64,000 nt of DNA, taken from Chloroflexi bacterium ADurb.Bin180. Its GTDB lineage: Bacteria; Chloroflexota; Anaerolineae; UBA2200. Position numbers and translations under genes: made by a program. Of the stretch, positions 1 to 64,000 are shown in pieces (within the stretch, counting starts at the first letter, position 1; each line of letters opens with the position of its first letter). The stretch lies in the NCBI GenBank assembly GCA_002070215.1, contig MWCV01000001.1, forward strand, positions 62,001 to 126,000, read 5' to 3'. The notes beneath the pieces were generated by a model. The model had not been told where the DNA came from, made no database searches, and was given only the letters and a program-made list of their open reading frames with translations.

Positions 1-2
1 TT

Positions 3-365
3 GTTCCGCACACTCTCGCCGACAGTATTTCAGTGGGCATTCCGCGCGACGCCATCAAGGCGCTGCGCGCCGTCAGGCGTACCGGGGGCCAGTTTGTCAC
101 GGTGAGCGATGAGGAGATTCTGGACGCCATGCGCGTTCTGGCCCGCAACACAGGGGTCTTTGGTGAGCCGGCCGGCGTTACCAGCTTTGCCGGCCTGCGC
201 AAACTCGTCGCTCAGGGCAAGATTGCTCCAGAGGAGTGCGTAGTTGTCCTCATCACCGGCAACGGCCTCAAAGACGTACAGAATGCGATTCAGGCTGCCG
301 GCAAGCCTTATCTGATTGAGCCGACCCTGTCTGCCCTGCGCGACCTGATGCAGCACATCCACTAG
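3..365 (+). CDS. thrC: Threonine synthase, C-terminal part (cut by window edge)
   Basis: The reading frame is already open at base 3, so the gene starts upstream of the window. About 120 C-terminal residues are present. They begin with a PHTLADSISVGIPRD stretch and contain TGNGLKD, both typical of the C-terminal half of threonine synthase. This PLP enzyme converts O-phosphohomoserine to threonine in the cytoplasm. The PLP lysine lies outside the window. The stop is directly followed by the stop of the convergent next gene, with no spacer and no clear terminator. The identification rests on the conserved tail; a related fold-type II PLP enzyme is possible but less likely. Confidence 0.85.
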   Translation, partial: VPHTLADSISVGIPRDAIKALRAVRRTGGQFVTVSDEEILDAMRVLARNTGVFGEPAGVTSFAGLRKLVAQGKIAPEECVVVLITGNGLKDVQNAIQAAGKPYLIEPTLSALRDLMQHIH

Positions 366-2327
366 CTAGGGTGCTGCTGTCTCCTGCTTGTCAAAGGTAT
401 CGGCGAGATACCGGCCTCCGGCGTTCCAGAACATCCAGCCGAATGCCTCGGCATCTTCGGCGGCCTGCTTTTGCATGCGCATCTCCTTCACCCCGTACTC
501 CATACCCTTCCAGGAGTAGTGCTGCAGCCACGGCCGTACGCGCGTGTTCGTCCGCTTGGCGAGTTCAACACAACTGCGGTAGACAACTTCATAAGGGTGG
601 AGCAAAGGCTCGTCCAGACCGAGATTCCCCTTGGTGAAGGTTGCCGGGTAGAGCATGGGCGACAAGTAGTCCATCGATGGAGCAATGTCAATCACCCGCT
701 GGCCAATGCCCATATCCTGCTCTGGCTCCACCCAGGGTGTTAACCCAAAAAGGTCCGCCGAAAGCAGCACCCCCATTGGGCTCAGCTCTGAGCGCAGACG
801 GGCACAGAACTCGCGGATCGTTCGCGTGCGCGATTCGACCGTGCTCTCCTGACTGTACACCGCATGTTTGACCGACCCATCAGATGGAAACCTGATATAG
901 TCAAACTGCAGCTCGTCAAACCCGAGCGCCGCTACCTCTTTCGATAGGCCAATCAAATAGTCCTGCACCTCACTGAGGAAGGGATCACACCAGGTTGATC
1001 CCTCGGTGTCCACGTAGATCTGCCCATCGGTTTTGTGTACAGCCCACTCGGGATAGGCCGCTACCACCATTGGATCCTTGAAGAGCACTATCCTGGCGAT
1101 GGTGTAGATGCCCTTCTCCCTGCACATAGCCAGGAAGTGATGGATATCCATACAGTCGGGCTGATATGCCCCGCTGCGCTTGGTCTCTGGCAGCGCACTC
1201 GGAAAGGCGAGCCACCCGCGGTCGTTCTTCACGTCCACGACTACTGCGTTGAGCTCTGTCTCGTCCACCAGCTTGAGCAGCTCGGCGATGCGCTCCTCAA
1301 TGGTCAGTAGTCCCAGGGGTATGTAGATGCCCCGCACCTCAAATGGCTGCAGGGCAACGTCTAGCACCGTGGTGCGCTCTACTGCCAGCGCAATGGGCTC
1401 GTGGTCCACTGCCGTGACCGCGACGGTGATGGCCATCGGCAAGTCCGCCAACACATACCGACCATCCTCGGACGTCTGAGTCATTGTGATGATCTGGCCA
1501 CTGTTAAGGGCGCGCACGAGCGCACCACCCACCGGCGCCCCTGTCCTGCTATCCCGTACCGTGCCGCTCAGGGTGTTCGGACGAAGCGCCAGGTGCACTA
1601 CTGGCTCGGCCCCATAACTGGCCACAGTGGCCGCGTAACCAGCGGCACTCACCTCAAGCGTAGCGCCCGCCACCAGTCGCCTGACAGTCGCGGTTCCGGT
1701 TTTGTCCGTAACGTGCTCTGCGCCACCAATCGCTACCGTGGCTCCGCTCACCGGCTGCCCGGTGTACTCGTCCATCACCAGGACTTTAGCTTTGCTGGGC
1801 TGGAGAGTCAACTCTTGACTGTCCCGCCCTTCCCAATGGCTCTCCACCGGTTCGAATCCCGGCATCGATGCGCTCAGCACCGCCCCCGCGTGCACGCGGC
1901 GAAACGTACACGTGCCTTCCTCGTCGGCCGTGCATTGCTCACCATTGCAGGCTACGGCGGCGCCAACCAACGCAGCCCCTGCCTCACCGTCACGTACCAC
2001 GCAGCGCACCCGGTTCGGCACCAACTCTACCGAAACTAGCACACTGGCCCCGGGCAACGGTCCTCGCGGAACCTCTGTCCGCGCCTCCGTGTAGCCGTCC
2101 GCCTGTACCGCGACCCACCGGTCCTGCCACAACCAACCCAGGGCGAATTGCCCCTCTGGCCCTACCCCGAGCGTTGTTCCTCCCAGGGTGATCGTAGCAG
2201 TGGAGACCGCCTGGCCGGTCAGTTCGTCACGAACGACCCCAGAGACCATGCGTGGGTAGCCGATCCACATGGCTCCCACGCTGACAACAGCAGTTAGCAG
2301 CAGAGCAAGCAACAGCGCGCGGCGCAT
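366..2327 (-). CDS. Putative surface glycoside hydrolase (DUF4015) with carboxypeptidase-regulatory-like repeats
   Basis: A 653-residue protein. An N-terminal hydrophobic anchor (MRRALLLALLLTAVV) is followed by about four beta-sandwich repeats of the carboxypeptidase-regulatory type over residues 30-330, each opening with a V(R)D-x-TG-x-(A/P)V pattern. The C-terminal half carries motifs of the putative glycosyl hydrolase family DUF4015: VVVDVKND, FDYIRFPSDG near residue 472, ADLFGLTPW and PMLYPATF. It is probably exported and anchored outside the membrane. The substrate is unknown. The start at 2327 was chosen because GGAAGG lies six bases ahead of it; another ATG at 2333 touches that ribosome site and is less likely. 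Confidence 0.75.
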   Translation of the reverse strand: MRRALLLALLLTAVVSVGAMWIGYPRMVSGVVRDELTGQAVSTATITLGGTTLGVGPEGQFALGWLWQDRWVAVQADGYTEARTEVPRGPLPGASVLVSVELVPNRVRCVVRDGEAGAALVGAAVACNGEQCTADEEGTCTFRRVHAGAVLSASMPGFEPVESHWEGRDSQELTLQPSKAKVLVMDEYTGQPVSGATVAIGGAEHVTDKTGTATVRRLVAGATLEVSAAGYAATVASYGAEPVVHLALRPNTLSGTVRDSRTGAPVGGALVRALNSGQIITMTQTSEDGRYVLADLPMAITVAVTAVDHEPIALAVERTTVLDVALQPFEVRGIYIPLGLLTIEERIAELLKLVDETELNAVVVDVKNDRGWLAFPSALPETKRSGAYQPDCMDIHHFLAMCREKGIYTIARIVLFKDPMVVAAYPEWAVHKTDGQIYVDTEGSTWCDPFLSEVQDYLIGLSKEVAALGFDELQFDYIRFPSDGSVKHAVYSQESTVESRTRTIREFCARLRSELSPMGVLLSADLFGLTPWVEPEQDMGIGQRVIDIAPSMDYLSPMLYPATFTKGNLGLDEPLLHPYEVVYRSCVELAKRTNTRVRPWLQHYSWKGMEYGVKEMRMQKQAAEDAEAFGWMFWNAGGRYLADTFDKQETAAP

Positions 2328-2562
2328 ATCCATCCTTCCGAGTTTCAGGCAATATAGTGGCAATTTGGCTTTCCACCAAAAAGACGGCGCAGCGGCTCTC
2401 AATTGACGATAACAATTCTTAAAACTAGATGATCATCGCTACCACCCCTCAGTTGGCCCGAAAACCATAGGTCTAGTGCTTGATCTCTTGTCTGCCACTA
2501 GCCATTGTGTGTCATCGTCACGCCAAGGTCTGCCCAAGCAGGCTGAGCTGGCTTGACTTCTG

Positions 2563-2591
2563 TTGCGTTCACTCTGTTGCCAGCGTACAAT
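2563..2591 (+). promoter_or_regulatory. Probable dnaA promoter
   Basis: TTGCGT at 2563-2568 and TACAAT at 2586-2591 are separated by 17 bases, in the 350-base gap between the divergent upstream gene and dnaA. Transcription would start near 2598, about 80 bases before the dnaA ATG. Nothing else was recognised in the gap 2328-2679. Confidence 0.45.
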
Positions 2592-2679
2592 AGCCTTACG
2601 GTGGAGCGGGCTGGCGACCGTACTGTTCTTCATCTCTTATTCTCCCGCTGCCTTTATCGATTCCTCTGGGGGCATTACT

Positions 2680-4053
2680 ATGAATGCTGACCAAGCATGG
2701 CAGGCAGCCCTCGGTGAGCTACAGTTGCAGCTCACCAAACCGACCTTTGACACCTGGGTCAAGAGCACTTATGTGATCAGCTGGGAGGATGGCACCTTTG
2801 TCATTGGCGTGCACAACGGCTACGCCAAGGACTGGCTGGAGAACCGGCTGCTCACCACCATCAAGCGCACACTCACCGGAATCATTGGCCGCAGTGTCGA
2901 GGTGAGCTTTGTCGTCCGCCCTCGCCGGCCCAAGGTTGTTTCGCCCGACCCTTTGCTCACGGCAGACTATGCCGCTGAACCAACGGTGCAGACCGGGAAC
3001 CCGGCAGCTCCTTCATTCAACACTTTCCTCAATCCCAAGCTCACCTTTGACGCTTTCATCGTTGGCAACTCTAACCTGCTTGCGCACGCCGCCGCCAGGT
3101 CCGTTGCCGAAAACCTGGCCAAGCAGTACAACCCGCTCTTTGTCTACGGCGGCACCGGCCTTGGCAAGACTCACCTTCTCCAGGCAATAGGCAATCAAGC
3201 GCTCACCACCACTCCCAACGTCCTCTATGTCTCATCCGAGACCTTTACCAACGAGCTGATCAATGCTATCCGCACCCAGAGCACGGACGAGTTTCGCGCC
3301 AAGTATCGCAATCAGGTCGACTTACTGTTGATCGATGATATTCAGTTCATCGCTGGCAAAGAGAGCACTCAGGAAGAGTTCTTCCACACTTTCAACACGT
3401 TGCATCAGGGCGGCAAGCAGATCGTACTGTCCAGCGATCGCCCACCTAGGGCTATTATGACCCTCGAGGACCGGCTTCGGTCACGTTTTGAAATGGGATT
3501 GATTGTCGATATCCAGCCACCCGGTTTTGAGATGCGGATGGCCATTCTGCGCACCAAGGCCGAGGCCTGCCCCATCGCTATTCCGCCCGAGGTCATCGAG
3601 TTCATCGCCACCAAGTTCCAGAGCAACGTCCGTGAGCTAGAAGGGGCACTGACGCGCGTGGTGGCGCACGCCCAGCTCACCCAGTCCACACTGACCATGG
3701 AACTAGCCTCCGCAGTGCTGCAGGATATCCTCACTCGCTCCGACTCGGTCTCGGCAGATCAGGTCATTGACGCAGTCTGCCGCTACTACTCTATCGATCC
3801 CGACACGCTAAAGGGACGTGGCCGCAGTCAGGAAGTCGCCCTTGCTCGTCAGGTAGCCATGTTCCTGCTAAAGCAAGAGCTGGATTATTCCCTCCCCAAG
3901 ATCGGCGACACCCTGGGCGGCCGTGACCACACCACCGTTCTCTACGGCTGTGACAAGATCAAGGCCGCCATCGAGGAAGACGATTCCCTCCGCCGCGATG
4001 TCCTCGCTATCAAGGAACACCTCTACAAAGAGCGCGCCCCGTCAACACGTTAG
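2680..4053 (+). CDS. dnaA: Chromosomal replication initiator protein DnaA
   Basis: A 457-residue initiator ATPase that binds DnaA boxes and opens oriC. The N-terminal domain I is followed by a linker, then the AAA+ core with Walker A GGTGLGKTH near residue 156 and Walker B LLLIDDIQF near 214. The C-terminal helix-turn-helix has the family signature GGRDHTTVLYG near 413. The frame is open further upstream, but the ATG at 2680 fits the family N-terminus and has a GGGGG stretch just ahead. The usual neighbour dnaN is absent; downstream lies a DnaA-box cluster and then a metallophosphatase gene. Confidence 0.97.
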   Translation: MNADQAWQAALGELQLQLTKPTFDTWVKSTYVISWEDGTFVIGVHNGYAKDWLENRLLTTIKRTLTGIIGRSVEVSFVVRPRRPKVVSPDPLLTADYAAEPTVQTGNPAAPSFNTFLNPKLTFDAFIVGNSNLLAHAAARSVAENLAKQYNPLFVYGGTGLGKTHLLQAIGNQALTTTPNVLYVSSETFTNELINAIRTQSTDEFRAKYRNQVDLLLIDDIQFIAGKESTQEEFFHTFNTLHQGGKQIVLSSDRPPRAIMTLEDRLRSRFEMGLIVDIQPPGFEMRMAILRTKAEACPIAIPPEVIEFIATKFQSNVRELEGALTRVVAHAQLTQSTLTMELASAVLQDILTRSDSVSADQVIDAVCRYYSIDPDTLKGRGRSQEVALARQVAMFLLKQELDYSLPKIGDTLGGRDHTTVLYGCDKIKAAIEEDDSLRRDVLAIKEHLYKERAPSTR

Positions 4054-4500
4054 CCCCACCCTGTGGATAACTGCCTAATAACTGTGGATAACTATCCCCT
4101 CTATGGGGATAACCAGGCCTTTTGCAGCCCCCGAACCGCCCGTTATACGTCAACCTGGCGATGTGCTCCCCTAACTGTAGGGCCAGACCAGCCGTTCTTC
4201 CCAAGTCCTAGTGTACCCTCTCCAGATTCTGGTCTGTTCCAGCGGTAGTTCACTTATCCCGGAGTTATCCACAGGGGGTGTGGGCATTCGGCAGTGTCTT
4301 GCCCGGAGTCTCGCCCACCACTGGTGGTGGCATTCTGGACTCAACACTAAAGGTGGTGGATGCTCCCAGGGTTCCTGTTTTCTCCCCACTATCCACTCCC
4401 CCTACTACGACTATTACTTACTCATATACCATATGGGGATAAGATATGAGGACACACGGGTAGGAACCGAGAAGGAAAAGGGGGTATAATTGGAGCTACG
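4054..4500 (+). other. Candidate chromosomal replication origin (oriC) with DnaA boxes
   Basis: The 467-base gap after dnaA has no gene but many DnaA-box sequences. Perfect boxes (TTATCCACA or its complement) are at 4062-4070, 4083-4091 and 4265-4273. Near-matches of the form TGGGGATAA or TTATCCC are at 4104-4112, 4254-4262 and 4434-4442. The boxes occur in both orientations. An AT-rich stretch at about 4411-4450 next to the last box could be the unwinding element. A TATAAT at 4485-4490 may serve the following gene. Position beside dnaA and box density support origin function; this is inferred, not shown. Confidence 0.8.
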
Positions 4501-4520
4501 CTCTATCGTGTGAGGTACTC

Positions 4521-5249
4521 GTGCGTTACCTGATCCTGTCTGACATTCATGGCAACTTGCCGGCGTTTGAGGCAGTACTGGCGGACGCGGGTCAGTTCGA
4601 CCAGATTTGGTGTCTTGGCGACATCATTGGCTACGGGCCTCAACCAAATGAGTGCATTGCCAGATTGCGCCAATTCGCCCACAGTTGTGTGGCCGGGAAT
4701 CACGACTGGGCGGCCATCAACAAGCTTGATATCTCGGCTTTCAATCCTGAGGCGCGAAAGGCTTGTCTGTGGACCAGGGAGCAGCTCACGCCAGAGCATT
4801 GGGAGTATATCGAACGTCTTCCAGAAAAGCTGGTCGAGGGCAACTTTACGCTGGTTCACGGCAGCCCACGCTATCCCATCTGGGAGTACATGACTCACCC
4901 CTCTGTTGCAGCCGCCAACCTGGCCTGCTACGACACGGCTTACTGCTTGTTTGGCCATACTCACATTCCGGTCGTCTATGTCGACAACGGGTCACCGCGA
5001 GAGACCGAAACGCTGACTATGCCGATCGGACAAGCGGTTTTGTTGCCTGATCAGCGGTGGCTCATCAACCCCGGGGGTGTTGGTCAACCACGTGATGGTG
5101 ATCCTCGCGCGGCCTATCTGATCTACGACCAGGAAACGAATATGCTGCAGCAGCGCCGTGTAGAATATCCCATTGAGGAGACCCAGAGACTGATGGCTGT
5201 CCGCCATCTGCCAGACAGGCTGGCGGCTCGTCTACTGTTTGGATGGTGA
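4521..5249 (+). CDS. Metallophosphoesterase family protein
   Basis: A 242-residue cytoplasmic protein of the calcineurin-like phosphoesterase superfamily (YfcE/MJ0936-like group). The metal-binding motifs are in order: LSDIHGN at residues 6-12, GDIIGYGP near 33, GNHD near 58 and GHTHIP near 143. These coordinate two metal ions for phosphate-ester cleavage. The substrate cannot be read from sequence; relatives act as phosphodiesterases or phosphatases. Translation starts at GTG 4521, with GAGG five bases upstream. It sits just after the candidate oriC, which is probably coincidence of position. Confidence 0.85.
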   Translation: MRYLILSDIHGNLPAFEAVLADAGQFDQIWCLGDIIGYGPQPNECIARLRQFAHSCVAGNHDWAAINKLDISAFNPEARKACLWTREQLTPEHWEYIERLPEKLVEGNFTLVHGSPRYPIWEYMTHPSVAAANLACYDTAYCLFGHTHIPVVYVDNGSPRETETLTMPIGQAVLLPDQRWLINPGGVGQPRDGDPRAAYLIYDQETNMLQQRRVEYPIEETQRLMAVRHLPDRLAARLLFGW

Positions 5250-5330
5250 GCGTTGCGTGTGGCGTCCCGGGGGAACTGGAAGGCACAGCGCCGCGTCTGA
5301 TGTCTGAGGGTGGCAAAGGAGGAAGTGACG

Positions 5331-6200
5331 ATGAGATCTGAACAATACCGTCTGTTCGCTGTGATGCTGCTTTTGGCTGTGCTGGTCGCATCATGTGCAC
5401 CGGCCAGGAGCAGCTCGCCCTCCCTCGTGGCACCGCCATCATCTGGTGATGCGGGGAAAAGCAATGGGTACTCGGGATCCTCCTCAAGTCCGTCACAAGA
5501 GTCGACAAGTGAGCGGATGATTGTGCGTACAGCCAATTTGTCGATGGTGGTGAAGGATGCAAACGCAACCGTTGAGCAGATACGGACTATCCTGGGCGAG
5601 GTTGACGGCTACGTAGTCAATCTGCAGCTGTGGAGGGATCAGAACCAACTGCGAGGAACCATAACCGTGCGCGTCCCGGCCAAGACGCTCGATGATACAC
5701 TAAGGCGATTCAAGGGATTGGCGGTAAAGGTAGAGCGAGAGACGGGGACCAGTCAGGATGTCAGTGAAGAGTATTCTGATCTGGGGGCGCAGCTTCGTAA
5801 CCTTGAAGCTACGGAGAAAGAACTCCAGGAGCTTTTGACCACGGTGCGTGAAAAGACCGGTAAGGCAGAAGACATCATGGCTGTCTACCGTGAGTTGACG
5901 CAAATTCGCGGCCAAATCGAGGGGATCAAGGGGCGCATGGTGTATCTGGAACGCACTGCCGCTATGTCAGCCGTCACCATAGAGTTGATTCCGGACGTTC
6001 TGGCTGAGCCAATTACCGTGGGTGGATGGAGACCGTCCGAAACAGTTGCCCGTGCGCTGAAAGCGCTGATGCAGACAGCAAAATGGCTGGTAGATGCGGC
6101 GATATGGATCATCCTGTACATCGCACCAGTGCTGCTACTGATAGCTCTGCCGTTCCTGGCGATTGGATATCTGTGGAGAAAGCGCCGCAAGGCCAAGTAG
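5331..6200 (+). CDS. DUF4349-domain lipoprotein
   Basis: A 289-residue protein with a lipoprotein signal ending in VASC (lipidated Cys22), then a Ser/Pro-rich spacer. A DUF4349 region follows (IVRTANLSMVVKD, then YVVNLQLW, then SQDVSEEYSDL). A coiled-coil stretch with Glu/Leu repeats covers roughly residues 145-190. A C-terminal membrane helix at about 255-280 ends in a basic tail (RKRRKAK). The family is of unknown function and usually lies at the cell surface. The start has an AGGAGG ribosome site 7 bases upstream; a strong terminator follows the gene. Confidence 0.8.
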   Translation: MRSEQYRLFAVMLLLAVLVASCAPARSSSPSLVAPPSSGDAGKSNGYSGSSSSPSQESTSERMIVRTANLSMVVKDANATVEQIRTILGEVDGYVVNLQLWRDQNQLRGTITVRVPAKTLDDTLRRFKGLAVKVERETGTSQDVSEEYSDLGAQLRNLEATEKELQELLTTVREKTGKAEDIMAVYRELTQIRGQIEGIKGRMVYLERTAAMSAVTIELIPDVLAEPITVGGWRPSETVARALKALMQTAKWLVDAAIWIILYIAPVLLLIALPFLAIGYLWRKRRKAK

Positions 6201-6223
6201 TAGAGTCGGTTGAACAGTACAAC

Positions 6224-6266
6224 ACAACCCCCTGCCCTAACGTAAGAGGCAGGGGGTTGTTGTTTG
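6224..6266 (+). terminator. Rho-independent terminator after the DUF4349 gene
   Basis: A 13-bp perfect stem ACAACCCCCTGCC (6224-6236) pairs with GGCAGGGGGTTGT (6248-6260), followed by TGTTTG. It could also stop transcripts coming from the opposite side. Confidence 0.8.
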
Positions 6267-6293
6267 CGTCAATTGCGTTGTGGAGTAGAGATG

Positions 6294-6905
6294 CTACGAA
6301 CTGATCAGGTCGAGGGCGGTGCGAATATCCTGAGCTATCATCTGCCTCTTGCTCTTCTCAATGAAAAAGCTGGGACCTGCCTGGAGATAGGAGGGAAGAG
6401 CACGGATTTGGTGAAAGTAGTAACTTCCGTCGCGGATCTTGTAGGTGGATCCTGCCGGTATGACGCGTGGTAAGCCAGCCTGTCGAGCAATGTCATTGAT
6501 GGAGCGGATGGCGACGTCCCCCATGAGCAGTAGAACACGGACGTTGGGAAAGAGGTCCATCTCCTGCTTCAGTAGAGTGGAGCAGGTCCTGGTGGTCTGT
6601 GTGGCAACGGAGTAGCCAGTCTTGCCGCACTTGACGGCTGTGGTAAGGTAGATGCCCATGCGTACGATGTCAGAGATGTCGGTGACGCCAGCTCCAGCGT
6701 CGCGAAAGGCCTGAACTGTGGTCTGAGCAAAGAGTGGGTTTCCGGTAGCATAGTAGTGATCAGAGGGGCTAGAAGGGGCGGCCTCGGAGATCAGGATGGC
6801 CAGGATGCGTGCCGGGTCGAGGTCGATGTTGGGAATCAGGTAGGAGTCATGGTTAACGTCGTGGCAAGTCAAGTTCTGGCAGCAGATATGTTCACTGGGG
6901 CGCAT
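6294..6905 (-). CDS. Uracil-DNA glycosylase superfamily protein, diverged
   Basis: A 203-residue protein resembling the uracil-DNA glycosylase superfamily: LISEAAPSS near residue 38 stands where motif A (GEAPG) is expected, NPLFAQTTVQAF matches the following helix, and VLLLMGDVAIRSI matches the core strand-helix. The usual second motif (H-P-S) is replaced by LPS near the C-terminus. Three cysteines in the first 14 residues might bind metal, but the four-Cys cluster of family 4 enzymes is not evident. It may be a base-excision enzyme of altered specificity. The ATG at 6905 is preceded by AGGAGA and overlaps the preceding gene by 14 bases. Confidence 0.6.
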   Translation of the reverse strand: MRPSEHICCQNLTCHDVNHDSYLIPNIDLDPARILAILISEAAPSSPSDHYYATGNPLFAQTTVQAFRDAGAGVTDISDIVRMGIYLTTAVKCGKTGYSVATQTTRTCSTLLKQEMDLFPNVRVLLLMGDVAIRSINDIARQAGLPRVIPAGSTYKIRDGSYYFHQIRALPSYLQAGPSFFIEKSKRQMIAQDIRTALDLISS

Positions 6906-7617
6906 GTTCGTCTCCTGCGGAGGAAATTGGCAAGTCCTCAACAGGGGACTCTACCGCAGGCAATGAAGCCTCGTCCTCCCCTGATGTTAGTGTGTCGGGT
7001 GGTGAGTCCTCGATCTTGACGTTGAGAGATGGCTTGAGCAGATCTGGTTCGTGGGGACCAAAGTGGATGATTACACCTGGTGGCAGCAAAACCAATTCGT
7101 ACTGTATGGCGCGGTAGCCATAGTTGGTGGTGATGTTGGCGGCAAAGTCAGTAGCCCGGGCCAGCAGGTGCAGAACCTTGTCCTGAAAACCGGTGAGCGG
7201 AAGCTGGCGTTCCTTCAAGAGGGCGTCCAGGCTTTCACCGAGATAGGCATCCTGCTGCTCGATAATCACGGCCAGGCTGGGGGCTATCGACAGAGTAACA
7301 TCAATGTTGCAGACGACAAAGCCAAGCTGCTTGAGAATGGGCTCCAGCTCGGCAACCTGTGGGATGAGTGCTGCTGCCTGGTGTGCAATCTCGGTGGCTT
7401 TGCGCTGGGTTTCATCCAGTGCAACCTGGAGTTTGTCGCGGGTCTCGCTGAGGAGCTGCTTGCCAGATACGGCAGCCTCTGCCGCCTGAACCTTGGCCAT
7501 GGCGACTTGAGCCTGGAGTTGGTGCTGGAGCGAGTCACGCATGGAGTCCAGCTTTTTGAGGCTGGCAGCTTCTCCAACATGCGCTTTGGCCTGATCGACG
7601 ATGCTGCGGAGTTTCAT
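6892..7617 (-). CDS. Conserved hypothetical protein with coiled coil and acidic tail
   Basis: A 241-residue protein not recognised as a named family. Residues 1-90 are rich in Ala, Gln, Lys and Glu, with heptad-like spacing that suggests a long coiled coil. The middle part (about 95-190) is a mixed alpha/beta region containing TNYGYRAIQYELVLLPPGV. The last 45 residues are Pro, Glu, Asp and Ser rich and probably disordered. No signal peptide or membrane helix is seen. ATG 7617 has GAGGAGG upstream; an ATG at 7635 is also open. It overlaps the glycosylase-like gene, so the two are probably co-transcribed. Confidence 0.55.
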   Translation of the reverse strand: MKLRSIVDQAKAHVGEAASLKKLDSMRDSLQHQLQAQVAMAKVQAAEAAVSGKQLLSETRDKLQVALDETQRKATEIAHQAAALIPQVAELEPILKQLGFVVCNIDVTLSIAPSLAVIIEQQDAYLGESLDALLKERQLPLTGFQDKVLHLLARATDFAANITTNYGYRAIQYELVLLPPGVIIHFGPHEPDLLKPSLNVKIEDSPPDTLTSGEDEASLPAVESPVEDLPISSAGDEHAPQ

Positions 7618-7711
7618 GGGAACCTCCTCTGCCATCAGGTTGGGTCAGGTATGCCGCGTTTGGCCACTGTTCGGGGAGAACAGGGGGCTGGTGGACGGTG
7701 TGAAGGTACTG

Positions 7712-9376
7712 CTATTTGGCCCCGTCTGAGCTGCGCGCCTGGCTACTTGGCGTAGGTGGTAGCTCGTCATGAACCTGGAACCAGGTGGCCAATTCGGCCC
7801 GTTTGCGTGCTCGGTCGCGGCGCTGACAAGCCTCCTGGTAAGCCTCGATGCGTCTAAAGACCTCTCGTTGCACTTCGATGGGGTTGTGCACCCCGGAAAA
7901 GGCAAAAGTACCCTCCGGACCAGCAGTCTGGATGAGAACATCACCGAAATTGAGCAGGGCCGCCAATAGTCCGGGCTTTTTGAGCGAGAGGCTCTGGATC
8001 ATTTGGAGAGATGCTTTCTTGCGTTGTTCGCTGAAGAAGAGGGGTTTCTTGTCAATATCGATAATCGAGTCATCAGTGACGATATACTCGTCGTTGCGCC
8101 AGTCTGTCCACTCCCACCAGACCCAGAAGGCAGCCGCCAGCCACATCAGGAATGATGCCAGCGTGAGGATGGTCTGAGAGGACAGACGGGGGTCGGCGGC
8201 AGCCCAGACGATGGCGGCGGAAATGAGCAAGAGGAGCGAGAGCGGCAAAAAAATGTGGCGGACAAGAAAGATCCAATGTCGGCGCCACACGACCCTGTCG
8301 GCCTGGGCATAGCTAAGGCGCAACAGCGGGCGGGAGGGCATGAGACGAGCGGGCCAGTTCGGCCTGGGTAGAGGATTGGGAGCGGGAGGGAGGTCGGGTA
8401 GCTGAGTACTGGCTGGCTCGCCGAGGCGAAGTCGCTGCAGCTCTTGGCGGATCTGGTCTCTCTCCTCTGTCCTTTGCTTGGAAAGCAAATGGCCAGCCTG
8501 CCTGAAGATCACCGCCTGCATTCCCTCGGGGTCGTGGAGATAGTCGAGCACTATTGGTCCGCGGTTGCCGGCGGTGCGAATCTGGAGGGTTCCATAGCCG
8601 AGCAGGTTGCCCAGAAGCTGACGGTTGATGGTATAGCTCTGGATCTTGATCAGGGGGACTTCGTCGACCGTGTGTGAGCGCAGTAGAACCTGCTCCTGGT
8701 AGACCAGACGCTTTGTAGTGACGAGGTAGTAGTCATTTTGCCAATCGACGATGGCCCAGATAAGCATTGCGATAGGAAGGAGACCCACGAAGGGCACAAG
8801 CAGCCAGGGGCTGGTGACGACGGCCAGCTCGCGCAGGAAGAGAGCGACGGCGAGCAGTGCCAGGAAGGTGATTGCCGGCGTGGTGAGTCGGCGAAGCAGC
8901 GCCACCCAGTGTCTCTTGCAGCGCAGGAGCCATGGCTCCTGAGGATCCTGGCCGGCCAGAGAGCGAGTGCGGAGTTGTTGCTTGAGCAGGGGGCGGATGG
9001 TCAGTTGAGACTGTAGAGCGGGGCATTCGTCGAAGAGAACTAAAAGTTCTTTTCTGTGAATGACGAGGGCCTCAACATCGGTGAGAGCCTGAGCTGAAAG
9101 CCCGCAGGATTCACCCAGAATCAGGGCATCGTCGCCAACGGACTGGCCTTCTGACAGGACAGTAATGGGCTTTTCCACGTCCTGGAGATCAATCTGCCGG
9201 AGGATCACCTCACCGCGGTCGATGACAAAGAGAGTCTCGTCTGTTTGGTCCTGGCGGCAGAGGAGTTGACCCTTGGAGTAGTATTGACGGGCTGCGATCT
9301 CGGCAACCCGAACTAGATTCTCAGGGGAGAGTGCGGCAAAGAGAGGAACAGTTTTCAGACGTGAGACGGTGTCCAT
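7712..9376 (-). CDS. Membrane protein: cyclic-nucleotide-binding domain plus two bacterial PH domains
   Basis: A 554-residue fusion. Residues 1-125 look like a cyclic nucleotide-binding domain (LFAALSPENLVRVAEIA, then a jelly-roll ending in VIDRGEVILRQID and GQSVGDDALIL). Two modules follow, each a pair of membrane helices plus a PH-like (bPH2/YdbS) domain: helices near 165-215 with YYLVTTKRLVYQEQ, and helices near 370-420 with EYIVTDDSIIDID. Both end in a similar pattern (QIRTAGNRGPIVLDYLHDP; QTAGPEGTFAFSGVHNP). It probably senses a ligand at the inner membrane face. The domain order is unusual; function unknown. Confidence 0.7.
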   Translation of the reverse strand: MDTVSRLKTVPLFAALSPENLVRVAEIAARQYYSKGQLLCRQDQTDETLFVIDRGEVILRQIDLQDVEKPITVLSEGQSVGDDALILGESCGLSAQALTDVEALVIHRKELLVLFDECPALQSQLTIRPLLKQQLRTRSLAGQDPQEPWLLRCKRHWVALLRRLTTPAITFLALLAVALFLRELAVVTSPWLLVPFVGLLPIAMLIWAIVDWQNDYYLVTTKRLVYQEQVLLRSHTVDEVPLIKIQSYTINRQLLGNLLGYGTLQIRTAGNRGPIVLDYLHDPEGMQAVIFRQAGHLLSKQRTEERDQIRQELQRLRLGEPASTQLPDLPPAPNPLPRPNWPARLMPSRPLLRLSYAQADRVVWRRHWIFLVRHIFLPLSLLLLISAAIVWAAADPRLSSQTILTLASFLMWLAAAFWVWWEWTDWRNDEYIVTDDSIIDIDKKPLFFSEQRKKASLQMIQSLSLKKPGLLAALLNFGDVLIQTAGPEGTFAFSGVHNPIEVQREVFRRIEAYQEACQRRDRARKRAELATWFQVHDELPPTPSSQARSSDGAK

Positions 9377-9404
9377 AGGCCCCGTTTCTCATCGAATCGT
9401 GACG

Positions 9405-9434
9405 ATTCTACCATAGAGGGCCCTGCGGAAGCAA
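9405..9434 (-). promoter_or_regulatory. Possible promoter of the cNMP/PH-domain gene
   Basis: On the minus strand, TTGCTT (9434-9429) and TAGAAT (9410-9405) are 18 bases apart, about 30 bases before the ATG at 9376. Confidence 0.3.
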
Positions 9435-9452
9435 AGGAACAGGAATATTAGA

Positions 9453-9482
9453 AAACGCCCGTGTTCACCAACACGGGCGTTT
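9453..9482 (-). terminator. Terminator after tRNA-Val
   Basis: AAACGCCCGTGTT (9453-9465) pairs with AACACGGGCGTTT (9470-9482), a 13-bp stem with a 4-base loop. On the minus strand it follows the tRNA gene and runs into TTTTCTAATATT. Confidence 0.75.
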
Positions 9483-9498
9483 GTCTGGCTCTCGCAGG

Positions 9499-9572
9499 TG
9501 GGCAAGATAGGACTCGAACCTACGGCCTCCACGATGTCAACGTGGCGCTCTAACCAACTGAGCTACTTGCCC
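9499..9572 (-). tRNA. tRNA-Val (anticodon GAC)
   Basis: A complete cloverleaf reads on the minus strand. The acceptor stem is GGGCAAG / CTTGCCC with discriminator A. The D-arm is AGCTCAGTTGGTTAGAGC, and the anticodon stem CCACG / CGTGG encloses the loop TTGACAT, giving anticodon GAC. The T-loop is GGTTCGAGTCC. The 3' CCA is not encoded. Confidence 0.95.
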
Positions 9573-9618
9573 TAGTGCGGGCGAGTATAGCAGAAAACGT
9601 GGATTTGGCAAAATGATC

Positions 9619-10884
9619 TCAAATCCGCAGGCAAGGGAGAAACACGCTCTCCTTCTTGAAGGGTCCGATCAGCGCCAGGTGCAGCTTGTCCGTAGAGAAC
9701 AACTGTTGTGCTAGGGTCTGGATATCTTCCGGCGTCACCTGATCCAGTCGCTGCATAACCTGGTCCACAGTGAGCACTTGCTGGTCAAAGAGCTCTTGAC
9801 GAGCGACCCAACCCGCGTTGGCGAAGGTGTCTTCCATACTCAGAAGTATACCGCCCTTGGTGTACTCGCGGGCCTTGTCGAGTTCGGTGAGGGGAACGGG
9901 TTGTTGCGCGAGGAGAGCAAGCTGGTTGGCCATCGCGGCGACAGTATCATGTGCCTTGGCTGGTTCCACACCTGCGTAAAGAATCAGGGCTCCCGTGTCG
10001 CGCAGCAGTCTGGTATAGGAGCCAACACTATAGGCAAGGCCGCGCTTCTCGCGGATTTCGAGGAAGAGTCGTGAACTCATGCCATCACCCAGCACTGCGT
10101 TGAGCAGAATCAGTTTGAAGCGATCAGGGTGGTACCGGGGCAGGGCAGGCAGACCGAGACACAAATGAGCCTGCTCGGTCTTTTTGAACTCGGTGTGCAC
10201 GTTGGGACCCAGAGTTCCGGGTTTCGCAGGGGCAAAGCGAGGGCTGGCCATGGGCTTCCAGTCGGAGAGCGCATCAGTCAGCAGTGTGACGACTTGATCG
10301 TGGTGCAGATTGCCGGCGAGGCTGATAATGGTGCTGGCGGGCGTGTACTTGTGGGCGATGTAGGCGCGGAGCGCCCGTCGTGAGAGGTGACCCACGGACT
10401 CTTTGGTGCCGGCGATTTCCCAGCCAACGGGATGCTGTGGCCAGAGGTCGCTGGCGATAAGGTTGTGGACCCGGGCTTCCGGCATGTCCATGGTGCGACC
10501 AATCTCCTGGATGATGACCTGACGCTCTTTTTCCATTTCGACCTGGTCGAACTTGCTGTAGCGGAACATATCTACCAGGACATCGAGGGCCAGCGCAAGG
10601 TGGTGATGTGCGACCTTGACCTCGTAGGTTGTGACCTCATTGCCGGTGCTGGCATTCATCTCACCACCAATGCCCTCGATGGCCTCGGAGATGGCCTGGG
10701 CGGTGGGGCGCTTGCTGGTACCTTTGAACAACATATGCTCGATAAAGTGAGAGATGCCGCGCTGCTGTTCTGTCTCGTAGCGTGAGCCGACGGCAGTAAG
10801 AATGCCAATCGCCACTGAGCGAGTGTGGGGCATGGAAGTAGTGAGAACGCGCAGGCCGTTGTTGAGGGTGGTTTTGTGATGCAT
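9619..10884 (-). CDS. M16-family zinc peptidase
   Basis: A 421-residue pitrilysin/processing-peptidase-like protein. The inverted zinc motif HFIEH (HxxEH) is near residue 45 within GISHFIEHMLFKGTSKR, and the third ligand glutamate is expected in the NEVTTYEVKV region near 75-85. The C-terminal half has the family pattern EIREKRGLAYSVGSY. Members degrade peptides or process precursors in the cytoplasm. The ATG at 10884 starts directly with the family N-terminus (LNNGLRVLTT); the frame is open 41 codons further upstream, but that part is unlike the family. It is last in a minus-strand row beginning near 14247. Confidence 0.88.
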   Translation of the reverse strand: MHHKTTLNNGLRVLTTSMPHTRSVAIGILTAVGSRYETEQQRGISHFIEHMLFKGTSKRPTAQAISEAIEGIGGEMNASTGNEVTTYEVKVAHHHLALALDVLVDMFRYSKFDQVEMEKERQVIIQEIGRTMDMPEARVHNLIASDLWPQHPVGWEIAGTKESVGHLSRRALRAYIAHKYTPASTIISLAGNLHHDQVVTLLTDALSDWKPMASPRFAPAKPGTLGPNVHTEFKKTEQAHLCLGLPALPRYHPDRFKLILLNAVLGDGMSSRLFLEIREKRGLAYSVGSYTRLLRDTGALILYAGVEPAKAHDTVAAMANQLALLAQQPVPLTELDKAREYTKGGILLSMEDTFANAGWVARQELFDQQVLTVDQVMQRLDQVTPEDIQTLAQQLFSTDKLHLALIGPFKKESVFLPCLRI

Positions 10885-10951
10885 CTGGGTAGTTCTACCT
10901 CTCGAGCGCCAGGATATGTCGGTCACGTCCCGTGCGTGCTGGAGCACAGCA

Positions 10952-11701
10952 CTACTGGGACTTGAGTTCCGATAGTAGAGATTCGGCGTAGGGACGGAGC
11001 TCAGCATCCTCGCCGGTTGGGTTCATCGATAGGAACTTGTTCAGAGCCTCGATAGCGTCTGCTTTTCGACCGGCCAGTTTATGAGCGTTGCCAAGGCCAA
11101 AGTAGGCGCGGATCAGGTCCGGCTTGAGCTGCAGAGCCTGATTGAACTGCTCAACGCCAGCGTCGTAGTTGCCCTGCTGCACATAGGCTGCACCGAGGTT
11201 GTAACGGATGTCGGCGTCCTTTGGGCTGAGCTCGAGGGCACGTAGGAACTCGGAAGAGGCCTTGGCGAACTCGCTACGCTGGTAGTAGACAGCGCCGAGG
11301 TTGGACCGCGCATCGATGTTAGTAGGGTCAAGTTCGAGCGCCCGAGAAAAGTGCGCGGCAGCATCGTCCAGTTTGTTCTGGGCAAAGTAGGCATTGCCAA
11401 GGCGAAAGTGAGCCTCTATAAGAGTTGGATCCAGACTCAAGGCCATCTGGAGTTCGATGACGGCCTGGTCCATCTTGTTCTGGGCCATCAGGGATGAGCC
11501 GAGGTCCAGGTGGCTCTGAGCATCCCCGCTGGGGGTCTGCGTGGGTGGAGGAGTGGATACGGGCTGGCGGGACTGGAGCAAGATGAGCACAATCAGCGCG
11601 GTGGCCGTGAGCAGAACCAGTAGCAGCGGAAGATAGCTTCGCTTTGCGGGAGGCTCTGTGCCGATTGGCTGTAGGATGGGCATCGTGTTCTTGGGTGACA
11701 T
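10952..11701 (-). CDS. Membrane-anchored TPR-repeat protein
   Basis: A 249-residue protein with one membrane helix at about residues 22-43 (YLPLLLVLLTATALIVLILL) and a Pro/Thr linker. Five tetratricopeptide repeats follow, from about residue 60 to 240, each with the W/L-G-Y/A-P type spacing (for example AHFRLGNAYFAQNKLDDA). TPR arrays bind peptides or hold complexes; the partner is unknown. The repeats would face outside if the anchor is an uncleaved signal. GGAGG lies six bases before the ATG at 11701. It lies in the same orientation between the MBL-fold and M16 genes. Confidence 0.8.
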   Translation of the reverse strand: MSPKNTMPILQPIGTEPPAKRSYLPLLLVLLTATALIVLILLQSRQPVSTPPPTQTPSGDAQSHLDLGSSLMAQNKMDQAVIELQMALSLDPTLIEAHFRLGNAYFAQNKLDDAAAHFSRALELDPTNIDARSNLGAVYYQRSEFAKASSEFLRALELSPKDADIRYNLGAAYVQQGNYDAGVEQFNQALQLKPDLIRAYFGLGNAHKLAGRKADAIEALNKFLSMNPTGEDAELRPYAESLLSELKSQ

Positions 11702-11759
11702 AGGCAACCTCCACCAGAGCGGCCGCTACGATGAGGCAGGGGCGCGATGGAAGGGCAGT

Positions 11760-12398
11760 CTACTCCTTGTAATTGAGAACAATGACCTGGGTTTCTGAGG
11801 GTAGCCCGCCCTTGTCAATCTCGAGGCTGTCGCGCGCTGAGCTGTCCGCTATGCCCATCTCCTTGAGGAACTTGCTGACCGGGTCGAGTTTGGCCTGCAC
11901 GACGCGCGTTTTGTAGTGCATTGGAATGACAATCTTGGGTTCAAGAAGTCCAATGACTTCTGCTGCCTGATTGGCATTAAGAGTGGTGTTGGCGCCGACC
12001 GGAATGAGCAAGATGTCGACGTCAGAGAGGGTTTCGAGCTGGGTCTGGGGCAGGACGTGATCCAGACTGCCAAGGTGGCAGACCGTCAGCCCGTCAAAGT
12101 CAAGGAGGTAGAGCGTGTTGCGTGGCAGGTCAGCGGCTTTGCTCTTCTTCTGGGCGGTCGAGATACCGGCGATGAAGATGCCTTTGACCTCATATTCACC
12201 CGGCCCGCGAATGACCCTCGGATCCCCCTGTGCGAGGGTGCAGTTGTTATAGTCAGGCTGATCTGAGCTGATGGTGACGATATCGGCGCGCATCCGTGGA
12301 ATGGTGTAGCCGACCTGCTTGCCGCAGGGATCGCACAGCACGATTGCCCCTCGGGTCTTGAGTCGGAAGCAGGAATGGCCATACCAGACGATTTCCAT
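11760..12398 (-). CDS. MBL-fold protein with a degenerate metal motif
   Basis: A 212-residue metallo-beta-lactamase-fold protein of the UlaG-like (Lactamase_B_3) group: it opens with IVWYGHSCFRLKT and contains GPGEYEVKGIFIAGI, LDHVLPQ and IPMHYKT. The HxHxDH motif expected after the first strands reads SSDQPDY (near residues 44-50). Two histidines and the last one are replaced by Ser, Gln and Tyr, while one Asp is kept. The dinuclear metal site is therefore probably incomplete, and hydrolase activity is doubtful. It may be a structural or regulatory relative. Its neighbours are a CooC-like ATPase and a TPR protein. Confidence 0.75.
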   Translation of the reverse strand: MEIVWYGHSCFRLKTRGAIVLCDPCGKQVGYTIPRMRADIVTISSDQPDYNNCTLAQGDPRVIRGPGEYEVKGIFIAGISTAQKKSKAADLPRNTLYLLDFDGLTVCHLGSLDHVLPQTQLETLSDVDILLIPVGANTTLNANQAAEVIGLLEPKIVIPMHYKTRVVQAKLDPVSKFLKEMGIADSSARDSLEIDKGGLPSETQVIVLNYKE

Positions 12399-12481
12399 GA
12401 GCTAGCTCCAGTGGTGAAAGATAGCAGGCTGGGGAGAGACCGCAGCGACCCGGTAGGCTGAACGGCCAGCTCTGCGGCAGG

Positions 12482-13255
12482 TCATTGCAGGGGCAGGCTG
12501 TCTCGGATGAGGGAGGCAGCAGCGACCAGACGTTGATCGGCGTCAAAGATGGCAGTGCCCGAGATATCGGCGGCAATAGCCTTCTCACTGAAGGGGAGAA
12601 AGCCCAGTACCTGGTCACCAGGAAGATGCTCGCGGATGAAATCCTCGTCCTGTTGGTTGCGAATCTTGTTGCCGACCACATAGACCTTGTGGATGCCGAT
12701 ATCGGCGGCAAGCTGACGGACGGCCTGCGCGGTTTGCAGGCTGCGCTGACCCGGTTCGACCACTACGATGAAGGCATCCACTGCGCTGGCTGTGGCGCGG
12801 CCAAGGTGCTCCAGACCTGCTTCCATGTCCAGGATGACCGCGTCGTTGCGTCCGGTAAATAGGTGACGCACCAGATTCTTCAAGAGGGCGCTCTCGGGGC
12901 AAATGCAGCCGCTGCCCCCGCGTTTGACGGTACCGAGCACGAGCAACCTGATCCCGCGGTGCACAGCAGCGAAACGCTCCGGAATGTCGTCGACCCTGGG
13001 GTTGAGCGAGAACATGCCACCGGATTGTCCCGGCCTTGCGCCAGTGCGCTCCTCGATCAGGTCTCCCATCTCGGAGATTGGTGTGATTCGACTGGCGACC
13101 TCCGCGGGAATTCCCAGAGCTGAAGCCAGGTTGGCGTCAGGGTCAGCGTCGATGCACAGCACCTGCCGTCCCTCGCCGGCGTAGATGTAGGCCAGCAGAG
13201 CGGCCAGGGTGGTCTTTCCTACTCCGCCTTTTCCGGTAATGGCGAGCTTGGGCAT
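12482..13255 (-). CDS. CooC-like nickel-insertion P-loop ATPase
   Basis: A 257-residue MinD/ParA-type ATPase. It has the deviant Walker A GKGGVGKTTLAA at residues 8-19, Walker B VILDMEAG near 137, and a CxC motif in GSGCICPE near 115. In CooC such a CxC pair at the dimer interface binds nickel for maturation of carbon monoxide dehydrogenase. No CODH gene is present in this window, so the client is unknown. CooC relatives also serve acetyl-CoA synthase (AcsF). Start ATG 13255 fits the family. It is probably co-transcribed with the upstream parvulin gene, 17 bases away. Confidence 0.75.
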   Translation of the reverse strand: MPKLAITGKGGVGKTTLAALLAYIYAGEGRQVLCIDADPDANLASALGIPAEVASRITPISEMGDLIEERTGARPGQSGGMFSLNPRVDDIPERFAAVHRGIRLLVLGTVKRGGSGCICPESALLKNLVRHLFTGRNDAVILDMEAGLEHLGRATASAVDAFIVVVEPGQRSLQTAQAVRQLAADIGIHKVYVVGNKIRNQQDEDFIREHLPGDQVLGFLPFSEKAIAADISGTAIFDADQRLVAAASLIRDSLPLQ

Positions 13256-13272
13256 GGGGTCGCGCTCCTTCG

Positions 13273-14247
13273 CTATTGTAGCGGCACCAGATACTCAACC
13301 TTGGCGGTGGCCCGCTGGCTGTTAAGCCAATTGGAGAAAGTAGTCTGGCGCCAGGGGGCCAGCAGCTCTTCGGCCACTGGCCGGGCGGGGTCTCTCTCCA
13401 CTACCTGGATGATGTGGTAGCCAAAGTCGGTGTGCACGATTCCACTGATCTGGCCCGGGCCCAGGCCAAAAGCAACGGTTTCGATTTGCTGAGGCATCAC
13501 ACCACGTGGAAAAAAGCCCAGATCCCCTCCCTCATCCTTGCTGCCTCGGTCGAGGGAGTATTGGCTCGCCAGGTTGGCAAAACTCTCGCCGGCTTGGAGC
13601 TTGATGAGGACGTCCAAAGCATCGGCCTCTGTGGGCAGCAGAATGTGCCGGGCGTGAACCTGCTCAACAACGGGGGCTGTTGCGCCAACGATATGCTCCT
13701 GGAAGGCAGCGCTGAGGAGCTGACGTTGAAGCTGGGCTTTGAAAGTATCGCGGGTGAGACCATTCTCCTTCAGCCAGGCGTCGAACCTGGCCGCGTCGTC
13801 ACCGATCAACCTGACCATCTCCTCCTCAACACGCTCCATCGGGACGACGATTCCTTCTCGCGCCGCTCCCTGGTCAATGAGCGTCTGGTCGATCATCGAC
13901 TCGAGGATCTGCCTCTGTAGCTGCAGCAGAGCCGCCTTGCCCTCTTCTGTGTTGGGGTCGAAGGATTGCTGCTGGCTAAGTGCTGATACGGCCAGTTGCA
14001 CCTGAGCGTCATAGTCCGCCAGCAGAATGGGCTGATTGTTGACCAGAGCCGCAGCGGGGATCGACGGGACCGGGGTGCCGGCCACGGGAGGCTGTGTAGC
14101 TGCGGCAGTGGGGCTTGCCTCTCCAGCAGAAGCAGTAGGTGTTGGTGGGGCCGACACCGCGGGAGTAGGAGTCGACTTGTTGCACCCCGTCGATAGGATG
14201 AAAAGGGACAAGGCCAGAAGCGCCAAGAGGTGAGAGACTCGTTTCAT
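13273..14247 (-). CDS. Parvulin-type peptidyl-prolyl isomerase lipoprotein (SurA/PrsA-like)
   Basis: A 324-residue extracytoplasmic folding factor. The signal ends in LSTGC (lipidated Cys22) and is followed by a Pro/Thr/Ala linker to about residue 60. A SurA-N-like helical domain covers about 65-190. A parvulin domain at about 198-290 has VHARHILL, then SLDRGSKDEGGDLGFFPRG and TDFGYHIIQV, which are the core rotamase motifs. It would assist folding of exported proteins outside the membrane. The start at 14247 has GAGGAAC upstream, and a promoter lies about 50 bases further. Confidence 0.88.
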   Translation of the reverse strand: MKRVSHLLALLALSLFILSTGCNKSTPTPAVSAPPTPTASAGEASPTAAATQPPVAGTPVPSIPAAALVNNQPILLADYDAQVQLAVSALSQQQSFDPNTEEGKAALLQLQRQILESMIDQTLIDQGAAREGIVVPMERVEEEMVRLIGDDAARFDAWLKENGLTRDTFKAQLQRQLLSAAFQEHIVGATAPVVEQVHARHILLPTEADALDVLIKLQAGESFANLASQYSLDRGSKDEGGDLGFFPRGVMPQQIETVAFGLGPGQISGIVHTDFGYHIIQVVERDPARPVAEELLAPWRQTTFSNWLNSQRATAKVEYLVPLQ

Positions 14248-14298
14248 TCTTGTTCCTCAAATGGAAGGAGTAGCCTGGCGAGACAAGGCACCGGTTCT

Positions 14299-14326
14299 AT
14301 TATACGCCGAAACTCGGATGAGGCAA
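14299..14326 (-). promoter_or_regulatory. Probable promoter of the parvulin gene row
   Basis: On the minus strand, TTGCCT (14326-14321) and TATAAT (14304-14299) are separated by 16 bases, about 50 bases upstream of the parvulin ATG. Confidence 0.55.
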
Positions 14327-14375
14327 GGAAAAGAACGGGTGCTGCCCACTAGCGGTTGAACTTGCTGAAGGTGAT

Positions 14376-14403
14376 TTGACTTTTTTTCGCATTCTGCTAT
14401 ACT
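14376..14403 (+). promoter_or_regulatory. groESL promoter
   Basis: TTGACT (14376-14381) and TATACT (14398-14403) are 16 bases apart. The predicted transcription start near 14410 falls at the edge of the CIRCE element, the usual arrangement for HrcA control. Confidence 0.8.
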
Positions 14404-14412
14404 TGCGCCGCG

Positions 14413-14439
14413 TTAGCACTCGGGGTTAGAGAGTGCTAA
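14413..14439 (+). promoter_or_regulatory. CIRCE operator (HrcA binding site)
   Basis: A perfect inverted repeat TTAGCACTC (14413-14421), nine-base spacer, GAGTGCTAA (14431-14439). This is the exact CIRCE consensus. HrcA bound here represses groESL until heat shock. The hrcA gene itself is not in the window. Confidence 0.97.
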
Positions 14440-14478
14440 ATCCAGTCAAATATCAGAATCAGTAGCAGGAGGACAGGC

Positions 14479-14781
14479 ATGGCAGTGAATGTTAAGGACA
14501 TCAAGCCGCTCGGTGATCGTGTGCTTGTTGAGCCCATCGAGAAGGAAGAGGTCACCGCCGGTGGCATCGTCCTGCCCGAAACGGCCAAGGAAAAGCCTCA
14601 GGAAGGCCTGGTTTGGGCAGTGGGGCCGGGGCGTCTGCTGGACAACGGCGAGCGCGCGCCGATGGAAGTCAAGGTCAAGGATCGCGTGCTTTATGCCAAG
14701 TACTCTGGCACAGAGTTCAAGAAGGACGACAAGAAGTATCTGATCATCAACGAGAGAGACATTCTCGCGATCCTGAAGTAA
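14479..14781 (+). CDS. groES: Co-chaperonin GroES
   Basis: A 100-residue co-chaperonin that caps the GroEL chamber. It shows the family opening [12 protein letters not shown], then [16 protein letters not shown] (mobile loop region) and the closing [12 protein letters not shown] and ERDILAI. An AGGAGG ribosome site lies upstream. It is followed after 36 bases by groEL and controlled by the CIRCE element 40 bases upstream. Confidence 0.98.
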
Positions 14782-14817
14782 GCATAACCTGGTATTCATT
14801 CTGAAGGAGGAACACGG

Positions 14818-16446
14818 ATGGCTAAACAGCTAGTTTTCGGAGAGGAAGCGCGAAGGCGCCTCAAGGCCGGCATGGATGTGCTGGCCAATGCAGTAGTGAC
14901 TACCCTTGGCCCGAAGGGGCGCAACGTTGCCCTGGACAAAAAGTTCGGTGCCCCGACCGTCACCCATGATGGCGTGACCGTAGCCAAGGAAATCGAGCTG
15001 AAGGATCCCTATGAAAACATGGGGGCTCAGCTACTGAAGGAAGCTTCGACCAAGACGAACGACGTGGCGGGTGACGGGACTACGACCGCTACTCTGCTGG
15101 CGGCAGTGATCGTCAACGAAGGCCTCAAGAACGTCACCGCGGGTGCCAACCCGATGCTCATCAAGCGTGGCATTGAGAGGGCGGCTGCGGCTGTGGTGGA
15201 TGCGCTGAAGGGTATGGCGCGAGCGGTCAAGGACAAAGAGGACATTGCCCACGTGGCCGCAATCTCGGCCGCCGATAGGGAAATTGGCGAACTGATTGCC
15301 GAGGTGATGGACAAGGTCGGTAAGGATGGCGTGATCACCGTCGAAGAGTCCAAGGGTCTGCAGTTCGAGAAGGAGTACGTCGAGGGTATGCAGTTGGACC
15401 GCGGGTACATCTCGGCCTACTTTGTTACCAATCCTGAGCGAATGGAAGCAGAGCTTGAGGACCCGTACATTCTGGTCACCGATAAGAAGATCTCAGCGGT
15501 TGCCGACATCGTCCCTATTCTGGAAAAGATGGTTCAGATTGGCAAGCGCGAGCTGGTAATCATTGCCGAGGACGTCGAGGGCGAAGCCCTGGCCACCCTG
15601 GTGCTGAACAAGCTCCGCGGCATGCTCAATGTTGTTGCCGTCAAGGCGCCCGGTTTCGGCGATCGGCGCAAGGAAATGCTGCGCGATATCGCTATCTTGA
15701 CCGGTGCGCAGGTCATTACCGAGGAGATGGGGCGCAAGCTGGAGACAGCAACCATCAATGACCTGGGTAAGGCACGCAAGGTCGTATGCAACAAGGACGA
15801 GACCACCATCGTCGAGGGTAAGGGTTCGGACAGCGAGATCAAGGCTCGCGTCGATCAGATCAAAGCTCAGATTGAAGACACCACTTCTGACTATGATCGG
15901 GAAAAGCTGCAGGAGCGGCTGGCCAAGCTGGCTGGCGGTGTGGCAGTGATTCGGGTTGGCGCTGGGACCGAGGTCGAACTGAAGGAGAAGAAGCATCGTG
16001 TGGAAGACGCCCTGTCGGCTACACGTGCGGCAGTCGAAGAGGGAACCGTACCGGGCGGTGGTGTTGCTCTGATCAATGCGATGGCCGCCCTGGACAAGAT
16101 CAAGATGGATCTGCCCGATGAGAACACGGGTGTGGCCATTGTGCGCGCGGCACTGGAAGCTCCTATGCGGATGATCGTGCAGAACGCCGGCAAGGACGGC
16201 AACGTGGTCATCGAGGATGTTCGCCGCCATCAGAAGGAAAGCAAGAACATCAACATCGGTTATGAGGTTGTCAACGGTGAGTTCGGTGATATGTATGCCA
16301 AGGGTATCATCGACCCGCTCAAGGTAACCCGTTCGGCGGTGCAGAACGCTGCTTCTATCGCCGCCATGATCCTGACGACAGAAGCTCTGGTGACGGACAT
16401 TCCTGAGAAGAAGGAAATGCCGCCGCCACCTATGCCCGAGTACTAG
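14818..16446 (+). CDS. groEL: Chaperonin GroEL
   Basis: A 542-residue chaperonin subunit forming the double-ring folding chamber. It begins [15 protein letters not shown] and has the ATP-binding stretch [11 protein letters not shown] near residue 85, the signature [15 protein letters not shown] near 400, and full family length. The C-terminus ends PPPPMPEY, without the Gly-Gly-Met repeat tail found in many homologues. Ribosome site AAGGAGG precedes the ATG. It forms an operon with groES and is followed by a terminator. Confidence 0.98.
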
Positions 16447-16464
16447 ACTGACCCAGTAGTGACC

Positions 16465-16497
16465 AAGAGCCCCTCGCAAGAGGGGCTCTTTGCTTTT
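16465..16497 (+). terminator. groESL terminator
   Basis: AAGAGCCCCTC (16465-16475) pairs with GAGGGGCTCTT (16480-16490) around a GCAA loop, followed by TGCTTTT. Confidence 0.9.
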
Positions 16498-16527
16498 GTG
16501 TGAGGCTAGCGTTAGTCAGGCTGGTCG

Positions 16528-17196
16528 TCAGGGAGTCGGGTCTGGTTGCGGCGACTCTTGGAGGTCCCTCATACCGGACTCGATAGCCGGAAAGGCCAGC
16601 CAAACGCAGGCCAGCCCGAAGAGCGCACCACTTGTTATGCGAGTGAAGGGGGAGCTGTCCCACAGTGCGAGCAGTTGCCCAAACCCGTCTACTGCGATGG
16701 GGAGGCATAGCAGCGCGAATACCTTGAGTGGCAGCGGGCGGAGACGACGCCGAAGAAAGATGAAAACCAGGCCGGCCAGCCACATAGCCAGGTAAGTGGC
16801 GCTGTCGCGCTGACAGACAGTGGTCTTGAAACCGAGCGCGGCGTCGCCAATGTAGCGCAATGGAACATCGCCGCCCGTGAGCTGCATCAGTTCGGGCAGA
16901 GTATAAGTCCACTGAGGACCGAAGAGGAAGAATGACCGCTCGGGCAACTGATGGCACAGCGGAGCGTAGATCTTGTAGAGCCAGGTGGCGGACCGCGTGT
17001 GTCCCGTGTGCATAAGGTACGGGGCGAGGAAAGGCAGTGTCGCCTGCAATCCGAGCAAGAGGTTCGCGAGGGCTAGCCAGTGTCTGGCGATGCTGCGCAC
17101 AAGGGATGGCAGAAGCACTGCGAGGCGCGCCGCAAAGCGCGCCAGGCTGCGAGGTGCCGGTGGCGCTCCAGAGCTAGAGGGGGTAGGAAGGCCCAA
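16528..17196 (-). CDS. DUF2085 membrane protein
   Basis: A 222-residue integral membrane protein with about five helices. It has the DUF2085 hallmarks: CHQLPERSFFLFG near residue 80, CQRDSATY near 128, and a helical C-terminal half with LPIAVDGFGQ. The conserved Cys and His residues could bind a metal or cofactor, but the family has no established role. The start appears to be TTG at 17196, only 6 bases after the ccmD stop, so it is probably translated from the ccm transcript. That context hints at a link to haem or cytochrome c biogenesis, which is inference only. Confidence 0.75.
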   Translation of the reverse strand: MGLPTPSSSGAPPAPRSLARFAARLAVLLPSLVRSIARHWLALANLLLGLQATLPFLAPYLMHTGHTRSATWLYKIYAPLCHQLPERSFFLFGPQWTYTLPELMQLTGGDVPLRYIGDAALGFKTTVCQRDSATYLAMWLAGLVFIFLRRRLRPLPLKVFALLCLPIAVDGFGQLLALWDSSPFTRITSGALFGLACVWLAFPAIESGMRDLQESPQPDPTP

Positions 17197-17202
17197 CAGG
17201 GG

Positions 17203-17355
17203 TTACTTCTTTCTGGCGTTGTCCTCTAGCATTTGCTGGAGAGCACGCAGTTCTGTCTCCAGGCTGTGCAGGCGGCGAGCAATGGCCAGGACGTACACCA
17301 GGACGGCGAGCCAGATGATGGCGAACGCGGCGAATAGGTAGGTGAGATTGCTCAT
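17203..17355 (-). CDS. ccmD: CcmD-like small membrane protein
   Basis: A 50-residue protein between ccmC and the DUF2085 gene. It has a single N-terminal membrane helix (YLFAAFAIIWLAVLVYVLAI) followed by a short charged helix (RRLHSLETELRALQ) and a basic tail. Size, topology and position match CcmD, which in System I releases haem-loaded CcmE from the CcmABC complex at the membrane. The ATG at 17355 has GGGAGT upstream. CcmD proteins are poorly conserved, so the call rests on topology and gene order. Confidence 0.75.
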   Translation of the reverse strand: MSNLTYLFAAFAIIWLAVLVYVLAIARRLHSLETELRALQQMLEDNARKK

Positions 17356-17385
17356 CAGCGAAAGACTCCCATAGGTCAAACCGCT

Positions 17386-18066
17386 CTATTCCGAGAGGTA
17401 CTGATCCCTGAGTTGCGCCAGGCGAGCCTGCAGGGATTCCAGGCGTACCCTTACGGTTAGTAGGCAAAAGTACAGCAGCGTGAATGTACCGAGTGAGATT
17501 AGCAGGGTCAGCAGCATCTCCGGCGCCAGACCAAAACCCTCCGTGGTGAAAAGCACGGGGTGGATCGTTCGCCAGAGGCGAATGGTGAGGAAGACCAGGG
17601 GTACATTGACAAAGCCGACGATGGCCAGAACGGCCCCAAAGCGAGCACTGCGTTCGGGACTGTCGACCATCTGGCGAAGTAGCAGGCTGGCCACGTAATA
17701 GATCCACATCACGAGAGTTGTCGTCAGGCGAGGGTCCCAGGTCCACCAGGTGTTCCAGATGGGTCGGGCCCAGATGGAGCCGGTGATGAGCGCCACCGTG
17801 CTGAAGACGATGCCCAGCTCGAGCGAGGCTACTTCGACTCTATCCCAGTGCTCCTGACGACGCGCCAGGAACAATAGAGCGGCCACTGCTGCCACGGCAA
17901 AGGCAAGAAAAGCCACCCAGGCCGATGGCACGTGGAAGTAAAAGACACGCTGAATGACACCCATGGTCTTTTCCGTCGGAACCCAGACCAAGACCAGGTA
18001 CAGACTGGCGAGCATGGCCAGAGTAGTCAGCATGATCAGGACCGTCAAAAGCCTGTCTCTTGACAC
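17386..18066 (-). CDS. ccmC: Haem exporter subunit CcmC
   Basis: A 226-residue membrane protein with six predicted helices and the tryptophan-rich WWTWDPRLT motif near residue 108, placing it in the haem-handling protein family. Histidines flanking this loop (for example FHVPSAW near 44) are the expected haem ligands. CcmC attaches haem to the chaperone CcmE on the outer face. The start is GTG 18066, with GAGGA eight bases upstream and only three bases after the ccmB stop. Confidence 0.93.
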   Translation of the reverse strand: MSRDRLLTVLIMLTTLAMLASLYLVLVWVPTEKTMGVIQRVFYFHVPSAWVAFLAFAVAAVAALLFLARRQEHWDRVEVASLELGIVFSTVALITGSIWARPIWNTWWTWDPRLTTTLVMWIYYVASLLLRQMVDSPERSARFGAVLAIVGFVNVPLVFLTIRLWRTIHPVLFTTEGFGLAPEMLLTLLISLGTFTLLYFCLLTVRVRLESLQARLAQLRDQYLSE

Positions 18067-18069
18067 GGG

Positions 18070-18744
18070 TCATTCCTCAAGTACGTAATCAAAGCCGAGT
18101 ATGGCCACGACCAGAGTAATCGTATCCACAGCGAGTAAGAGGCGTATCCATAAGTATACCTCAGAGACAGGGCGCTGGTCTAGCAGCAGCCCGGTGGATT
18201 TCGTGGCAGCGATAAGAATAGGAACAGTGGCCGGGAAAAGAAGCAAGGGCAGCAAAGCTTCCCGGGCGCGTGTGCTCACCGTCATCGTGGAGAAAAGAGT
18301 GCCAGCCGCCGAGAAACCAAGCGTTCCGAGCAGAATGACCAGCCACAGCAAGGGAATCGCGACGTTCACGCCAAAGAGAACAGCAAAGAGCGGGAGCACA
18401 GCCGCCTCGCTGAGCAGCATATAGAGCGAGTTGGCCACGAACTTGCCCAGGTAGATGACACTGCGCTCTACCGGGGCCAGCATCAAGCCTTCCATACATC
18501 CCGACTCGCGTTCCTGAACCATTGAGTGGTTGAGGGCCAGAATCCCGGCAAAGGTGAACGCTACCCACAGCACTCCCGGCGCGAGCTCGGCAGCGTTGTC
18601 AACGCGCAGCTCGAAAGCAAAGTTAAAGATGACCACGACGAGCAACGCAAAGACGAAGGAAGTGCTAAGGGTTTCTCTGGTGCGCAGCTCGACTGTGAGG
18701 TCCTTCCGGACGATGGCTGCGATTCCGCGCCAGGCGTTCTTCAT
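18070..18744 (-). CDS. ccmB: Haem exporter subunit CcmB
   Basis: A 224-residue membrane protein with six helices, the permease partner of CcmA. It has the family opening RKDLTVELRTRETLS and the motif ERESGCMEGLMLAPVERSVIY near 85-105. With CcmA and CcmC it drives ATP-dependent release of haem-loaded CcmE. The start overlaps the ccmA stop in an ATGA, which favours this ATG over one 24 codons upstream inside ccmA. Confidence 0.93.
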   Translation of the reverse strand: MKNAWRGIAAIVRKDLTVELRTRETLSTSFVFALLVVVIFNFAFELRVDNAAELAPGVLWVAFTFAGILALNHSMVQERESGCMEGLMLAPVERSVIYLGKFVANSLYMLLSEAAVLPLFAVLFGVNVAIPLLWLVILLGTLGFSAAGTLFSTMTVSTRAREALLPLLLFPATVPILIAATKSTGLLLDQRPVSEVYLWIRLLLAVDTITLVVAILGFDYVLEE

Positions 18745-19475
18745 GATTGGGCCATCTGTTCCTGATACATTCTGGACAAGGCCTCGCTGGAGGCGCCGTG
18801 GGCCGGCAACTGACACAGCAACCGTCCACGGTCGAGGACGATTACCTCATCCAGCAGACCCGATACCCACGTCAGATCATGAGTGGTGAGCAGGATGGTA
18901 CAACCCCGGGTGCGCAAGTGATCAATAAGCCCATTCAGGATCTCAGCAGCGCGCTGATCGAGCCCGGTGTAGGGCTCATCCAGAAGCAATACGGATGGTG
19001 AATGGAGCAGACAGCGGGCAAGGGTCAACCGTTGTTGCATTCCACGTGAGAAGGTGCGCACAAAGTCATTACGACGAGAATAGAGCTCGATCAACGTGAG
19101 CAGTTCAGCGACCCTGTCCCGGGGTGAGCTGACTCCATAGAGATGAGCGTAGAAGAGCAGGTTTTCGGCAGCGGAGAGCTCACCATGAAGCATTGGCTGG
19201 TGGGTGGTTAGGCCAATGGCTCGGCGGACTGCATCGGGGTCTGACTGAACGTTCCAGCCGGCTACACTGACGGTGCCGCTCGTTGGTCGAAGAAGGGTGG
19301 AGAGCACGCGGAGCAGAGTGCTCTTGCCGGCGCCATTGGGACCAAGTACGGCTACACACTCACTGCGGGGCACTTGAAGGGTGACGTCTCGCAAGGCATG
19401 AACAGCGCGAAAAGATCTGCCGAGGCGGCTGGTCTCGATGGCCCAGCACACTGGGTCAGGGGATAGCGGGTTCAT
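18741..19475 (-). CDS. ccmA: Haem exporter ATP-binding subunit CcmA
   Basis: A 244-residue ABC ATPase. Walker A GPNGAGKST lies near residue 45, the Q-loop in GLTTHQPML near 92, signature FSRGMQQRL near 140 (SRGMQ in place of LSGGQ, as usual in CcmA), Walker B VLLLDEP near 160, and H-loop TTHD near 195. It powers the CcmABCD complex. The gene overlaps the end of ccmF by 20 bases and the start of ccmB by 4, so the cluster is tightly translationally coupled. Confidence 0.93.
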   Translation of the reverse strand: MNPLSPDPVCWAIETSRLGRSFRAVHALRDVTLQVPRSECVAVLGPNGAGKSTLLRVLSTLLRPTSGTVSVAGWNVQSDPDAVRRAIGLTTHQPMLHGELSAAENLLFYAHLYGVSSPRDRVAELLTLIELYSRRNDFVRTFSRGMQQRLTLARCLLHSPSVLLLDEPYTGLDQRAAEILNGLIDHLRTRGCTILLTTHDLTWVSGLLDEVIVLDRGRLLCQLPAHGASSEALSRMYQEQMAQS

Positions 19476-21441
19476 CCTGGGCCTCGTGCCGCGCGGCAGA
19501 ACCGGGCCACAGAGCGAGCAAAGTACCCACTAGCAGCAATCCCGCGCCGAGCCACAGCCAGGAGACGAGTGGGTAGACGGCAAGGCGGAGCGTGGCTATG
19601 CCTCCGTGCTCTGGCCACTCCAAAGCAATGTACACGTCGTCGATCAAGGTGCTGCGAATCGCGACTTCGGAGATGTACTGGGCAATGCTATAGTGCAAGT
19701 TCTTCTCGGGGCGCAGCACGGCGATGGGTGACTGACCTCGGTACAATGACACCGACGCGATGTTGCGCTGAGAGTTGCGGGTGTCGACAACCTGAGACCC
19801 CTCGTACTGCACCACATAGTGGTGAATGCTGGCGCGTTGGCCGGGTAGAAGCTGGACCGTCGACTCGGTCTTGAAGAGAGAGGAGCCAGCGATGCCAACG
19901 GCGACGATCAGGATGGCGAGGTGAACCATCCTGGCTCCGTAGGAGCGGCGATTGGCAGACCAGAGGCAAAGGAGCTCATGAAACGGGTTACCTGACCTCT
20001 GCTGCAACCTGTGGAGCACCGGACGAAGCGCGTCTCCAAACAAGCTGGTGACCGCGAAAGCAAGCAAGGAGTAGGCCAGTAGTGCCATGGGCTGGTGTAC
20101 CTTGAAGAGCACTAGTGCCACCATCGTGAGGATGGCCACCAGGGCGGGAAAGCGAAGGCGTTCGACTAGTCTGGCCGGGGATGACTCGCGCCAGCCTAGA
20201 AGTGGGCAGATGCCGAGTAAGGTGACCAGCACCAGCGCTAGGGGCGCAAAGATGCGGTCGTAGAAATCCACAGTCAGAGTGATCTTGGTCCCCTGAATGA
20301 ACTGAGTGAGGTTCGGGAACATCATTCCCAGCAGGATTGCTGCTGCCAGGCCGATCAGGAGCAGGTTGGTGATGAACAGACTGGATTCGCGGGATAAGAG
20401 GTGTTCTGTGGCCACCTCGTCCACGACCTGGTTTCGTCCTCGATAGAGCAGGACTGAGACGAGTCCGACTGCGGCAAGCAGAAAAACCAGCAGGTAGTGG
20501 GCGATCGGCTGGACAGTCTCGGCAAATCCATGCAGGTCGGACGTCACGATACCGCCGCGGGTGACCAGCGTGGCCAGGACGCACAGGAGAAAGGTGGCGG
20601 CGCTCAAAGCAAGGTTCCAGCGGCGGAAGATACCCCGTCGTTCCTCTGCTAATAGTGAATGCAGTTGTGCTGTTCCGATGAGCCAGGGGATAAGCGATGC
20701 GTTCTCCACTGGATCCCACGACCAGTAACCACCCCAGCCCAGTTCGACGTAGGCCCACCAGGCACCGATGGCGATGCCTGCCCCCAGGAAGAGCCAGCCG
20801 AGCAGGCTCCACCTTCTGAGTGACCTGCGCGATTCTGGTGACGATTGGCCTGCCGCGAGCGCAGCGATAGCCATGGCAAAAGGCAGCGTGTACGCCGCAT
20901 AGCCGAGAAACAGGGTTGGCGGGTGAATGATCATGGCCGGGTTCTCGAGCAGCGGCGACATTCCCAAGCCCTCTGGGGGCGTGGCGGTCATCATGAAGAA
21001 TGGATTCTGGGTGGTGACCAGCAGCAGGGTGAAGAAGGCGATAACAGCAGAAAGAGTGGCCACAGTGTAGGGCCACAGGCGGTCGGGGCCATGCCGCCGG
21101 TGCAGCAGGAGTGCCACTACTGCAAAAAGCCCGATGAACATAGCCCACAGGAGTAAAGAGCCCTCTGCGCCAGCCCACAGCGCCGAGATCAGGTAGATGG
21201 TTGGCTGATAGGTACTCGCGTGGCTATATACATACAGCGATTGAAAGTTGCGGCTCAATAGCAGGTATAGCAGAGAGCCGGTGGCAACCACGACCAGACC
21301 GGTTGCCAGACACAAGGCATCCTCAGCTCTGGCCAGCCACGAGGGTCGTGAGGAACGCGCTGCTGCCAGGGCGGCAGCCGCACTGACAACGCCCAAGACC
21401 AGGGCAAGGACGAGGGCCAAGTAGCCGATCAGGGCGGACAT
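19456..21441 (-). CDS. ccmF: Cytochrome c haem lyase subunit CcmF
   Basis: A 661-residue protein of normal CcmF length with about 14-15 membrane helices. The WWD haem-binding domain GGYWSWDPVENASLIPW is near residue 238, and the ENPAMIIHPPTLFLGY motif near 165 is also typical. Histidines around these loops are expected haem ligands. CcmF takes haem from CcmE and joins it to the CXXCH motif of apocytochromes outside the membrane. It is followed in the same operon by ccmA and preceded by ccmE. Confidence 0.95.
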   Translation of the reverse strand: MSALIGYLALVLALVLGVVSAAAALAAARSSRPSWLARAEDALCLATGLVVVATGSLLYLLLSRNFQSLYVYSHASTYQPTIYLISALWAGAEGSLLLWAMFIGLFAVVALLLHRRHGPDRLWPYTVATLSAVIAFFTLLLVTTQNPFFMMTATPPEGLGMSPLLENPAMIIHPPTLFLGYAAYTLPFAMAIAALAAGQSSPESRRSLRRWSLLGWLFLGAGIAIGAWWAYVELGWGGYWSWDPVENASLIPWLIGTAQLHSLLAEERRGIFRRWNLALSAATFLLCVLATLVTRGGIVTSDLHGFAETVQPIAHYLLVFLLAAVGLVSVLLYRGRNQVVDEVATEHLLSRESSLFITNLLLIGLAAAILLGMMFPNLTQFIQGTKITLTVDFYDRIFAPLALVLVTLLGICPLLGWRESSPARLVERLRFPALVAILTMVALVLFKVHQPMALLAYSLLAFAVTSLFGDALRPVLHRLQQRSGNPFHELLCLWSANRRSYGARMVHLAILIVAVGIAGSSLFKTESTVQLLPGQRASIHHYVVQYEGSQVVDTRNSQRNIASVSLYRGQSPIAVLRPEKNLHYSIAQYISEVAIRSTLIDDVYIALEWPEHGGIATLRLAVYPLVSWLWLGAGLLLVGTLLALWPGSAARHEAQDEPAIP

Positions 21442-21462
21442 GATTATGTTTAACCTTTCGCG

Positions 21463-21894
21463 CTATCTGGTGGCTGTCTGAGTGGCGGCAGCTTCATACT
21501 TGGAGGGGCACTTGAGCAGTAGTTTGGTGGCTCGGAACAGGCCGTCTTCACCGTACTTGCCTTCGACCAGGACCTGGGCCTCATCACGGAACATATCAGG
21601 CTGGGCACCCTTGTACTGAACGGGCAGAGTTAAGGCTCCATCGTAGAGGGTAAAGTTCAGGGTGAGGTCGCTGGCATTAAAGATGATAGAGTCTCCGGCT
21701 ACATTGCCGCCTACCCTGACCCCCTGGCCGTAGATGGCGGGGCGGCGGTCGTGGAGTTCCTGAATGGTCAGGGCATAGACAACGGACCCACGGGTGCTGC
21801 TGATGATCAAGTAGACAATCACGACCAGAATGACTGCTGCAGCGAGATACAGCCGCAGCCGCCTTTGTTTGCTGGTTGGATGTGCGGTTGGCAT
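21463..21894 (-). CDS. ccmE: Haem chaperone CcmE, CxxxY type
   Basis: A 143-residue protein with an N-terminal membrane anchor at about residues 15-33 and an OB-fold domain (GVRVGGNVAGDSI, then LNFTLYDG, LPVQYKG, VLVEGKYGEDGLF). The haem-attachment site is Cys129 in CPSKY. In ordinary CcmE this position is the histidine of HxxxY; cysteine variants are known from sulfate-reducing bacteria and archaea. It ferries haem from CcmC to CcmF. GGAGG lies upstream of the ATG at 21894; the frame is open 36 codons further but lacks family similarity. Confidence 0.9.
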   Translation of the reverse strand: MPTAHPTSKQRRLRLYLAAAVILVVIVYLIISSTRGSVVYALTIQELHDRRPAIYGQGVRVGGNVAGDSIIFNASDLTLNFTLYDGALTLPVQYKGAQPDMFRDEAQVLVEGKYGEDGLFRATKLLLKCPSKYEAAATQTATR

Positions 21895-21976
21895 GGGTGA
21901 AAGGCCTCCTGAAGCAACCTGGCCAGAGATAATGGAACTTGCGTGGCTCTGTTGCGTAGAGCAGAATAGATGGCTT

Positions 21977-22453
21977 CTAGCGCAGCAGCGGCTCAACCTC
22001 ACTCTGCAGGAAGGACTGGGTCATGGCGCCGACGTGGCGCTTGACGACCATTCCTTCCGCATTGATAAAGAGCGTGGTGGGGAGAAAGCGGACGCTGTAG
22101 GCTTTCATGAACTCTTGTTCCGGGTCGGTGAACATCGGGAAGGTGAGCTTGCGACGGCTGGCGAACTTGGCGACCTCCGCCCCCGATTCGCTGACATTGA
22201 CACCCAACACGACGAGGCCTTTGCCCTGGTATTTTTGGTGCACGGCTTGGAGGGCAGGCATCTCGCTCCGACAGGGGGCGCACGAGCTGGCCCAAAAGTT
22301 GAGCAGGACTACTTGGCCGCTGTAACGGTCCAACTCGGTCTGGGTCAGGTCAGGGATATCGGAGTCCTCGCTGGCGCTGGAGGCACAGGCAGTGGCAGCG
22401 ACCAACATGAGAGCGAATAGGGCGAGGCAGCAGCGGAAGGTGCGTTTGCTCAT
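21977..22453 (-). CDS. TlpA/ResA/CcmG-like thioredoxin lipoprotein
   Basis: A 158-residue extracytoplasmic thioredoxin-fold protein. The signal ends in ATAC (lipidated Cys23). The redox motif C58-A-P-C61 sits in NFWASSCAPCRSEMP, and the cis-proline is in RFLPTTLFI near 128. In ccm clusters such proteins keep the CXXCH cysteines of apocytochromes reduced (the CcmG/ResA role). Its ATG overlaps the stop of the preceding CoA-binding gene. No electron donor such as CcdA or DsbD is in the window. Confidence 0.88.
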   Translation of the reverse strand: MSKRTFRCCLALFALMLVAATACASSASEDSDIPDLTQTELDRYSGQVVLLNFWASSCAPCRSEMPALQAVHQKYQGKGLVVLGVNVSESGAEVAKFASRRKLTFPMFTDPEQEFMKAYSVRFLPTTLFINAEGMVVKRHVGAMTQSFLQSEVEPLLR

Positions 22454-22902
22454 GAGATGGAGCTGGCCGTTGGGGGTGAAAGGGTGCCATCTCGGAAAAG
22501 CCTGCTCAGTTCTACCATGATGCAGCGGTCCATGACGACCTGCAGACCTGCCGTGCTGGCTTTCTCAGCGGCCGCCGGGTTGATGACGCCTTTCTGCATC
22601 CACACGGCTTTTGCTCCGAGTTGGATGGCTTGGTCGACGATGGGAGGCACTGCGTCGGAGCGGCGGAAGATGTTCACGATATCAACTGGTTCAGAGATGG
22701 CCAGCAGGTCGGGGTACGACCGGACGCCAAGGGCCTCGGTGATACCGGGATTGACCGGAATGATGTGATAACCGTGCTCTTGGAGAAAAGCAGCAACTTC
22801 GTGACTGGGTCTGTCGGGATCGTCGGATAGGCCAACGACAGCGACGGTACGGCTGCTGCGGAGCAAGTTGACAATGGTCTCGTGTTCGGGCGATTGTGTC
22901 AT
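22450..22902 (-). CDS. CoA-binding domain protein (YccU-like)
   Basis: A 150-residue cytoplasmic protein with a Rossmann-like CoA-binding domain: TVAVVGLSDDPDRPSHEVAAFL near residue 18, GYHIIPVNPG near 44, and AVWMQKGVINPAAAE near 98. The family binds CoA or a related nucleotide, but its role is unsettled. It is the first gene of the ccm transcript, overlapping the thioredoxin gene by 4 bases. No ribosome site is seen. A promoter -10 ends only 5 bases before the ATG, suggesting leaderless translation. Confidence 0.82.
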   Translation of the reverse strand: MTQSPEHETIVNLLRSSRTVAVVGLSDDPDRPSHEVAAFLQEHGYHIIPVNPGITEALGVRSYPDLLAISEPVDIVNIFRRSDAVPPIVDQAIQLGAKAVWMQKGVINPAAAEKASTAGLQVVMDRCIMVELSRLFRDGTLSPPTASSIS

Positions 22903-22907
22903 AGCCT

Positions 22908-22936
22908 AGCATACCCTGGTGTGGATGTTGCCGCAA
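22908..22936 (-). promoter_or_regulatory. Probable promoter of the CoA-binding/ccm operon
   Basis: On the minus strand, TTGCGG (22936-22931) and TATGCT (22913-22908) are 17 bases apart. The ATG at 22902 begins 5 bases after the -10 box, so the transcript start would fall at or beside the start codon. Confidence 0.5.
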
Positions 22937-23045
22937 GTGAACCTGAGCGCTGGCGTATTATCTTCTGATTATCCTAGTTGTCAAGCGTTATTGACGAGTG
23001 TGGATGGCCAATGGACAGGGTGTGTTGCGCTAGGCAAGCCCGTCT

Positions 23046-23074
23046 TTGCGCTGCAACGCAGCTTGTGTTAGAAT
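23046..23074 (+). promoter_or_regulatory. Probable promoter of the zinc-ribbon/SPFH cluster
   Basis: TTGCGC (23046-23051) and TAGAAT (23069-23074) are separated by 17 bases, about 38 bases before the GTG start at 23112. Confidence 0.45.
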
Positions 23075-23111
23075 AGACAAAGGCGTTCAAGGTCCTCTCA
23101 AGGAGGTATAG

Positions 23112-23627
23112 GTGATCGGACAAGGCAAAACCATCGGCCTGATGCTCATGCTGGTGGCTGTGGTGCTGACCCTCGCCGTCGGCCTCTATCTGTTCTCCGG
23201 TGTGATGGAAGGTCGCCTCACTACGTCGAGTTTTCTGCTGGGACTGGTCCTTGTGCTGGTTCTCGCAGCGCCCTTGTTTGTCGGCGGAATATACCTGCGC
23301 GCGCAGGGTCAGAGTGAGAGTCTGCAGTACAGTCAGGCAGCTCAGCAAAAAAAGCTGCTCAACATTGTTAGAACACATGGAAAAGCAGAAATTCCCGGTT
23401 TGGCGCTGGAGCTGAACTTGACGCGGGAGCAGGTCAAGGAGGCCATCTACGACCTCGTGGGCAAGGGGCTCTTCACCGGATACATCAACTGGGATGAGGG
23501 AGTGCTCTACGCGCGCGAAGCGGCAGCGATGCAAACCACCAAATGCCCCAACTGTGGAGGGGTGCGGGAAGTTGTCGGCAAGGGTATTGTGAAATGCCCC
23601 TATTGTGGATCTGAGCTATTTCTGTAG
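23112..23627 (+). CDS. Membrane protein with winged-helix-like region and zinc ribbon
   Basis: A 171-residue protein with two membrane helices (about 7-29 and 40-62). A short helical region follows in which KLLNIVRTHGKAEIPGLALELNLTREQV looks like a PCI/winged-helix turn near 83-115. A C-terminal zinc ribbon (CPNC near 141 and CPYC near 164) ends the protein. The family is not named here. The start is GTG with AGGAGG six bases upstream. It leads a three-gene set with a helical protein and an SPFH protein that also carries zinc ribbons. Confidence 0.65.
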   Translation: MIGQGKTIGLMLMLVAVVLTLAVGLYLFSGVMEGRLTTSSFLLGLVLVLVLAAPLFVGGIYLRAQGQSESLQYSQAAQQKKLLNIVRTHGKAEIPGLALELNLTREQVKEAIYDLVGKGLFTGYINWDEGVLYAREAAAMQTTKCPNCGGVREVVGKGIVKCPYCGSELFL

Positions 23628-23640
23628 GAGGAGGGCAAGA

Positions 23641-24171
23641 ATGGCGGACGATTTGCGACAGAAGATCCAGCAGGCGTTCAACAAAGTAGAACAAAAGATG
23701 AAGGACGTGCCCGGGTACAAAGGCTACAAGGAGAAGGAAGTACGCCGTGAGGCGGACAAACTGCTGCGGATGCAGGTGGCGCGGGGATTCGATGAGCAGC
23801 GGCGGCGCCTGGTGAGCGTGCAGGCAAACCTGGTCAGTGCAGGTAGACTGAACGCAGTTCTTCTCCTGGATCGAGCTGCGGCCAAGCTGCAGCTGCTGGT
23901 GGACCGGCTCAAGACCGCCAGCTACGGCTACTCCGGGCTCTTCTCGGCAGTGAAGGTGCGAGAGGCAGAGCTAGATGCGCTGTACGCTTTTGATGCGGCG
24001 CTCCTGGACAGCGTAGACAAGGTCAAGGGCTGCGTGGAGAAGGTCACGGCAGCACCGAATGACGAAGAATTGACCAAGGCGGGGAACTGCCTTATCCAGG
24101 TTGTGGACGAGGCGAACGAGGCCTTTGGTCAGAGGCAGGATGTCCTGCTCAAGGCCGCTCCGGTAAGCTAG
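23641..24171 (+). CDS. Conserved hypothetical helical protein
   Basis: A 176-residue protein, almost entirely alpha-helical and charged, without signal or membrane helix. It starts ADDLRQKIQQAFNKVEQKM and has heptad-like spacing over most of its length. The family was not recognised; the gross shape recalls PspA/ESCRT-like helical proteins, but no signature is seen. The ATG at 23641 follows GGAGGAGGG by 4 bases. The gene lies 13 bases after the zinc-ribbon membrane protein and 39 before the SPFH gene, so all three probably act together. Confidence 0.6.
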   Translation: MADDLRQKIQQAFNKVEQKMKDVPGYKGYKEKEVRREADKLLRMQVARGFDEQRRRLVSVQANLVSAGRLNAVLLLDRAAAKLQLLVDRLKTASYGYSGLFSAVKVREAELDALYAFDAALLDSVDKVKGCVEKVTAAPNDEELTKAGNCLIQVVDEANEAFGQRQDVLLKAAPVS

Positions 24172-24210
24172 CTCCGAGTAACGTAACTCAATTCTGGTTA
24201 GGAGGAAAGC

Positions 24211-25278
24211 ATGGCGCGCATTTTCGACATTGTGGAGTACATGGATCCGTCAGGTCGGGAGATTGTCCATCGGATTCCAGAGCAGGGCTCTGGTGACTTT
24301 CGGCTGGGGTCGCAGCTAATCGTTCGGGAGAGCCAGGCAGCGGTCTTTTTCCGGGATGGGAAGGCGTTGGATACCTTCACCGCGGGGCGGCACACCCTGA
24401 GCACAGCGAACATTCCGCTCCTGGTCAACTTGCTGAGCATCCCGTTTGGTGGCCAGACCCCGTTCAAGGCCGAAGTGTACTTTGTGAACATGAAAGAGTT
24501 CCTCGATCAGAAATGGGGAACGCCAGAGCCGATCCCATTACGCGACAAAGAGCTTGGTCTGGTGCGGCTACGTGCTTTTGGCTCTTACTCACTGCAGGTA
24601 GCCGATCCGGCGCTCTTTGTGAACAAGATCGTCGGGACTCAGGGCATCTACGAGACGTCGCGCATCGCCGACTTTTTGCGCAACATCATCGTTTCGAGGC
24701 TGATCGACCTGATGGGTGAGAGTAGCACATCGCTTTTTGACCTGCCGCGGATGTTTGACGAGATCGCCGCGGGAGTAAAGGTCAAGACGCAGGATGATTT
24801 TGCCAATGTTGGCATTGCGCTCAAGACTCTGTACGTCACGTCGGTCAGTCCGACGGACGAAACGGCCAAGGCTATTGACGAGCGGGCGGCGATGGGTGCG
24901 ATTGGTGACATGAAGGCCTACATTCAGTTCAAGGCGGCGCGTGCAATGGGCGATGCTGCTGCGGGTGGTGGAGGCGGTGAGGCCGGCTCTCTGGCAGGCG
25001 CAGGGGTTGGTCTTGGTGCCGGTGTCGGAATCGGAGCCGCCATGGCTGGAGCCATTTCGCAGGCGATGCAGGGCGGGCAGCAGAGCAGTCCTCCGGCAGC
25101 GGCAGCGGCCGGGGCCGGGGCTGTGGTTTGCCCCAAGTGCGGGACCGCCAATCCTGCCGGATCCAAGTTCTGCAACAACTGCGGGTCGTCGTTAAGTGTA
25201 TCGACCAAGTGCTCCAACTGTGGGTTTGAGAACGCGGCGGGTGCCAAGTTCTGCAACAACTGCGGTAACAAACTCTAG
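24211..25278 (+). CDS. SPFH-domain protein with double zinc ribbon (YdjI-like)
   Basis: A 355-residue protein. Residues 1-235 form an SPFH/band-7-like domain of the YdjI (virion-core-like) type: VEYMDPSGREIVHRIPEQ, LIVRESQAAVFFRDGKALDTFTAG, ending with DERAAMGAIGDM. A Gly/Ala-rich linker at about 250-300 precedes two zinc ribbons (CPKC..CNNC near 308-327 and CSNC..CNNC near 334-352). SPFH proteins assemble into large membrane-associated rings. Here the ribbons may recruit partners such as the two upstream proteins. AGGAGG precedes the ATG. Confidence 0.8.
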   Translation: MARIFDIVEYMDPSGREIVHRIPEQGSGDFRLGSQLIVRESQAAVFFRDGKALDTFTAGRHTLSTANIPLLVNLLSIPFGGQTPFKAEVYFVNMKEFLDQKWGTPEPIPLRDKELGLVRLRAFGSYSLQVADPALFVNKIVGTQGIYETSRIADFLRNIIVSRLIDLMGESSTSLFDLPRMFDEIAAGVKVKTQDDFANVGIALKTLYVTSVSPTDETAKAIDERAAMGAIGDMKAYIQFKAARAMGDAAAGGGGGEAGSLAGAGVGLGAGVGIGAAMAGAISQAMQGGQQSSPPAAAAAGAGAVVCPKCGTANPAGSKFCNNCGSSLSVSTKCSNCGFENAAGAKFCNNCGNKL

Positions 25279-25301
25279 GCCGGGACCGAAGGAGACAGCG
25301 A

Positions 25302-25754
25302 GTGGAGGTCCTGCTGCTTAAGGATGTCAAGAGACTGGGAAAGGCGGGCGAAGTCAAGAAGGTAGCAGACGGGTTTGGTCGCAACTACTTGATCGCTCGC
25401 GGCCTGGCCGTTGTTGCCACAGAAGGTGCCAAGCGCAGCACTGCAGTGCAGAAAGCCATCGAAGAACAGCGCGACGAGCGAGTTCGCACGGACAATGCGG
25501 CTTTTGCTGAGCGGCTTGGTGAAATTAGCCTGGTTTTCAAGGTAAAGGCCAGCGAGAAGGGCCGGCTGTACGGCTCGGTCACCGCGGCAGATATCGCCAC
25601 CGAAATTGAGAAGCAGACCGGGCGCTCAATCGACAAGCGCAAGGTGGAGCTCGGTGAGCCGATTCATATCTTGGGGACCCATAAGGTGCCAGTGCGTCTG
25701 ATGCCCAACCTGACTCCAGAAGTCAGTGTTGTGGTCGAGGCCAGCGCGGAGTAG
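25302..25754 (+). CDS. rplI: Large-subunit ribosomal protein L9
   Basis: A 150-residue ribosomal protein. The N-terminal rRNA-binding domain has the signature GKAGEVKKVADGFGRNYLIARGLA at residues 12-35. A long central helix and a C-terminal domain (LYGSVTAADIA, then LGTHKVPVRL) follow. The start is GTG 25302 with AAGGAG upstream. It lies 23 bases after the SPFH gene, so it may share that transcript, and a terminator follows about 90 bases later. Confidence 0.97.
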   Translation: MEVLLLKDVKRLGKAGEVKKVADGFGRNYLIARGLAVVATEGAKRSTAVQKAIEEQRDERVRTDNAAFAERLGEISLVFKVKASEKGRLYGSVTAADIATEIEKQTGRSIDKRKVELGEPIHILGTHKVPVRLMPNLTPEVSVVVEASAE

Positions 25755-25844
25755 GTGAGTGTATAGTGGTTCGACTAGACCGGCCGCTTCCTCTAGTTTG
25801 AGGTGCCGCGACGGTCGTGGCCAGATAGGGTGTCTGTGTTATGA

Positions 25845-25880
25845 AAAGAGCCGCACCAACTCGGTGCGGCTCTTTGTTGT
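25845..25880 (+). terminator. rplI terminator
   Basis: AAAGAGCCGCACC (25845-25857) pairs perfectly with GGTGCGGCTCTTT (25863-25875) around a 5-base loop, followed by GTTGT. Confidence 0.85.
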
Positions 25881-25961
25881 CTGTGACGTAGTGGGGGTGA
25901 TCGGTGAACATTATGTGAAGTCCTGAACGAGAAACGTCACTTGTGCGGCATTGCGAAGGAA

Positions 25962-26057
25962 CGGGAGTGGATGGGAGTCGAACCCACCAGGGCCGCTTTT
26001 AAGCACCCCTCAGACGGTTTTGAAGACCGCGGAGCCCACCAGGACTCAACCACCCCC
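25962..26057 (-). tRNA. selC: tRNA-Sec (anticodon TCA)
   Basis: Read on the minus strand, this 96-base tRNA has the special selenocysteine shape. The acceptor stem has 8 bp, GGGGGTGG with CCACTCCC, one G-T pair, and discriminator G. The D-stem has 6 bp, GAGTCC / GGGCTC. The anticodon loop CTTCAAA carries TCA at 26023-26021. A long variable arm (AGGGG ... CCCT) and the T-loop TTCGACT follow. It closely parallels the E. coli selC layout. The 3' CCA is not encoded. It is charged with serine, converted to selenocysteine and delivered by SelB to UGA; selB is at 44097-45998. Confidence 0.95.
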
Positions 26058-26075
26058 AAGAGTGAAGCAATCATA

Positions 26076-26104
26076 ATTGTAGCACAGGAGTGCCTGAGAA
26101 GCAA
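26076..26104 (-). promoter_or_regulatory. Probable selC promoter
   Basis: On the minus strand, TTGCTT (26104-26099) and TACAAT (26081-26076) are 17 bases apart, placing transcription about 12 bases before the mature tRNA. Confidence 0.5.
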
Positions 26105-26193
26105 ACTTTTCTGTCGGATGGCACGCGTGGCCGAGACCCTGCCAGGCACTGGTCTTGGAGCGTGGGCAGTGTGAACATTTCCTCTTGGTGCTG

Positions 26194-27108
26194 TCAGCGT
26201 GCCGAGTCGAGCGGTTGCCTAAAGTCGTAGATGTCGCCGCTCTTGTCCCAGCGTGCTGAACAGTCGAGGCAGACGAGAATATCTGACTCGGGGACCAGCT
26301 TGGCGCCATGACAGCGCGGGCAGCGAAAGAGAGGGTCCGAGAGAGAAGTGGCGCCTCCCGACTTGGTGGAGAGAGTGAAGACGCTGGGAGTGAGGGGCAG
26401 CCACCCGGTGAGCGGCTGCAGCCAGCCATCCATCGCAGCCAGACGCCCTGGGGCGATCAAGCGCTTGAGGAATGGCGCGCGAAAGTAGGAGACAGGGAGC
26501 GTCCGCTGCAATGTGAGCTTGGCCTGGCGCAGTTGCTGCGTCACGTAGGCTGGATGAAAGTCGAAATGCAGGGGCTGAAACTCCCAGGGTTTGGTACTAA
26601 AGGGGTTCTCGGTCTGTCTGCCCAGGAAGTAGCGTGCGATGGCCTTGAGGTGGCGCTTGTTGGCGTACTCCAGCACGAATGAACCGTCGGGCCGGAGGAC
26701 CTGCTGGATAGCTTGAAAGGCCTGTGGCACGTCGCCCAGGTGATGAAGGACGCGAACCATCACAACCGTGTCAAAGGCGGCAACTGGAAATGGCATGGAA
26801 TAGATGTTGGCCGCCACGTAGGTCATGCCTGGGCGCTGGATTCGTTGCTGTGCCTCGGCCAGGAGTGAGCGCGAGGGGTCCATGAGGACGACCTCGGCGT
26901 ATGAAGAGTACAGGTCTACCAGGCGGCCAAACCCCCCGCCAATATCCACGAGACGCTCACCCTGTGGGGGGAGAAGCCGGCGCAGGGCGATCCTTTCAGC
27001 CAGGTCCTCATACTCGCGGCCGCGCCCTTCCCAAAAATCAGTACGGTAGCTACTGCCCTCATAATCGCAGAGGGGAGGTGTGGTAGGTTTCTGGGTGGGC
27101 TCGGACAA
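26194..27108 (-). CDS. SAM-dependent methyltransferase with C-terminal zinc ribbon
   Basis: A 304-residue class I methyltransferase. SAM motif I is VDIGGGFGRLVDLY near residue 54, followed by VVLMDPSRSLLAEA, MPFPVAAFDTVVMVRVLHHL and LRPDGSFVLEY. The C-terminus carries a two-Cys-pair zinc ribbon (CPRC ... CLDC), more often seen at the N-terminus of RlmA-like enzymes. The substrate is unknown. The likely start is TTG 27108, with AAGGAG upstream. A GTG at 27192 is in frame, but would place the parS site and part of the rpsT promoter inside the coding region. Confidence 0.78.
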   Translation of the reverse strand: MSEPTQKPTTPPLCDYEGSSYRTDFWEGRGREYEDLAERIALRRLLPPQGERLVDIGGGFGRLVDLYSSYAEVVLMDPSRSLLAEAQQRIQRPGMTYVAANIYSMPFPVAAFDTVVMVRVLHHLGDVPQAFQAIQQVLRPDGSFVLEYANKRHLKAIARYFLGRQTENPFSTKPWEFQPLHFDFHPAYVTQQLRQAKLTLQRTLPVSYFRAPFLKRLIAPGRLAAMDGWLQPLTGWLPLTPSVFTLSTKSGGATSLSDPLFRCPRCHGAKLVPESDILVCLDCSARWDKSGDIYDFRQPLDSAR

Positions 27109-27130
27109 AGGACTCTCCTTGGCTATCGGA

Positions 27131-27146
27131 TGTTTCACGTGAAACA
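27131..27146. other. parS centromere site
   Basis: The 16-base perfect palindrome TGTTTCACGTGAAACA is the canonical ParB-binding parS site. It lies 22.7 kb from the candidate oriC, in the short divergent gap between the methyltransferase and rpsT. ParB loading here would organise origin segregation. No parA or parB gene is in the window, and no second perfect site was seen. Confidence 0.92.
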
Positions 27147-27169
27147 GAGCCGGACGCGAGACAGCGCGT

Positions 27170-27198
27170 TTGACAGTTGGCGCGAGATACACTACAAT
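27170..27198 (+). promoter_or_regulatory. rpsT promoter
   Basis: A consensus TTGACA (27170-27175) and TACAAT (27193-27198) with a 17-base spacer. This gives a leader of roughly 110 bases before the TTG start of rpsT, long enough for autoregulation of the kind known for S20. Confidence 0.75.
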
Positions 27199-27313
27199 GG
27201 CGTTTGCTTCAGCTCAGGACAGGCGCCATTGTAGCGAACGGCTGCAGCGCAGTCAAAGCCCGCCGGTCAGGCGGAAGCTGATAGCAGGACTCATTGAAAG
27301 GAAGGGACATTCT

Positions 27314-27586
27314 TTGGCGAACACCAAGTCAGCAATCAAGCGAATTCGTTCCTCGGCCAAGCGGCAAGCGCGGGGTCGCCGCGTGCGCACCGAGGCGCGA
27401 ACCTTCATCAAGGCCGCCAGGGCCAAGATCAGTGATGGGGAACTGGACGCGGCGAAAAAGTCTGTGGCCGTGGCCGTTCGTGCGCTCGACAAGGCAGCGG
27501 AGAAGGGTATCATCCACAAGAACAACGCCGCTCGCCGCAAGTCGCGTCTCTTGCAGGGATTGGCTGAGGCCGGCAAGGACAAATAG
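27314..27586 (+). CDS. rpsT: Small-subunit ribosomal protein S20
   Basis: A 90-residue basic, helical ribosomal protein that binds 16S rRNA. It has the family opening ANTKSAIKRIRSSAKR and the closing motif GIIHKNNAARRKSRL. The start is TTG at 27314, with GAAGGGA upstream. The frame is open far upstream, but the family N-terminus begins exactly here. TTG starts are also usual for S20 in enterobacteria, where they help autoregulation. Confidence 0.96.
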   Translation: MANTKSAIKRIRSSAKRQARGRRVRTEARTFIKAARAKISDGELDAAKKSVAVAVRALDKAAEKGIIHKNNAARRKSRLLQGLAEAGKDK

Positions 27587-27614
27587 TCCTGACAAGTTCT
27601 ACCAAGGCAGTAGA

Positions 27615-27650
27615 CGAGGCGCTCCCGATACGGTGAGCGCCTCGTTATCG
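27615..27650 (+). terminator. rpsT terminator
   Basis: CGAGGCGCTC (27615-27624) pairs with GAGCGCCTCG (27635-27644) around a 10-base loop, then TTATCGTT. It abuts the stop of the convergent membrane-protein gene. Confidence 0.75.
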
Positions 27651-30095
27651 TTCCTGGTGCAGCACCTCAAAGATCCACACTGCTCCCGACTCATAGATGG
27701 TCCGGTAGTTTGAGCTGGCCAGGAACAGCTGCGGCTGGAGCGCCCCGCCCTTTGCCCCGACATAGACATGAGTCACCCCTTCCCGATGCAGTAGTTCCAG
27801 AAACTCGGGACTGTCCACATCTTGGGCTTCCGCCACTGTTCGTGCCAGGTCAGCCACGTGCTGCACATAATCGGCCGAGCCAAAAACGTAGGGCAGGGGA
27901 GGCAGAAGGGTCCTCCGGCCGGTGAGTGGCTGTATCCAATACCCCCCGTCTGTACCCACGTACATATCAAGCTGCCAGTAGCGAGTGTTGATGAGGAATA
28001 GCGAATCGCCCGGAAGGGTAGTCTGGATCCACTGTATGGCGTGCAGGTCCGCCTGAGTAGCCAGCACCGTGTCCGGGTTGACTATGGAGGCCATTCCCCA
28101 GGCGCTAAGAAGCGAGTGAATAGTCAACGCGGCCAGCAAGATGCGACGAGTAAGGAGTAACCGCTGCCCTGACTCCAGCGTCCCCGGCCACACACTGCCA
28201 AGCCCCGCGAGCTGAACTGGCAGTTCCGCGACAGCCAGACCCCCCAGCGCAGACAGCGGCAGAAACAGCGAGATAACCGCCGATGCATTGTTGACTAGGT
28301 TTGTGCCAGGTAGCCTGAGCCAGGCCGGGTTCACCACCAACCCTACCAGAACGCAGGTTAGCAGCACGATGCTAACCTCACGACGAAATCGTCGCAGGCC
28401 AAGAAGGACGCCCAGGGCAGCGATGACAAATAGCTGCTTGTTGTTGCGAATAAAGAGCAGGCCAGTTGGAACGGCGTTATAGCTGGCATCGGCGGCACGG
28501 GAGGCCGAACTCGTGGCTACAGACGGCAGGATGTGGGCCAGGCGAATCACCCAGGGCAGGCACAAGAGCAGGGAGCATGCCAGCAGAGTAGCTGCTCTGA
28601 GCCAGAGCGCTTTCAGCGATGATCTGGCCCCCAATCTGATGCGGCAGATGCTCTCGATCAGCAAATAGGCCGTCAGCAGACAGGCACAGAAGATCGCCAC
28701 CCTGGCATGGGTAAGGAACAGGCCGGCGCTCAGCAGGGCGGCGGCAAGAAGCAACCGCCCGTCCCGCTTCTCGACGCAAAGCCATTCGATGGCACAAATC
28801 GCGGCGACGGGCAACAGGGCCATGCCAGTCAACTGCGTGTATCGCCCCCATGAGACGTAGTAGGCCGGCAGGTAGGACACCAATCCGGTCAGGATAGCAG
28901 CCGCCAGGCCTGGCAGGTGCCGCCGAAACAGGTATGCACCAAAGGCGTAGGCGCTGAGAGAGCAAAGCACACTCACGACCTGCCCCAACAGCAGCATGGC
29001 GTCTGGTACCGTCAGTCCCGCCAGCCAGGCAAATACTGCTGTGATGGTATGGAATCCATAGTGGTAGTAAAAGTCGCGCACAGGCAGCAGCGGTTCGTAC
29101 GAGGCCGGTACAGCGCCCTGCAGGGTCACCAGTTGCGTGATCAGCACATGTTGGGGCGAGTCCACCCAGGCGGGCAGGGCGAGATTCCGGATCTGAACCA
29201 GGCGTAGGAGTAAGGTAACCAGCAGGATCATGGCAAGTGCAGCGGCAGCGCGGCCATTCTTGTGGGTGAAGACCTCCCTGATGCCCCGAAAGCGCATACG
29301 CGCGGCGCACACAATAGCAACGAGTGCCAGAAGACCGTAGACGGGGAGGCAGAACTGGCCCTGCCACCGCCAGCCGAACAGCGAGGTCCAGAGCAAGACC
29401 ACGGGAACCACAGTCAGGCTCAGGCCGATTACGACACTCCATCCCAGCAGAGGGTTGTCCCATCTAGGTCCGAAAAGCCCACCCAGGACCAGCCCTGGCA
29501 CCACCAGTAGTAACGCCAGAGGAATTAGCAGCTTGAGTCTGGGCAGCCACGAGCGGAGGGTTTGCTGGAACACCGTAGCGACAGAGTAGCGGCAGCGAGT
29601 GACCAGCCGCAGGTCTCCCACGGGCGTGCCCCCGTCGACTGCTAGTTCCCCTCCAGCGAGCGAGTTGTAGCTTGTGCACCAGAAGCCTATCTGAACGCCG
29701 GTGGATCCTTCCACCTCGAGGTGGTATGTTCTTCCTGCAGAGTCCGGTTGGGCTGAAAAGACCAAACGGAGAGGCTGGTTTGCCGTGATGCTGGCCGCAT
29801 CGATAGTCTGCTGTGAGACCACGATTTTCCCGTTGGCGGACGTCAGGGCAAAGCTGATAGATCCGGAGCCGTTGGGAGCATAGACCGCTGGCAAGAGCTC
29901 GACCTCGTACAGAAATGGGTGCTGACAGGTGAAAGACTGCGCCAGCGAATGCGTGCCGTCGAGGGGTGGCGTGGCAACGTCAAGACGGTCCTGCAAAAGG
30001 TCCTCTTCGAGCAAGTAGGGCGCACAACTGGAGCACAGCAGCAGAGAAGACAAAGCGAGGATTGCCAGGAGAAAGGGCGTGTGCCGGCTGACCAT
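27645..30095 (-). CDS. Large multi-pass membrane protein, glycosyltransferase-like (GT-C type)
   Basis: An 816-residue protein. The N-terminus has a signal-like segment ending in LLCSSC. An exported beta-rich region of about 150 residues (SFTCQHPFLYEVELLP, then TYHLEVEGSTGVQIGFW) follows. After that come a dozen or more membrane helices and a C-terminal soluble part with LPGDSLFLINTRYWQ. The loop WVDSPQHVLI after an early helix pair resembles the acidic first-loop motif of GT-C glycosyltransferases. Activity is unproven. It is last in the MoxR/DUF58/DUF4129 operon, 6 bases after the DUF4129 stop. Confidence 0.6.
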   Translation of the reverse strand: MVSRHTPFLLAILALSSLLLCSSCAPYLLEEDLLQDRLDVATPPLDGTHSLAQSFTCQHPFLYEVELLPAVYAPNGSGSISFALTSANGKIVVSQQTIDAASITANQPLRLVFSAQPDSAGRTYHLEVEGSTGVQIGFWCTSYNSLAGGELAVDGGTPVGDLRLVTRCRYSVATVFQQTLRSWLPRLKLLIPLALLLVVPGLVLGGLFGPRWDNPLLGWSVVIGLSLTVVPVVLLWTSLFGWRWQGQFCLPVYGLLALVAIVCAARMRFRGIREVFTHKNGRAAAALAMILLVTLLLRLVQIRNLALPAWVDSPQHVLITQLVTLQGAVPASYEPLLPVRDFYYHYGFHTITAVFAWLAGLTVPDAMLLLGQVVSVLCSLSAYAFGAYLFRRHLPGLAAAILTGLVSYLPAYYVSWGRYTQLTGMALLPVAAICAIEWLCVEKRDGRLLLAAALLSAGLFLTHARVAIFCACLLTAYLLIESICRIRLGARSSLKALWLRAATLLACSLLLCLPWVIRLAHILPSVATSSASRAADASYNAVPTGLLFIRNNKQLFVIAALGVLLGLRRFRREVSIVLLTCVLVGLVVNPAWLRLPGTNLVNNASAVISLFLPLSALGGLAVAELPVQLAGLGSVWPGTLESGQRLLLTRRILLAALTIHSLLSAWGMASIVNPDTVLATQADLHAIQWIQTTLPGDSLFLINTRYWQLDMYVGTDGGYWIQPLTGRRTLLPPLPYVFGSADYVQHVADLARTVAEAQDVDSPEFLELLHREGVTHVYVGAKGGALQPQLFLASSNYRTIYESGAVWIFEVLHQER

Positions 30096-30101
30096 CGCTG
30101 G

Positions 30102-31550
30102 TTACCCGTTTGCCGCAGATCCGGCGCGCTCTTCTTGCCTTGCGCGGATAGCCAGCCAGGCCTCTCGCACCTCCTGAACGTACTCGGGCGGAAAGCTGCG
30201 CTGCCCGTAATGGGTGCGAACGTAGGCCTCGGTAATGAGCCTGACCTCGCGCTCGTTCTCCTGGAACCCCCGCGTGAGGGTAGTGATGTACTCGTAGGGC
30301 GTCACTGCGTCCGGGCGAGGGTATCCAGCGGCTGCTGCCAGCCGCTGCAGGCTGGCATAGATGCGGCGAATGGAGACCAGTGAGTAGTCTTGACCACGCA
30401 GACGAGCCAGTTGCTGCTGGAGCGCATCCCAGAGGCGCTGCCAGTTGCTGGCACCGGCCGCCACAGGGGGTTGTGGCTGCCGCGACTCCCAGTTTGCATC
30501 TTCGATGGCCCCGTCTTCGGGAGCCTGCCGGAGGCGATGTACAGCAAAAGCGACCGCCGCCAGCACCAGAGCCAATACAGCGCCGAGTAGAGTCCACTTG
30601 AGGATCTGAAGCACCAGGAGCGCAATACCCTGCGCCGGCTGCGGTTGCTGGAGCCCATCCAACCGGACGCCGGTCTCGGTCAAAGGACCTTGTTCGCCAC
30701 CCAGATAGGAGAATATTCGGGAGAAGAGGCGGATAAGCAGGTCGAGGATGTGCTCCAGCAGCCAGGCAACGACAGTGGCCAGAGGAGACGCCAGTCTGGC
30801 CAGCAGGTTCCCGAGTGGGTGAATGAACTGAGCAAGGCGCGAAAGATTGTGCCACGATAGGAGCCAGGCAATGCCAGCGCTCGCGCCCAGCAAGGCCGAG
30901 ATGGAAGCAACAAGGATGCCCATCCAGGAGGCACTAAAGGGCGACCGGACGCCGATTCGGCTCTGGCTCACCTCCTCGATGCGCGCCAGCCCAACGGCGA
31001 GCAACCCGAGCATGAAGTAGAGCACGGCAAGAGCAGGGTAGCGCGGCGACGGCACGGCGATTTGCGCCAGGAACAGCCATACGAACGCCGCGATGCCAAC
31101 GCGGAAAGAAAACCCTACCGAGTCCACACCGATATCACGTTGGGCGAGCGAAATGCCGCGAAACCACAGGTACAAACCGGCGGCGAATACAACCAGCGGC
31201 GGCGAGATGCGCTGCATAACGTTTCCCAGCTCCCAGCCGAACGCCCCGACCCAGGACCAGTCACCCCAGGCATAGTCGGCGTAGACAACAAGACGAAGCA
31301 GAAACAGCGAGCAGAGGCTGGCAAGCACAGCGGTCACGACGCGTTGCCGATTGAGGGGGGTCTCCCTGGCGTGCATATATCTGGTCAGGGAAGCGGCGAG
31401 TAGAAGAAGACCAGCGTAGGCAGGCCACGAACTGGCTATGTCTGGTCCCAGCAGGAACATCAGCCAGGACCAGAACCAGCAAACCTCCATGGCGGCCAGA
31501 TTGGCGTAGAGGATCTCGCGGCGCCAGTAGCGGCGCAGAAGCGGCATCAT
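30102..31550 (-). CDS. DUF4129-domain membrane protein
   Basis: A 482-residue protein with about eight membrane helices in residues 1-260, then a ninth near 320. A cytoplasmic-type C-terminal domain has the DUF4129 pattern IRRIYASLQRLAAAAGYPRPDAVTPYEYI and FPPEYVQEVREAWLAIR. DUF4129 regions usually sit at the C-terminus of transglutaminase-like proteins or alone in MoxR/DUF58 operons, as here. The transglutaminase core itself is absent. It overlaps the DUF58 gene by 4 bases. Confidence 0.75.
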   Translation of the reverse strand: MMPLLRRYWRREILYANLAAMEVCWFWSWLMFLLGPDIASSWPAYAGLLLLAASLTRYMHARETPLNRQRVVTAVLASLCSLFLLRLVVYADYAWGDWSWVGAFGWELGNVMQRISPPLVVFAAGLYLWFRGISLAQRDIGVDSVGFSFRVGIAAFVWLFLAQIAVPSPRYPALAVLYFMLGLLAVGLARIEEVSQSRIGVRSPFSASWMGILVASISALLGASAGIAWLLSWHNLSRLAQFIHPLGNLLARLASPLATVVAWLLEHILDLLIRLFSRIFSYLGGEQGPLTETGVRLDGLQQPQPAQGIALLVLQILKWTLLGAVLALVLAAVAFAVHRLRQAPEDGAIEDANWESRQPQPPVAAGASNWQRLWDALQQQLARLRGQDYSLVSIRRIYASLQRLAAAAGYPRPDAVTPYEYITTLTRGFQENEREVRLITEAYVRTHYGQRSFPPEYVQEVREAWLAIRARQEERAGSAANG

Positions 31551-32770
31551 CCTTGGGCCTCTACGCGGAACGAGAAGCCGCTGTCGAGTTCTTGCACCCG
31601 CTCTATTAGGATGCCGGGGGCTGGGTACGGCAGCAGGTCCTCTGTCAGACAGACCAGCACGAGGCGCCGCCCGGCAGTTTTGAGCCGGTCAATCACCGCC
31701 AGTAGCTCCTCTGACAAAACAGCCGTGATGACTACCAGCGTGGCGCCCCACGGAAGATGTGCACTCTCTTTGTTGAGCAGGGCCTCAATGGCAATAGTAG
31801 GCACGGACGATACGGCCGCCAGCGCCTCAAGGATACGGGTGAGTTGGTCCGGACTGCGGCTCGGGAGCACCTTGAGAGGTTGATCTGACTGCGGCCAACA
31901 GCCGTTGGCCAGCAGACCAACCTGGTAGCGGTGCGAGATGGCATTGCTGGCTACAGAAGCCGCGACGCTGATTCCTCTTTCGAGCAACTCCGGGACAGAG
32001 CCGTGCCACGGTCTGGGGAGGGTAGCCATGTCGAGGAAGAGCACGAGCTGGAATGTGGCTGTTGGCTCATAGACCTTGACCTGCAGTCGCTGCTGGCGAG
32101 CGGTCGCTTTCCAGTGTACACGCTTGAGGCCGTCGCCGGAAGCATAGTCGCGGATGCCAGCCGAGCGACTGGGGTCCTCAAAGATCCATTGCCCAGCACG
32201 CGAATTGCCAAAGGGCTCCTTGGGCGGAAGGACCAGTCCCTCAACCGATTTCACCGCAGGGTAGACCACGAGCCAGTCTTGCTGGGGAAGCATCAGTTCG
32301 CTGCTGAAAAGGCCGAACGGATCGCCCGATTGGAGCTTGGTGGGGCCAAAAGCATAGACCCCGCGCCTGTCACAGCGCAACCGATAGCGCCAGCTTGTGC
32401 CCTCATACCAGCGCAGTGACATGACACTGCTGAGAAAACCCACATCAGCCTTGGTGGTGGGCTGGGATGCACCTTCGAGGAGGTTTACTGGCAGGGGATA
32501 CTCGTCGTCGATCCGCAGCCACGAAATGGGGAGCCGCTTGTCGTTGCTGGCGCGCATAGTCAGATCGACCGTCTCGCCGAGGAACAAGCGGCGTTCGCTG
32601 AACGTGCGGTGAAAAGCCACGTGGCGGAGCGATTGTTTGTTCCACGCCCAGCCTGCCGCTGTAGCAGTCAGAACTAGCAGAGCGAGAACAACCAGGCCGC
32701 TCTGGTGGAAGATCAGACCGATCACAGCGGCGAACAGGGCCAGGGCGACCCAGTTCTCGTTGAACATCAC
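31547..32770 (-). CDS. DUF58-domain protein
   Basis: A 407-residue protein with two N-terminal membrane helices (about 8-45), a beta-rich middle, and the DUF58 signature GIRDYASGDGLKRVHWKATAR near residue 215. A von Willebrand A-like C-terminal part follows (LVLFLDMATLPRPWHG, then LVVITAVLSEELLAVIDRL). DUF58 proteins partner with MoxR ATPases in cell-envelope or stress functions that are not well defined. Both ends overlap the neighbouring genes by 4 bases, implying translational coupling. Confidence 0.85.
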   Translation of the reverse strand: MMFNENWVALALFAAVIGLIFHQSGLVVLALLVLTATAAGWAWNKQSLRHVAFHRTFSERRLFLGETVDLTMRASNDKRLPISWLRIDDEYPLPVNLLEGASQPTTKADVGFLSSVMSLRWYEGTSWRYRLRCDRRGVYAFGPTKLQSGDPFGLFSSELMLPQQDWLVVYPAVKSVEGLVLPPKEPFGNSRAGQWIFEDPSRSAGIRDYASGDGLKRVHWKATARQQRLQVKVYEPTATFQLVLFLDMATLPRPWHGSVPELLERGISVAASVASNAISHRYQVGLLANGCWPQSDQPLKVLPSRSPDQLTRILEALAAVSSVPTIAIEALLNKESAHLPWGATLVVITAVLSEELLAVIDRLKTAGRRLVLVCLTEDLLPYPAPGILIERVQELDSGFSFRVEAQG

Positions 32771-33705
32771 TTCTCCACGGGAACGGGCACTGAGGCAACG
32801 ATTTCGGTGATCACCTGCTCGGGGGTACGCCCGCGCAGCCGCGTCTGGGGGTGGATCGAGATACGATGGGTAAGTACTGCAGGAGCGAGATACTTGATAT
32901 CGTCTGGAATCACAAAATCGCGGCCCCTCAGCGCGGCCAGGGCCTGAGCGGTTCGGTATAGAGCCAGAGAGCCGCGAGGGCTCACACCCAATTCAACTGC
33001 CGGGTGGCTCCGGGTCGCGCGAGTAACCTGGACGGAATACTGGCGTACGGAATCCTCCACACGAATGGAGCGCACCTGGTGCTGAAAGGTCAGCAGCTCC
33101 TCTGTGGTCAGAACGGGCTGCAGCTCGTCCAGAGGGTCGTGCTGCTCGAAACGCAGCAGCAGGTTGTTCTCGTCTAACTCGCTGGGATAGCCAAGGCCGA
33201 CTTTCATCAGAAAACGATCCACCTGGGCCTCTGGCAGGGGGAATGTCCCCTCCAGCTCGATGGGGTTCTGGGTGGCCAGCACCAGGAAGGGCCGTGGCAG
33301 AGGGTGGGTGTGCAGATCGACACTGACCTGGTGCTCCTGCATTGCTTCGAGGAGAGCGGCCTGCGTCCGCGGCGTGGCCCGGTTGATCTCGTCGGCGAGC
33401 ACGACCTGCGCCAGTACCGGGCCGGGGCGAAACTCAAACTCCTGGGTCTTTTGGTTAAAGAAGTAGAGCCCGGTGACATCGGAGGGAAGCAGGTCGGGAG
33501 TGAACTGAATGCGCTGAAACGAGCAGTCGAGCGAACGGGCCAGGGCTTTGGCCAGGGTGGTCTTACCCGTGCCGGGTACATCCTCGATGAGGACGTGACC
33601 CTCGCAGAGGAGGGCCGCCAGCGTGAGTTCAATGACCTCAGACTTGCCAACAATAACCTTGCTGACATTGGATAGCACCGCTGACATTGCTTCTTGGATG
33701 GTCAT
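32767..33705 (-). CDS. MoxR-family AAA+ ATPase
   Basis: A 312-residue AAA+ chaperone-like ATPase. Walker A DVPGTGKTTLAKALA is near residue 43, Walker B VVLADEINRATPRTQAALLEAM near 105, sensor motif ATQNPIELEGTFPLPEAQVDRF near 145, and an arginine-finger helix follows. MoxR proteins help assemble metal enzymes or protein complexes, commonly with VWA or DUF58 partners, as encoded directly downstream. It is the first gene of this four-gene minus-strand operon. Confidence 0.92.
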   Translation of the reverse strand: MTIQEAMSAVLSNVSKVIVGKSEVIELTLAALLCEGHVLIEDVPGTGKTTLAKALARSLDCSFQRIQFTPDLLPSDVTGLYFFNQKTQEFEFRPGPVLAQVVLADEINRATPRTQAALLEAMQEHQVSVDLHTHPLPRPFLVLATQNPIELEGTFPLPEAQVDRFLMKVGLGYPSELDENNLLLRFEQHDPLDELQPVLTTEELLTFQHQVRSIRVEDSVRQYSVQVTRATRSHPAVELGVSPRGSLALYRTAQALAALRGRDFVIPDDIKYLAPAVLTHRISIHPQTRLRGRTPEQVITEIVASVPVPVEK

Positions 33706-33788
33706 TGCTCTCCCTTGTCACGATTCTGATCCTTGAGTCTACGCTGATCGGACTCGCCGAGTTCACGTGGGACTCAGCTTATGACAAC

Positions 33789-33825
33789 TATAACAAAATG
33801 GCCCAGGGAAGAACTCCTGGGCCAT
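33789..33825 (-). terminator. ssb terminator
   Basis: ATGGCCCAGG (33798-33807) pairs with CCTGGGCCAT (33816-33825). On the minus strand the stem runs into TTTTGTTATAG (down to 33789), downstream of ssb. Confidence 0.75.
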
Positions 33826-33902
33826 CGCGTCTTGACATCAACTGAACCAAGCCCTGGTCGTATAGTGCGACGGGATCACGACACGTGGAGACGGGTGCCC
33901 AG

Positions 33903-34298
33903 CTAGAACGGAAGCTCCTCTTCTGTCTCGGCGGGAGCGGGGCCTCCCTCTGCTGCCTCGCCGCGCTCACTCTTGCCGCCAAGGAACTTGACGTTGCGGG
34001 CACGCAGCTCCAGCATCCCTCGCGGCTCGCCGGTCGACTTGTCGGCCCAGGTGGAAAGCTCGATGTCACCCTCTACCAGCACCAAACGACCCTTGGCCAG
34101 GAACTGGTTGCAGTTCTCTGCCAGCTTGCGCCATGCCGTCACGCGGAACCAGGTAGTTTTCTCCTGGGGCTGTCCCTCGGGATTGGTCCACTTGCGGCTG
34201 GTTGCGATGTTGAAGGTAGTCACCGGAGTGCCGTCGGGGGTGTAGCGCATCTCGGGATCCCGTCCCAGATGGCCCACTACAATCGTGTTCTGGTACAT
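33903..34298 (-). CDS. ssb: Single-stranded DNA-binding protein
   Basis: A 131-residue OB-fold protein: MYQNTIVVGHLGRDPEMRYTPDG, then FNIATSRKW and EKTTWFRVTAWRKLAE, which line the DNA path. A short Gly/Glu-rich spacer leads to the acidic tip EEELPF, the docking tail for replication and repair proteins. The tail is shorter than in E. coli SSB. The ATG at 34298 has GGAGAGGAG upstream. It is a single-gene unit with its own promoter and terminator. Confidence 0.96.
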   Translation of the reverse strand: MYQNTIVVGHLGRDPEMRYTPDGTPVTTFNIATSRKWTNPEGQPQEKTTWFRVTAWRKLAENCNQFLAKGRLVLVEGDIELSTWADKSTGEPRGMLELRARNVKFLGGKSERGEAAEGGPAPAETEEELPF

Positions 34299-34343
34299 GG
34301 ATGCTCCTCTCCTTGCTGGTTTGTTAGTTCCTGCGCACGCCCC

Positions 34344-34371
34344 ATTGTAGCGCCGCACGCAGCATTCTCAA
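34344..34371 (-). promoter_or_regulatory. Probable ssb promoter
   Basis: On the minus strand, TTGAGA (34371-34366) and TACAAT (34349-34344) are 16 bases apart, about 45 bases before the ssb ATG. Confidence 0.5.
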
Positions 34372-34437
34372 ATCCGTCAGTATGTCAAACAGGGCCCGAT
34401 ATGCCTGTCTGCCGGCTCTCCGTATTATGTTAATTAG

Positions 34438-35820
34438 CTAGACTAGCGGCCATACCGGCTGATTGGGAATGCCGGACCTCTTCCAGAGATCTGCGGCGCG
34501 AGTTCTGGCCTCGTGAACGATGCGTTCCTCGTCCAGGGTAAGACAGTGCCCATGTTCAACGACGGTCTGGCCGGCAATGACCACTGTATCGACGTCTGAG
34601 CCAGTTGCTGCGCACACTAGCGTTGATACAGGGTTGATGTTGGGAGTCAGGTGCGGCTGGTCAAAATCAAAAACCACAAAGTCGGCCTGCTTGCCTACCT
34701 CCAGCGAGCCGATCTCATTCTCCCAACCCAGGGCTCGAGCGCCATTGATAGTGGCCATTTCGAGCACGGACTCTGCGGGGGTGACCAACGGGTTGAGAGT
34801 TCTGGCCTTGTGCAGGTAGGACGCCAGGCGCATATCGCGTACCATGTCATACGTATTGTCACTGGGTCCGCCGTCTGTGCCCAGGGTGACATTTACCCCA
34901 GCGGCCAGCATTTCGGGAATTGGTGCAATGCCTGAGGCCAGCTTGGCATTGGAGGCAGGATTGTGAGCAATGTTGGTGCGGGTGCGGGCAAGTATCTCGA
35001 TGTCCGCTGCGTCCATCCACACAGCATGGACAAGAAGCACCCTGGGACCGACCAGTCCGACGCTCTCTGCATACCTGGCGGGGCTGAGACCATAGGTCTC
35101 TTGGAGAAACTTGCGGTCTGAAGCGACTTCCGCGAGGTGCACCGTCACACCCATGTTGCGCTCATGGGCCAGAGCAGTGATTTGGCGGTAGAGTTCGGGT
35201 GTGACTCCCCCAGGCGTGCGAGGCCCGAACCAGACCGCCAGACGACCATTACCAGCTCCGTTCCACTGGTCGTACATCGCCAGAGTGTTCTTGAGACTGG
35301 TGTCGCGATCTTCTACCATACCAGGGTGCATCCAACCGGTCTTGGTGGCGTAGGTACCAACGTCCATCACGATTTTGGCCAGGGCGGCACGGATTCCCGA
35401 CCGCAGGACGACCTCGGCGATACCACTAAAGCCGTAGCGTTCGGCGAGCAGGGACTCGACAAATGCCGTTGTACCCGATTTGAGCATCTCGAGGATGCAC
35501 AGCTCGGCGCTGGCGCGGCCATCCTCTTCGGTGTAGTTTCCCTGCAGAACCCAGACCCGCTTGCCGAGCCACTCGAGGAGCTCCATGTCGTCGGCGCAGC
35601 CGCGAATCATCGCCTGCGCCAGGTGTACGTGCGTGTTGACCAGGCCAGGGGTGACTACCTTGCCTTTGAGATCTATGCGCTGCTCCAGTGGAAAGCGCTC
35701 GCGCAAGGTGGCTGTCTTGTCGATGGCGGCAAAGCGGCCATCCCTGACCACCATCGCCCCATCGCCAATGATGCGTCGCTCAGCATCAACCGTAATCAGC
35801 AGACCATGTTCATAGATCAT
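34438..35820 (-). CDS. Amidohydrolase of the chlorohydrolase / SAH-MTA deaminase family
   Basis: A 460-residue TIM-barrel metal hydrolase. Metal ligands are visible as NTHVHLAQ (HxH) near residue 63, VTVHLAEV near 225, LLVHAVW near 262 and TLGTDGGPSDNT near 318. The closing GSLEVGKQADFVVFD is typical of the family, which removes amino or halide groups from heterocycles (MtaD, SsnA, TrzN/AtzA relatives). The exact substrate cannot be decided; adenosine-type deaminase is a reasonable default. GGGGGA precedes the ATG. It is transcribed divergently from the next membrane-protein gene. Confidence 0.82.
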   Translation of the reverse strand: MIYEHGLLITVDAERRIIGDGAMVVRDGRFAAIDKTATLRERFPLEQRIDLKGKVVTPGLVNTHVHLAQAMIRGCADDMELLEWLGKRVWVLQGNYTEEDGRASAELCILEMLKSGTTAFVESLLAERYGFSGIAEVVLRSGIRAALAKIVMDVGTYATKTGWMHPGMVEDRDTSLKNTLAMYDQWNGAGNGRLAVWFGPRTPGGVTPELYRQITALAHERNMGVTVHLAEVASDRKFLQETYGLSPARYAESVGLVGPRVLLVHAVWMDAADIEILARTRTNIAHNPASNAKLASGIAPIPEMLAAGVNVTLGTDGGPSDNTYDMVRDMRLASYLHKARTLNPLVTPAESVLEMATINGARALGWENEIGSLEVGKQADFVVFDFDQPHLTPNINPVSTLVCAATGSDVDTVVIAGQTVVEHGHCLTLDEERIVHEARTRAADLWKRSGIPNQPVWPLV

Positions 35821-35840
35821 GTGTCCCCCGGAAAAGCCAT

Positions 35841-35868
35841 TTGACAGGGCAACCTTGCAACCTATAAT
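35841..35868 (+). promoter_or_regulatory. Strong promoter directly abutting a start codon
   Basis: Perfect TTGACA (35841-35846) and perfect TATAAT (35863-35868), 16 bases apart. The ATG of the next gene is at 35875, where transcription should begin, so the mRNA is probably leaderless. Confidence 0.75.
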
Positions 35869-35874
35869 CGCCCT

Positions 35875-36672
35875 ATGTTCTCTCTGAACCGCTTAAGCGC
35901 CTTGCTCATTATAGTCACGCTGGGCCTGGTGAGCTTTTTTGCCGTGCCATGGCCATCGAGGACAATGCTCATCGCCGGTCAGGACGTGAGTGTCTCCGGT
36001 AAGCTACTGGTCGCGGCCGCTGTTCTGGGATTGGTGGCATGCGGCACACAGGCTCTGGCGAGCTCGAGCGAGTGCGATAACCCCTGGTGCATGCCTGCGG
36101 CAAGTGGTCTGTGGATTCTGCCAACCCTCCTGTCTGCTCTGGCGCTGGTGGCACTCAATCGCTCGCTTATGGCTGGTGCGCAATTCCTTATCTGCTCAGC
36201 CACGGCAGCAACCCTGGTCATGTTACTCCTGGCGGAGCAACGCAGGGTGGATGCACACTCACGGCTGCGGTTGGCGTCGCGGACAGTCCTGGAGGTAGCA
36301 GCCTTCTTGCTGATGGCACTGGTGATGACCACGTTGAAAACAGAGCAAGTATCAGGGCCGTTCTTGGCTGGAGCAGCGGCGGCCGGTGGTGCGGCCCTGG
36401 CTTATGTAGTGCTGAGTGGCGACCTGCACCGCCCATTGCGCATTAGTGTGTGTGCGGTTGTATCGGGACTGGTTGTGGCAGTTGTTGCCCTGGGCTTGTC
36501 CCAGGTGGTTAAGACGCCGGTTGCCTATGGTCTCGTGCTGACAGTGGCCCTCTATGTATCTATTGGCTTGTTGAGAGGATACCTGCGGGGGCAACTGCGC
36601 AAGGTCATAGTCATTGAGTACCTGATAGTAGCAGGCATCGCACTGCTCATTGTCCTGCTGTCTGTGCACTAG
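35875..36672 (+). CDS. Conserved multi-pass membrane protein of unknown function
   Basis: A 265-residue protein with about eight membrane helices (starting LSALLIIVTLGLVSFFAVPW) and short loops. There are no recognisable catalytic motifs. The family was not identified; similar small helical proteins are common hypotheticals in Chloroflexota, but that is recollection, not a match. There is no ribosome site. The ATG lies 6 bases after a consensus -10 box, so translation is probably leaderless. Downstream lies a convergent zincin gene 27 bases away. Confidence 0.65.
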   Translation: MFSLNRLSALLIIVTLGLVSFFAVPWPSRTMLIAGQDVSVSGKLLVAAAVLGLVACGTQALASSSECDNPWCMPAASGLWILPTLLSALALVALNRSLMAGAQFLICSATAATLVMLLLAEQRRVDAHSRLRLASRTVLEVAAFLLMALVMTTLKTEQVSGPFLAGAAAAGGAALAYVVLSGDLHRPLRISVCAVVSGLVVAVVALGLSQVVKTPVAYGLVLTVALYVSIGLLRGYLRGQLRKVIVIEYLIVAGIALLIVLLSVH

Positions 36673-36699
36673 CCGGGGCCAGGTTGGCCCAGGTGGCGG

Positions 36700-37065
36700 T
36701 CAGAACCCGAGTTCCCTGATACGTTGCTCCGTCAGGCCAAAGTGATGGCCGAGCTCGTGAACCACGGTGCGCCGGACCTGACGACGAATGCCTGCCGCGT
36801 CCGCGAAGGCGCGCTCCAAGGGGCCGCGATAGATTACGATGCGATCCGGTGTGACCAGGTTATAATGCGTACCCCGCCTAGGCAGCGGCACCCCTTGATA
36901 GAGACCGAATAGCTGCCACGGTTCGTCAACACCCGCTAGGTGCATCTCCTCGCTGCTGGGCCAAATGGCAGTAGTAACCACTACATTGTTCAGGTGCTCC
37001 TGGATTTCTGCGGGCAGGCCCATCAGGGCCTCGCCGACCAGCGCGCTGAACTCATCGTCGTTCAT
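36700..37065 (-). CDS. Minimal zincin-type metallopeptidase (DUF1025-like)
   Basis: A 121-residue protein of the small zincin family. The zinc site HELGHHFG (HExxH with the third ligand region just after) is at about residues 103-110. Upstream is the family pattern ITVY/RIVIYRGPLERAF near 73. It is a cytoplasmic protein with no signal. Proteolytic activity has rarely been shown for these minimal proteins. It ends the transcript of the LysM protein, starting 6 bases after its stop. Confidence 0.82.
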   Translation of the reverse strand: MNDDEFSALVGEALMGLPAEIQEHLNNVVVTTAIWPSSEEMHLAGVDEPWQLFGLYQGVPLPRRGTHYNLVTPDRIVIYRGPLERAFADAAGIRRQVRRTVVHELGHHFGLTEQRIRELGF

Positions 37066-37071
37066 GGTGCG

Positions 37072-38694
37072 CTATACCCAGGAAAGGTCGCGGGCCAATG
37101 CGGCTCGTAGACCATCGTGAACCGCGGGAATACTGGCAAAGGTCCACTGGTCGTGTGCCAGCCAGCGGTAGAGAAGCAGACAGCGTATTCTCTGATGCAT
37201 TGGGTCGCGGTTCCACCGGTCGATTTCATCGTAGGCGGCCTGAATCCAACCCTGATTGCTGTGTGACCAGGGCTCGTCCTGGTTGGTCTCCGTTATGTAC
37301 ACCGGTAGGCCCTTCAGACTGAGAGGGATGGCCTCCATGAACTGCCGATAACTGCGGAACTCGTAGTAGCGGTCACGGAAGGGCGGATCCATCCTCTCCA
37401 GCGAAGTCACCTTGGCCGGGTCGGCACCGTGGGTGTACGTGTGCAGCGCAATACCGTCGCAGCGTCCATCGAGCGCTGTCAGGACATCCACAAAGTACTG
37501 GATCCAGTCTCCTCTTTCGTTGCCTGGGTACTGCGCAGAAGCATTCCATGGGGCCACTGCAGCCACGATGACCTGGTCTGCTCCGTGCCCGGGTCGGCGA
37601 TGGATCTGGGTGTAGCAGCGCCGGAAGCACGAGGCGTACATCTCGGGCGTGATCATCTGGCCTTCTGGTCCTCCTGGCCATTCGTTGGGGTGGTTGGTCT
37701 CATTGCCGATGATCCACAAGTGGCAACCGCTGGAATTCTCAACAAAGTTACCACAACGCATGGCAAATTCAAGATAGGCGCGTTCATCAGGGTCGCATAG
37801 AGGTATGGTACCGGGAAAGGCCCCCTGTGTGGGAGTGCTGTAGCCATGGTTTAAGCGCACCATGAGGCCATAGCCGGCGTCCTGCAGGTATCGATAGTCC
37901 TTGCCGCTCGTGTCGTGAGGGTCTCTACCTACTTCCTCGGTAACCAAAACCCAACCCTTGCGGCCCGAGTCACCCATCAGCGCCTCGCCGCCGGGGTCGT
38001 GTATACCGTAGAGATAGCGCGATTCGCCGGCGGGCACGGGAACAGGAAGGATTGGCTCCGGAATGCTAAGCCTCATCCCTACGCGGATCAACGAGGGGTT
38101 GGCAATACCGTTGAAATGGGCGATGACCCAGTATTTCCTGGCATTGTTGTAGTAGCGCCGTGCCAACGCGCTGAGAGTGTCGCCGTAGCGAACGATGTAG
38201 GTGAGAACGTTGGTGGGCCAATTACCGGTCCACTGGGCTACTAGCTCGTAGAGCCACGTGCCCATCGTGGTGCCTTCGAAGGCAGCCTTGGCCTTGAAGC
38301 GGCGGCACAAATCCTCATCGAGCTCAATGTCGATGGGGATCATGGTCAAATCCGATTCGGGAGGCGCGACCAGCGGCAACAGCGTAAAGGGAGCGATGCC
38401 CGGCTCGGGGATGGTGAGCTGCTGACCCGGGACCACAACGTCAGAAGCCAAATCATTAAAGTAGGCGATTGCCAAAAAGGCTGCGGGGTTGCCGTAATAG
38501 AGGCTGGCGATGTCCCGCAGGCTCTCCCCTGGGCGCACAGTATGGACCAACGTATTGTTGCCCCAGCCCGCCACCCAGCGACTGATCTCCTCAGCGAGAA
38601 TACCAGTCGCGGTATGGTCGATGAAAGCCAAACGCGACAGGAAGCGGCGTAGAAGCGTCTGGTCCAGTTCGACACGGATTTTGAGCAAGGCCAT
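37072..38694 (-). CDS. Two-LysM protein with glycoside-hydrolase-like C-terminal domain
   Basis: A 540-residue protein built from two similar N-terminal units. Each has a short beta segment (KIRVELDQTLLRRFLSRLAF; PIDIELDEDLCRRFKAKAAF) followed by a LysM domain (TVRPGESLRDIASLYYGNPAAF; IVRYGDTLSALARRYYNNARKY). The C-terminal 310 residues look like a TIM-barrel glycoside hydrolase: LYGIHDPGG, WIIGNETNHPNEW (acid/base-like Glu in NE), then VYITETNQDEPW (nucleophile-like Glu). There is no signal peptide, which is odd for a wall-binding protein. Substrate unknown. Confidence 0.7.
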   Translation of the reverse strand: MALLKIRVELDQTLLRRFLSRLAFIDHTATGILAEEISRWVAGWGNNTLVHTVRPGESLRDIASLYYGNPAAFLAIAYFNDLASDVVVPGQQLTIPEPGIAPFTLLPLVAPPESDLTMIPIDIELDEDLCRRFKAKAAFEGTTMGTWLYELVAQWTGNWPTNVLTYIVRYGDTLSALARRYYNNARKYWVIAHFNGIANPSLIRVGMRLSIPEPILPVPVPAGESRYLYGIHDPGGEALMGDSGRKGWVLVTEEVGRDPHDTSGKDYRYLQDAGYGLMVRLNHGYSTPTQGAFPGTIPLCDPDERAYLEFAMRCGNFVENSSGCHLWIIGNETNHPNEWPGGPEGQMITPEMYASCFRRCYTQIHRRPGHGADQVIVAAVAPWNASAQYPGNERGDWIQYFVDVLTALDGRCDGIALHTYTHGADPAKVTSLERMDPPFRDRYYEFRSYRQFMEAIPLSLKGLPVYITETNQDEPWSHSNQGWIQAAYDEIDRWNRDPMHQRIRCLLLYRWLAHDQWTFASIPAVHDGLRAALARDLSWV

Positions 38695-38704
38695 AATCGT
38701 ACCC

Positions 38705-39064
38705 CTATCTTACCCCGCAAAGGTCACTGGCGGTCAGAGTAGCTCCCCGGCCAGAAGAAACACCAGGGGCCATTGCCCGCGACAAGTGCTTGCCGTAGGG
38801 ACGTGTGCGCAGCACAATGGGCATTGGAACAGCGTGGCTCATGATCAGGCTCTGCTGGTGCGGATTCGGGCTGTCCAAAGCAGCGCGCAACACACTGCGA
38901 GAGCTGACGCCGCTCAAGACTGCCTCAATGTCCCATTCTGCCGTAAGCTTGCAGCAAGTCGGGAGGCCTGCCTGCCACACCAGCTCAATGCCAATGCTAC
39001 TCGGATGCTCCTCAATTGCCAACAACGGGCCCCCGCGACGGTGATGAGCAACGAGCGTAGCACT
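38705..39064 (-). pseudogene. Possible decayed C-terminus of a HerA/DUF87-type ATPase
   Basis: A minus-strand open stretch of about 119 codons after an in-frame TGA at 39067-39065, with no proper start. It contains KLTAEWDIEAVLSGVSSRSV, DSPNPHQQSLI and SHAVPMPIVLRTRPYG, which resemble the last part of HerA-family DNA-translocating ATPases (where a GHAVPMPVV-type segment is usual). Upstream, the reading would need a frame change at a run of five C (39030-39034). No Walker motifs are found. The likeness is from memory of the family and moderate at best. Confidence 0.35.
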
Positions 39065-39504
39065 TCAGGCTGGCCCGATACCTGGCATTAGCTGATCTCA
39101 GCTTCATGAAGCTGGCGGACACGTTGGACGAAAGCAAGCGAGAAGCAAACCGTCTGGAACATGACTATGCCGCCTGGCAGGGTCACGTCAGACTCTTTGG
39201 TGTGACTCGGGCCGATGATGAACAAAAGGGCGCTCTCCCTGGACAGGGCCGAGGTTTCTTTGGCAAGATCTCAGAGGAAAAGCCGCGACGAGTTGACCGG
39301 GGCTAGACCTCTGATTATGCTGAGAAACGAACGTGAGAAGTAGCGCAGGCATTGCCACGCGCCGAGCTAGAGGCAAACGCTCGAGTCATCCCGACTCTAC
39401 CCAGAGAGCGCCTCCGCGCCAGAGCTTTGGCCATTCGAGCAGACTGTCGTGAAACCGAACTACCGGTCAATCCAGACATTACGCACTATGCAGAGGGGTG
39501 TCCA
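39065..39504. other. Gap without a recognisable gene
   Basis: Short open frames on both strands look like chance or decayed coding. A minus-strand stretch of about 60 codons ending near 39092 is open but matches nothing known to me. No promoter, repeat or RNA was recognised. The gap separates the LysM gene from the FAD/GxGYxYP/GPH cluster. Confidence 0.4.
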
Positions 39505-40836
39505 ATGGCTGAGTCCATGCATGCGGATGTTCTTGTTGTAGGCGCGGGACCCACCGGTTCGTACCTGGGGTGGAAACTGGCTGAGGCCGGTTGTGATGTG
39601 CTCCTCCTGGAAGCGCTGCCTCTAGAAAAGGTAGGTGCTCACATCGAAGTCATTCATCTAGACAAGATTCGCTTCGATGAGTTTGATATCCCCCATCCTC
39701 TCCCACCCGAGCTGCTGCACCTGGTGTCTGCCAACAAAGTATGGTCCATTGATGGCAGTGAGCACTTTCGAGTGGAATACCCCTTCTACGTCACCAATAT
39801 GCCTGCCTTTGTGCAGCGGCTGCACGACTATGTTCGCCACGCAGGTGGAAGGGTTATCGAGAGTGCCCGTGTAGGAGATGTGATCATCGATCGTGGCTTC
39901 TGCCGTGGCGTTCGCGGTACCCGTAGGGGCAGACCCTTTGAAGCACGCGCAAGAGTCACTGTTGATGCATCGGGGATCGCTGGTGCTGTACGAACGCGTC
40001 TGCCAGATGACTTTGGTGTCGAGAACTGTCCTGTTCCTCCAGAGCAGACTTATTATTGTGCCTTGGAACTACGGGATGAGATACCGGCCGGTTTTCCAAC
40101 CGACAATAACTCGTTTCTTGGTATGCCGGGATTCTGGAACAAGTCCTATGGAGATGGCGCTATCCTGGGCATTATCGCTCCTGGCAGCAAGGACAATGCC
40201 TGGAATGCGCTGACCCAGTGGCGAGAAGCAACTTTTGGCAATCCTGGGAGGCTGGTTGCGAAGCGGGTCGGGTGCTCACCTTATCGCCGTGCTCCGGCCT
40301 CCTACGTCGGAAATGGCTTTGCGGCCGTCGGTGATTGTGTCTATCAAAACAAGGCGTTCTCTGGAGAGGGTATCACCAGCGGATTCACGGCCTGCCGGAT
40401 CGCAGAAAAAGTCATTCGGGAGGCCCTTGCCAAAGACGACGTCAGCCAGAAGGGGCTCTGGGAGTACAACGTACGCTATTCACGGGGGCAGGGGGCAAAA
40501 TTCGCGGGGGTAATGGTCTTCTTGTTTCCCGTTAATGGTTTGCCGAAGCATGAAGTGGACTACCTGTACCAGCATCAGATCATCTTTTGCCAGAAGGACT
40601 ATGAATACCTCAACCTCAATTATGAGCTGGACCTGCCGCCAGACAGATGGGAAGCCATCTGTCAGCAATTGAAGAAGGGCGTGCTGGATGGGGCGTTCTC
40701 TGAACAAAGTCTGCAGTTGATGAATACTCTGTACGGCTACTCTAACCAGCTCAGAGCGCACTATCTGGCTTACCCTGCAACTCCGGAAGGCTTGCCCGGC
40801 TGGAGAACAACTGCGGAACGGCTATGGGGGTACTAG
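39505..40836 (+). CDS. FAD-dependent oxidoreductase, geranylgeranyl-reductase-like
   Basis: A 443-residue flavoprotein. The Rossmann FAD motif VVGAGPTGSYLGWKLAEAGCDVLLLEA is at residues 9-35, followed by TVDASGIAGAVR (second FAD contact) near 155 and VGDCVYQNKAFSGEGITSGF near 275, the GD motif of the geranylgeranyl reductase/PHBH-like group. The family reduces isoprenoids or hydroxylates aromatics; the substrate is not clear. The ATG at 39505 has AGAGGGG upstream. The gene lies 8 bases before a GxGYxYP gene, so the two are probably co-transcribed. Confidence 0.78.
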   Translation: MAESMHADVLVVGAGPTGSYLGWKLAEAGCDVLLLEALPLEKVGAHIEVIHLDKIRFDEFDIPHPLPPELLHLVSANKVWSIDGSEHFRVEYPFYVTNMPAFVQRLHDYVRHAGGRVIESARVGDVIIDRGFCRGVRGTRRGRPFEARARVTVDASGIAGAVRTRLPDDFGVENCPVPPEQTYYCALELRDEIPAGFPTDNNSFLGMPGFWNKSYGDGAILGIIAPGSKDNAWNALTQWREATFGNPGRLVAKRVGCSPYRRAPASYVGNGFAAVGDCVYQNKAFSGEGITSGFTACRIAEKVIREALAKDDVSQKGLWEYNVRYSRGQGAKFAGVMVFLFPVNGLPKHEVDYLYQHQIIFCQKDYEYLNLNYELDLPPDRWEAICQQLKKGVLDGAFSEQSLQLMNTLYGYSNQLRAHYLAYPATPEGLPGWRTTAERLWGY

Positions 40837-40844
40837 ACACTGCT

Positions 40845-42554
40845 ATGGCTGACACTTATCAGATCATCGTCTTGGGCGTCCATGAGATGAGGTATGAGGA
40901 TCAGGTGACAGCGGCCAGCCTGCAAGGGTTGGCAAACCGCACTCGGCCCTCGATGTATCTTGATTACGGGATCTATGATGATCCCCAGTCTCGGAAAACC
41001 AATGAGGAATTCTTATCTGAGGAGCTGTGGAGAGACAAGTTCAGGGAGGCCGTGGGGCCGCAGGACCAGCTCAACCTGGCTGCGTACGGGAGTATCTACC
41101 CCCTGGAAAAGCGGGAGATAGGTAGTCTGGAAGAAGCCGTCAGGCATTTCCTGCCCCTCATTAGGGGCCTCGTTGTCTGGGACCCCAAACAGGAAGACAG
41201 CATCAACATCGCTGTGATGATGTCGGGCCTTGATAGTGTGCTTCCTGTTAGCCCTGACCACCTCGATTGGGCGGAGCGATTTGGTTTGCCCATCGAACAA
41301 GACCTGCGCGGTCGCTGGCCAGACCGTGTAGCGACATACGTCTGGGCGTTGAAGAACCTGTTCTCGCGATGTGCGCCCGGCAAGGTAGCCTGCATCGAAC
41401 CGGGCTGGCACCGCCCAGAGTTCGTGGACTATGTGGTCAAGGAGAGGATATTCACGTATGCGCTTTCCAGCAAAGGCAGCAGCCAGTCCTTCAAGAGAGG
41501 TTTTGATCTCCTATTGCTTTGCCTGGGCGGCCCCGCCTGGTTGAGAAACATCATCTACAATACCGGCCTGTTTCAAAGGTTGAAGCAGATCTTCCTGAAG
41601 GCGATGTCGACCGATCCCGAAGTAGGTCTGGTGGTAGCCATTCAGAAAGAGGTTGCGCTGCAGCCAGGAGCGACCATTTTTGGCTGGCACACCGACCGTG
41701 ACGACGAGTTCTCCTTTATGGCACTACTCAGTGTCAATGGGTTGCGCCTGGTACCAGCGCACTTGGCGGCGAACTTTTCGTTTCACAGTGCATTACCTGC
41801 CTCAGTCCCGTTGAAACAAAGGCATGTTCAAGAGTCCGAGGTCGTCCTTGACCAAGAAAAGACATACCTGACCTTTACGTACTCAGATGGTGATCAGTTG
41901 ATGCTGATGAACACGGCGCAACTGGGCGGGTGGCGCCGTCCCGAGCGCGGCCTGGTGCCCTTCAACTGGGAAATGCAGCCCCTCCTGGCAGAACTTGCGC
42001 CCGCTTTGCTGGGTCTCTACTACAATAGTCTAACGCCTAACGACTGCCTTGTGGCCGGGCCGTCCGGAGCAGGCTACATCATTCCACCATTGCACGATAA
42101 CCTGCCCGACTATCTGGTGCGCTCAGCAGAAACCTGCGAAAAGGCAGATATCAATGTAATCACCTCGTATTACCCCGACCCGCCCGAGAAGGTGATCAAG
42201 CAGCACCTCCAGGCCCCGCCAAATATCATCGGTTTCCTGTCGGGGTATTTCTTCTTGCAAGCAAAACCGGTCAGATACGGAGGTGGCAAGGTCTTCTTGT
42301 GTAATGCCTGGCCCCACCTCTCACGGGTGCGGGATTCAAGCGAAGAGGTGATGGTAGGGATCAAGTCGTTGGTTGATGTCCCAGCGCGAACTCCGAGGTT
42401 CATTGCAGTGCATCTGTTTGCCTATCGCACGACGGTGACGGATGTCTACAACTTGGTTCGAACATTGGACCCCGATCAAGTCCGAGTCGTCCGCGCAGAC
42501 GAGTTCCTCTTGTTGGCAAAGAAACACTATGCTGGCAAACAGCGCCCTGAATAG
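40845..42554 (+). CDS. GxGYxYP-family protein (putative carbohydrate-active)
   Basis: A 569-residue protein. The N-terminal part has ASLQGLANRTRPSMYLDYG, typical of the GxGYxYP N-terminal domain. The naming motif appears as GAGYIIP in GPSGAGYIIPPLHDN near residue 408, with Ile and Ile in the variable positions. Conserved acidic stretches (YLTFTYSDGDQL near 344) could be catalytic. The family is described as a putative glycoside hydrolase without settled activity, usually from gut bacteria. No signal peptide is seen. An alternative ATG lies at 40824. Neighbours are an FAD enzyme and a sugar symporter. Confidence 0.75.
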   Translation: MADTYQIIVLGVHEMRYEDQVTAASLQGLANRTRPSMYLDYGIYDDPQSRKTNEEFLSEELWRDKFREAVGPQDQLNLAAYGSIYPLEKREIGSLEEAVRHFLPLIRGLVVWDPKQEDSINIAVMMSGLDSVLPVSPDHLDWAERFGLPIEQDLRGRWPDRVATYVWALKNLFSRCAPGKVACIEPGWHRPEFVDYVVKERIFTYALSSKGSSQSFKRGFDLLLLCLGGPAWLRNIIYNTGLFQRLKQIFLKAMSTDPEVGLVVAIQKEVALQPGATIFGWHTDRDDEFSFMALLSVNGLRLVPAHLAANFSFHSALPASVPLKQRHVQESEVVLDQEKTYLTFTYSDGDQLMLMNTAQLGGWRRPERGLVPFNWEMQPLLAELAPALLGLYYNSLTPNDCLVAGPSGAGYIIPPLHDNLPDYLVRSAETCEKADINVITSYYPDPPEKVIKQHLQAPPNIIGFLSGYFFLQAKPVRYGGGKVFLCNAWPHLSRVRDSSEEVMVGIKSLVDVPARTPRFIAVHLFAYRTTVTDVYNLVRTLDPDQVRVVRADEFLLLAKKHYAGKQRPE

Positions 42555-42602
42555 AGCGAGGTTTCTTATTTCGATGTCAGACTAGCGGCAGAGGAGAACA
42601 CA

Positions 42603-43988
42603 ATGACAGCAAGAGTATCGAATCGCACCAAGCTTCTCTACGGCGTCGCTGATTCAGGCATTGCCATGCTGACTTCGATAGTTCAGTTCTTCTTGCTATT
42701 CTACTATACCGATGTTGCGCTCCTGGACGCAGGGTTGGTGGGAACTGCGCTTATGGTGGGTAAGCTCACCTGGGATGCTTTCAATGACGTCCTGTTCGGC
42801 TATCTTTCTGATCGCACCAAATCGCGTTGGGGCCGCCGGAGGCCATACCTGCTCTTTCTGGCTGTCCCCCTGGCGTTGTCTACCTGGCTGCTGTTCTCCA
42901 TCCCCGCCAGGATATCAGGTCTTGCTGCGTTCTTGATCGTCTTGTTCACTTTCCTTCTCTTCGATACTTTCCATACTTTCATTGCGATAGCCTATACGGC
43001 GATGACACCCGAACTGACCTATGACTATGATGAACGCACTGGCGTCACTACTGTCCGTGAGATATTCACCGTCATTGGCTATATTCTTGGGGCAGCACTG
43101 ACAACGACCGTTGCCGATGCTTATGCCAAGAATCTTGGGCTATCTCGTCAGGCCAGTTATAGCGCAATGGGGCTGACATTTGGTATCTACGCGGCGGTGG
43201 TTGTCCTGATTACTGCTTTTGGCGTAAAGGAAGGCCCCGCTGTGGAGACACATGCGTCCAAGATGCCTGCGGTCAAAGCGTTCATGCAAACATTTCGGAA
43301 CAAACCCTTTGTTCAGCTGGTCGCCTCGTTTCTCATTACGAATGTCAGTTTCACGCTCCTGACAACCCTATTGCCTTACTACCTCAAATACCAGGTCAAT
43401 ATGGAAGAGCAGATGCCCTTCGTGATGCTGGCGATGTTGGCAACGATTGGCTTATTCCTTTACCCGATGAAGATGATCGCAGACCGAATTGGAAAGGGAA
43501 GAGCGTACGCGCTAGGCCTCGCAGTGGCTGCGGCAGCGGTCCTTACGTTGTTCTTCGTTCCGCCAGGTCCTACACCGTATGTGTACGTTGCTGCCTTCAT
43601 CGCGGGCATGGGCCTTTCGTCACAATGGGTATGCCCGTGGAGTATGATGCCTGACGTAGTTGAGATTGACGAAGCAGCTACCGGGGAGCGCCGTGAAGGC
43701 ATCTATTACGGCATGTGGAATTTCGTCACAAAATTCGCCAATGCTCTGGCGATCGCAGCAGCGGGCTGGATGCTAACCGGCTTTGGTTATGTGCCCAATG
43801 TCGCACAATCCGCGCTCACTTTGCTGGGGATTCGCATCCTTTTCTGCTTGGTGCCAGTGGCCATGTTCATACTGACGATGCCACTGCTGATCAACTATCC
43901 CATCACGCGCGAAAGCCACGCCAGGCTGGTTGCCGAGCTACGGAGCAAAATGGCGGCCCAAGAGACAGCAAGCAGCAACAGTCAATAA
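42603..43988 (+). CDS. GPH-family sugar:cation symporter (MelB-like)
   Basis: A 461-residue transporter with 12 membrane helices. The glycoside-pentoside-hexuronide hallmarks are present: DAFNDVLFGYLSDRTKSRWGRRRPYLLF near residues 58-85 with the cation-site aspartates, and PWSMMPDVVEIDEAATGERREGIYYG near 350. It imports a glycoside or uronide with sodium or protons. The sugar is unknown; the GxGYxYP protein 48 bases upstream may act on the same compound. GAGGAG precedes the ATG. Confidence 0.88.
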   Translation: MTARVSNRTKLLYGVADSGIAMLTSIVQFFLLFYYTDVALLDAGLVGTALMVGKLTWDAFNDVLFGYLSDRTKSRWGRRRPYLLFLAVPLALSTWLLFSIPARISGLAAFLIVLFTFLLFDTFHTFIAIAYTAMTPELTYDYDERTGVTTVREIFTVIGYILGAALTTTVADAYAKNLGLSRQASYSAMGLTFGIYAAVVVLITAFGVKEGPAVETHASKMPAVKAFMQTFRNKPFVQLVASFLITNVSFTLLTTLLPYYLKYQVNMEEQMPFVMLAMLATIGLFLYPMKMIADRIGKGRAYALGLAVAAAAVLTLFFVPPGPTPYVYVAAFIAGMGLSSQWVCPWSMMPDVVEIDEAATGERREGIYYGMWNFVTKFANALAIAAAGWMLTGFGYVPNVAQSALTLLGIRILFCLVPVAMFILTMPLLINYPITRESHARLVAELRSKMAAQETASSNSQ

Positions 43989-44096
43989 CGCTGTTGGCAG
44001 AGCGCATTACTGCGGTGGCTTGGCATGAAACAGCGATCCCCCTGCCGCGGCAAGTAGGGCGTCGCTGGTGCACAGGTGGAGCCAGTGGGCTTGCAG

Positions 44097-45998
44097 CTAG
44101 CGCAGAAGGCGCTCGTCGCCCACTCGCTGCGTCACCCGCTTGTCGTCCAGGTGCTCGAGGAGTGCCTGCGCATACTTGCGGCTGGTGGAAAACATGTCAC
44201 GTACCTGGGCCAGGGTGATCCGTCCCTCGCGCCGCAGATGAGCGATCACAGCCTGGGTCGTCTCTTCGTAGGTGTCTGCGGCAAAGAGAACCGTATCACT
44301 CAGCTTGACCAGTGTGCCCTGTTGAATCAGTGCAGCCAGCACGTCCGAACCGACCTCGGCTTCGCATTCGGCGAACGAAGGGGGAGAGTACGGGTTCTGG
44401 GAAAAGACCTTGAGCAACGTGTCTATCTGACGCTGCTGCTCATGGGAGAAGCGCACCTGATGGCTGGTCAGGGCCACAGTGGACTCGGTCTTGGCGAGCA
44501 CGTTTTCTGATGATGCCCGGTCAACCGCCTCATTAAAGACCCGTGGATTCACGCCCAGACGGCTCTTGAGCTCTTCACGCGGCATGCCCGCTCGCAGTGG
44601 ATAACGGCTGTGGTATTCGCCCAGCAGTTGAGTGATCCTTTGCAACAGCGATTGCCACCCGGCCGACGAGAGCACATTGGCATTGCCCTGTGTCACAGAC
44701 TCGGGCGTGAGCGAAGGGTCGAGAGGCAAGGCCGACCGGTCACTCAGCAGTTCGGCAAGGGTCGTCCTGGCCAGCTCTGCACCGAGTGAACTATGAGAGA
44801 TGAGACTGCCAGCCTCAGTGGGTTGTTCTCGTTCCAGTTCCTGCAACAGCACTTCCGCCGGGCTGCCACGAGCCAGACTCTCTAGGCGGCGGATTGTCTC
44901 GGCGTGAAATCGCTTGTGGCGCTGTTGTGGTAGCGCATCGACAATGGACCCACCGGCGAGGGTCAGGCTGGGGGAGGCCTGGCGCAGAATGAATCGGTCC
45001 CCTTTGAGCACAGCGACAGGAGAATCAAGCACTAGCTGAGCCCAGGCCTCACCGCCGGGAGCTACTTCGGCGCAGTCCAGTAAACGCACCCGGGCCTCGA
45101 CCTGGGCAGTGCCGGAGAAAAAGTCCAGCACGGTGTTGTGAGTCAAAGGGCGGGTTGCATCGCGCAGGTAGTGAAGGCGAACATCCAACATCTGAGTGGC
45201 ACGAAGCCACCCGGGGGTTGCCAAAACATCTCCACGCCGTAGAGCCTCCTTATCAACGCCAGTGATGTTGACCGCCAGCCGTGTGGGAGGAATCGCCGTT
45301 TCCACTCGGGCCTTGTGGGTCTGCAGCCCGCGGATCCTTGCCTTGAGATTGCCGGGGAGGATCTCCAGTTCTTCGCCGTTGTGCAGGCGCCCGTCGACGA
45401 GCGTGCCAGTGACGATGGTGCCAAAGCCGGCAATGCTGAAAACCCGGTCAATGGGCAGGCGAGGATGCCCCCGCTCCATCCTGGGCGAGGGTGCTTGAAG
45501 CAATCGGTCAAGTTCCTGAAGCAGTTCGGACAGTCCCTGGCCGGTGCGCGCAGAGACAGGGATAATCCGTGCCTCGGCCAGCGTGGTTCCCTGCAGCTCC
45601 TTACGGACATCCTCCTTTACGAGTTCGAGCCACTCCGGGTCGTCAATCAGGTCGCTCTTGGTCAACGCCACGATCACATCGCGTACTTGTAGCAAGTCAA
45701 GGATGGCCAGGTGTTCGCGCGTCTGCGGCATTACGCCCTCGTCCGCGGCCACGACGAACAGGGCCAGGTCGATGCCGCCGACGCCGGCCAGCATATTCTT
45801 GATAAAATCCTCATGGCCGGGAACGTCGACGATACTGGCCTCGAGTCCACTGGGCAGCCTGAGCCAGGCAAAGCCCAGGTCAATGGTCATCTCCCGCTCC
45901 TGCTCCTCCTTGAGTCGGTCGGGGTTGATACCGGTGATGGCCTGTACCAGAGTGGACTTGCCATGGTCAACATGGCCTGCCGTGCCAATGACGCGCAT
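44097..45998 (-). CDS. selB: Selenocysteine-specific elongation factor SelB
   Basis: A 633-residue GTPase delivering Sec-tRNA to UGA codons. G1 GHVDHGKST is at residues 8-16, G3 DVPGHEDF near 58, G4 TKSD near 112, and G5-like SAR near 148. EF-Tu-like beta-barrel domains follow, with FSIAGFGTIVTGTLVDG near 188. The C-terminal 250 residues are winged-helix modules that bind the SECIS hairpin. Length matches the family. The start overlaps the preceding coiled-coil gene's stop in TAATG, which excludes an in-frame start 25 codons upstream. Its tRNA gene selC is 18 kb away. Confidence 0.96.
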   Translation of the reverse strand: MRVIGTAGHVDHGKSTLVQAITGINPDRLKEEQEREMTIDLGFAWLRLPSGLEASIVDVPGHEDFIKNMLAGVGGIDLALFVVAADEGVMPQTREHLAILDLLQVRDVIVALTKSDLIDDPEWLELVKEDVRKELQGTTLAEARIIPVSARTGQGLSELLQELDRLLQAPSPRMERGHPRLPIDRVFSIAGFGTIVTGTLVDGRLHNGEELEILPGNLKARIRGLQTHKARVETAIPPTRLAVNITGVDKEALRRGDVLATPGWLRATQMLDVRLHYLRDATRPLTHNTVLDFFSGTAQVEARVRLLDCAEVAPGGEAWAQLVLDSPVAVLKGDRFILRQASPSLTLAGGSIVDALPQQRHKRFHAETIRRLESLARGSPAEVLLQELEREQPTEAGSLISHSSLGAELARTTLAELLSDRSALPLDPSLTPESVTQGNANVLSSAGWQSLLQRITQLLGEYHSRYPLRAGMPREELKSRLGVNPRVFNEAVDRASSENVLAKTESTVALTSHQVRFSHEQQRQIDTLLKVFSQNPYSPPSFAECEAEVGSDVLAALIQQGTLVKLSDTVLFAADTYEETTQAVIAHLRREGRITLAQVRDMFSTSRKYAQALLEHLDDKRVTQRVGDERLLR

Positions 45999-47149
45999 TA
46001 GCGGGGCTTGTCCTGCTTCAGGCCGTCGAGCACCTTGGCCTGGGCCTGAATGAAGCGAGACCACACTTGCCACAGTTCGTCAGAACAGGCCTGTATGGCC
46101 TGCTTGTTCTGCTCCAGGCGATCTTCGAGGCTCTGCCAGGTAGTTGCGGACTTGGTCTGCCAGCTCTCCAGGCGAACGAGGCGTGCTGTCTGCTCGTCAT
46201 CGACGCGCACCTGATTATCCTGCCATTCGCGGAGCTCGGTGCGCTGCCTTTCGACCGCGAGGCGTTGCAGCTCGGCCACCTCACTGCTTTGCTGGCGAAT
46301 CTGCTGCTCCAACTCGTGCATATCGTAGAGCGTCTTGCGGTTGCGTTCGAACTGAGCAGCGAACTCTTCGAGTTGTTTGTTCCAGCGGGCTAGTGGCGGC
46401 TGAGCAGCCTGGAGCTCGGTGGACAATTCCTCGTGGCGGCGATCCCACTCGCCGATTTTCAACTGCAAGCCATTCACGTCGGCTTGTTGTGTCTTGGCTA
46501 TGGCCTCAACATCGGACTGAAGCTTGTCCAATCGGGTGTCGAGTCGGGAACCGAGGGCATCAACACTGGCTTTCAGAGACAGGTGTTGCGCATTAAGGCT
46601 CTCGTGCTCTAGTTTGTTGGCAGCCAGTGTGTCGCGAAAGCCCTGGGCATCCTGGGCCAACATAGTCAACCGCTCGCCCTGCGCATCCAGACGCTTGTTG
46701 ACCTCGACGACCTGGTTGAAGGCACGGGTTACTTCGCTGCGAAGCTTGCTATCCTCCTCGCGCAACAGAGCCGCGACCTGGTCAAACGACCCAATGCCTT
46801 CGACCCGTTCCTGAATTTGGCGCACGATGCGGGCGATGGACTCGGCCTCGAGTTTGGCACTGCGAATTCGCGCGTCATCTTTGGCGTCCTGCTCGGCAGA
46901 GTGCTTGGCCAGGAGACCGGAGAACTCGGAGCGCACCCCCTGGATCGCCGCCTCGAGTTGAGCCAGTCTTGGAAGTTGGCCTTGGATGCGTGGGATGGTA
47001 GCCTGAATCTCCTGTAGTTGGCGTGCCTGCTCCGTGAGCTGAGCTCTTTGAGCGTCGATCTGGCTCTGCATAGCCATAAGCAGAGCCTTGTCCTTGCGAT
47101 GCTCTTCGTCGAGCCAGTTGAGCAATTGGATCACTTGGTTCAGGTCCAA
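45998..47149 (-). CDS. Long coiled-coil protein co-transcribed with selB
   Basis: A 383-residue protein, almost wholly coiled coil (Gln, Glu, Leu, Arg and Ala in heptads), with neither signal peptide nor membrane helix. It starts MDLNQVIQLLNWLDEEHRKDKALL, a short helical head that could be a dimerisation or docking part. No named family was recognised. Its stop overlaps the selB start by one base, so translation of SelB is probably coupled to it. A role in selenoprotein synthesis is only a guess from position. Confidence 0.65.
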   Translation of the reverse strand: MDLNQVIQLLNWLDEEHRKDKALLMAMQSQIDAQRAQLTEQARQLQEIQATIPRIQGQLPRLAQLEAAIQGVRSEFSGLLAKHSAEQDAKDDARIRSAKLEAESIARIVRQIQERVEGIGSFDQVAALLREEDSKLRSEVTRAFNQVVEVNKRLDAQGERLTMLAQDAQGFRDTLAANKLEHESLNAQHLSLKASVDALGSRLDTRLDKLQSDVEAIAKTQQADVNGLQLKIGEWDRRHEELSTELQAAQPPLARWNKQLEEFAAQFERNRKTLYDMHELEQQIRQQSSEVAELQRLAVERQRTELREWQDNQVRVDDEQTARLVRLESWQTKSATTWQSLEDRLEQNKQAIQACSDELWQVWSRFIQAQAKVLDGLKQDKPR

Positions 47150-47229
47150 GCCTACCTCCTCATGTCCGGTACGGGGTCGGGTCCATGCGTGGCGATGGCC
47201 GGCCTTCTATTATACGGCCGGACCCTCTT

Positions 47230-47257
47230 TTGCACAACGATTGCTTCTCACTATAAT
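47230..47257 (+). promoter_or_regulatory. tRNA-Ser promoter
   Basis: TTGCAC (47230-47235) and a perfect TATAAT (47252-47257), 16 bases apart, end 10 bases before the tRNA. Confidence 0.65.
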
Positions 47258-47267
47258 TGGCGAGCCT

Positions 47268-47353
47268 GGAGAGGTCGCATAGTTTGGTCTAGTGCGCACG
47301 ATTGGAAATCGTGTAGGCGATGAGCCTCGCGGGTTCAAATCCCGCCCTCTCCG
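47268..47353 (+). tRNA. tRNA-Ser (anticodon GGA)
   Basis: An 86-base class II tRNA. The acceptor stem is GGAGAGG / CCTCTCC with discriminator G. The anticodon stem CACGA / TCGTG holds the loop TTGGAAA, giving GGA at 47304-47306. A long variable arm follows, and the T-loop is GGGTTCAAATCCC. CCA is not encoded. Confidence 0.95.
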
Positions 47354-47367
47354 CTGGTTGGATGGGT

Positions 47368-47397
47368 TTGACAAAGCACCGGTGAGTCAGGTAACAT
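47368..47397 (+). promoter_or_regulatory. SRP RNA promoter
   Basis: TTGACA (47368-47373) and TAACAT (47392-47397) with an 18-base spacer. The predicted start agrees with the 5' end of the RNA at about 47404. Confidence 0.6.
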
Positions 47398-47403
47398 GAA
47401 CCT

Positions 47404-47670
47404 GGTCGTGCTAGACGGGGAGCTAGCGGTGCCCTGCACCCGCAATCCGCTATAGCGGGGTCGAACTCCCTTTCGAGGTGCGGCAGGACAGGACTGCTGC
47501 GCGCAAGCGGCGTTGAAGATTGGGTCCCACGCGGCAGAGATCTGTGAACCCCGCCAGGTCCGGGAGGAAGCAACGGTAAGCAGCCCCCTCTGGGTGCCGT
47601 GGGGTAGCCTGGTCGGAGCTGGCTACACGTGGCAAGCTGGCTTGTTGATATCGACAGAGGGTGCACGACC
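47404..47670 (+). ncRNA. ffs: Signal recognition particle RNA, large (Alu-containing) type
   Basis: About 267 bases. The ends pair as GGTCGTGC (47404-47411) with GCACGACC (47663-47670). The 5' part has the Alu-domain core GTGCTAG, GGGGAG, GCGGTGCCCTG and CGCAATCCGCTATAGC, as in the Bacillus scRNA. The S-domain carries the Ffh-binding loop GCCAGGTCCGGGAGGAAGCA near 47561-47580, closing with GTGCCGTGGGGTAGCCTGG. Proteobacterial 4.5S RNA lacks the Alu part, so this is the long Gram-positive-like form. Confidence 0.95.
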
Positions 47671-47682
47671 AACGCGAAACAC

Positions 47683-47711
47683 AGAGGGCGGGTAGGCTAC
47701 CGCCCTCTTTC
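47683..47711 (+). terminator. SRP RNA terminator
   Basis: AGAGGGCGG (47683-47691) pairs with CCGCCCTCT (47700-47708), followed by TTCTGTTTG, just before the next ATG. Confidence 0.75.
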
Positions 47712-47726
47712 TGTTTGTGGGGGTAG

Positions 47727-48971
47727 ATGGCTCAGGTTCTGGTGGTTGGCGGTGGCGCATCCGGCATGATGGCCGCCGGCCGGGCTGCTGAGTGCGGCGC
47801 CAATGTGGTGCTGTTGGAAAAAACACCTCGTCTGGCGAACAAGCTGCGCCTGACTGGCAAAGGCCGCTGTAACGTCACCAATCAAAGCGAGCTAAACGAC
47901 TTTGTCGCCCACTTTGGCGACACGGGTCGTTTTCTGTACGGTGCCTTCTCGCGTTTCTTTGTGCCGGACCTGCTGTCGTTTCTGAATCAGCGTGGGGTAA
48001 CTACGGTTGTGGAGCGAGGTGGCAGGGTCTTCCCAGCTTCCAACGATGCCCGACAGGTTGGCGATGCACTGGAGGGCTACCTGGTTAGTAACAAGGTGCG
48101 CATTCAGCGGAACTATGCGGTGGACCAGATTCTCGTCGAGAGTGGTCGGGTAAAAGGGCTGGCCAGCCGGGGACACGAGCTGGCAGGAGCAGCGGTGATC
48201 CTGGCCACCGGGGGCGCGTCCTACCCGAAAACCGGATCTACCGGCGACGGCTTCCGGCTTGCTGCTGCAGCGGGGCATCACCTTATTCCGATCAGACCAG
48301 CGCTGATACCACTGGTAGCCACGGAAAACTGGGTTAAGGACCTGCAGGGGCTGAGCCTCAGGAGCGTAGAAGCAACCCTGTTCTGTGGTGAGAAGGCAAT
48401 TGCCCGAGGCCTGGGAGAGATGCTGTTCACCCATTTTGGAGTATCTGGGCCCATTGTTCTGTCACTCAGCAAGAGAGCGGTGGACGCGCTGCACGGAGGA
48501 AGGGTGACCCTGCGCCTGAACCTGATGCCTGGGAGCACAGAGCAAGAGCTGGAGCGCGACGTGCGCCAGCAACTGGAGAAACAAGCACGACGACAGGTGG
48601 AAAGCGTGCTGTGTGCGCTTGTTCCCGCAAGGATCGCCGCGGTGATCGTGAGCCAGGCGCACGTTGCACCCGGCAAACCGGGCCATCAGGTGACGGCAGC
48701 CGAACAGCGGCGTCTGGTAGGCCTGATGCAGGATCTGCGCTTGACGATCAGCGGGTATCGGCCAATTGATGAGGCGATCATCACGGCCGGCGGGGTCGAC
48801 ACCAGAGAAGTGAATCCCCGAACGATGGAGTCAACGCTGGTCCGCGGGCTGTACTTTTGTGGCGAAGTGTTGGATATTGACGCTGACACCGGTGGCTACA
48901 ACCTCCAGGCCGCCTTCTCTACCGGCTACCTGGCCGGTGAGTCAGCGGCGCTCGCCTGTCGAGAGCGGTAG
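47727..48971 (+). CDS. HI0933/BaiN-like NAD(P)/FAD-dependent oxidoreductase
   Basis: A 414-residue flavoprotein. The FAD motif VVGGGASGMMAAGRAAECGANVVLLE is at residues 5-30, and the family signature KLRLTGKGRCNVTN is at 39-52. Further family parts are ATGGASYPKTGSTGDGF near 155 and TAGGVDTREVNPRTMESTLVRGLYFCGEVLDIDADTGGYNLQ near 353. The family contains bile-acid reductase BaiN, but most members have unknown substrates. The ATG follows a stretch GGGGGTAG and the SRP RNA terminator. Confidence 0.88.
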   Translation: MAQVLVVGGGASGMMAAGRAAECGANVVLLEKTPRLANKLRLTGKGRCNVTNQSELNDFVAHFGDTGRFLYGAFSRFFVPDLLSFLNQRGVTTVVERGGRVFPASNDARQVGDALEGYLVSNKVRIQRNYAVDQILVESGRVKGLASRGHELAGAAVILATGGASYPKTGSTGDGFRLAAAAGHHLIPIRPALIPLVATENWVKDLQGLSLRSVEATLFCGEKAIARGLGEMLFTHFGVSGPIVLSLSKRAVDALHGGRVTLRLNLMPGSTEQELERDVRQQLEKQARRQVESVLCALVPARIAAVIVSQAHVAPGKPGHQVTAAEQRRLVGLMQDLRLTISGYRPIDEAIITAGGVDTREVNPRTMESTLVRGLYFCGEVLDIDADTGGYNLQAAFSTGYLAGESAALACRER

Positions 48972-48983
48972 CAGAGATAGCCT

Positions 48984-50510
48984 ATGCAATGGTCTGCAGC
49001 AGATCAATCTCGGAACGTGGCCGGCAAGAGAGATTGGTGTCTTTTCGACTCTCGGCCCACTCTGCTCGTAACCCTTGTCGTTGTCGTGGCACTGGGGTGG
49101 TTCTACGCACGAACTGGCACAGCCGTCAATCTGGAAATCGATGGCAGACTGTGGCGGGTGCGGACGCATCAGGGCGCTGTGTCGGCACTGCTGAGGGAAA
49201 TCGGGCTGCCTCTGCGCGACGAGGATGTGGTCGTTCCCGCTCTGGCCAGTGCCCTCTACGATGGCCAAACGGTGACCGTGCGGAGGGCAAGACAGGTCCT
49301 GATTGATGCTGACGGAGGACTGCTTACTCGACTCACGCACAGCCGCACCATAGGCCAGGTCCTGATGGAAGCGGGGCTCACAGTGGGTGCGTACGATGTG
49401 ATTACTATGGATGGCTCAGCTACCGCCATGGACGGACAGCTTCCTGAGCGGAGGTGGGAGCCACAGCGATGGCCATCGGTCACGAATGCTGCGCACAGTC
49501 AGAGGGCAGCTTCTTTGCCGGTTCGTGTCAAGGTGCAGCGGGCCGTTCCTCTCTCCATACGCGACGAGTCAGTCGAGACCACGGTCTACTCAGTCTCGAG
49601 AACGGTTGGCGAGGAGCTGTTGAAGCAGGGTATTGTACTCTACCTTGGTGATCGTGTTCAACCTATGCTGGGAAGCCTGCTCACCGCCGGGATGAATGTC
49701 GAGGTCGAGCGGGCCAAAGTAGTTGACCTGCGAGTTGATGGCGAGCAAATGCGGCTGCGTACGCAAGCTCGTGACGTGGCCTGGCTGCTCACTGAAGCCA
49801 ATGTGCACTTGCATGGCCAGGACTATGTAGTGCCAGGCCCGGACACGGAGGTAACACCGGGAATGTTGGTGAGGGTCGTACGCGTACTGGAGGACTGGGT
49901 TCAAGAGGCGGAGACCATCCCCTATGAGACGGTGTGGCGCTCTGATTCCGGGTTGGAACTGGACCAACTCCGCACGGATCAGACCGGCACGAACGGAGTG
50001 CGTAAGAGGCAGGTGCATTTTATCTACGAGGACGGGGTGCAGAAGAGCCGTGAGGTGGTCGAGGAGTGGGTGGAGAGGCAGCCAACAACCAAGATCATCT
50101 CCTATGGCACCAAGGTCGTGATCCGGGAGCTTGAGACTCCCGATGGCGTGGTTCGTTACTGGCGCAAGATTCGGGTTCTGGCTACCTCCTACAGTGCGGC
50201 GACCTCGGGTAAGACCAGAGACCATCCTGAGTATGGGATTACGCGACTCGGCTGGCGTGCGCGGAAGGGCATCATCGCCGTTGACCCGAAGGTGATCAAG
50301 CTGCGGACGAATATGTATGTGCCAGGCTACGGCGCAGGTATCGCTGGTGATACCGGAGGGATGATCAAGGGACGTTGGATCGACCTGTGCTACGAGGAAG
50401 ATGATCTAATACTGTGGAAGAAGTGGCTTGATGTCTACCTGCTCGAACCGGTGACGCCGGCAGCAGAGATCAACTACCTTCTGCCTGATACCCCGAGAGA
50501 GCGCCGCTAG
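48984..50510 (+). CDS. YabE/RpfB-like protein with DUF348, G5 and 3D domains
   Basis: A 508-residue anchored exported protein. A membrane helix lies at about residues 26-42 (TLLVTLVVVVALGWFYA). Repeated DUF348 segments follow (VRTHQGAVSALLREIGL near 55; TRLTHSRTIGQVLMEAGL near 112; a third near 205), then a G5 domain near 310-385 (ETIPYETV, KSREVVEEWVERQPTTKII). The C-terminal 3D domain (ATSYSAATSGKT; YGAGIAGDTGGMIKGRWIDL) is the fold of muralytic enzymes. The order with rsmA downstream echoes the Bacillus yabE-ksgA region. Confidence 0.85.
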   Translation: MQWSAADQSRNVAGKRDWCLFDSRPTLLVTLVVVVALGWFYARTGTAVNLEIDGRLWRVRTHQGAVSALLREIGLPLRDEDVVVPALASALYDGQTVTVRRARQVLIDADGGLLTRLTHSRTIGQVLMEAGLTVGAYDVITMDGSATAMDGQLPERRWEPQRWPSVTNAAHSQRAASLPVRVKVQRAVPLSIRDESVETTVYSVSRTVGEELLKQGIVLYLGDRVQPMLGSLLTAGMNVEVERAKVVDLRVDGEQMRLRTQARDVAWLLTEANVHLHGQDYVVPGPDTEVTPGMLVRVVRVLEDWVQEAETIPYETVWRSDSGLELDQLRTDQTGTNGVRKRQVHFIYEDGVQKSREVVEEWVERQPTTKIISYGTKVVIRELETPDGVVRYWRKIRVLATSYSAATSGKTRDHPEYGITRLGWRARKGIIAVDPKVIKLRTNMYVPGYGAGIAGDTGGMIKGRWIDLCYEEDDLILWKKWLDVYLLEPVTPAAEINYLLPDTPRERR

Positions 50511-50524
50511 GTCGGGGACGGACT

Positions 50525-51379
50525 ATGAACGTCAAGTCGCAGCTCCGCGACCTTAACGTGCGGCCACGGAAAGGCCTTGGTCAGAACTTTCTGGTCTCGC
50601 GGGGAGTTCTGGACCACATCGTCGACGCGGCTCAAGTCGCGGCGGAGGATGTGGTACTGGAGATCGGTCCGGGCCTGGGCGTGCTCACGCGTGCTCTCGC
50701 GGGTCGGGCAAAGCGCGTGGTGGCTGTTGAGATCGACCCGGTGCTCGTGGTCAACCTGCGTGAGCAACTGCAAGATTGTGGCAATGTCGAGATTGTCGGC
50801 GGGGATGTCCTGGCACTGGATGTGCCCAGGCTGATCATGGGGGACGTGCTGGCTATGCCTTCGGGCGGCACCTACAAAGTGGTTGCTAACATTCCCTACT
50901 ACATCACCTCGGCCGTGATACGCCGTCTGCTTGAGGCCAAACTCAAACCGTCCCTGATCGTGCTGATGGTACAGAAGGAGGTGGCCCAGCGAATCACGGC
51001 CGCGCCCGGTGAGATGAGCCTGCTGTCAGTGAGCGTTCAGTTCTATGGCACGCCTCGTCTAGTGCATCATGTTCCAGCAGGGGCGTTTTACCCTGTACCC
51101 AGGGTGGACTCGGCAATCCTGCGTATTGAACCGCGGGCTGACCCAAGGCTGGACGACAGCAAAGTCGACGGCTTTTTCCAGGTGGTTCGGGCAGGGTTTG
51201 GCCAGAAGCGAAAGCAGTTGCGCAACTCGCTGGCGCAGGGCCTGCGCCTGCCAGCGTCGGCAATTGACCAGGGGATGAGCAATGCGGCACTCGACCCGGA
51301 GCGACGCGCTCAGACCCTGAGCGTGGAGGAGTGGATTGCCCTCTATCGCGCGCTCGAAGTAGCGAAACAGGGCCGTTAG
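50525..51379 (+). CDS. rsmA: 16S rRNA dimethyladenosine transferase RsmA (KsgA)
   Basis: A 284-residue SAM-dependent enzyme that dimethylates two adjacent adenines near the 3' end of 16S rRNA. Visible motifs are RKGLGQNFLVSRGVLDHIV at 17-35, SAM motif I VLEIGPGLGVLTRALAG near 45, ISGD-like IVGGDVL near 92, and catalytic NIPYYITS near 125 (NxPY), followed by MVQKEVAQRI. It lies 14 bases after the G5/3D gene and overlaps the convergent C39-peptidase gene by 4 bases. Confidence 0.96.
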   Translation: MNVKSQLRDLNVRPRKGLGQNFLVSRGVLDHIVDAAQVAAEDVVLEIGPGLGVLTRALAGRAKRVVAVEIDPVLVVNLREQLQDCGNVEIVGGDVLALDVPRLIMGDVLAMPSGGTYKVVANIPYYITSAVIRRLLEAKLKPSLIVLMVQKEVAQRITAAPGEMSLLSVSVQFYGTPRLVHHVPAGAFYPVPRVDSAILRIEPRADPRLDDSKVDGFFQVVRAGFGQKRKQLRNSLAQGLRLPASAIDQGMSNAALDPERRAQTLSVEEWIALYRALEVAKQGR

Positions 51380-52266
51380 CTGCCAAGCGGGTCGACGAAT
51401 ACTGCCATTCGGTCGAAGAGATCCCAGTTGGGGAAACTGCGAACGTTGAAAGTCTGAATGCCCGTCTTTTGCGGGTAGGGGTCGTGCACGTCAAAAGTCC
51501 CGTCTTCGCGCACTCCGAAAACCACCCAGACATGCTCCCCGTACACCAGTAGCACATCTCCACTTGGCGTGCTGACAGTAGTCCTGGCCGCTTCACCCTG
51601 CTTGGTGACCCACACCATCACCGGATATCCAGCCAGTACAGCGGCAGCTACATCCTCGTAGCTTGCTTCGAGAGCTGCACGCGCCCGGAACCGCCGAATC
51701 GGCTGGTCCAAACCGCAGTGGTTGATGGTGTCGGCGACAGCAGGAGCGTACATGCCATAGTTATCCCAATTGATGGTTCCATCGGCGTGTTTGCTGTAGC
51801 CGGCGGGGTTGCCACGAAATCCGTGGAAAGGATTCTCGTCTCTGGGCGTGCATTCGAGCAACTCGGATTCAGATGGGGCCAGGCCCAGAATGCCAGCGAG
51901 CATCATGCGCATTCCGGCTATTTCACAGGATAGAGGAAGCTCCTGCAAGAACAGCGGTACATCGAGTTGACGCAAAGCCGCCGAAGTGGCTGTTGGAACT
52001 GGAGTGACCGTTGGCAGTGGAATTGGGGTCAAGGTAGCTGTGGCTGTTGGAGTAGCCGTGCCCGTCGACGTTGGGGTTGGACTGGACGTGACGGTTGGCG
52101 TGCAGGTCGCAGTGGCGGTTGCTGTAGACGTCGCGGTAGGTCCGACAATAGGCGGCCACTGGATACCATTGTGGCGCAGACCGCGATAAGCCCAACCGAG
52201 CATGACAAGGACGGCTAATGCAGCAAGCGAGAGCCAGATTACCAGGTGTGAGGGGCGACGGTTCAT
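51376..52266 (-). CDS. C39-family (YvpB-like) peptidase, membrane-anchored
   Basis: A 296-residue protein with an N-terminal membrane helix at about residues 8-27. A 60-residue Thr/Pro spacer of repeated ACC/ACT and CC codons (about 38-100) leads to a papain-fold domain. The nucleophile is likely the Cys in LPLSCEIAG near residue 113, and the catalytic His lies in YGEHVWVVFG near 247, followed by FDVHDPY with the Asp. It probably acts outside the membrane. Such domains also occur as bacteriocin-processing units, but no transporter is fused here. Confidence 0.78.
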   Translation of the reverse strand: MNRRPSHLVIWLSLAALAVLVMLGWAYRGLRHNGIQWPPIVGPTATSTATATATCTPTVTSSPTPTSTGTATPTATATLTPIPLPTVTPVPTATSAALRQLDVPLFLQELPLSCEIAGMRMMLAGILGLAPSESELLECTPRDENPFHGFRGNPAGYSKHADGTINWDNYGMYAPAVADTINHCGLDQPIRRFRARAALEASYEDVAAAVLAGYPVMVWVTKQGEAARTTVSTPSGDVLLVYGEHVWVVFGVREDGTFDVHDPYPQKTGIQTFNVRSFPNWDLFDRMAVFVDPLGS

Positions 52267-52551
52267 CTAGACCAACTCGATACGATAGTCATATACTTCC
52301 GAGTCCAATCTGTAGGATGAGATAGCTTCAACCACCTTGTTCAGCAGGCCGTGGGCATAGTCCCTATCGGAAGAAACGCAGGCGAGGCCCAGCGTTGCCG
52401 ACTGCCAGGCGGACAGTTCATCCACTTCGGCAATGGAGACGTTAAAGTCGTGCCTAACATGAGCAATGAGGCTTCTGAGCACCTGCCGTTTGTCCTTGAG
52501 GGAGTGGCTGGCAGGCAAGCGAAGTTGCAGGGTGCAGATGCCAATGATCAT
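52267..52551 (-). CDS. DUF503-domain protein
   Basis: A 94-residue protein matching the small family DUF503 (YlxP-like): MIIGICTLQLRLPASHSLKDKRQVLRSL at the start, SIAEVDELSAWQSATLGLACVS in the middle. Family members often sit in the infB-rbfA region and are possibly RNA or ribosome associated, which is not the case here. It lies between the molybdoenzyme and C39 genes and ends directly before the C39 start codon, so it shares their transcript. Confidence 0.85.
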   Translation of the reverse strand: MIIGICTLQLRLPASHSLKDKRQVLRSLIAHVRHDFNVSIAEVDELSAWQSATLGLACVSSDRDYAHGLLNKVVEAISSYRLDSEVYDYRIELV

Positions 52552-52560
52552 CAGGTGTGC

Positions 52561-55314
52561 CTAACGGCGAAGGGTTTCGAGGACACGCTGCGGCGTGGCG
52601 GGCAGCGAATAGATGCGCCCGCCAGTGGCATTGAAAATGGCATTGGTGATTGCTGCAGCGGTGGGAATGAGCGTGATCTCGCCAACGCCCTTGGCCCCGT
52701 AGGGTCCGGTGCTCACTGGTTCCTCGACGAACAGCACAGTGATCTCCGGCTTGTCCGCTGCTTTGGCCAGGTGGTACTTGGCCAGAGTAGTGGCCTGCGG
52801 AATACCCCCGACCTGTTTGAACTCTTCGAACAGAGCCAGACTCAGACTCATCATCACTCCGCCTTCGATCTGACCACTGAGCGCTAGTGGGTTGATGACC
52901 CGGCCAATGTCGTGGGCAGCCACGATGCGCAGTACTTTGACCTCGCCGGTCTCGGTATTGACCTCGACCTGGGCGGCCTGCGTGGCAAAACTGAAGGCGA
53001 TGTGGGCATCTCCAGGCTCTCCCAAGCGTACCGTCGGAGGAGCCGTGTAGATAGCTTGAGCTGTTAGAGTCCGGCCCTCGTTGATCGCCAGGTTGATAGC
53101 GCTGGCGAGCGAGATTGATCTGTCACCTGCTGTCACTCGTCCATTTCTGAGGATGATCGAGTCGGGAGGTACCTGCAGCTCCTCGGACGCCGCGCTGAGC
53201 AAAGAGTGGCGCACCTGTCCTGCGGCCAGCCGGACGGCATTACCGGTGATAAAGGTCTGTCTGGATGCGGTGGTGGCCCCTCCATCGGGGGTCAAAGCAG
53301 TGTCTGCCAGCAGCACATCGACTTGTTCGTATTCGACCCCAAGTTCTTCTGCTGCGATCTGTGCGACGACGCCGACGACCCCCTGCCCGATCTCCGCTGC
53401 TCCGGCCCGCACGCGCACGCGGCAGTCAGGGCACAATTCAACTACCGCACCCGCCGAGTCAGGAATGCCACCACCGAGACCGGTGTTCTTATACGCCGAC
53501 GCGACGCCCCAGGCGCGCACCCACGGACCAACGGCAGGGCTGGCAGGTGCGCCACAGGGCCGCAGGATGTCCGCCTGGCCATCGACCTGGCGCACAAAAG
53601 TTTCGACCTGATCCAGGGTTTGCAGCAAGCCTACGCTTTCTCGCAGCACCTGCCCGGTGGCAGTCGCGGAGCCGACTCGTAGTGCGTTGCGCCGTCGAAT
53701 CTCCAGAGGCGAAATGCCAAGTTCCCTGGCCATGATGTCCATCTGGCTTTCGATGGCAAAGTTGGACTGTGGCACGCCAAACCCGCGGAAGGCGCCAGTA
53801 GGGACGTTGTTGGTGTAGGCAACCTTGCAGTCGATAGCCACGTTCGGAATCTCGTACGGCCCCGCGGCATGGGTGGCTGTGCGGGTCATCACTGGCTCGC
53901 TGAGAGAGGCATAGGCCCCGGCATCGCCCAGGATCTCGGCCTGCACCGCAACAACTCGGCCGTCAGGGCGTGCAGCCGTCTTCAGATGCACTCTGGCCGA
54001 ATGGCGCTTGGGATGAGCGATCATGGATTCCTGGCGCGTGTAGACGAGTTTCACTGGCCGCTTGAGCAGCCACGCTGCCAGAGCGACGTGAATTTGTCCG
54101 GCGATATCCTCCTTGCCGCCAAACGCCCCACCGACGCTGGTCTGGATCACTCGCACCTGGTCAGCAGGCAAATCCAGCGAAGCAGCGATCTGCTGCTGAT
54201 CGCCAAATGGAATCTGCGAACCCACGTAGACCAGTACATTGCCGCCTTCGTCTACGGTAGCAAGGGCGGCTTCTGGCTCCAGAAAGGCGTGATCCGCGCT
54301 GGGAACATAGTATTCTCGTTCCACAACAAGGAGGTCAGGTCCAAACGCCTCATCGACCTGCCCCTTGGTCACCACGATGTGCTTGAGAAGGTTCCCATCC
54401 TCGTGTATCGCCACAGCGCCGGCTGCCAGTGCTTCCTCAGGGCGGCCAATGACAGGGAGCGGCTCATAGTCGACGCGGATTTGCTGAAGAGCTTCTTCTG
54501 CCTGGCGTTCTGATTCGGCAACAACCAGAGCTATGGCATCGCCAAGATACCTCACCTTGTTGGAGGCGAACACCGGCCAGTCGGGACGAACTACGCCGTG
54601 ATTCTGGCGACCAGGGACATCAGGGTGCGTGAGGATGCGCACCACACCGGGACAAGCCTGTGCTCGTGTGGTATCGATGCCCAGTAGGCGAGCATGGGGG
54701 TACTGGCTGCGCAGCACCTTCGCGAAAAGCATGCCTGGCAAGCTTAGGTCAGCGGCAAAGGTAGCTGCGCCAGTGGCCTTGGCTATGGCGTCAGGCCTTG
54801 GGAGAGGTCTTCCTACAACAGCCAGAGGTGCGGCCACGGCAGGCACGGCAACCGGAGCAGGCTGCATCAAGCTCTTGATGGCGGCGATGATACGTTCGTA
54901 GCCAGTGCAGCGACAGAGGTTGTGCGAAAGAGCCTGAAGGATCTCCTGGCGTGATGGAGAAGGATTGCTCTCAAGCAGAGCCACGGCGGACATGATCATG
55001 CCGGGCGTGCAAAAGCCGCACTGAATTGCCCCGTGCTCAACAAACGCCCGCTGCAGTGGGTGCAGCTTGCCCTCTTTGGCCAGGCCCTCGATGGTGCGCA
55101 CCCGGGCGCCTTCGGCCCGCCTGGCTAGAAAGGTGCACGACCGGACGGCCTTGCCATTGATGATGACCGTGCAGGCACCGCAGTGCCCCTGATTGCAGCC
55201 GTTCTTTGTCCCTGTCAGGTGTAACTGGTCGCGCAACACCTCAAGCAGAGTCGTCTTTGGTTCAACCTCGACTTCGCAGGCACGACCGTTGACGTACAGG
55301 GCTATCTTCGACAT
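52561..55314 (-). CDS. Xanthine-dehydrogenase-family enzyme: 2Fe-2S and molybdopterin domains fused
   Basis: A 917-residue fusion. Residues 1-80 carry a plant-type 2Fe-2S cluster (GCNQGHCGAC) and residues 95-155 the second cluster (CGFCTPGMI, then CRCTGYE). The rest is the molybdopterin subunit, with GGAFGGKED near 400, GAFRGFGVPQ near 505 and the active-site glutamate in GAKGVGE near 877. It should hydroxylate a heterocycle or aldehyde. No FAD subunit is nearby, so electrons may pass to another carrier. Start 55314 follows the family N-terminus; the upstream gene ends 4 bases before. Confidence 0.88.
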   Translation of the reverse strand: MSKIALYVNGRACEVEVEPKTTLLEVLRDQLHLTGTKNGCNQGHCGACTVIINGKAVRSCTFLARRAEGARVRTIEGLAKEGKLHPLQRAFVEHGAIQCGFCTPGMIMSAVALLESNPSPSRQEILQALSHNLCRCTGYERIIAAIKSLMQPAPVAVPAVAAPLAVVGRPLPRPDAIAKATGAATFAADLSLPGMLFAKVLRSQYPHARLLGIDTTRAQACPGVVRILTHPDVPGRQNHGVVRPDWPVFASNKVRYLGDAIALVVAESERQAEEALQQIRVDYEPLPVIGRPEEALAAGAVAIHEDGNLLKHIVVTKGQVDEAFGPDLLVVEREYYVPSADHAFLEPEAALATVDEGGNVLVYVGSQIPFGDQQQIAASLDLPADQVRVIQTSVGGAFGGKEDIAGQIHVALAAWLLKRPVKLVYTRQESMIAHPKRHSARVHLKTAARPDGRVVAVQAEILGDAGAYASLSEPVMTRTATHAAGPYEIPNVAIDCKVAYTNNVPTGAFRGFGVPQSNFAIESQMDIMARELGISPLEIRRRNALRVGSATATGQVLRESVGLLQTLDQVETFVRQVDGQADILRPCGAPASPAVGPWVRAWGVASAYKNTGLGGGIPDSAGAVVELCPDCRVRVRAGAAEIGQGVVGVVAQIAAEELGVEYEQVDVLLADTALTPDGGATTASRQTFITGNAVRLAAGQVRHSLLSAASEELQVPPDSIILRNGRVTAGDRSISLASAINLAINEGRTLTAQAIYTAPPTVRLGEPGDAHIAFSFATQAAQVEVNTETGEVKVLRIVAAHDIGRVINPLALSGQIEGGVMMSLSLALFEEFKQVGGIPQATTLAKYHLAKAADKPEITVLFVEEPVSTGPYGAKGVGEITLIPTAAAITNAIFNATGGRIYSLPATPQRVLETLRR

Positions 55315-55318
55315 GGAG

Positions 55319-57487
55319 CTAGACCCTGGCACCTGAACGGGCCTTGAGAGCCAGAAGAACATCTTCGGCCTTGACAGGAATCTTGTTGAACCACAGCCCG
55401 GTGGCATCGTGAATGGCGTCGAGGATGGCCGGAGCGAGTAGCATCATGGTCATTTCACCTACGCCGCGGGCACCATATGGTCCCAGAGGATCGGTGATCT
55501 CAAGCAACTGCGAGGTGATGTGCTGCGGAACGTCCATCGACGTCGGAATCAAGTACTCCGAGAGGCGGCGTGTCTTGATCAAGCCCTCTAGCTGAACAAA
55601 GTCCTCGATCAAGGCCCAGCCCTGGGCCATGACCACACCGCCATCGACCTGGCCTTCCGTTGTCTGAGGGTTCAGGGTCTTGCCTGTGTCGTGGGCAGCG
55701 ACCACACTCGTGAGCGCCACCTCACCAGTCTCCATATCGACCTCGACGTTCGCCACCTGGCTGGCATAGCCATAGCTAAAGTTGGGCTCGCAGGCGCCTG
55801 TGACCGGGTCAAAAGGTGTTGTCTTGGGACCGTGGTAGGTGTAGTTGATGGTGCAGGGCCGTTGGCCCGCTTTCCAGGCCTGGAGAGCACGTTCGCAGGC
55901 TCCCTTGACTGCGTTGCCGGACATGAAAGAGTGCCGCGAGGCAGACGCACTACCGGCATTGGGCACGACCGCCGTGTCCAGCTCATGCATTACGACTGCA
56001 TCATAGGGTATGCCCAGGGCCTCGGCTGCAACCTGAGCCAGGATGGTATTGACCCCCTGGCCCACCTCAGAGGCCCCGATCTTGATGGTGGCTTGTTCGA
56101 TGTGGTCTGTACCTGTCAGCTCGACAATACAAGTGGCATGTTCGGCAAAACCAAAACTGTAGCCGACGTTCTTCCATCCACAGGCTAACCCAACGCCGAG
56201 GGACTTGCTCGGGGATGATGGTCGCGGCCTCTGAGGTCCGTGGTCTGACCAGCCGGCGGCTTCTGTGACCTCTGCCAGGGTCTCGCGGATGCCAACGCCG
56301 GCAGGCACGACAGATCCTGTCGGTAGCAGCGAGCCTTCGGTGAGCACATTCTTCATCCGCAGCACAGACGGGTCCATATCCAGCGCGGCAGCGAGCTTGG
56401 ACATCTGCAGCTCTGCGGCAAAGATGGCCTGCGGTGCTCCAAAACCGCGCATGGCCCCGGTGCGGAGGTTGTTGGTGTAGACCACGTGGCCATCCACATG
56501 GACGTTGGGAACCTGGTAAGGTCCTGTAGCCAGGAGCACCGCGTTAGCCAGGACGGCCGTCGATGAGGAGGCGTATGCGCCACAGTCGGCGATGAGCTCT
56601 ACTTCCATAGCGGTGAGCTTGCCATCCCTGGTAGCCCCGACTTTGTGGTGTATGTAGAAGGAATGTCTCTTGTGATGACCGCGGATAGACTCTTCACGGT
56701 TCCAGACGAGCTTGACCGGACGATTGAGCTTCCAGGCAGCCAGGCAGAGGACGAGCTGCACTGACAGGTCTTCGCGGCCGCCAAAGGCTCCACCAACGGG
56801 GGTGTAGATGACACGGATCTTGTCTTGCGGCAAATCGAGGGCATGCGCAATCTGATGTACGTCATCGTGCGCCCATTGCCCCGCAGAACGCACAGTTACG
56901 TTGCCCTCTTCATCAATATAGCCAACACCTGCTTCGGGCTGAAGAAACGCGTGCTCAGTAAGGGGGGTGAAGTAGTCGTCCTCGATGATCACGTCAGCAT
57001 GGGCAAATCCCGCCTTGATATCACCATGGCGGATATGGTAAGATTGGAGGATATTGCTCTCGCGGTCGTGGATCAGCGGTGCTCCTGGTTTCATTGCCTC
57101 GCGAGGGTCAGTGACGAGGGGGAGGTCCTCATAGTTGACCTTGATCAGCTCTCTGGCCTGGCCGGCCAGCTCTTCGGTTTCGGCGACAACCATGGCGATG
57201 GGGTCGCCAACAGAGCGCACGAGGTCATAGCTGAACACCGGTTGATCGGCAAAGACCAACCCAAACTCGTTATGTGGGACATCCTTGCCGGTGAAAACGG
57301 CAAGAACGCCCGGATACGCTTCAGCAGCGCTGGTGTCAATGCGAATGCGCGCGTGTGGGTGCTCGCTCCACAGCATCTTGGCGTAGGCCTGTCCGGGCAT
57401 GTTGAGATCGCCAGGATACTTCAGGTGGCCGGTGACCTTGTCGAGAACGTCATTGCGCGGTAGCGGCTTGCCAATACTCTCAGCCAT
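55319..57487 (-). CDS. Xanthine-dehydrogenase-family molybdopterin-binding subunit
   Basis: A 722-residue molybdenum hydroxylase large subunit without its own iron-sulfur domain. It opens KPLPRNDVLDKVTGHLKYPGDL, and has GGAFGGRED near residue 230, GAMRGFGAPQ near 338, AGSASASRHSFMSGNAV near 510 and the glutamate motif GARGVGE near 677. It resembles the adjacent fusion protein in outline, so an old duplication is likely. GGAGG precedes the ATG at 57487. It is first in the operon with the fusion, DUF503 and C39 genes. Confidence 0.88.
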   Translation of the reverse strand: MAESIGKPLPRNDVLDKVTGHLKYPGDLNMPGQAYAKMLWSEHPHARIRIDTSAAEAYPGVLAVFTGKDVPHNEFGLVFADQPVFSYDLVRSVGDPIAMVVAETEELAGQARELIKVNYEDLPLVTDPREAMKPGAPLIHDRESNILQSYHIRHGDIKAGFAHADVIIEDDYFTPLTEHAFLQPEAGVGYIDEEGNVTVRSAGQWAHDDVHQIAHALDLPQDKIRVIYTPVGGAFGGREDLSVQLVLCLAAWKLNRPVKLVWNREESIRGHHKRHSFYIHHKVGATRDGKLTAMEVELIADCGAYASSSTAVLANAVLLATGPYQVPNVHVDGHVVYTNNLRTGAMRGFGAPQAIFAAELQMSKLAAALDMDPSVLRMKNVLTEGSLLPTGSVVPAGVGIRETLAEVTEAAGWSDHGPQRPRPSSPSKSLGVGLACGWKNVGYSFGFAEHATCIVELTGTDHIEQATIKIGASEVGQGVNTILAQVAAEALGIPYDAVVMHELDTAVVPNAGSASASRHSFMSGNAVKGACERALQAWKAGQRPCTINYTYHGPKTTPFDPVTGACEPNFSYGYASQVANVEVDMETGEVALTSVVAAHDTGKTLNPQTTEGQVDGGVVMAQGWALIEDFVQLEGLIKTRRLSEYLIPTSMDVPQHITSQLLEITDPLGPYGARGVGEMTMMLLAPAILDAIHDATGLWFNKIPVKAEDVLLALKARSGARV

Positions 57488-57585
57488 GGGGACCTCCGAT
57501 GTCTGCTGTCAGAGGACTGACTGCTGTTCTGGTGTAATTCTACAGATATCGGCTCGAATTACCAAGACAGGTGCGAGGGGGCATT

Positions 57586-57613
57586 TTGACATTTGGCTTC
57601 CCGCCGCTATAAT
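57586..57613 (+). promoter_or_regulatory. rpsU promoter
   Basis: Perfect TTGACA (57586-57591) and perfect TATAAT (57608-57613), spacer 16 bases, about 70 bases before the TTG start of rpsU. Confidence 0.8.
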
Positions 57614-57680
57614 CGTGCGTCCGAGTGAACGGCCCGTGGTAATCGCGCTGCCACTGGCTGGCAAGAGGGGAGGGGAGCAT

Positions 57681-57881
57681 TTGACGCAGGTCATCATCGA
57701 CAAGGAAGAAGCCTTTGAGAGCGCGCTGCGGCGATTCAACAAGAAGGTGCAGCAAGACCGCGTGCTGTCAGAGGTCCGTCGTCGGCGCTTTTACGAGAAG
57801 CCGAGCGTTCTACGCAAGAAGAAGGAAGCTGCAAAGCGGCGCAAGAGCCGCAAGCAGACGATGAAGCATCAGTACGACTAG
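57681..57881 (+). CDS. rpsU: Small-subunit ribosomal protein S21
   Basis: A 66-residue basic protein that assembles late on the 30S platform. It begins TQVIIDKEEAFESALRRFNKKVQQD and has SEVRRRRFYEKPSVLRKKKEAAKRRKSRK, the family pattern in full. The start is TTG 57681 with GGGGAGG upstream. The frame is open far back, but the family starts here. It is followed by pgpH and ybeY, a frequent grouping. Confidence 0.95.
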   Translation: MTQVIIDKEEAFESALRRFNKKVQQDRVLSEVRRRRFYEKPSVLRKKKEAAKRRKSRKQTMKHQYD

Positions 57882-57979
57882 GGTCTCTGGATCAGTTTGG
57901 TGCTGCGGTTGGCCGGGTTGTAGAGGAACGTGACCATGTGGGAAACCATAGAACGCTCAGTTCCGAAGGCCCTTCCTGA

Positions 57980-59440
57980 ATGAAACAGTCTTCACCATCG
58001 AGCGGGGCCACACCGAAAGCCCCGCTCGATTTATTGGCAAATGCCCCCTCGTTGCTGCTCCACTTGCTCCTCCTGGTTGTGATCATCACCGGCGGCCTGT
58101 GTCTGGACAGCCTGTTCCGGGTTTTGTCTTCCTCGGTGCGAGACTGGCGTGCATTGTGGAGCGAACTGCTGGTTGCATCAGCTTTGACTGGAGTGCTTGG
58201 CTCTTACCTGTGGCGCATGCAGCGGACAATACTGGCTGATCGGAGACGCGTTGTACTGCTGGCGGCGATTGTCATCGCAGCAGGACTGGCAACCAAGCTC
58301 ATTGTGCCAGGGCACGTACTCACCCCGTACCTCTTTCCCATGGCGGCGGCAACCATGCTGGTTGCTGTTCTCTTGGATGTCCAGCTGGCGGTGGTCGTCG
58401 GAATCATACTGAGCCTGTTGGTGGGCTTTGTCGGTGGCAAGTCTCTGGACCTGACGGTCTACACACTGGTGGGCAGTGTCGTCGGGGCGCTTGCTGTATC
58501 GCCAACAGGAGGATTGAGCGCCTTTGGCTGGGCAGCTCTGGCGGTGGGCGTGGTGAATTCGGTCGTGGCCGTCAGCTTCCGCCTCCTGGGGGTTGGTTCT
58601 GACGTCGTGGGGTTGCTAGAGCTGGTTGGCGCAAGTCTGGCGAACGGGGTGCTATCCGTGAGTCTGGCGTTCACTACCTTCTTCTGGTTGGGAACGCTCC
58701 TGGGAATCGCCACGCCGGTACAGTTGGTCGAGTTGGCAAGGCCCACCCATCCTCTGGCCAAGCGGTTGCTGCTTGAGGCGCCGGGCACGTATCATCATAG
58801 CTTGATGGTTGGCAACCTGGGCGAGAGAGCGGCCGAGTTGATTGGCGCGGATCCGCTGGTGGTTCGGGTAGCTGCGCTGCATCATGATGTAGGCAAGTGT
58901 CTGCGCCCGTACTTTTTTGTGGAGAACCAGACAGCCGGCGAGAACTATCATGAACAGTTGGATGCCAAAACAAGCGCTCAGATTATTATCAGCCATGTGC
59001 AGGACAGCCTGGAGCTAGCACGCAAGCATCGTTTCCCGACTGCTGTGCTGGATGTGATCGCGCAACATCACGGTACTACCAGGGTTGGCTTTGGCCATTT
59101 CTACCAGCAGGCAGTGAAAGAAAGCAACGGCCAGGTGAGCGAGGTGGACTTTTGCTACCCGGGGCCACGCCCGCGCAGCAAAGAGGCCGCCGTGGTAATG
59201 CTGGCTGATGGGGTGGAGGCAGCCGTTCGGGCCAGCGGGGCGACTTCGGCGGCGGAGATAGAGCGGGTAGTGCGAAAACTTACCAACGATCGGCTGATCA
59301 GCGGTGAGTTGGATGACTGCGATTTGACATTGCGCGAGCTGGGGATTATCGGCAATGCCTTTGTTCAGGTACTACAGGGATTTGCTCACACGCGCATTCA
59401 GTACCCGGAAAAAGATAGTGTTGAGAGATCAGGTGCCTAG
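57980..59440 (+). CDS. PgpH-like HD-domain phosphodiesterase lacking the extracellular domain
   Basis: A 486-residue protein with seven to eight membrane helices (residues 27-250) and a cytoplasmic HD domain at about 255-440. The metal motif is ALHHDVGK near 295, preceded by APGTYHHSLMVGNL and followed by IISHVQDSLELA and VIAQHHGTTRV. Full PgpH, which degrades cyclic di-AMP, has an extra large extracellular domain and about 700 residues; that part is missing here. The start is uncertain: a strong hairpin lies inside codons 7-17, and a TTG at 58034 is an alternative. The order rpsU-pgpH-ybeY supports the family. Confidence 0.8.
   Translation: MKQSSPSSGATPKAPLDLLANAPSLLLHLLLLVVIITGGLCLDSLFRVLSSSVRDWRALWSELLVASALTGVLGSYLWRMQRTILADRRRVVLLAAIVIAAGLATKLIVPGHVLTPYLFPMAAATMLVAVLLDVQLAVVVGIILSLLVGFVGGKSLDLTVYTLVGSVVGALAVSPTGGLSAFGWAALAVGVVNSVVAVSFRLLGVGSDVVGLLELVGASLANGVLSVSLAFTTFFWLGTLLGIATPVQLVELARPTHPLAKRLLLEAPGTYHHSLMVGNLGERAAELIGADPLVVRVAALHHDVGKCLRPYFFVENQTAGENYHEQLDAKTSAQIIISHVQDSLELARKHRFPTAVLDVIAQHHGTTRVGFGHFYQQAVKESNGQVSEVDFCYPGPRPRSKEAAVVMLADGVEAAVRASGATSAAEIERVVRKLTNDRLISGELDDCDLTLRELGIIGNAFVQVLQGFAHTRIQYPEKDSVERSGA
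57998..58035 (+). terminator. Hairpin at the start of pgpH; possible rpsU attenuator/terminator
   Basis: TCGAGCGGGGC (57998-58008) pairs perfectly with GCCCCGCTCGA (58019-58029) around a 10-base loop, followed by TTTATT. Shape and position suit a terminator after rpsU that overlaps the assumed pgpH start, or an attenuator that lowers pgpH expression. Confidence 0.5.
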
Positions 59441-59920
59441 TTGAGGAAAGACAGAGTCCGAGTGAATCTCAGCACGCGTATTGAACGTGGATTGCCGCAG
59501 CCACCGCAGCGCCGCTGGCTGGAGAAAGCGGTGCGGGCCGCGCTAAAGAGCAGCAAGGTAGAGGGAGTGGTCGGCCTCACGGTAGTGATCACCAGTGACG
59601 CCCGAATTCGGGAACTGAATCGGTCCTATCGCGGTATCGATGCACCAACGGACGTGCTGTCGTTTGGCAGCGCGGCTGGTGAGGCGCGGCTACCGGGCGC
59701 CGATGACTCCTACCTGGGCGATGTGGTCATCTCTTACGCTCGTGCCAGTGAACAGGCTGCTGCGTTTGGACACAGCGTGGAGGAAGAGATCGCGCTGCTG
59801 GTCGTTCACGGTGTCCTGCATCTGCTGGGTCATGACCATGAGCAAGCGGACGACAGGCAGCGCATGTGGAGTGTTCAGGATCAGGCGCTGGAGATGCTTG
59901 GCATTCAGTGGCGTCCGTAG
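59441..59920 (+). CDS. ybeY: Endoribonuclease YbeY
   Basis: A 159-residue zinc protein for 16S rRNA maturation and ribosome quality control. The zinc motif HGVLHLLGHDH (H-x3-H-x5-H) is near residues 125-135. The upstream part has the family pattern NRSYRGIDAPTDVLSF near 60-76. The start is TTG directly after the pgpH stop; a GTG at 59462 is an alternative with a distant GAGG site. It is terminal gene of the rpsU-pgpH-ybeY row, followed by a terminator. Confidence 0.95.
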   Translation: MRKDRVRVNLSTRIERGLPQPPQRRWLEKAVRAALKSSKVEGVVGLTVVITSDARIRELNRSYRGIDAPTDVLSFGSAAGEARLPGADDSYLGDVVISYARASEQAAAFGHSVEEEIALLVVHGVLHLLGHDHEQADDRQRMWSVQDQALEMLGIQWRP

Positions 59921-59937
59921 CTCGGCCATAGAAAACA

Positions 59938-59970
59938 AGAGCCCCCGGTTGTGTGCCGGGGGCTCTTTCT
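59938..59970 (+). terminator. Terminator between ybeY and the convergent PA14 gene
   Basis: AGAGCCCCCGG (59938-59948) pairs with CCGGGGGCTCT (59956-59966) around a 7-base loop, followed by TTCT. On the minus strand the stem is followed by TGTTTTC, so it may act in both directions. Confidence 0.85.
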
Positions 59971-59981
59971 ATGGAGCAGGG

Positions 59982-61952
59982 TTAGAACTTTTGCCAGGTG
60001 TTGTTGTCGTAGTACAACACAAAGGTGCCGCTGGTGCTGGTCCAGAACATGAGGCCTCCTGTGTAAGCCTGCCAGGACATCGAAAGGCCTCTCTCTTCAT
60101 GGGTGGCCCAGCTAAGCCGGTCGCGAACGAGAATGCCGGGCTGCACGTACTGCTCACGCCAGACTTTGCCAAAGCCGCGCTTGGGCTGGAAGAAGCCAGC
60201 AGGAGGTATGATGCTGACATCCCACTCAGTCTGGCCCTCTGTCCAGCTATCCACAAAGCTCTGCCACTTGCCGTCATTGTAGAGGGTGTAAATCAGGCCC
60301 AGATCCTGGCGCCAGAACATATAGCCGTTGAGGCAGGCCTGCTCGGCACTCCAGGCGCTCTTCTCAACCTCCACCGGACAGCCGAGCCTGGTGCGGAGAC
60401 TGGCGTTGCTTGACCAGAGATTGCCAAAGCCAAGCACCGGAGTGATTGCGCAGGTGGGCAGCGTCGGTGTGGGGACAGGAGTTGGCGGTACTGCTGTGGG
60501 CGGCGGAGTCGTAGGTGTGGGCGGGACAGTGGTCGACGTTGGTTTGGCCGTCGGAACCGCCGTCGGCGCTGCGGTTGGCACCATAGTCGGTGCAGGGGTT
60601 GCGCCGCCCTTGAGGACCCACTTGACGGCATCGAACCCGAGTTTGCGCGATGCGTATGCCTCGCCGGTGACATCGCTCAAATAGACATATCCACCAGAGC
60701 CGGCAGGGAAGAAATAGGTACCCAGAGAGACCCACTTGTCAAAGTACAGAGACTGGTCGATGGTCTTGAAACTGTCCACGCCGTTGTGACGGATCTGGTA
60801 CCTGGCACTTTTGGTGTCAGCATGGCTCTTGGGTACAAAGACCAGCACCTCATAGTTGCCACTCTGAGGCAGGTTCGGTACCCACTTGGCATAGTTGTAC
60901 ACCATGCTGTCGCTGCTATAAGTCCAGAAGGTGTGTGACAGGTAACCCACTGCTTGCTCGTACCAACTACTGACAGGGCCACCCTTCTGGAAGCCGCTAC
61001 TCTTGTCATCGACGATGACCTCAGAGGATGCTGCCGCAGTGGGTGCGGGAGAAGGCGTCACGGAGCCCCCGGGGCTGGTCTGGCCGGCGCCGGCCCACGA
61101 GAAGGACACAGAAGCAGTGCCCGTTCCTTCATAGTACTCGACGATGATGGCGTGCGCACCCTGCGTGACCTGCTTGGCTACCGAATAAGTCGTGACCGAC
61201 TGATCGTGCCACTGGTCAATGAGTGTCGCCCCATCGAAGAATACCCTGATGCCATCATCGACGGTTGCCGTGAAGGTGTATGTACCAGCGGTGTTGAAAC
61301 CAAATGTGCCCGACCAGCGGACGGAGAAATTGTCCGCACCGACACCTGGAGCAGGAGCTGAGGTACCCCAGTTGTTGTTGATGGTGCTCTCGTCGCGAAT
61401 AAGCACCGGGGGAGCTACGAGCCAGGGGTTGTTGTAGTACTCAGCCCGCCAGGCAGTGGTAGTCGTTGCCTCGGACAGGCGATCCCACCATACCATGGCC
61501 ACGGCGTTGCCGATGTGGTCATAGTACTCGACACGGACGCTGCGCACGCCGGTGGCGACGTTGGCGATCTTCTCAGTGAGTGTGGCGGGCTGGTTGACCC
61601 AATGGTCAATGATCAGATTGCCATCGACCCAGACGCGCACGCCGTCGTCCGTATAGGCCTTGAAGGAGTAGGAGCCGCCTTCAAAGAACATATTGGCCGT
61701 CCAGCGGACTGAGAAGTAGTCGTTCTGAACACCATCGTCTGGCTTGTCATTCTTCCAGTCGAAATTGATGGCGGCATCGTCGCGAACGCGAGCGGGGGTG
61801 CCGGCGAGATTGATGTTGTTGAAGAATTCGGCATGCCAGGGGCGGGCATCGTCGGCCTTGGGATGAACGGGTGGAACGATGGCCAGCAGGGCCAGAACGA
61901 GCAGAACGGTTGCACCAAGACGGCAAAAGGTCCAGTTTCTTCTCGCAGACAT
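59982..61952 (-). CDS. Secreted protein with two PA14 domains and a carbohydrate-binding-like module
   Basis: A 656-residue exported protein with a signal peptide (residues 1-33). Two PA14-type domains follow, about 38-165 (WHAEFFNNINLAG, DDGVRVWVDGNLIIDHWV) and 170-300 (WRAEYYNNPWLV, DDGIRVFFDGATLIDQWHD). After a Pro/Thr/Ala linker, a golvesin-type module at about 320-460 (IVDDKSSGFQKGG) is seen. A second Thr/Pro spacer leads to a C-terminal region with repeated W/F-G-x-VWRE and LMFW motifs. It probably binds glycans or the cell surface. ATG 61952 follows GGGAGGAGG. Confidence 0.78.
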   Translation of the reverse strand: MSARRNWTFCRLGATVLLVLALLAIVPPVHPKADDARPWHAEFFNNINLAGTPARVRDDAAINFDWKNDKPDDGVQNDYFSVRWTANMFFEGGSYSFKAYTDDGVRVWVDGNLIIDHWVNQPATLTEKIANVATGVRSVRVEYYDHIGNAVAMVWWDRLSEATTTTAWRAEYYNNPWLVAPPVLIRDESTINNNWGTSAPAPGVGADNFSVRWSGTFGFNTAGTYTFTATVDDGIRVFFDGATLIDQWHDQSVTTYSVAKQVTQGAHAIIVEYYEGTGTASVSFSWAGAGQTSPGGSVTPSPAPTAAASSEVIVDDKSSGFQKGGPVSSWYEQAVGYLSHTFWTYSSDSMVYNYAKWVPNLPQSGNYEVLVFVPKSHADTKSARYQIRHNGVDSFKTIDQSLYFDKWVSLGTYFFPAGSGGYVYLSDVTGEAYASRKLGFDAVKWVLKGGATPAPTMVPTAAPTAVPTAKPTSTTVPPTPTTPPPTAVPPTPVPTPTLPTCAITPVLGFGNLWSSNASLRTRLGCPVEVEKSAWSAEQACLNGYMFWRQDLGLIYTLYNDGKWQSFVDSWTEGQTEWDVSIIPPAGFFQPKRGFGKVWREQYVQPGILVRDRLSWATHEERGLSMSWQAYTGGLMFWTSTSGTFVLYYDNNTWQKF

Positions 61953-61991
61953 CTTGCCTCCTCCCTTCAAATCGTGGGCTGATTAGCTTTC

Positions 61992-62020
61992 ATTATAGCA
62001 TATTTATGTCCATTTTGCAA
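61992..62020 (-). promoter_or_regulatory. Promoter of the PA14 gene
   Basis: On the minus strand, TTGCAA (62020-62015) and perfect TATAAT (61997-61992) are 17 bases apart, divergent from the lexA promoter 34 bases away. Confidence 0.7.
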
Positions 62021-62053
62021 TTGCTACTGTATGACGTTTCGGATGCCTCCCAC

Positions 62054-62082
62054 TTGACACAGAACAAATGTTCGTGTATAGT
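62054..62082 (+). promoter_or_regulatory. lexA promoter with SOS box
   Basis: TTGACA (62054-62059) and TATAGT (62077-62082) are 17 bases apart. The spacer contains the palindrome GAACAAATGTTC (62062-62073), the Gram-positive-type LexA operator GAAC-N4-GTTC. LexA bound there would cover the promoter, giving autoregulation. Confidence 0.9.
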
Positions 62083-62113
62083 AGAGGCATCAGAGTGCCC
62101 GAGGAGGATGATC

Positions 62114-62764
62114 ATGGACCTCTCGCCCAAACAGCAGAAGATACTGGATTGCATCCGCGAGTCGATTCAGGAGAAGGGACGTCCGCCGACCATCCGCGAA
62201 ATCGGCGATGTCGTCAAGATCTCTTCTACCTCCGTGGTGAACTATAACCTCAACATCCTCCAGGAGAAGGGATTCATCCAACGAGACCGGGATGTATCTC
62301 GGGGCGTCAAGCTGGTCGAGCCGGTCTCCCTTGCCCCGACAGAGTCTGCGGCGTCGGAGATTATTCGTGTGCCCCTGATCGGAAGAATCGTGGCGGGCGA
62401 ACCAGTACCGATTCCGGAGACTCTGGCAGCGCTCAGCGTGGAAGATACGATCGCGCTCACGCGAGACATCGTGGAGGAGAACGGACCGATGTATGCCCTT
62501 GAGGTAAAGGGCGATTCGATGATTGATGCCCTGATCCACGACGGTGACATCGTGATCATGAAACGGCAATCGGATGTGAACAATGGCGACCTGGTGGCGG
62601 CCTGGTTGAAGAATGAGAAGGAGACCACCCTGAAGCGGTTCTACCGGGAGAGCAGCGACCTGGTGCGTCTGCAGCCGGCAAACCCAACCATCCAGCCGAT
62701 ATACGTCCACGCGTCCAACCTCGACATTCAGGGCAAGGTCATCGCAATCGTGCGTCAGCTCTAG
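62114..62764 (+). CDS. lexA: SOS repressor LexA
   Basis: A 216-residue repressor. The N-terminal winged helix (DLSPKQQKILDCIRESIQEKGRPPTIREIG) is followed by the self-cleavage site Ala-Gly in RIVAGEPV near residue 98. The catalytic serine is in KGDSMIDA near 137 and the lysine in TTLKRF near 176. RecA-stimulated cleavage relieves repression after DNA damage. The start at 62114 is favoured because GAGGAGG lies six bases ahead; an ATG at 62108 touches that site. The SOS box lies about 40 bases upstream. Confidence 0.95.
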   Translation: MDLSPKQQKILDCIRESIQEKGRPPTIREIGDVVKISSTSVVNYNLNILQEKGFIQRDRDVSRGVKLVEPVSLAPTESAASEIIRVPLIGRIVAGEPVPIPETLAALSVEDTIALTRDIVEENGPMYALEVKGDSMIDALIHDGDIVIMKRQSDVNNGDLVAAWLKNEKETTLKRFYRESSDLVRLQPANPTIQPIYVHASNLDIQGKVIAIVRQL

Positions 62765-62769
62765 GTCCG

Positions 62770-62815
62770 GAGCCTCGCTCCGCAACAGGGGTCGCAGCGA
62801 GGCTCTGCTTTTGCC
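62770..62815 (+). terminator. lexA terminator
   Basis: GAGCCTCGCT (62770-62779) pairs with AGCGAGGCTC (62796-62805) around a 16-base loop, followed by TGCTTTTG. Confidence 0.65.
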
Positions 62816-62877
62816 TCAGAAGCAGAACATACGTGCTATTTCTGTTGCCAGACTGGCGTTACTTGGCTGGAGGCAAA

Positions 62878-63105
62878 ATGAAGACTGGCTTGCTGTGGTA
62901 CGATGGAAACCCGAAGGTGCCATTCGCAAGCAAGGTGGTGCGAGCGGCGCGGCGCTATCGAGAACGATTCGGCCGACAGCCCAGTGTGTGCTACGTGCAC
63001 CCGAGCATGCTGGCTGATATTTCACCACCGATTGCTGACGTGCAGATTCTGCCCTCAAACAGGGTGCAGCGGAACTGCTTCTGGGTGGGTATCAAAGAGC
63101 TTTAG
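62878..63105 (+). CDS. Small conserved hypothetical protein
   Basis: A 75-residue protein (KTGLLWYDGNPKVPFASKVVRAA, then a basic helix RRYRERFGRQPSVCYVHP and VQILPSNRVQRNCFWVG). The mixed alpha/beta pattern with few hydrophobic stretches suggests a small soluble fold. The family was not recognised, but short proteins of this outline are common in Chloroflexota to my recollection. The ATG follows GGAGG by 6 bases. It is convergent with the response-regulator gene, sharing 4 bases. Confidence 0.65.
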   Translation: MKTGLLWYDGNPKVPFASKVVRAARRYRERFGRQPSVCYVHPSMLADISPPIADVQILPSNRVQRNCFWVGIKEL

Positions 63106-63773
63106 GAAGACGTGTCAAAGCGATAGCCCACGCCGCGCACCGTACGCAAGAGCTCGGGCTGGTGCGGAATGGCCTCGATCTTGCTGCGCAGCCAGCATAT
63201 ATGAACGTGAAGCGTGCGGATGTCTCCGTCGTACTCGGTGTTCCACACCTCGCGCAGGATGAGCTTGTGAGTCAGCACCTGACGCGGCCTGGTCATGAAG
63301 AGCCGCAACAGGAGGAACTCCTTGGGAGTGAGGCGGTAGTGCCTCTCTCCGTTGGTGAGCAGACGGGTTTTGGCGTCCAGCACCAGTTGGCCCCTGCGAA
63401 GCACGCGGAGGGCGCGCACCCGTGCGGGCCTGGCCTGCTTGAGCGATGTCTCGGCAGTGGCCAGCAGAGCGACAAAGTCCACCGGCTTGGGCAGACATTC
63501 TGTACCTTCGGTTGTTTCGAGAGAAGTTGAAGAGTCGACCAGCATGATCAGGGGGCAACTCTGCGTGCTACGCACATGCTGGCAAAGGGTACGGGCCAGG
63601 TCTGGGTCCTCAGGCGCGTCCAGCAAGACCAGGCTAGGGTGACGCCTCTGGGTGTCTAGGAGAGCTTGCTGGCAGTCCAGCACCACGACGGTGTAGCCCT
63701 TCTGGGGCAGGCTGCGTCTGAGCAGGCCTGCGATAGTATCCCCATCCTCAATGATCAGGATCTCTTTCGGCAC
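63102..63773 (-). CDS. OmpR-type response regulator (orphan)
   Basis: A 223-residue two-domain regulator. The receiver (1-115) has the acidic pair ED near residues 9-10, phospho-acceptor Asp in VLLDAPED near 51, and Lys in CLPKPVD near 98. The conserved Thr/Ser after strand 4 is replaced by Val (LIMLVDSS), so the switch may be weak or altered. The OmpR winged-helix domain (125-223) contains YRLTPKEFLLLRLFM and RTLHVHICWLRSKIE. No histidine kinase gene is adjacent. GTG 63773 follows GGAGG by nine bases; a TTG at 63779 is also possible. Confidence 0.85.
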   Translation of the reverse strand: MPKEILIIEDGDTIAGLLRRSLPQKGYTVVVLDCQQALLDTQRRHPSLVLLDAPEDPDLARTLCQHVRSTQSCPLIMLVDSSTSLETTEGTECLPKPVDFVALLATAETSLKQARPARVRALRVLRRGQLVLDAKTRLLTNGERHYRLTPKEFLLLRLFMTRPRQVLTHKLILREVWNTEYDGDIRTLHVHICWLRSKIEAIPHQPELLRTVRGVGYRFDTSS

Positions 63774-63858
63774 CCGCAACTACCTCCAGTACGATGCGGT
63801 AGAGTGCCGGCCGCACGGGGAGGAAAAGGTATGTAGTCGGCCGAGCTCTTGCGGGGCG

Positions 63859-63888
63859 ATTATACGTTGGACAGGCACAGTCCGGCAA
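63859..63888 (-). promoter_or_regulatory. Possible promoter of the response-regulator gene
   Basis: On the minus strand, TTGCCG (63888-63883) and perfect TATAAT (63864-63859) with an 18-base spacer, about 85 bases before the start codon. Confidence 0.45.
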
Positions 63889-63906
63889 GTCGCGTGGCAA
63901 CTCGAG

Positions 63907-63935
63907 TTGACGCACTCGGAGATTGGGTATATGAT
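63907..63935 (+). promoter_or_regulatory. Probable promoter reading out of the window
   Basis: TTGACG (63907-63912) and TATGAT (63930-63935) with a 17-base spacer. It points to a gene beyond base 64000. No gene is recognised between 63774 and 64000. Confidence 0.45.
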
Positions 63936-64000
63936 GTTTGTACTGGCCGAGGCAGTCTGTCGCGGAAACAACGGCAGCCTGAACGAGGTTCAAGCGTGAA

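Follow-up and report, generated by a model that had tools for sequence, protein, structure and literature searches.

The window analysed, a stretch of 64,000 nucleotides from a Chloroflexota genome, contains a cluster of cytochrome c maturation (Ccm) genes, all transcribed from one strand in the order TlpA-like thioredoxin, ccmE, ccmF, ccmA, ccmB, ccmC, ccmD, DUF2085 protein. All coordinates given for the cluster are on the minus strand. The ccmE gene (21463..21894) encodes a haem chaperone of 143 aa. It is followed by ccmF (19456..21441), encoding a 661 aa haem lyase with the WWD motif WGGYWSWDPVENASLIPWL and matches to CcmF_C (4.6e-57), Cytochrom_C_asm (4.6e-38), and TIGR00353 (9.6e-119). 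The ABC ATPase gene ccmA (18741..19475) matches ABC_tran (4.4e-31) and, at 134.6 bits and over its cut-off, the TIGR01189 ccmA model. The haem exporter permease gene ccmB (18070..18816; CcmB, 8.7e-39) and ccmC (17386..18066; Cytochrom_C_asm, 5e-31; TIGR01191, 5e-42), which encodes a WWD-type haem delivery protein, come next. The small membrane protein encoded by ccmD (17203..17379) is at most 58 aa and matches TIGR04391 CcmD_alt_fam over its cut-off (5.4e-12); this member of the cluster had been left unmentioned by the first-pass annotation. Directly upstream of ccmE is the gene for a ResA/TlpA-like thioredoxin lipoprotein (21977..22453; AhpC-TSA/Redoxin) containing the sequence WASSCAPC, which is a candidate CcmG. 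Its closest NCBIfam model is ResA, with a score of 112 bits, under the curated cut-offs for ResA and for DsbE/CcmG.

The CcmE open reading frame starts MPTAHP, with an AGGAGG-like ribosome site ahead of the start, and the protein has a membrane anchor at its N-terminus followed by a full CcmE domain. The match to Pfam PF03100 (5e-27, 94.5 bits against a curated cut-off of 24.6) spans profile positions 2-98 of 99. The C-terminal haem site reads LLKCPSKYEAAATQTATR, where LLKCPSKYE contains the CxxxY motif C129-P-S-K-Y133. Among solved structures the best matches are all CcmEs (8ce8, 1sr3, 1j6q, and 2kct), the last of which is the Cys-type CcmE of D. vulgaris (PMC3884852). In the alignment with 8ce8, KCPSKY lies over KHDENY, thus Cys129 (codon TGC, 21508..21510) replaces the haem-binding His of the classical CcmE. 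The same CPSKY is present in the other three CcmEs found in the family, therefore the Cys is not a sequencing error. The coordinates and the motif given for this gene in the first-pass annotation were exact, and the host is from the phylum that it had proposed.

No ccmH is present in the cluster, as had been noted previously. In relatives that have CcmH its gene is usually directly after ccmF, and the order E-F-H is found in G005, G022, G013, G196, and G126. Here, the start of ccmA overlaps the end of ccmF and nothing lies between them, which leaves no room for ccmH at its usual place. A whole-assembly search with PF03918 found no CcmH, and a search of the whole genome with NCBIfam models found no CcmI; these searches had been suggested by the first-pass annotation, which looked to a ccmH elsewhere, together with a second, HxxxY-type ccmE, as evidence against its reading. 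The genome-wide search found a single copy of CcmE, that of the cluster. Whole-genome searches for the System II protein ResB/CcsB (PF05140) and for the DsbD/CcdA-type membrane domain (PF02683) were also without a match. The CcmH, CcmI, ResB, and DsbD/CcdA searches each detected their own family in several control genomes. The cluster has a thioredoxin-like candidate for CcmG, yet the genome has no PF02683 match for its reduction.

Six genomes of the same family were searched for CcmH and none has a match. The three other CcmE loci of the family have the order E-F-A-B-C-D with no recognised CcmH; one of these (L181) has a gap of approximately 1 kb between ccmF and ccmA. In two of the six (G252 and G254, of the same family and same genus as the window) there is no match to CcmE, and one of these two is 96% complete. 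The Ccm system therefore seems to be dispensable in this family.

The assembly is in 170 contigs and is 95.36% complete, thus single absences are not proof and a ccmH located away from the cluster might lie in the missing part. It might also be that a CcmH needed by this system has diverged too far for PF03918. In family f30, ten Cys copies of CcmE are from genomes without a CcmH match, yet a diverged copy (1.5e-12) was matched in one genome, and forms of CcmH with altered Cys patterns do exist. However, PF03918 detects such altered forms in other genomes, the place usually taken by ccmH is closed by the overlap of ccmF and ccmA, and CcmH is missing from the whole family sample rather than from one assembly. 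A CcmH that is present but was missed is therefore considered improbable. Less probable still is that the cluster is a relic or is moonlighting, its CcmE and CcmF no longer making c-type cytochromes and its Cys a sign of decay, since the small number of clients (one dihaem protein in the single cytochrome family searched genome-wide) and the family members without CcmE have to be set against reading frames that are intact throughout the cluster, WWD motifs retained in both CcmF and CcmC, a haem-site motif conserved across the family, and the abundance of CPSKY across many phyla.

The cluster very probably encodes a complete, streamlined System I* for cytochrome c maturation, with a Cys-type CcmE and no CcmH. 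By homology, CcmE would receive its haem from CcmABCD on the outer side of the membrane. Its Cys129, in CPSKY, would serve as the haem site, in the role of the classical CcmE His, probably through a labile covalent adduct to a vinyl group of the haem, and Tyr133 is a possible iron ligand. Covalent haem on Cys129 is not to be assumed, because for the D. vulgaris CcmE the reported binding of ferric haem by its Cys is non-covalent (PMC3884852). From CcmE, the haem would be passed to the CXXCH of the apocytochrome by CcmF alone, without CcmH or CcmI, and the thiols of the CXXCH would probably be kept reduced by the adjacent ResA/TlpA-like thioredoxin. The genome-wide search gave no DsbD/CcdA homologue that might donate electrons to this thioredoxin. 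There is precedent for such reduced systems. The Ccm operon of Desulfovibrio, which is without CcmH and CcmG, is functional in E. coli (reviewed in PMC3601427). In Methanosarcina acetivorans, CcmABCEF are enough and the Cys of CXXXY is required for haem attachment (PMC9084895). A dihaem c-type lipoprotein with CSGCH and CASCH, encoded elsewhere in the genome (G000 contig C5, 41061-41537; L179, 6987-7952, minus strand), is a likely candidate client of these Ccm proteins. It is the only match to the Cytochrome_CBB3 family in this genome.

A sample of 251 genomes was drawn from the Chloroflexota. CcmE is present in 172 of these and CcmH in 132. The haem site was read from the CcmE loci of most of the CcmE-bearing genomes, giving 161 readable copies, and is Cys in 134 and His in 27. 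About two thirds of the Cys copies (88 of 134) are from genomes that have CcmH and the other 46 are from genomes without it. All 27 His copies are from CcmH-bearing genomes and none from genomes lacking it. Cys-CcmE is thus the common state in the Chloroflexota and is no predictor of CcmH absence. A CxxxY CcmE should therefore not be taken as a sign that CcmH has been lost, as had been assumed. The first-pass annotation had presented the CxxxY CcmE, with loss of CcmH, as defining a variant system, known from sulfate reducers and archaea, whose occurrence in this phylum would extend or test the pattern. The motif, the absence of ccmH, and the phylum all stand; CcmH loss as the definition does not, given the 88 copies above and that the absence of CcmH is stated not to be characteristic of System I*, being true of some members only (PMC3601427). 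Nor is the occurrence in Chloroflexota an extension, since Cys is the common form among the 251 genomes and Chloroflexi had been reported by Stevens et al. 2011.

The fifth position of the motif in the 134 Cys copies, as tabulated per family, is Tyr in 74, Phe in 54, and another residue in 6, these last reading CPSRL or CASKQ. Some Cys-type CcmEs are thus without an aromatic residue at the Tyr position, including those with CPSRL in G145, G161, G225, and G233 and with CASKQ in G066. One of these genomes, G225 (77% complete, 5% contamination), has two CcmEs, a His-type with HSSVY and a Cys-type with CPSRL. These are at L132 (contig C6) and L137 (contig C8), and each has a CcmH of its own a few kb away. 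Either the organism naturally has two systems or the bin is contaminated.

The CcmH found beside a Cys-CcmE often has an altered set of Cys residues, either CPVC with a second pair in CPTEAC, or CQCGC with CDC, rather than the single CxxC of the classical protein. Examples are at L188 4953-5699, L255 2809-3450, L193 4794-5255, and L251 3291-3791, and there are similar cases. Loss of the CxxC from CcmH beside a Cys-CcmE was considered and rejected, as the alignment shows that most merely have a different Cys pattern.

A CcmE tree was built without the motif residue from 121 columns, which is too short for a firm tree. This tree requires no fewer than 2 changes at the haem site and no fewer than 8 in the presence of CcmH, and 5 changes of the Cys-without-CcmH label are forced by well-supported branches. 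CcmH absence is confined to Cys lineages. Dependence of CcmH loss upon Cys cannot reach significance, because the tree needs only 2 changes between His and Cys. It is conceivable, if on balance a little doubtful, that Cys at the CcmE haem site was a permissive step before the loss of CcmH, which was then lost several times in Cys lineages, with the Chloroflexota holding forms that lie between classical System I and the type seen in archaea and Desulfovibrio. Compensation by CcmF for the missing CcmH was rejected. Columns 358, 380, 392, and 610 (numbering of the window CcmF) seem to be conserved where CcmH is present and relaxed where it is missing, but on the CcmF tree this pattern tracks a few lineages and no column is significant in independent pairs. 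Column 610 comes nearest, with 3.5 pairs for, 0.05 against, and a median p of 0.125.

Beyond the Chloroflexota, a scan of public genomes for relatives of the [LAV]KCPSKYE type gave more than 500 confirmed stretches. The best 80 of these are from Chloroflexota, Acidobacteriota, KSB1, Latescibacterota, Aerophobetes, Methylomirabilota, Bacillota, Neomarinimicrobiota, Calditrichaeota, Armatimonadetes, Gemmatimonadota, and Zixibacteria. When 50 such genomes, picked by hand from the scan results and not a random sample, were searched whole, CcmH was above the curated cut-off in 29.

The Cys-CcmE locus itself is therefore to be expected in the Chloroflexota and it is the phylum-wide census that is the useful part. 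Its additions are modest, being that CcmH absence occurs with Cys copies only and that Phe is frequent at the fifth motif position. Cys with CcmH, Cys without CcmH, and His with CcmH are found side by side in this one phylum, making it a good place to ask which change came first. If the lack of any His-type genome without CcmH were also true in other phyla, this would suggest that Cys came first and permitted CcmH loss. The phylum is also suited to asking why, in laboratory experiments, the His and Cys sites cannot stand in for each other.

Compared with known systems, the locus lies outside System II, having no ResB, and outside classical System I, with neither the haem-site His nor CcmH. It does share homologous CcmA-F with the E. 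coli CcmABCDEFGH system, and its CcmE aligns over the whole domain with the His-type 8ce8, but here Cys replaces the haem-binding His and no CcmH, CcmI, or DsbD-type protein was found in the genome. The Chloroflexota clusters that have both Cys-CcmE and CcmH, such as those of G005 and G022, are of the same phylum (and in G005 the same class) and have the Cys site and adjacent ccmE and ccmF, although there ccmH follows ccmF and here it is absent. The archaeal system of Methanosarcina acetivorans, CcmABCEF, likewise has a CXXXY CcmE and is without CcmH and CcmI (PMC9084895). It differs in that its CcmF is split into CcmF1 and CcmF2, whereas here CcmF is single and CcmD is present. The locus belongs with System I*, known from Desulfovibrio and other bacteria, on its Cys-CcmE, its CcmABC(D)EF core, and its absence of CcmH, although a ResA/TlpA-like thioredoxin adjoins here and the Desulfovibrio operon is without CcmG. 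In their review of System I*, Stevens et al. 2011 described Cys-CcmE from Chloroflexi and Firmicutes, for the most part with CPSKY, and found CcmH to be present in roughly one third of the genomes (PMC3601427). The present finding is therefore already covered by that review in kind, phylum, and motif.
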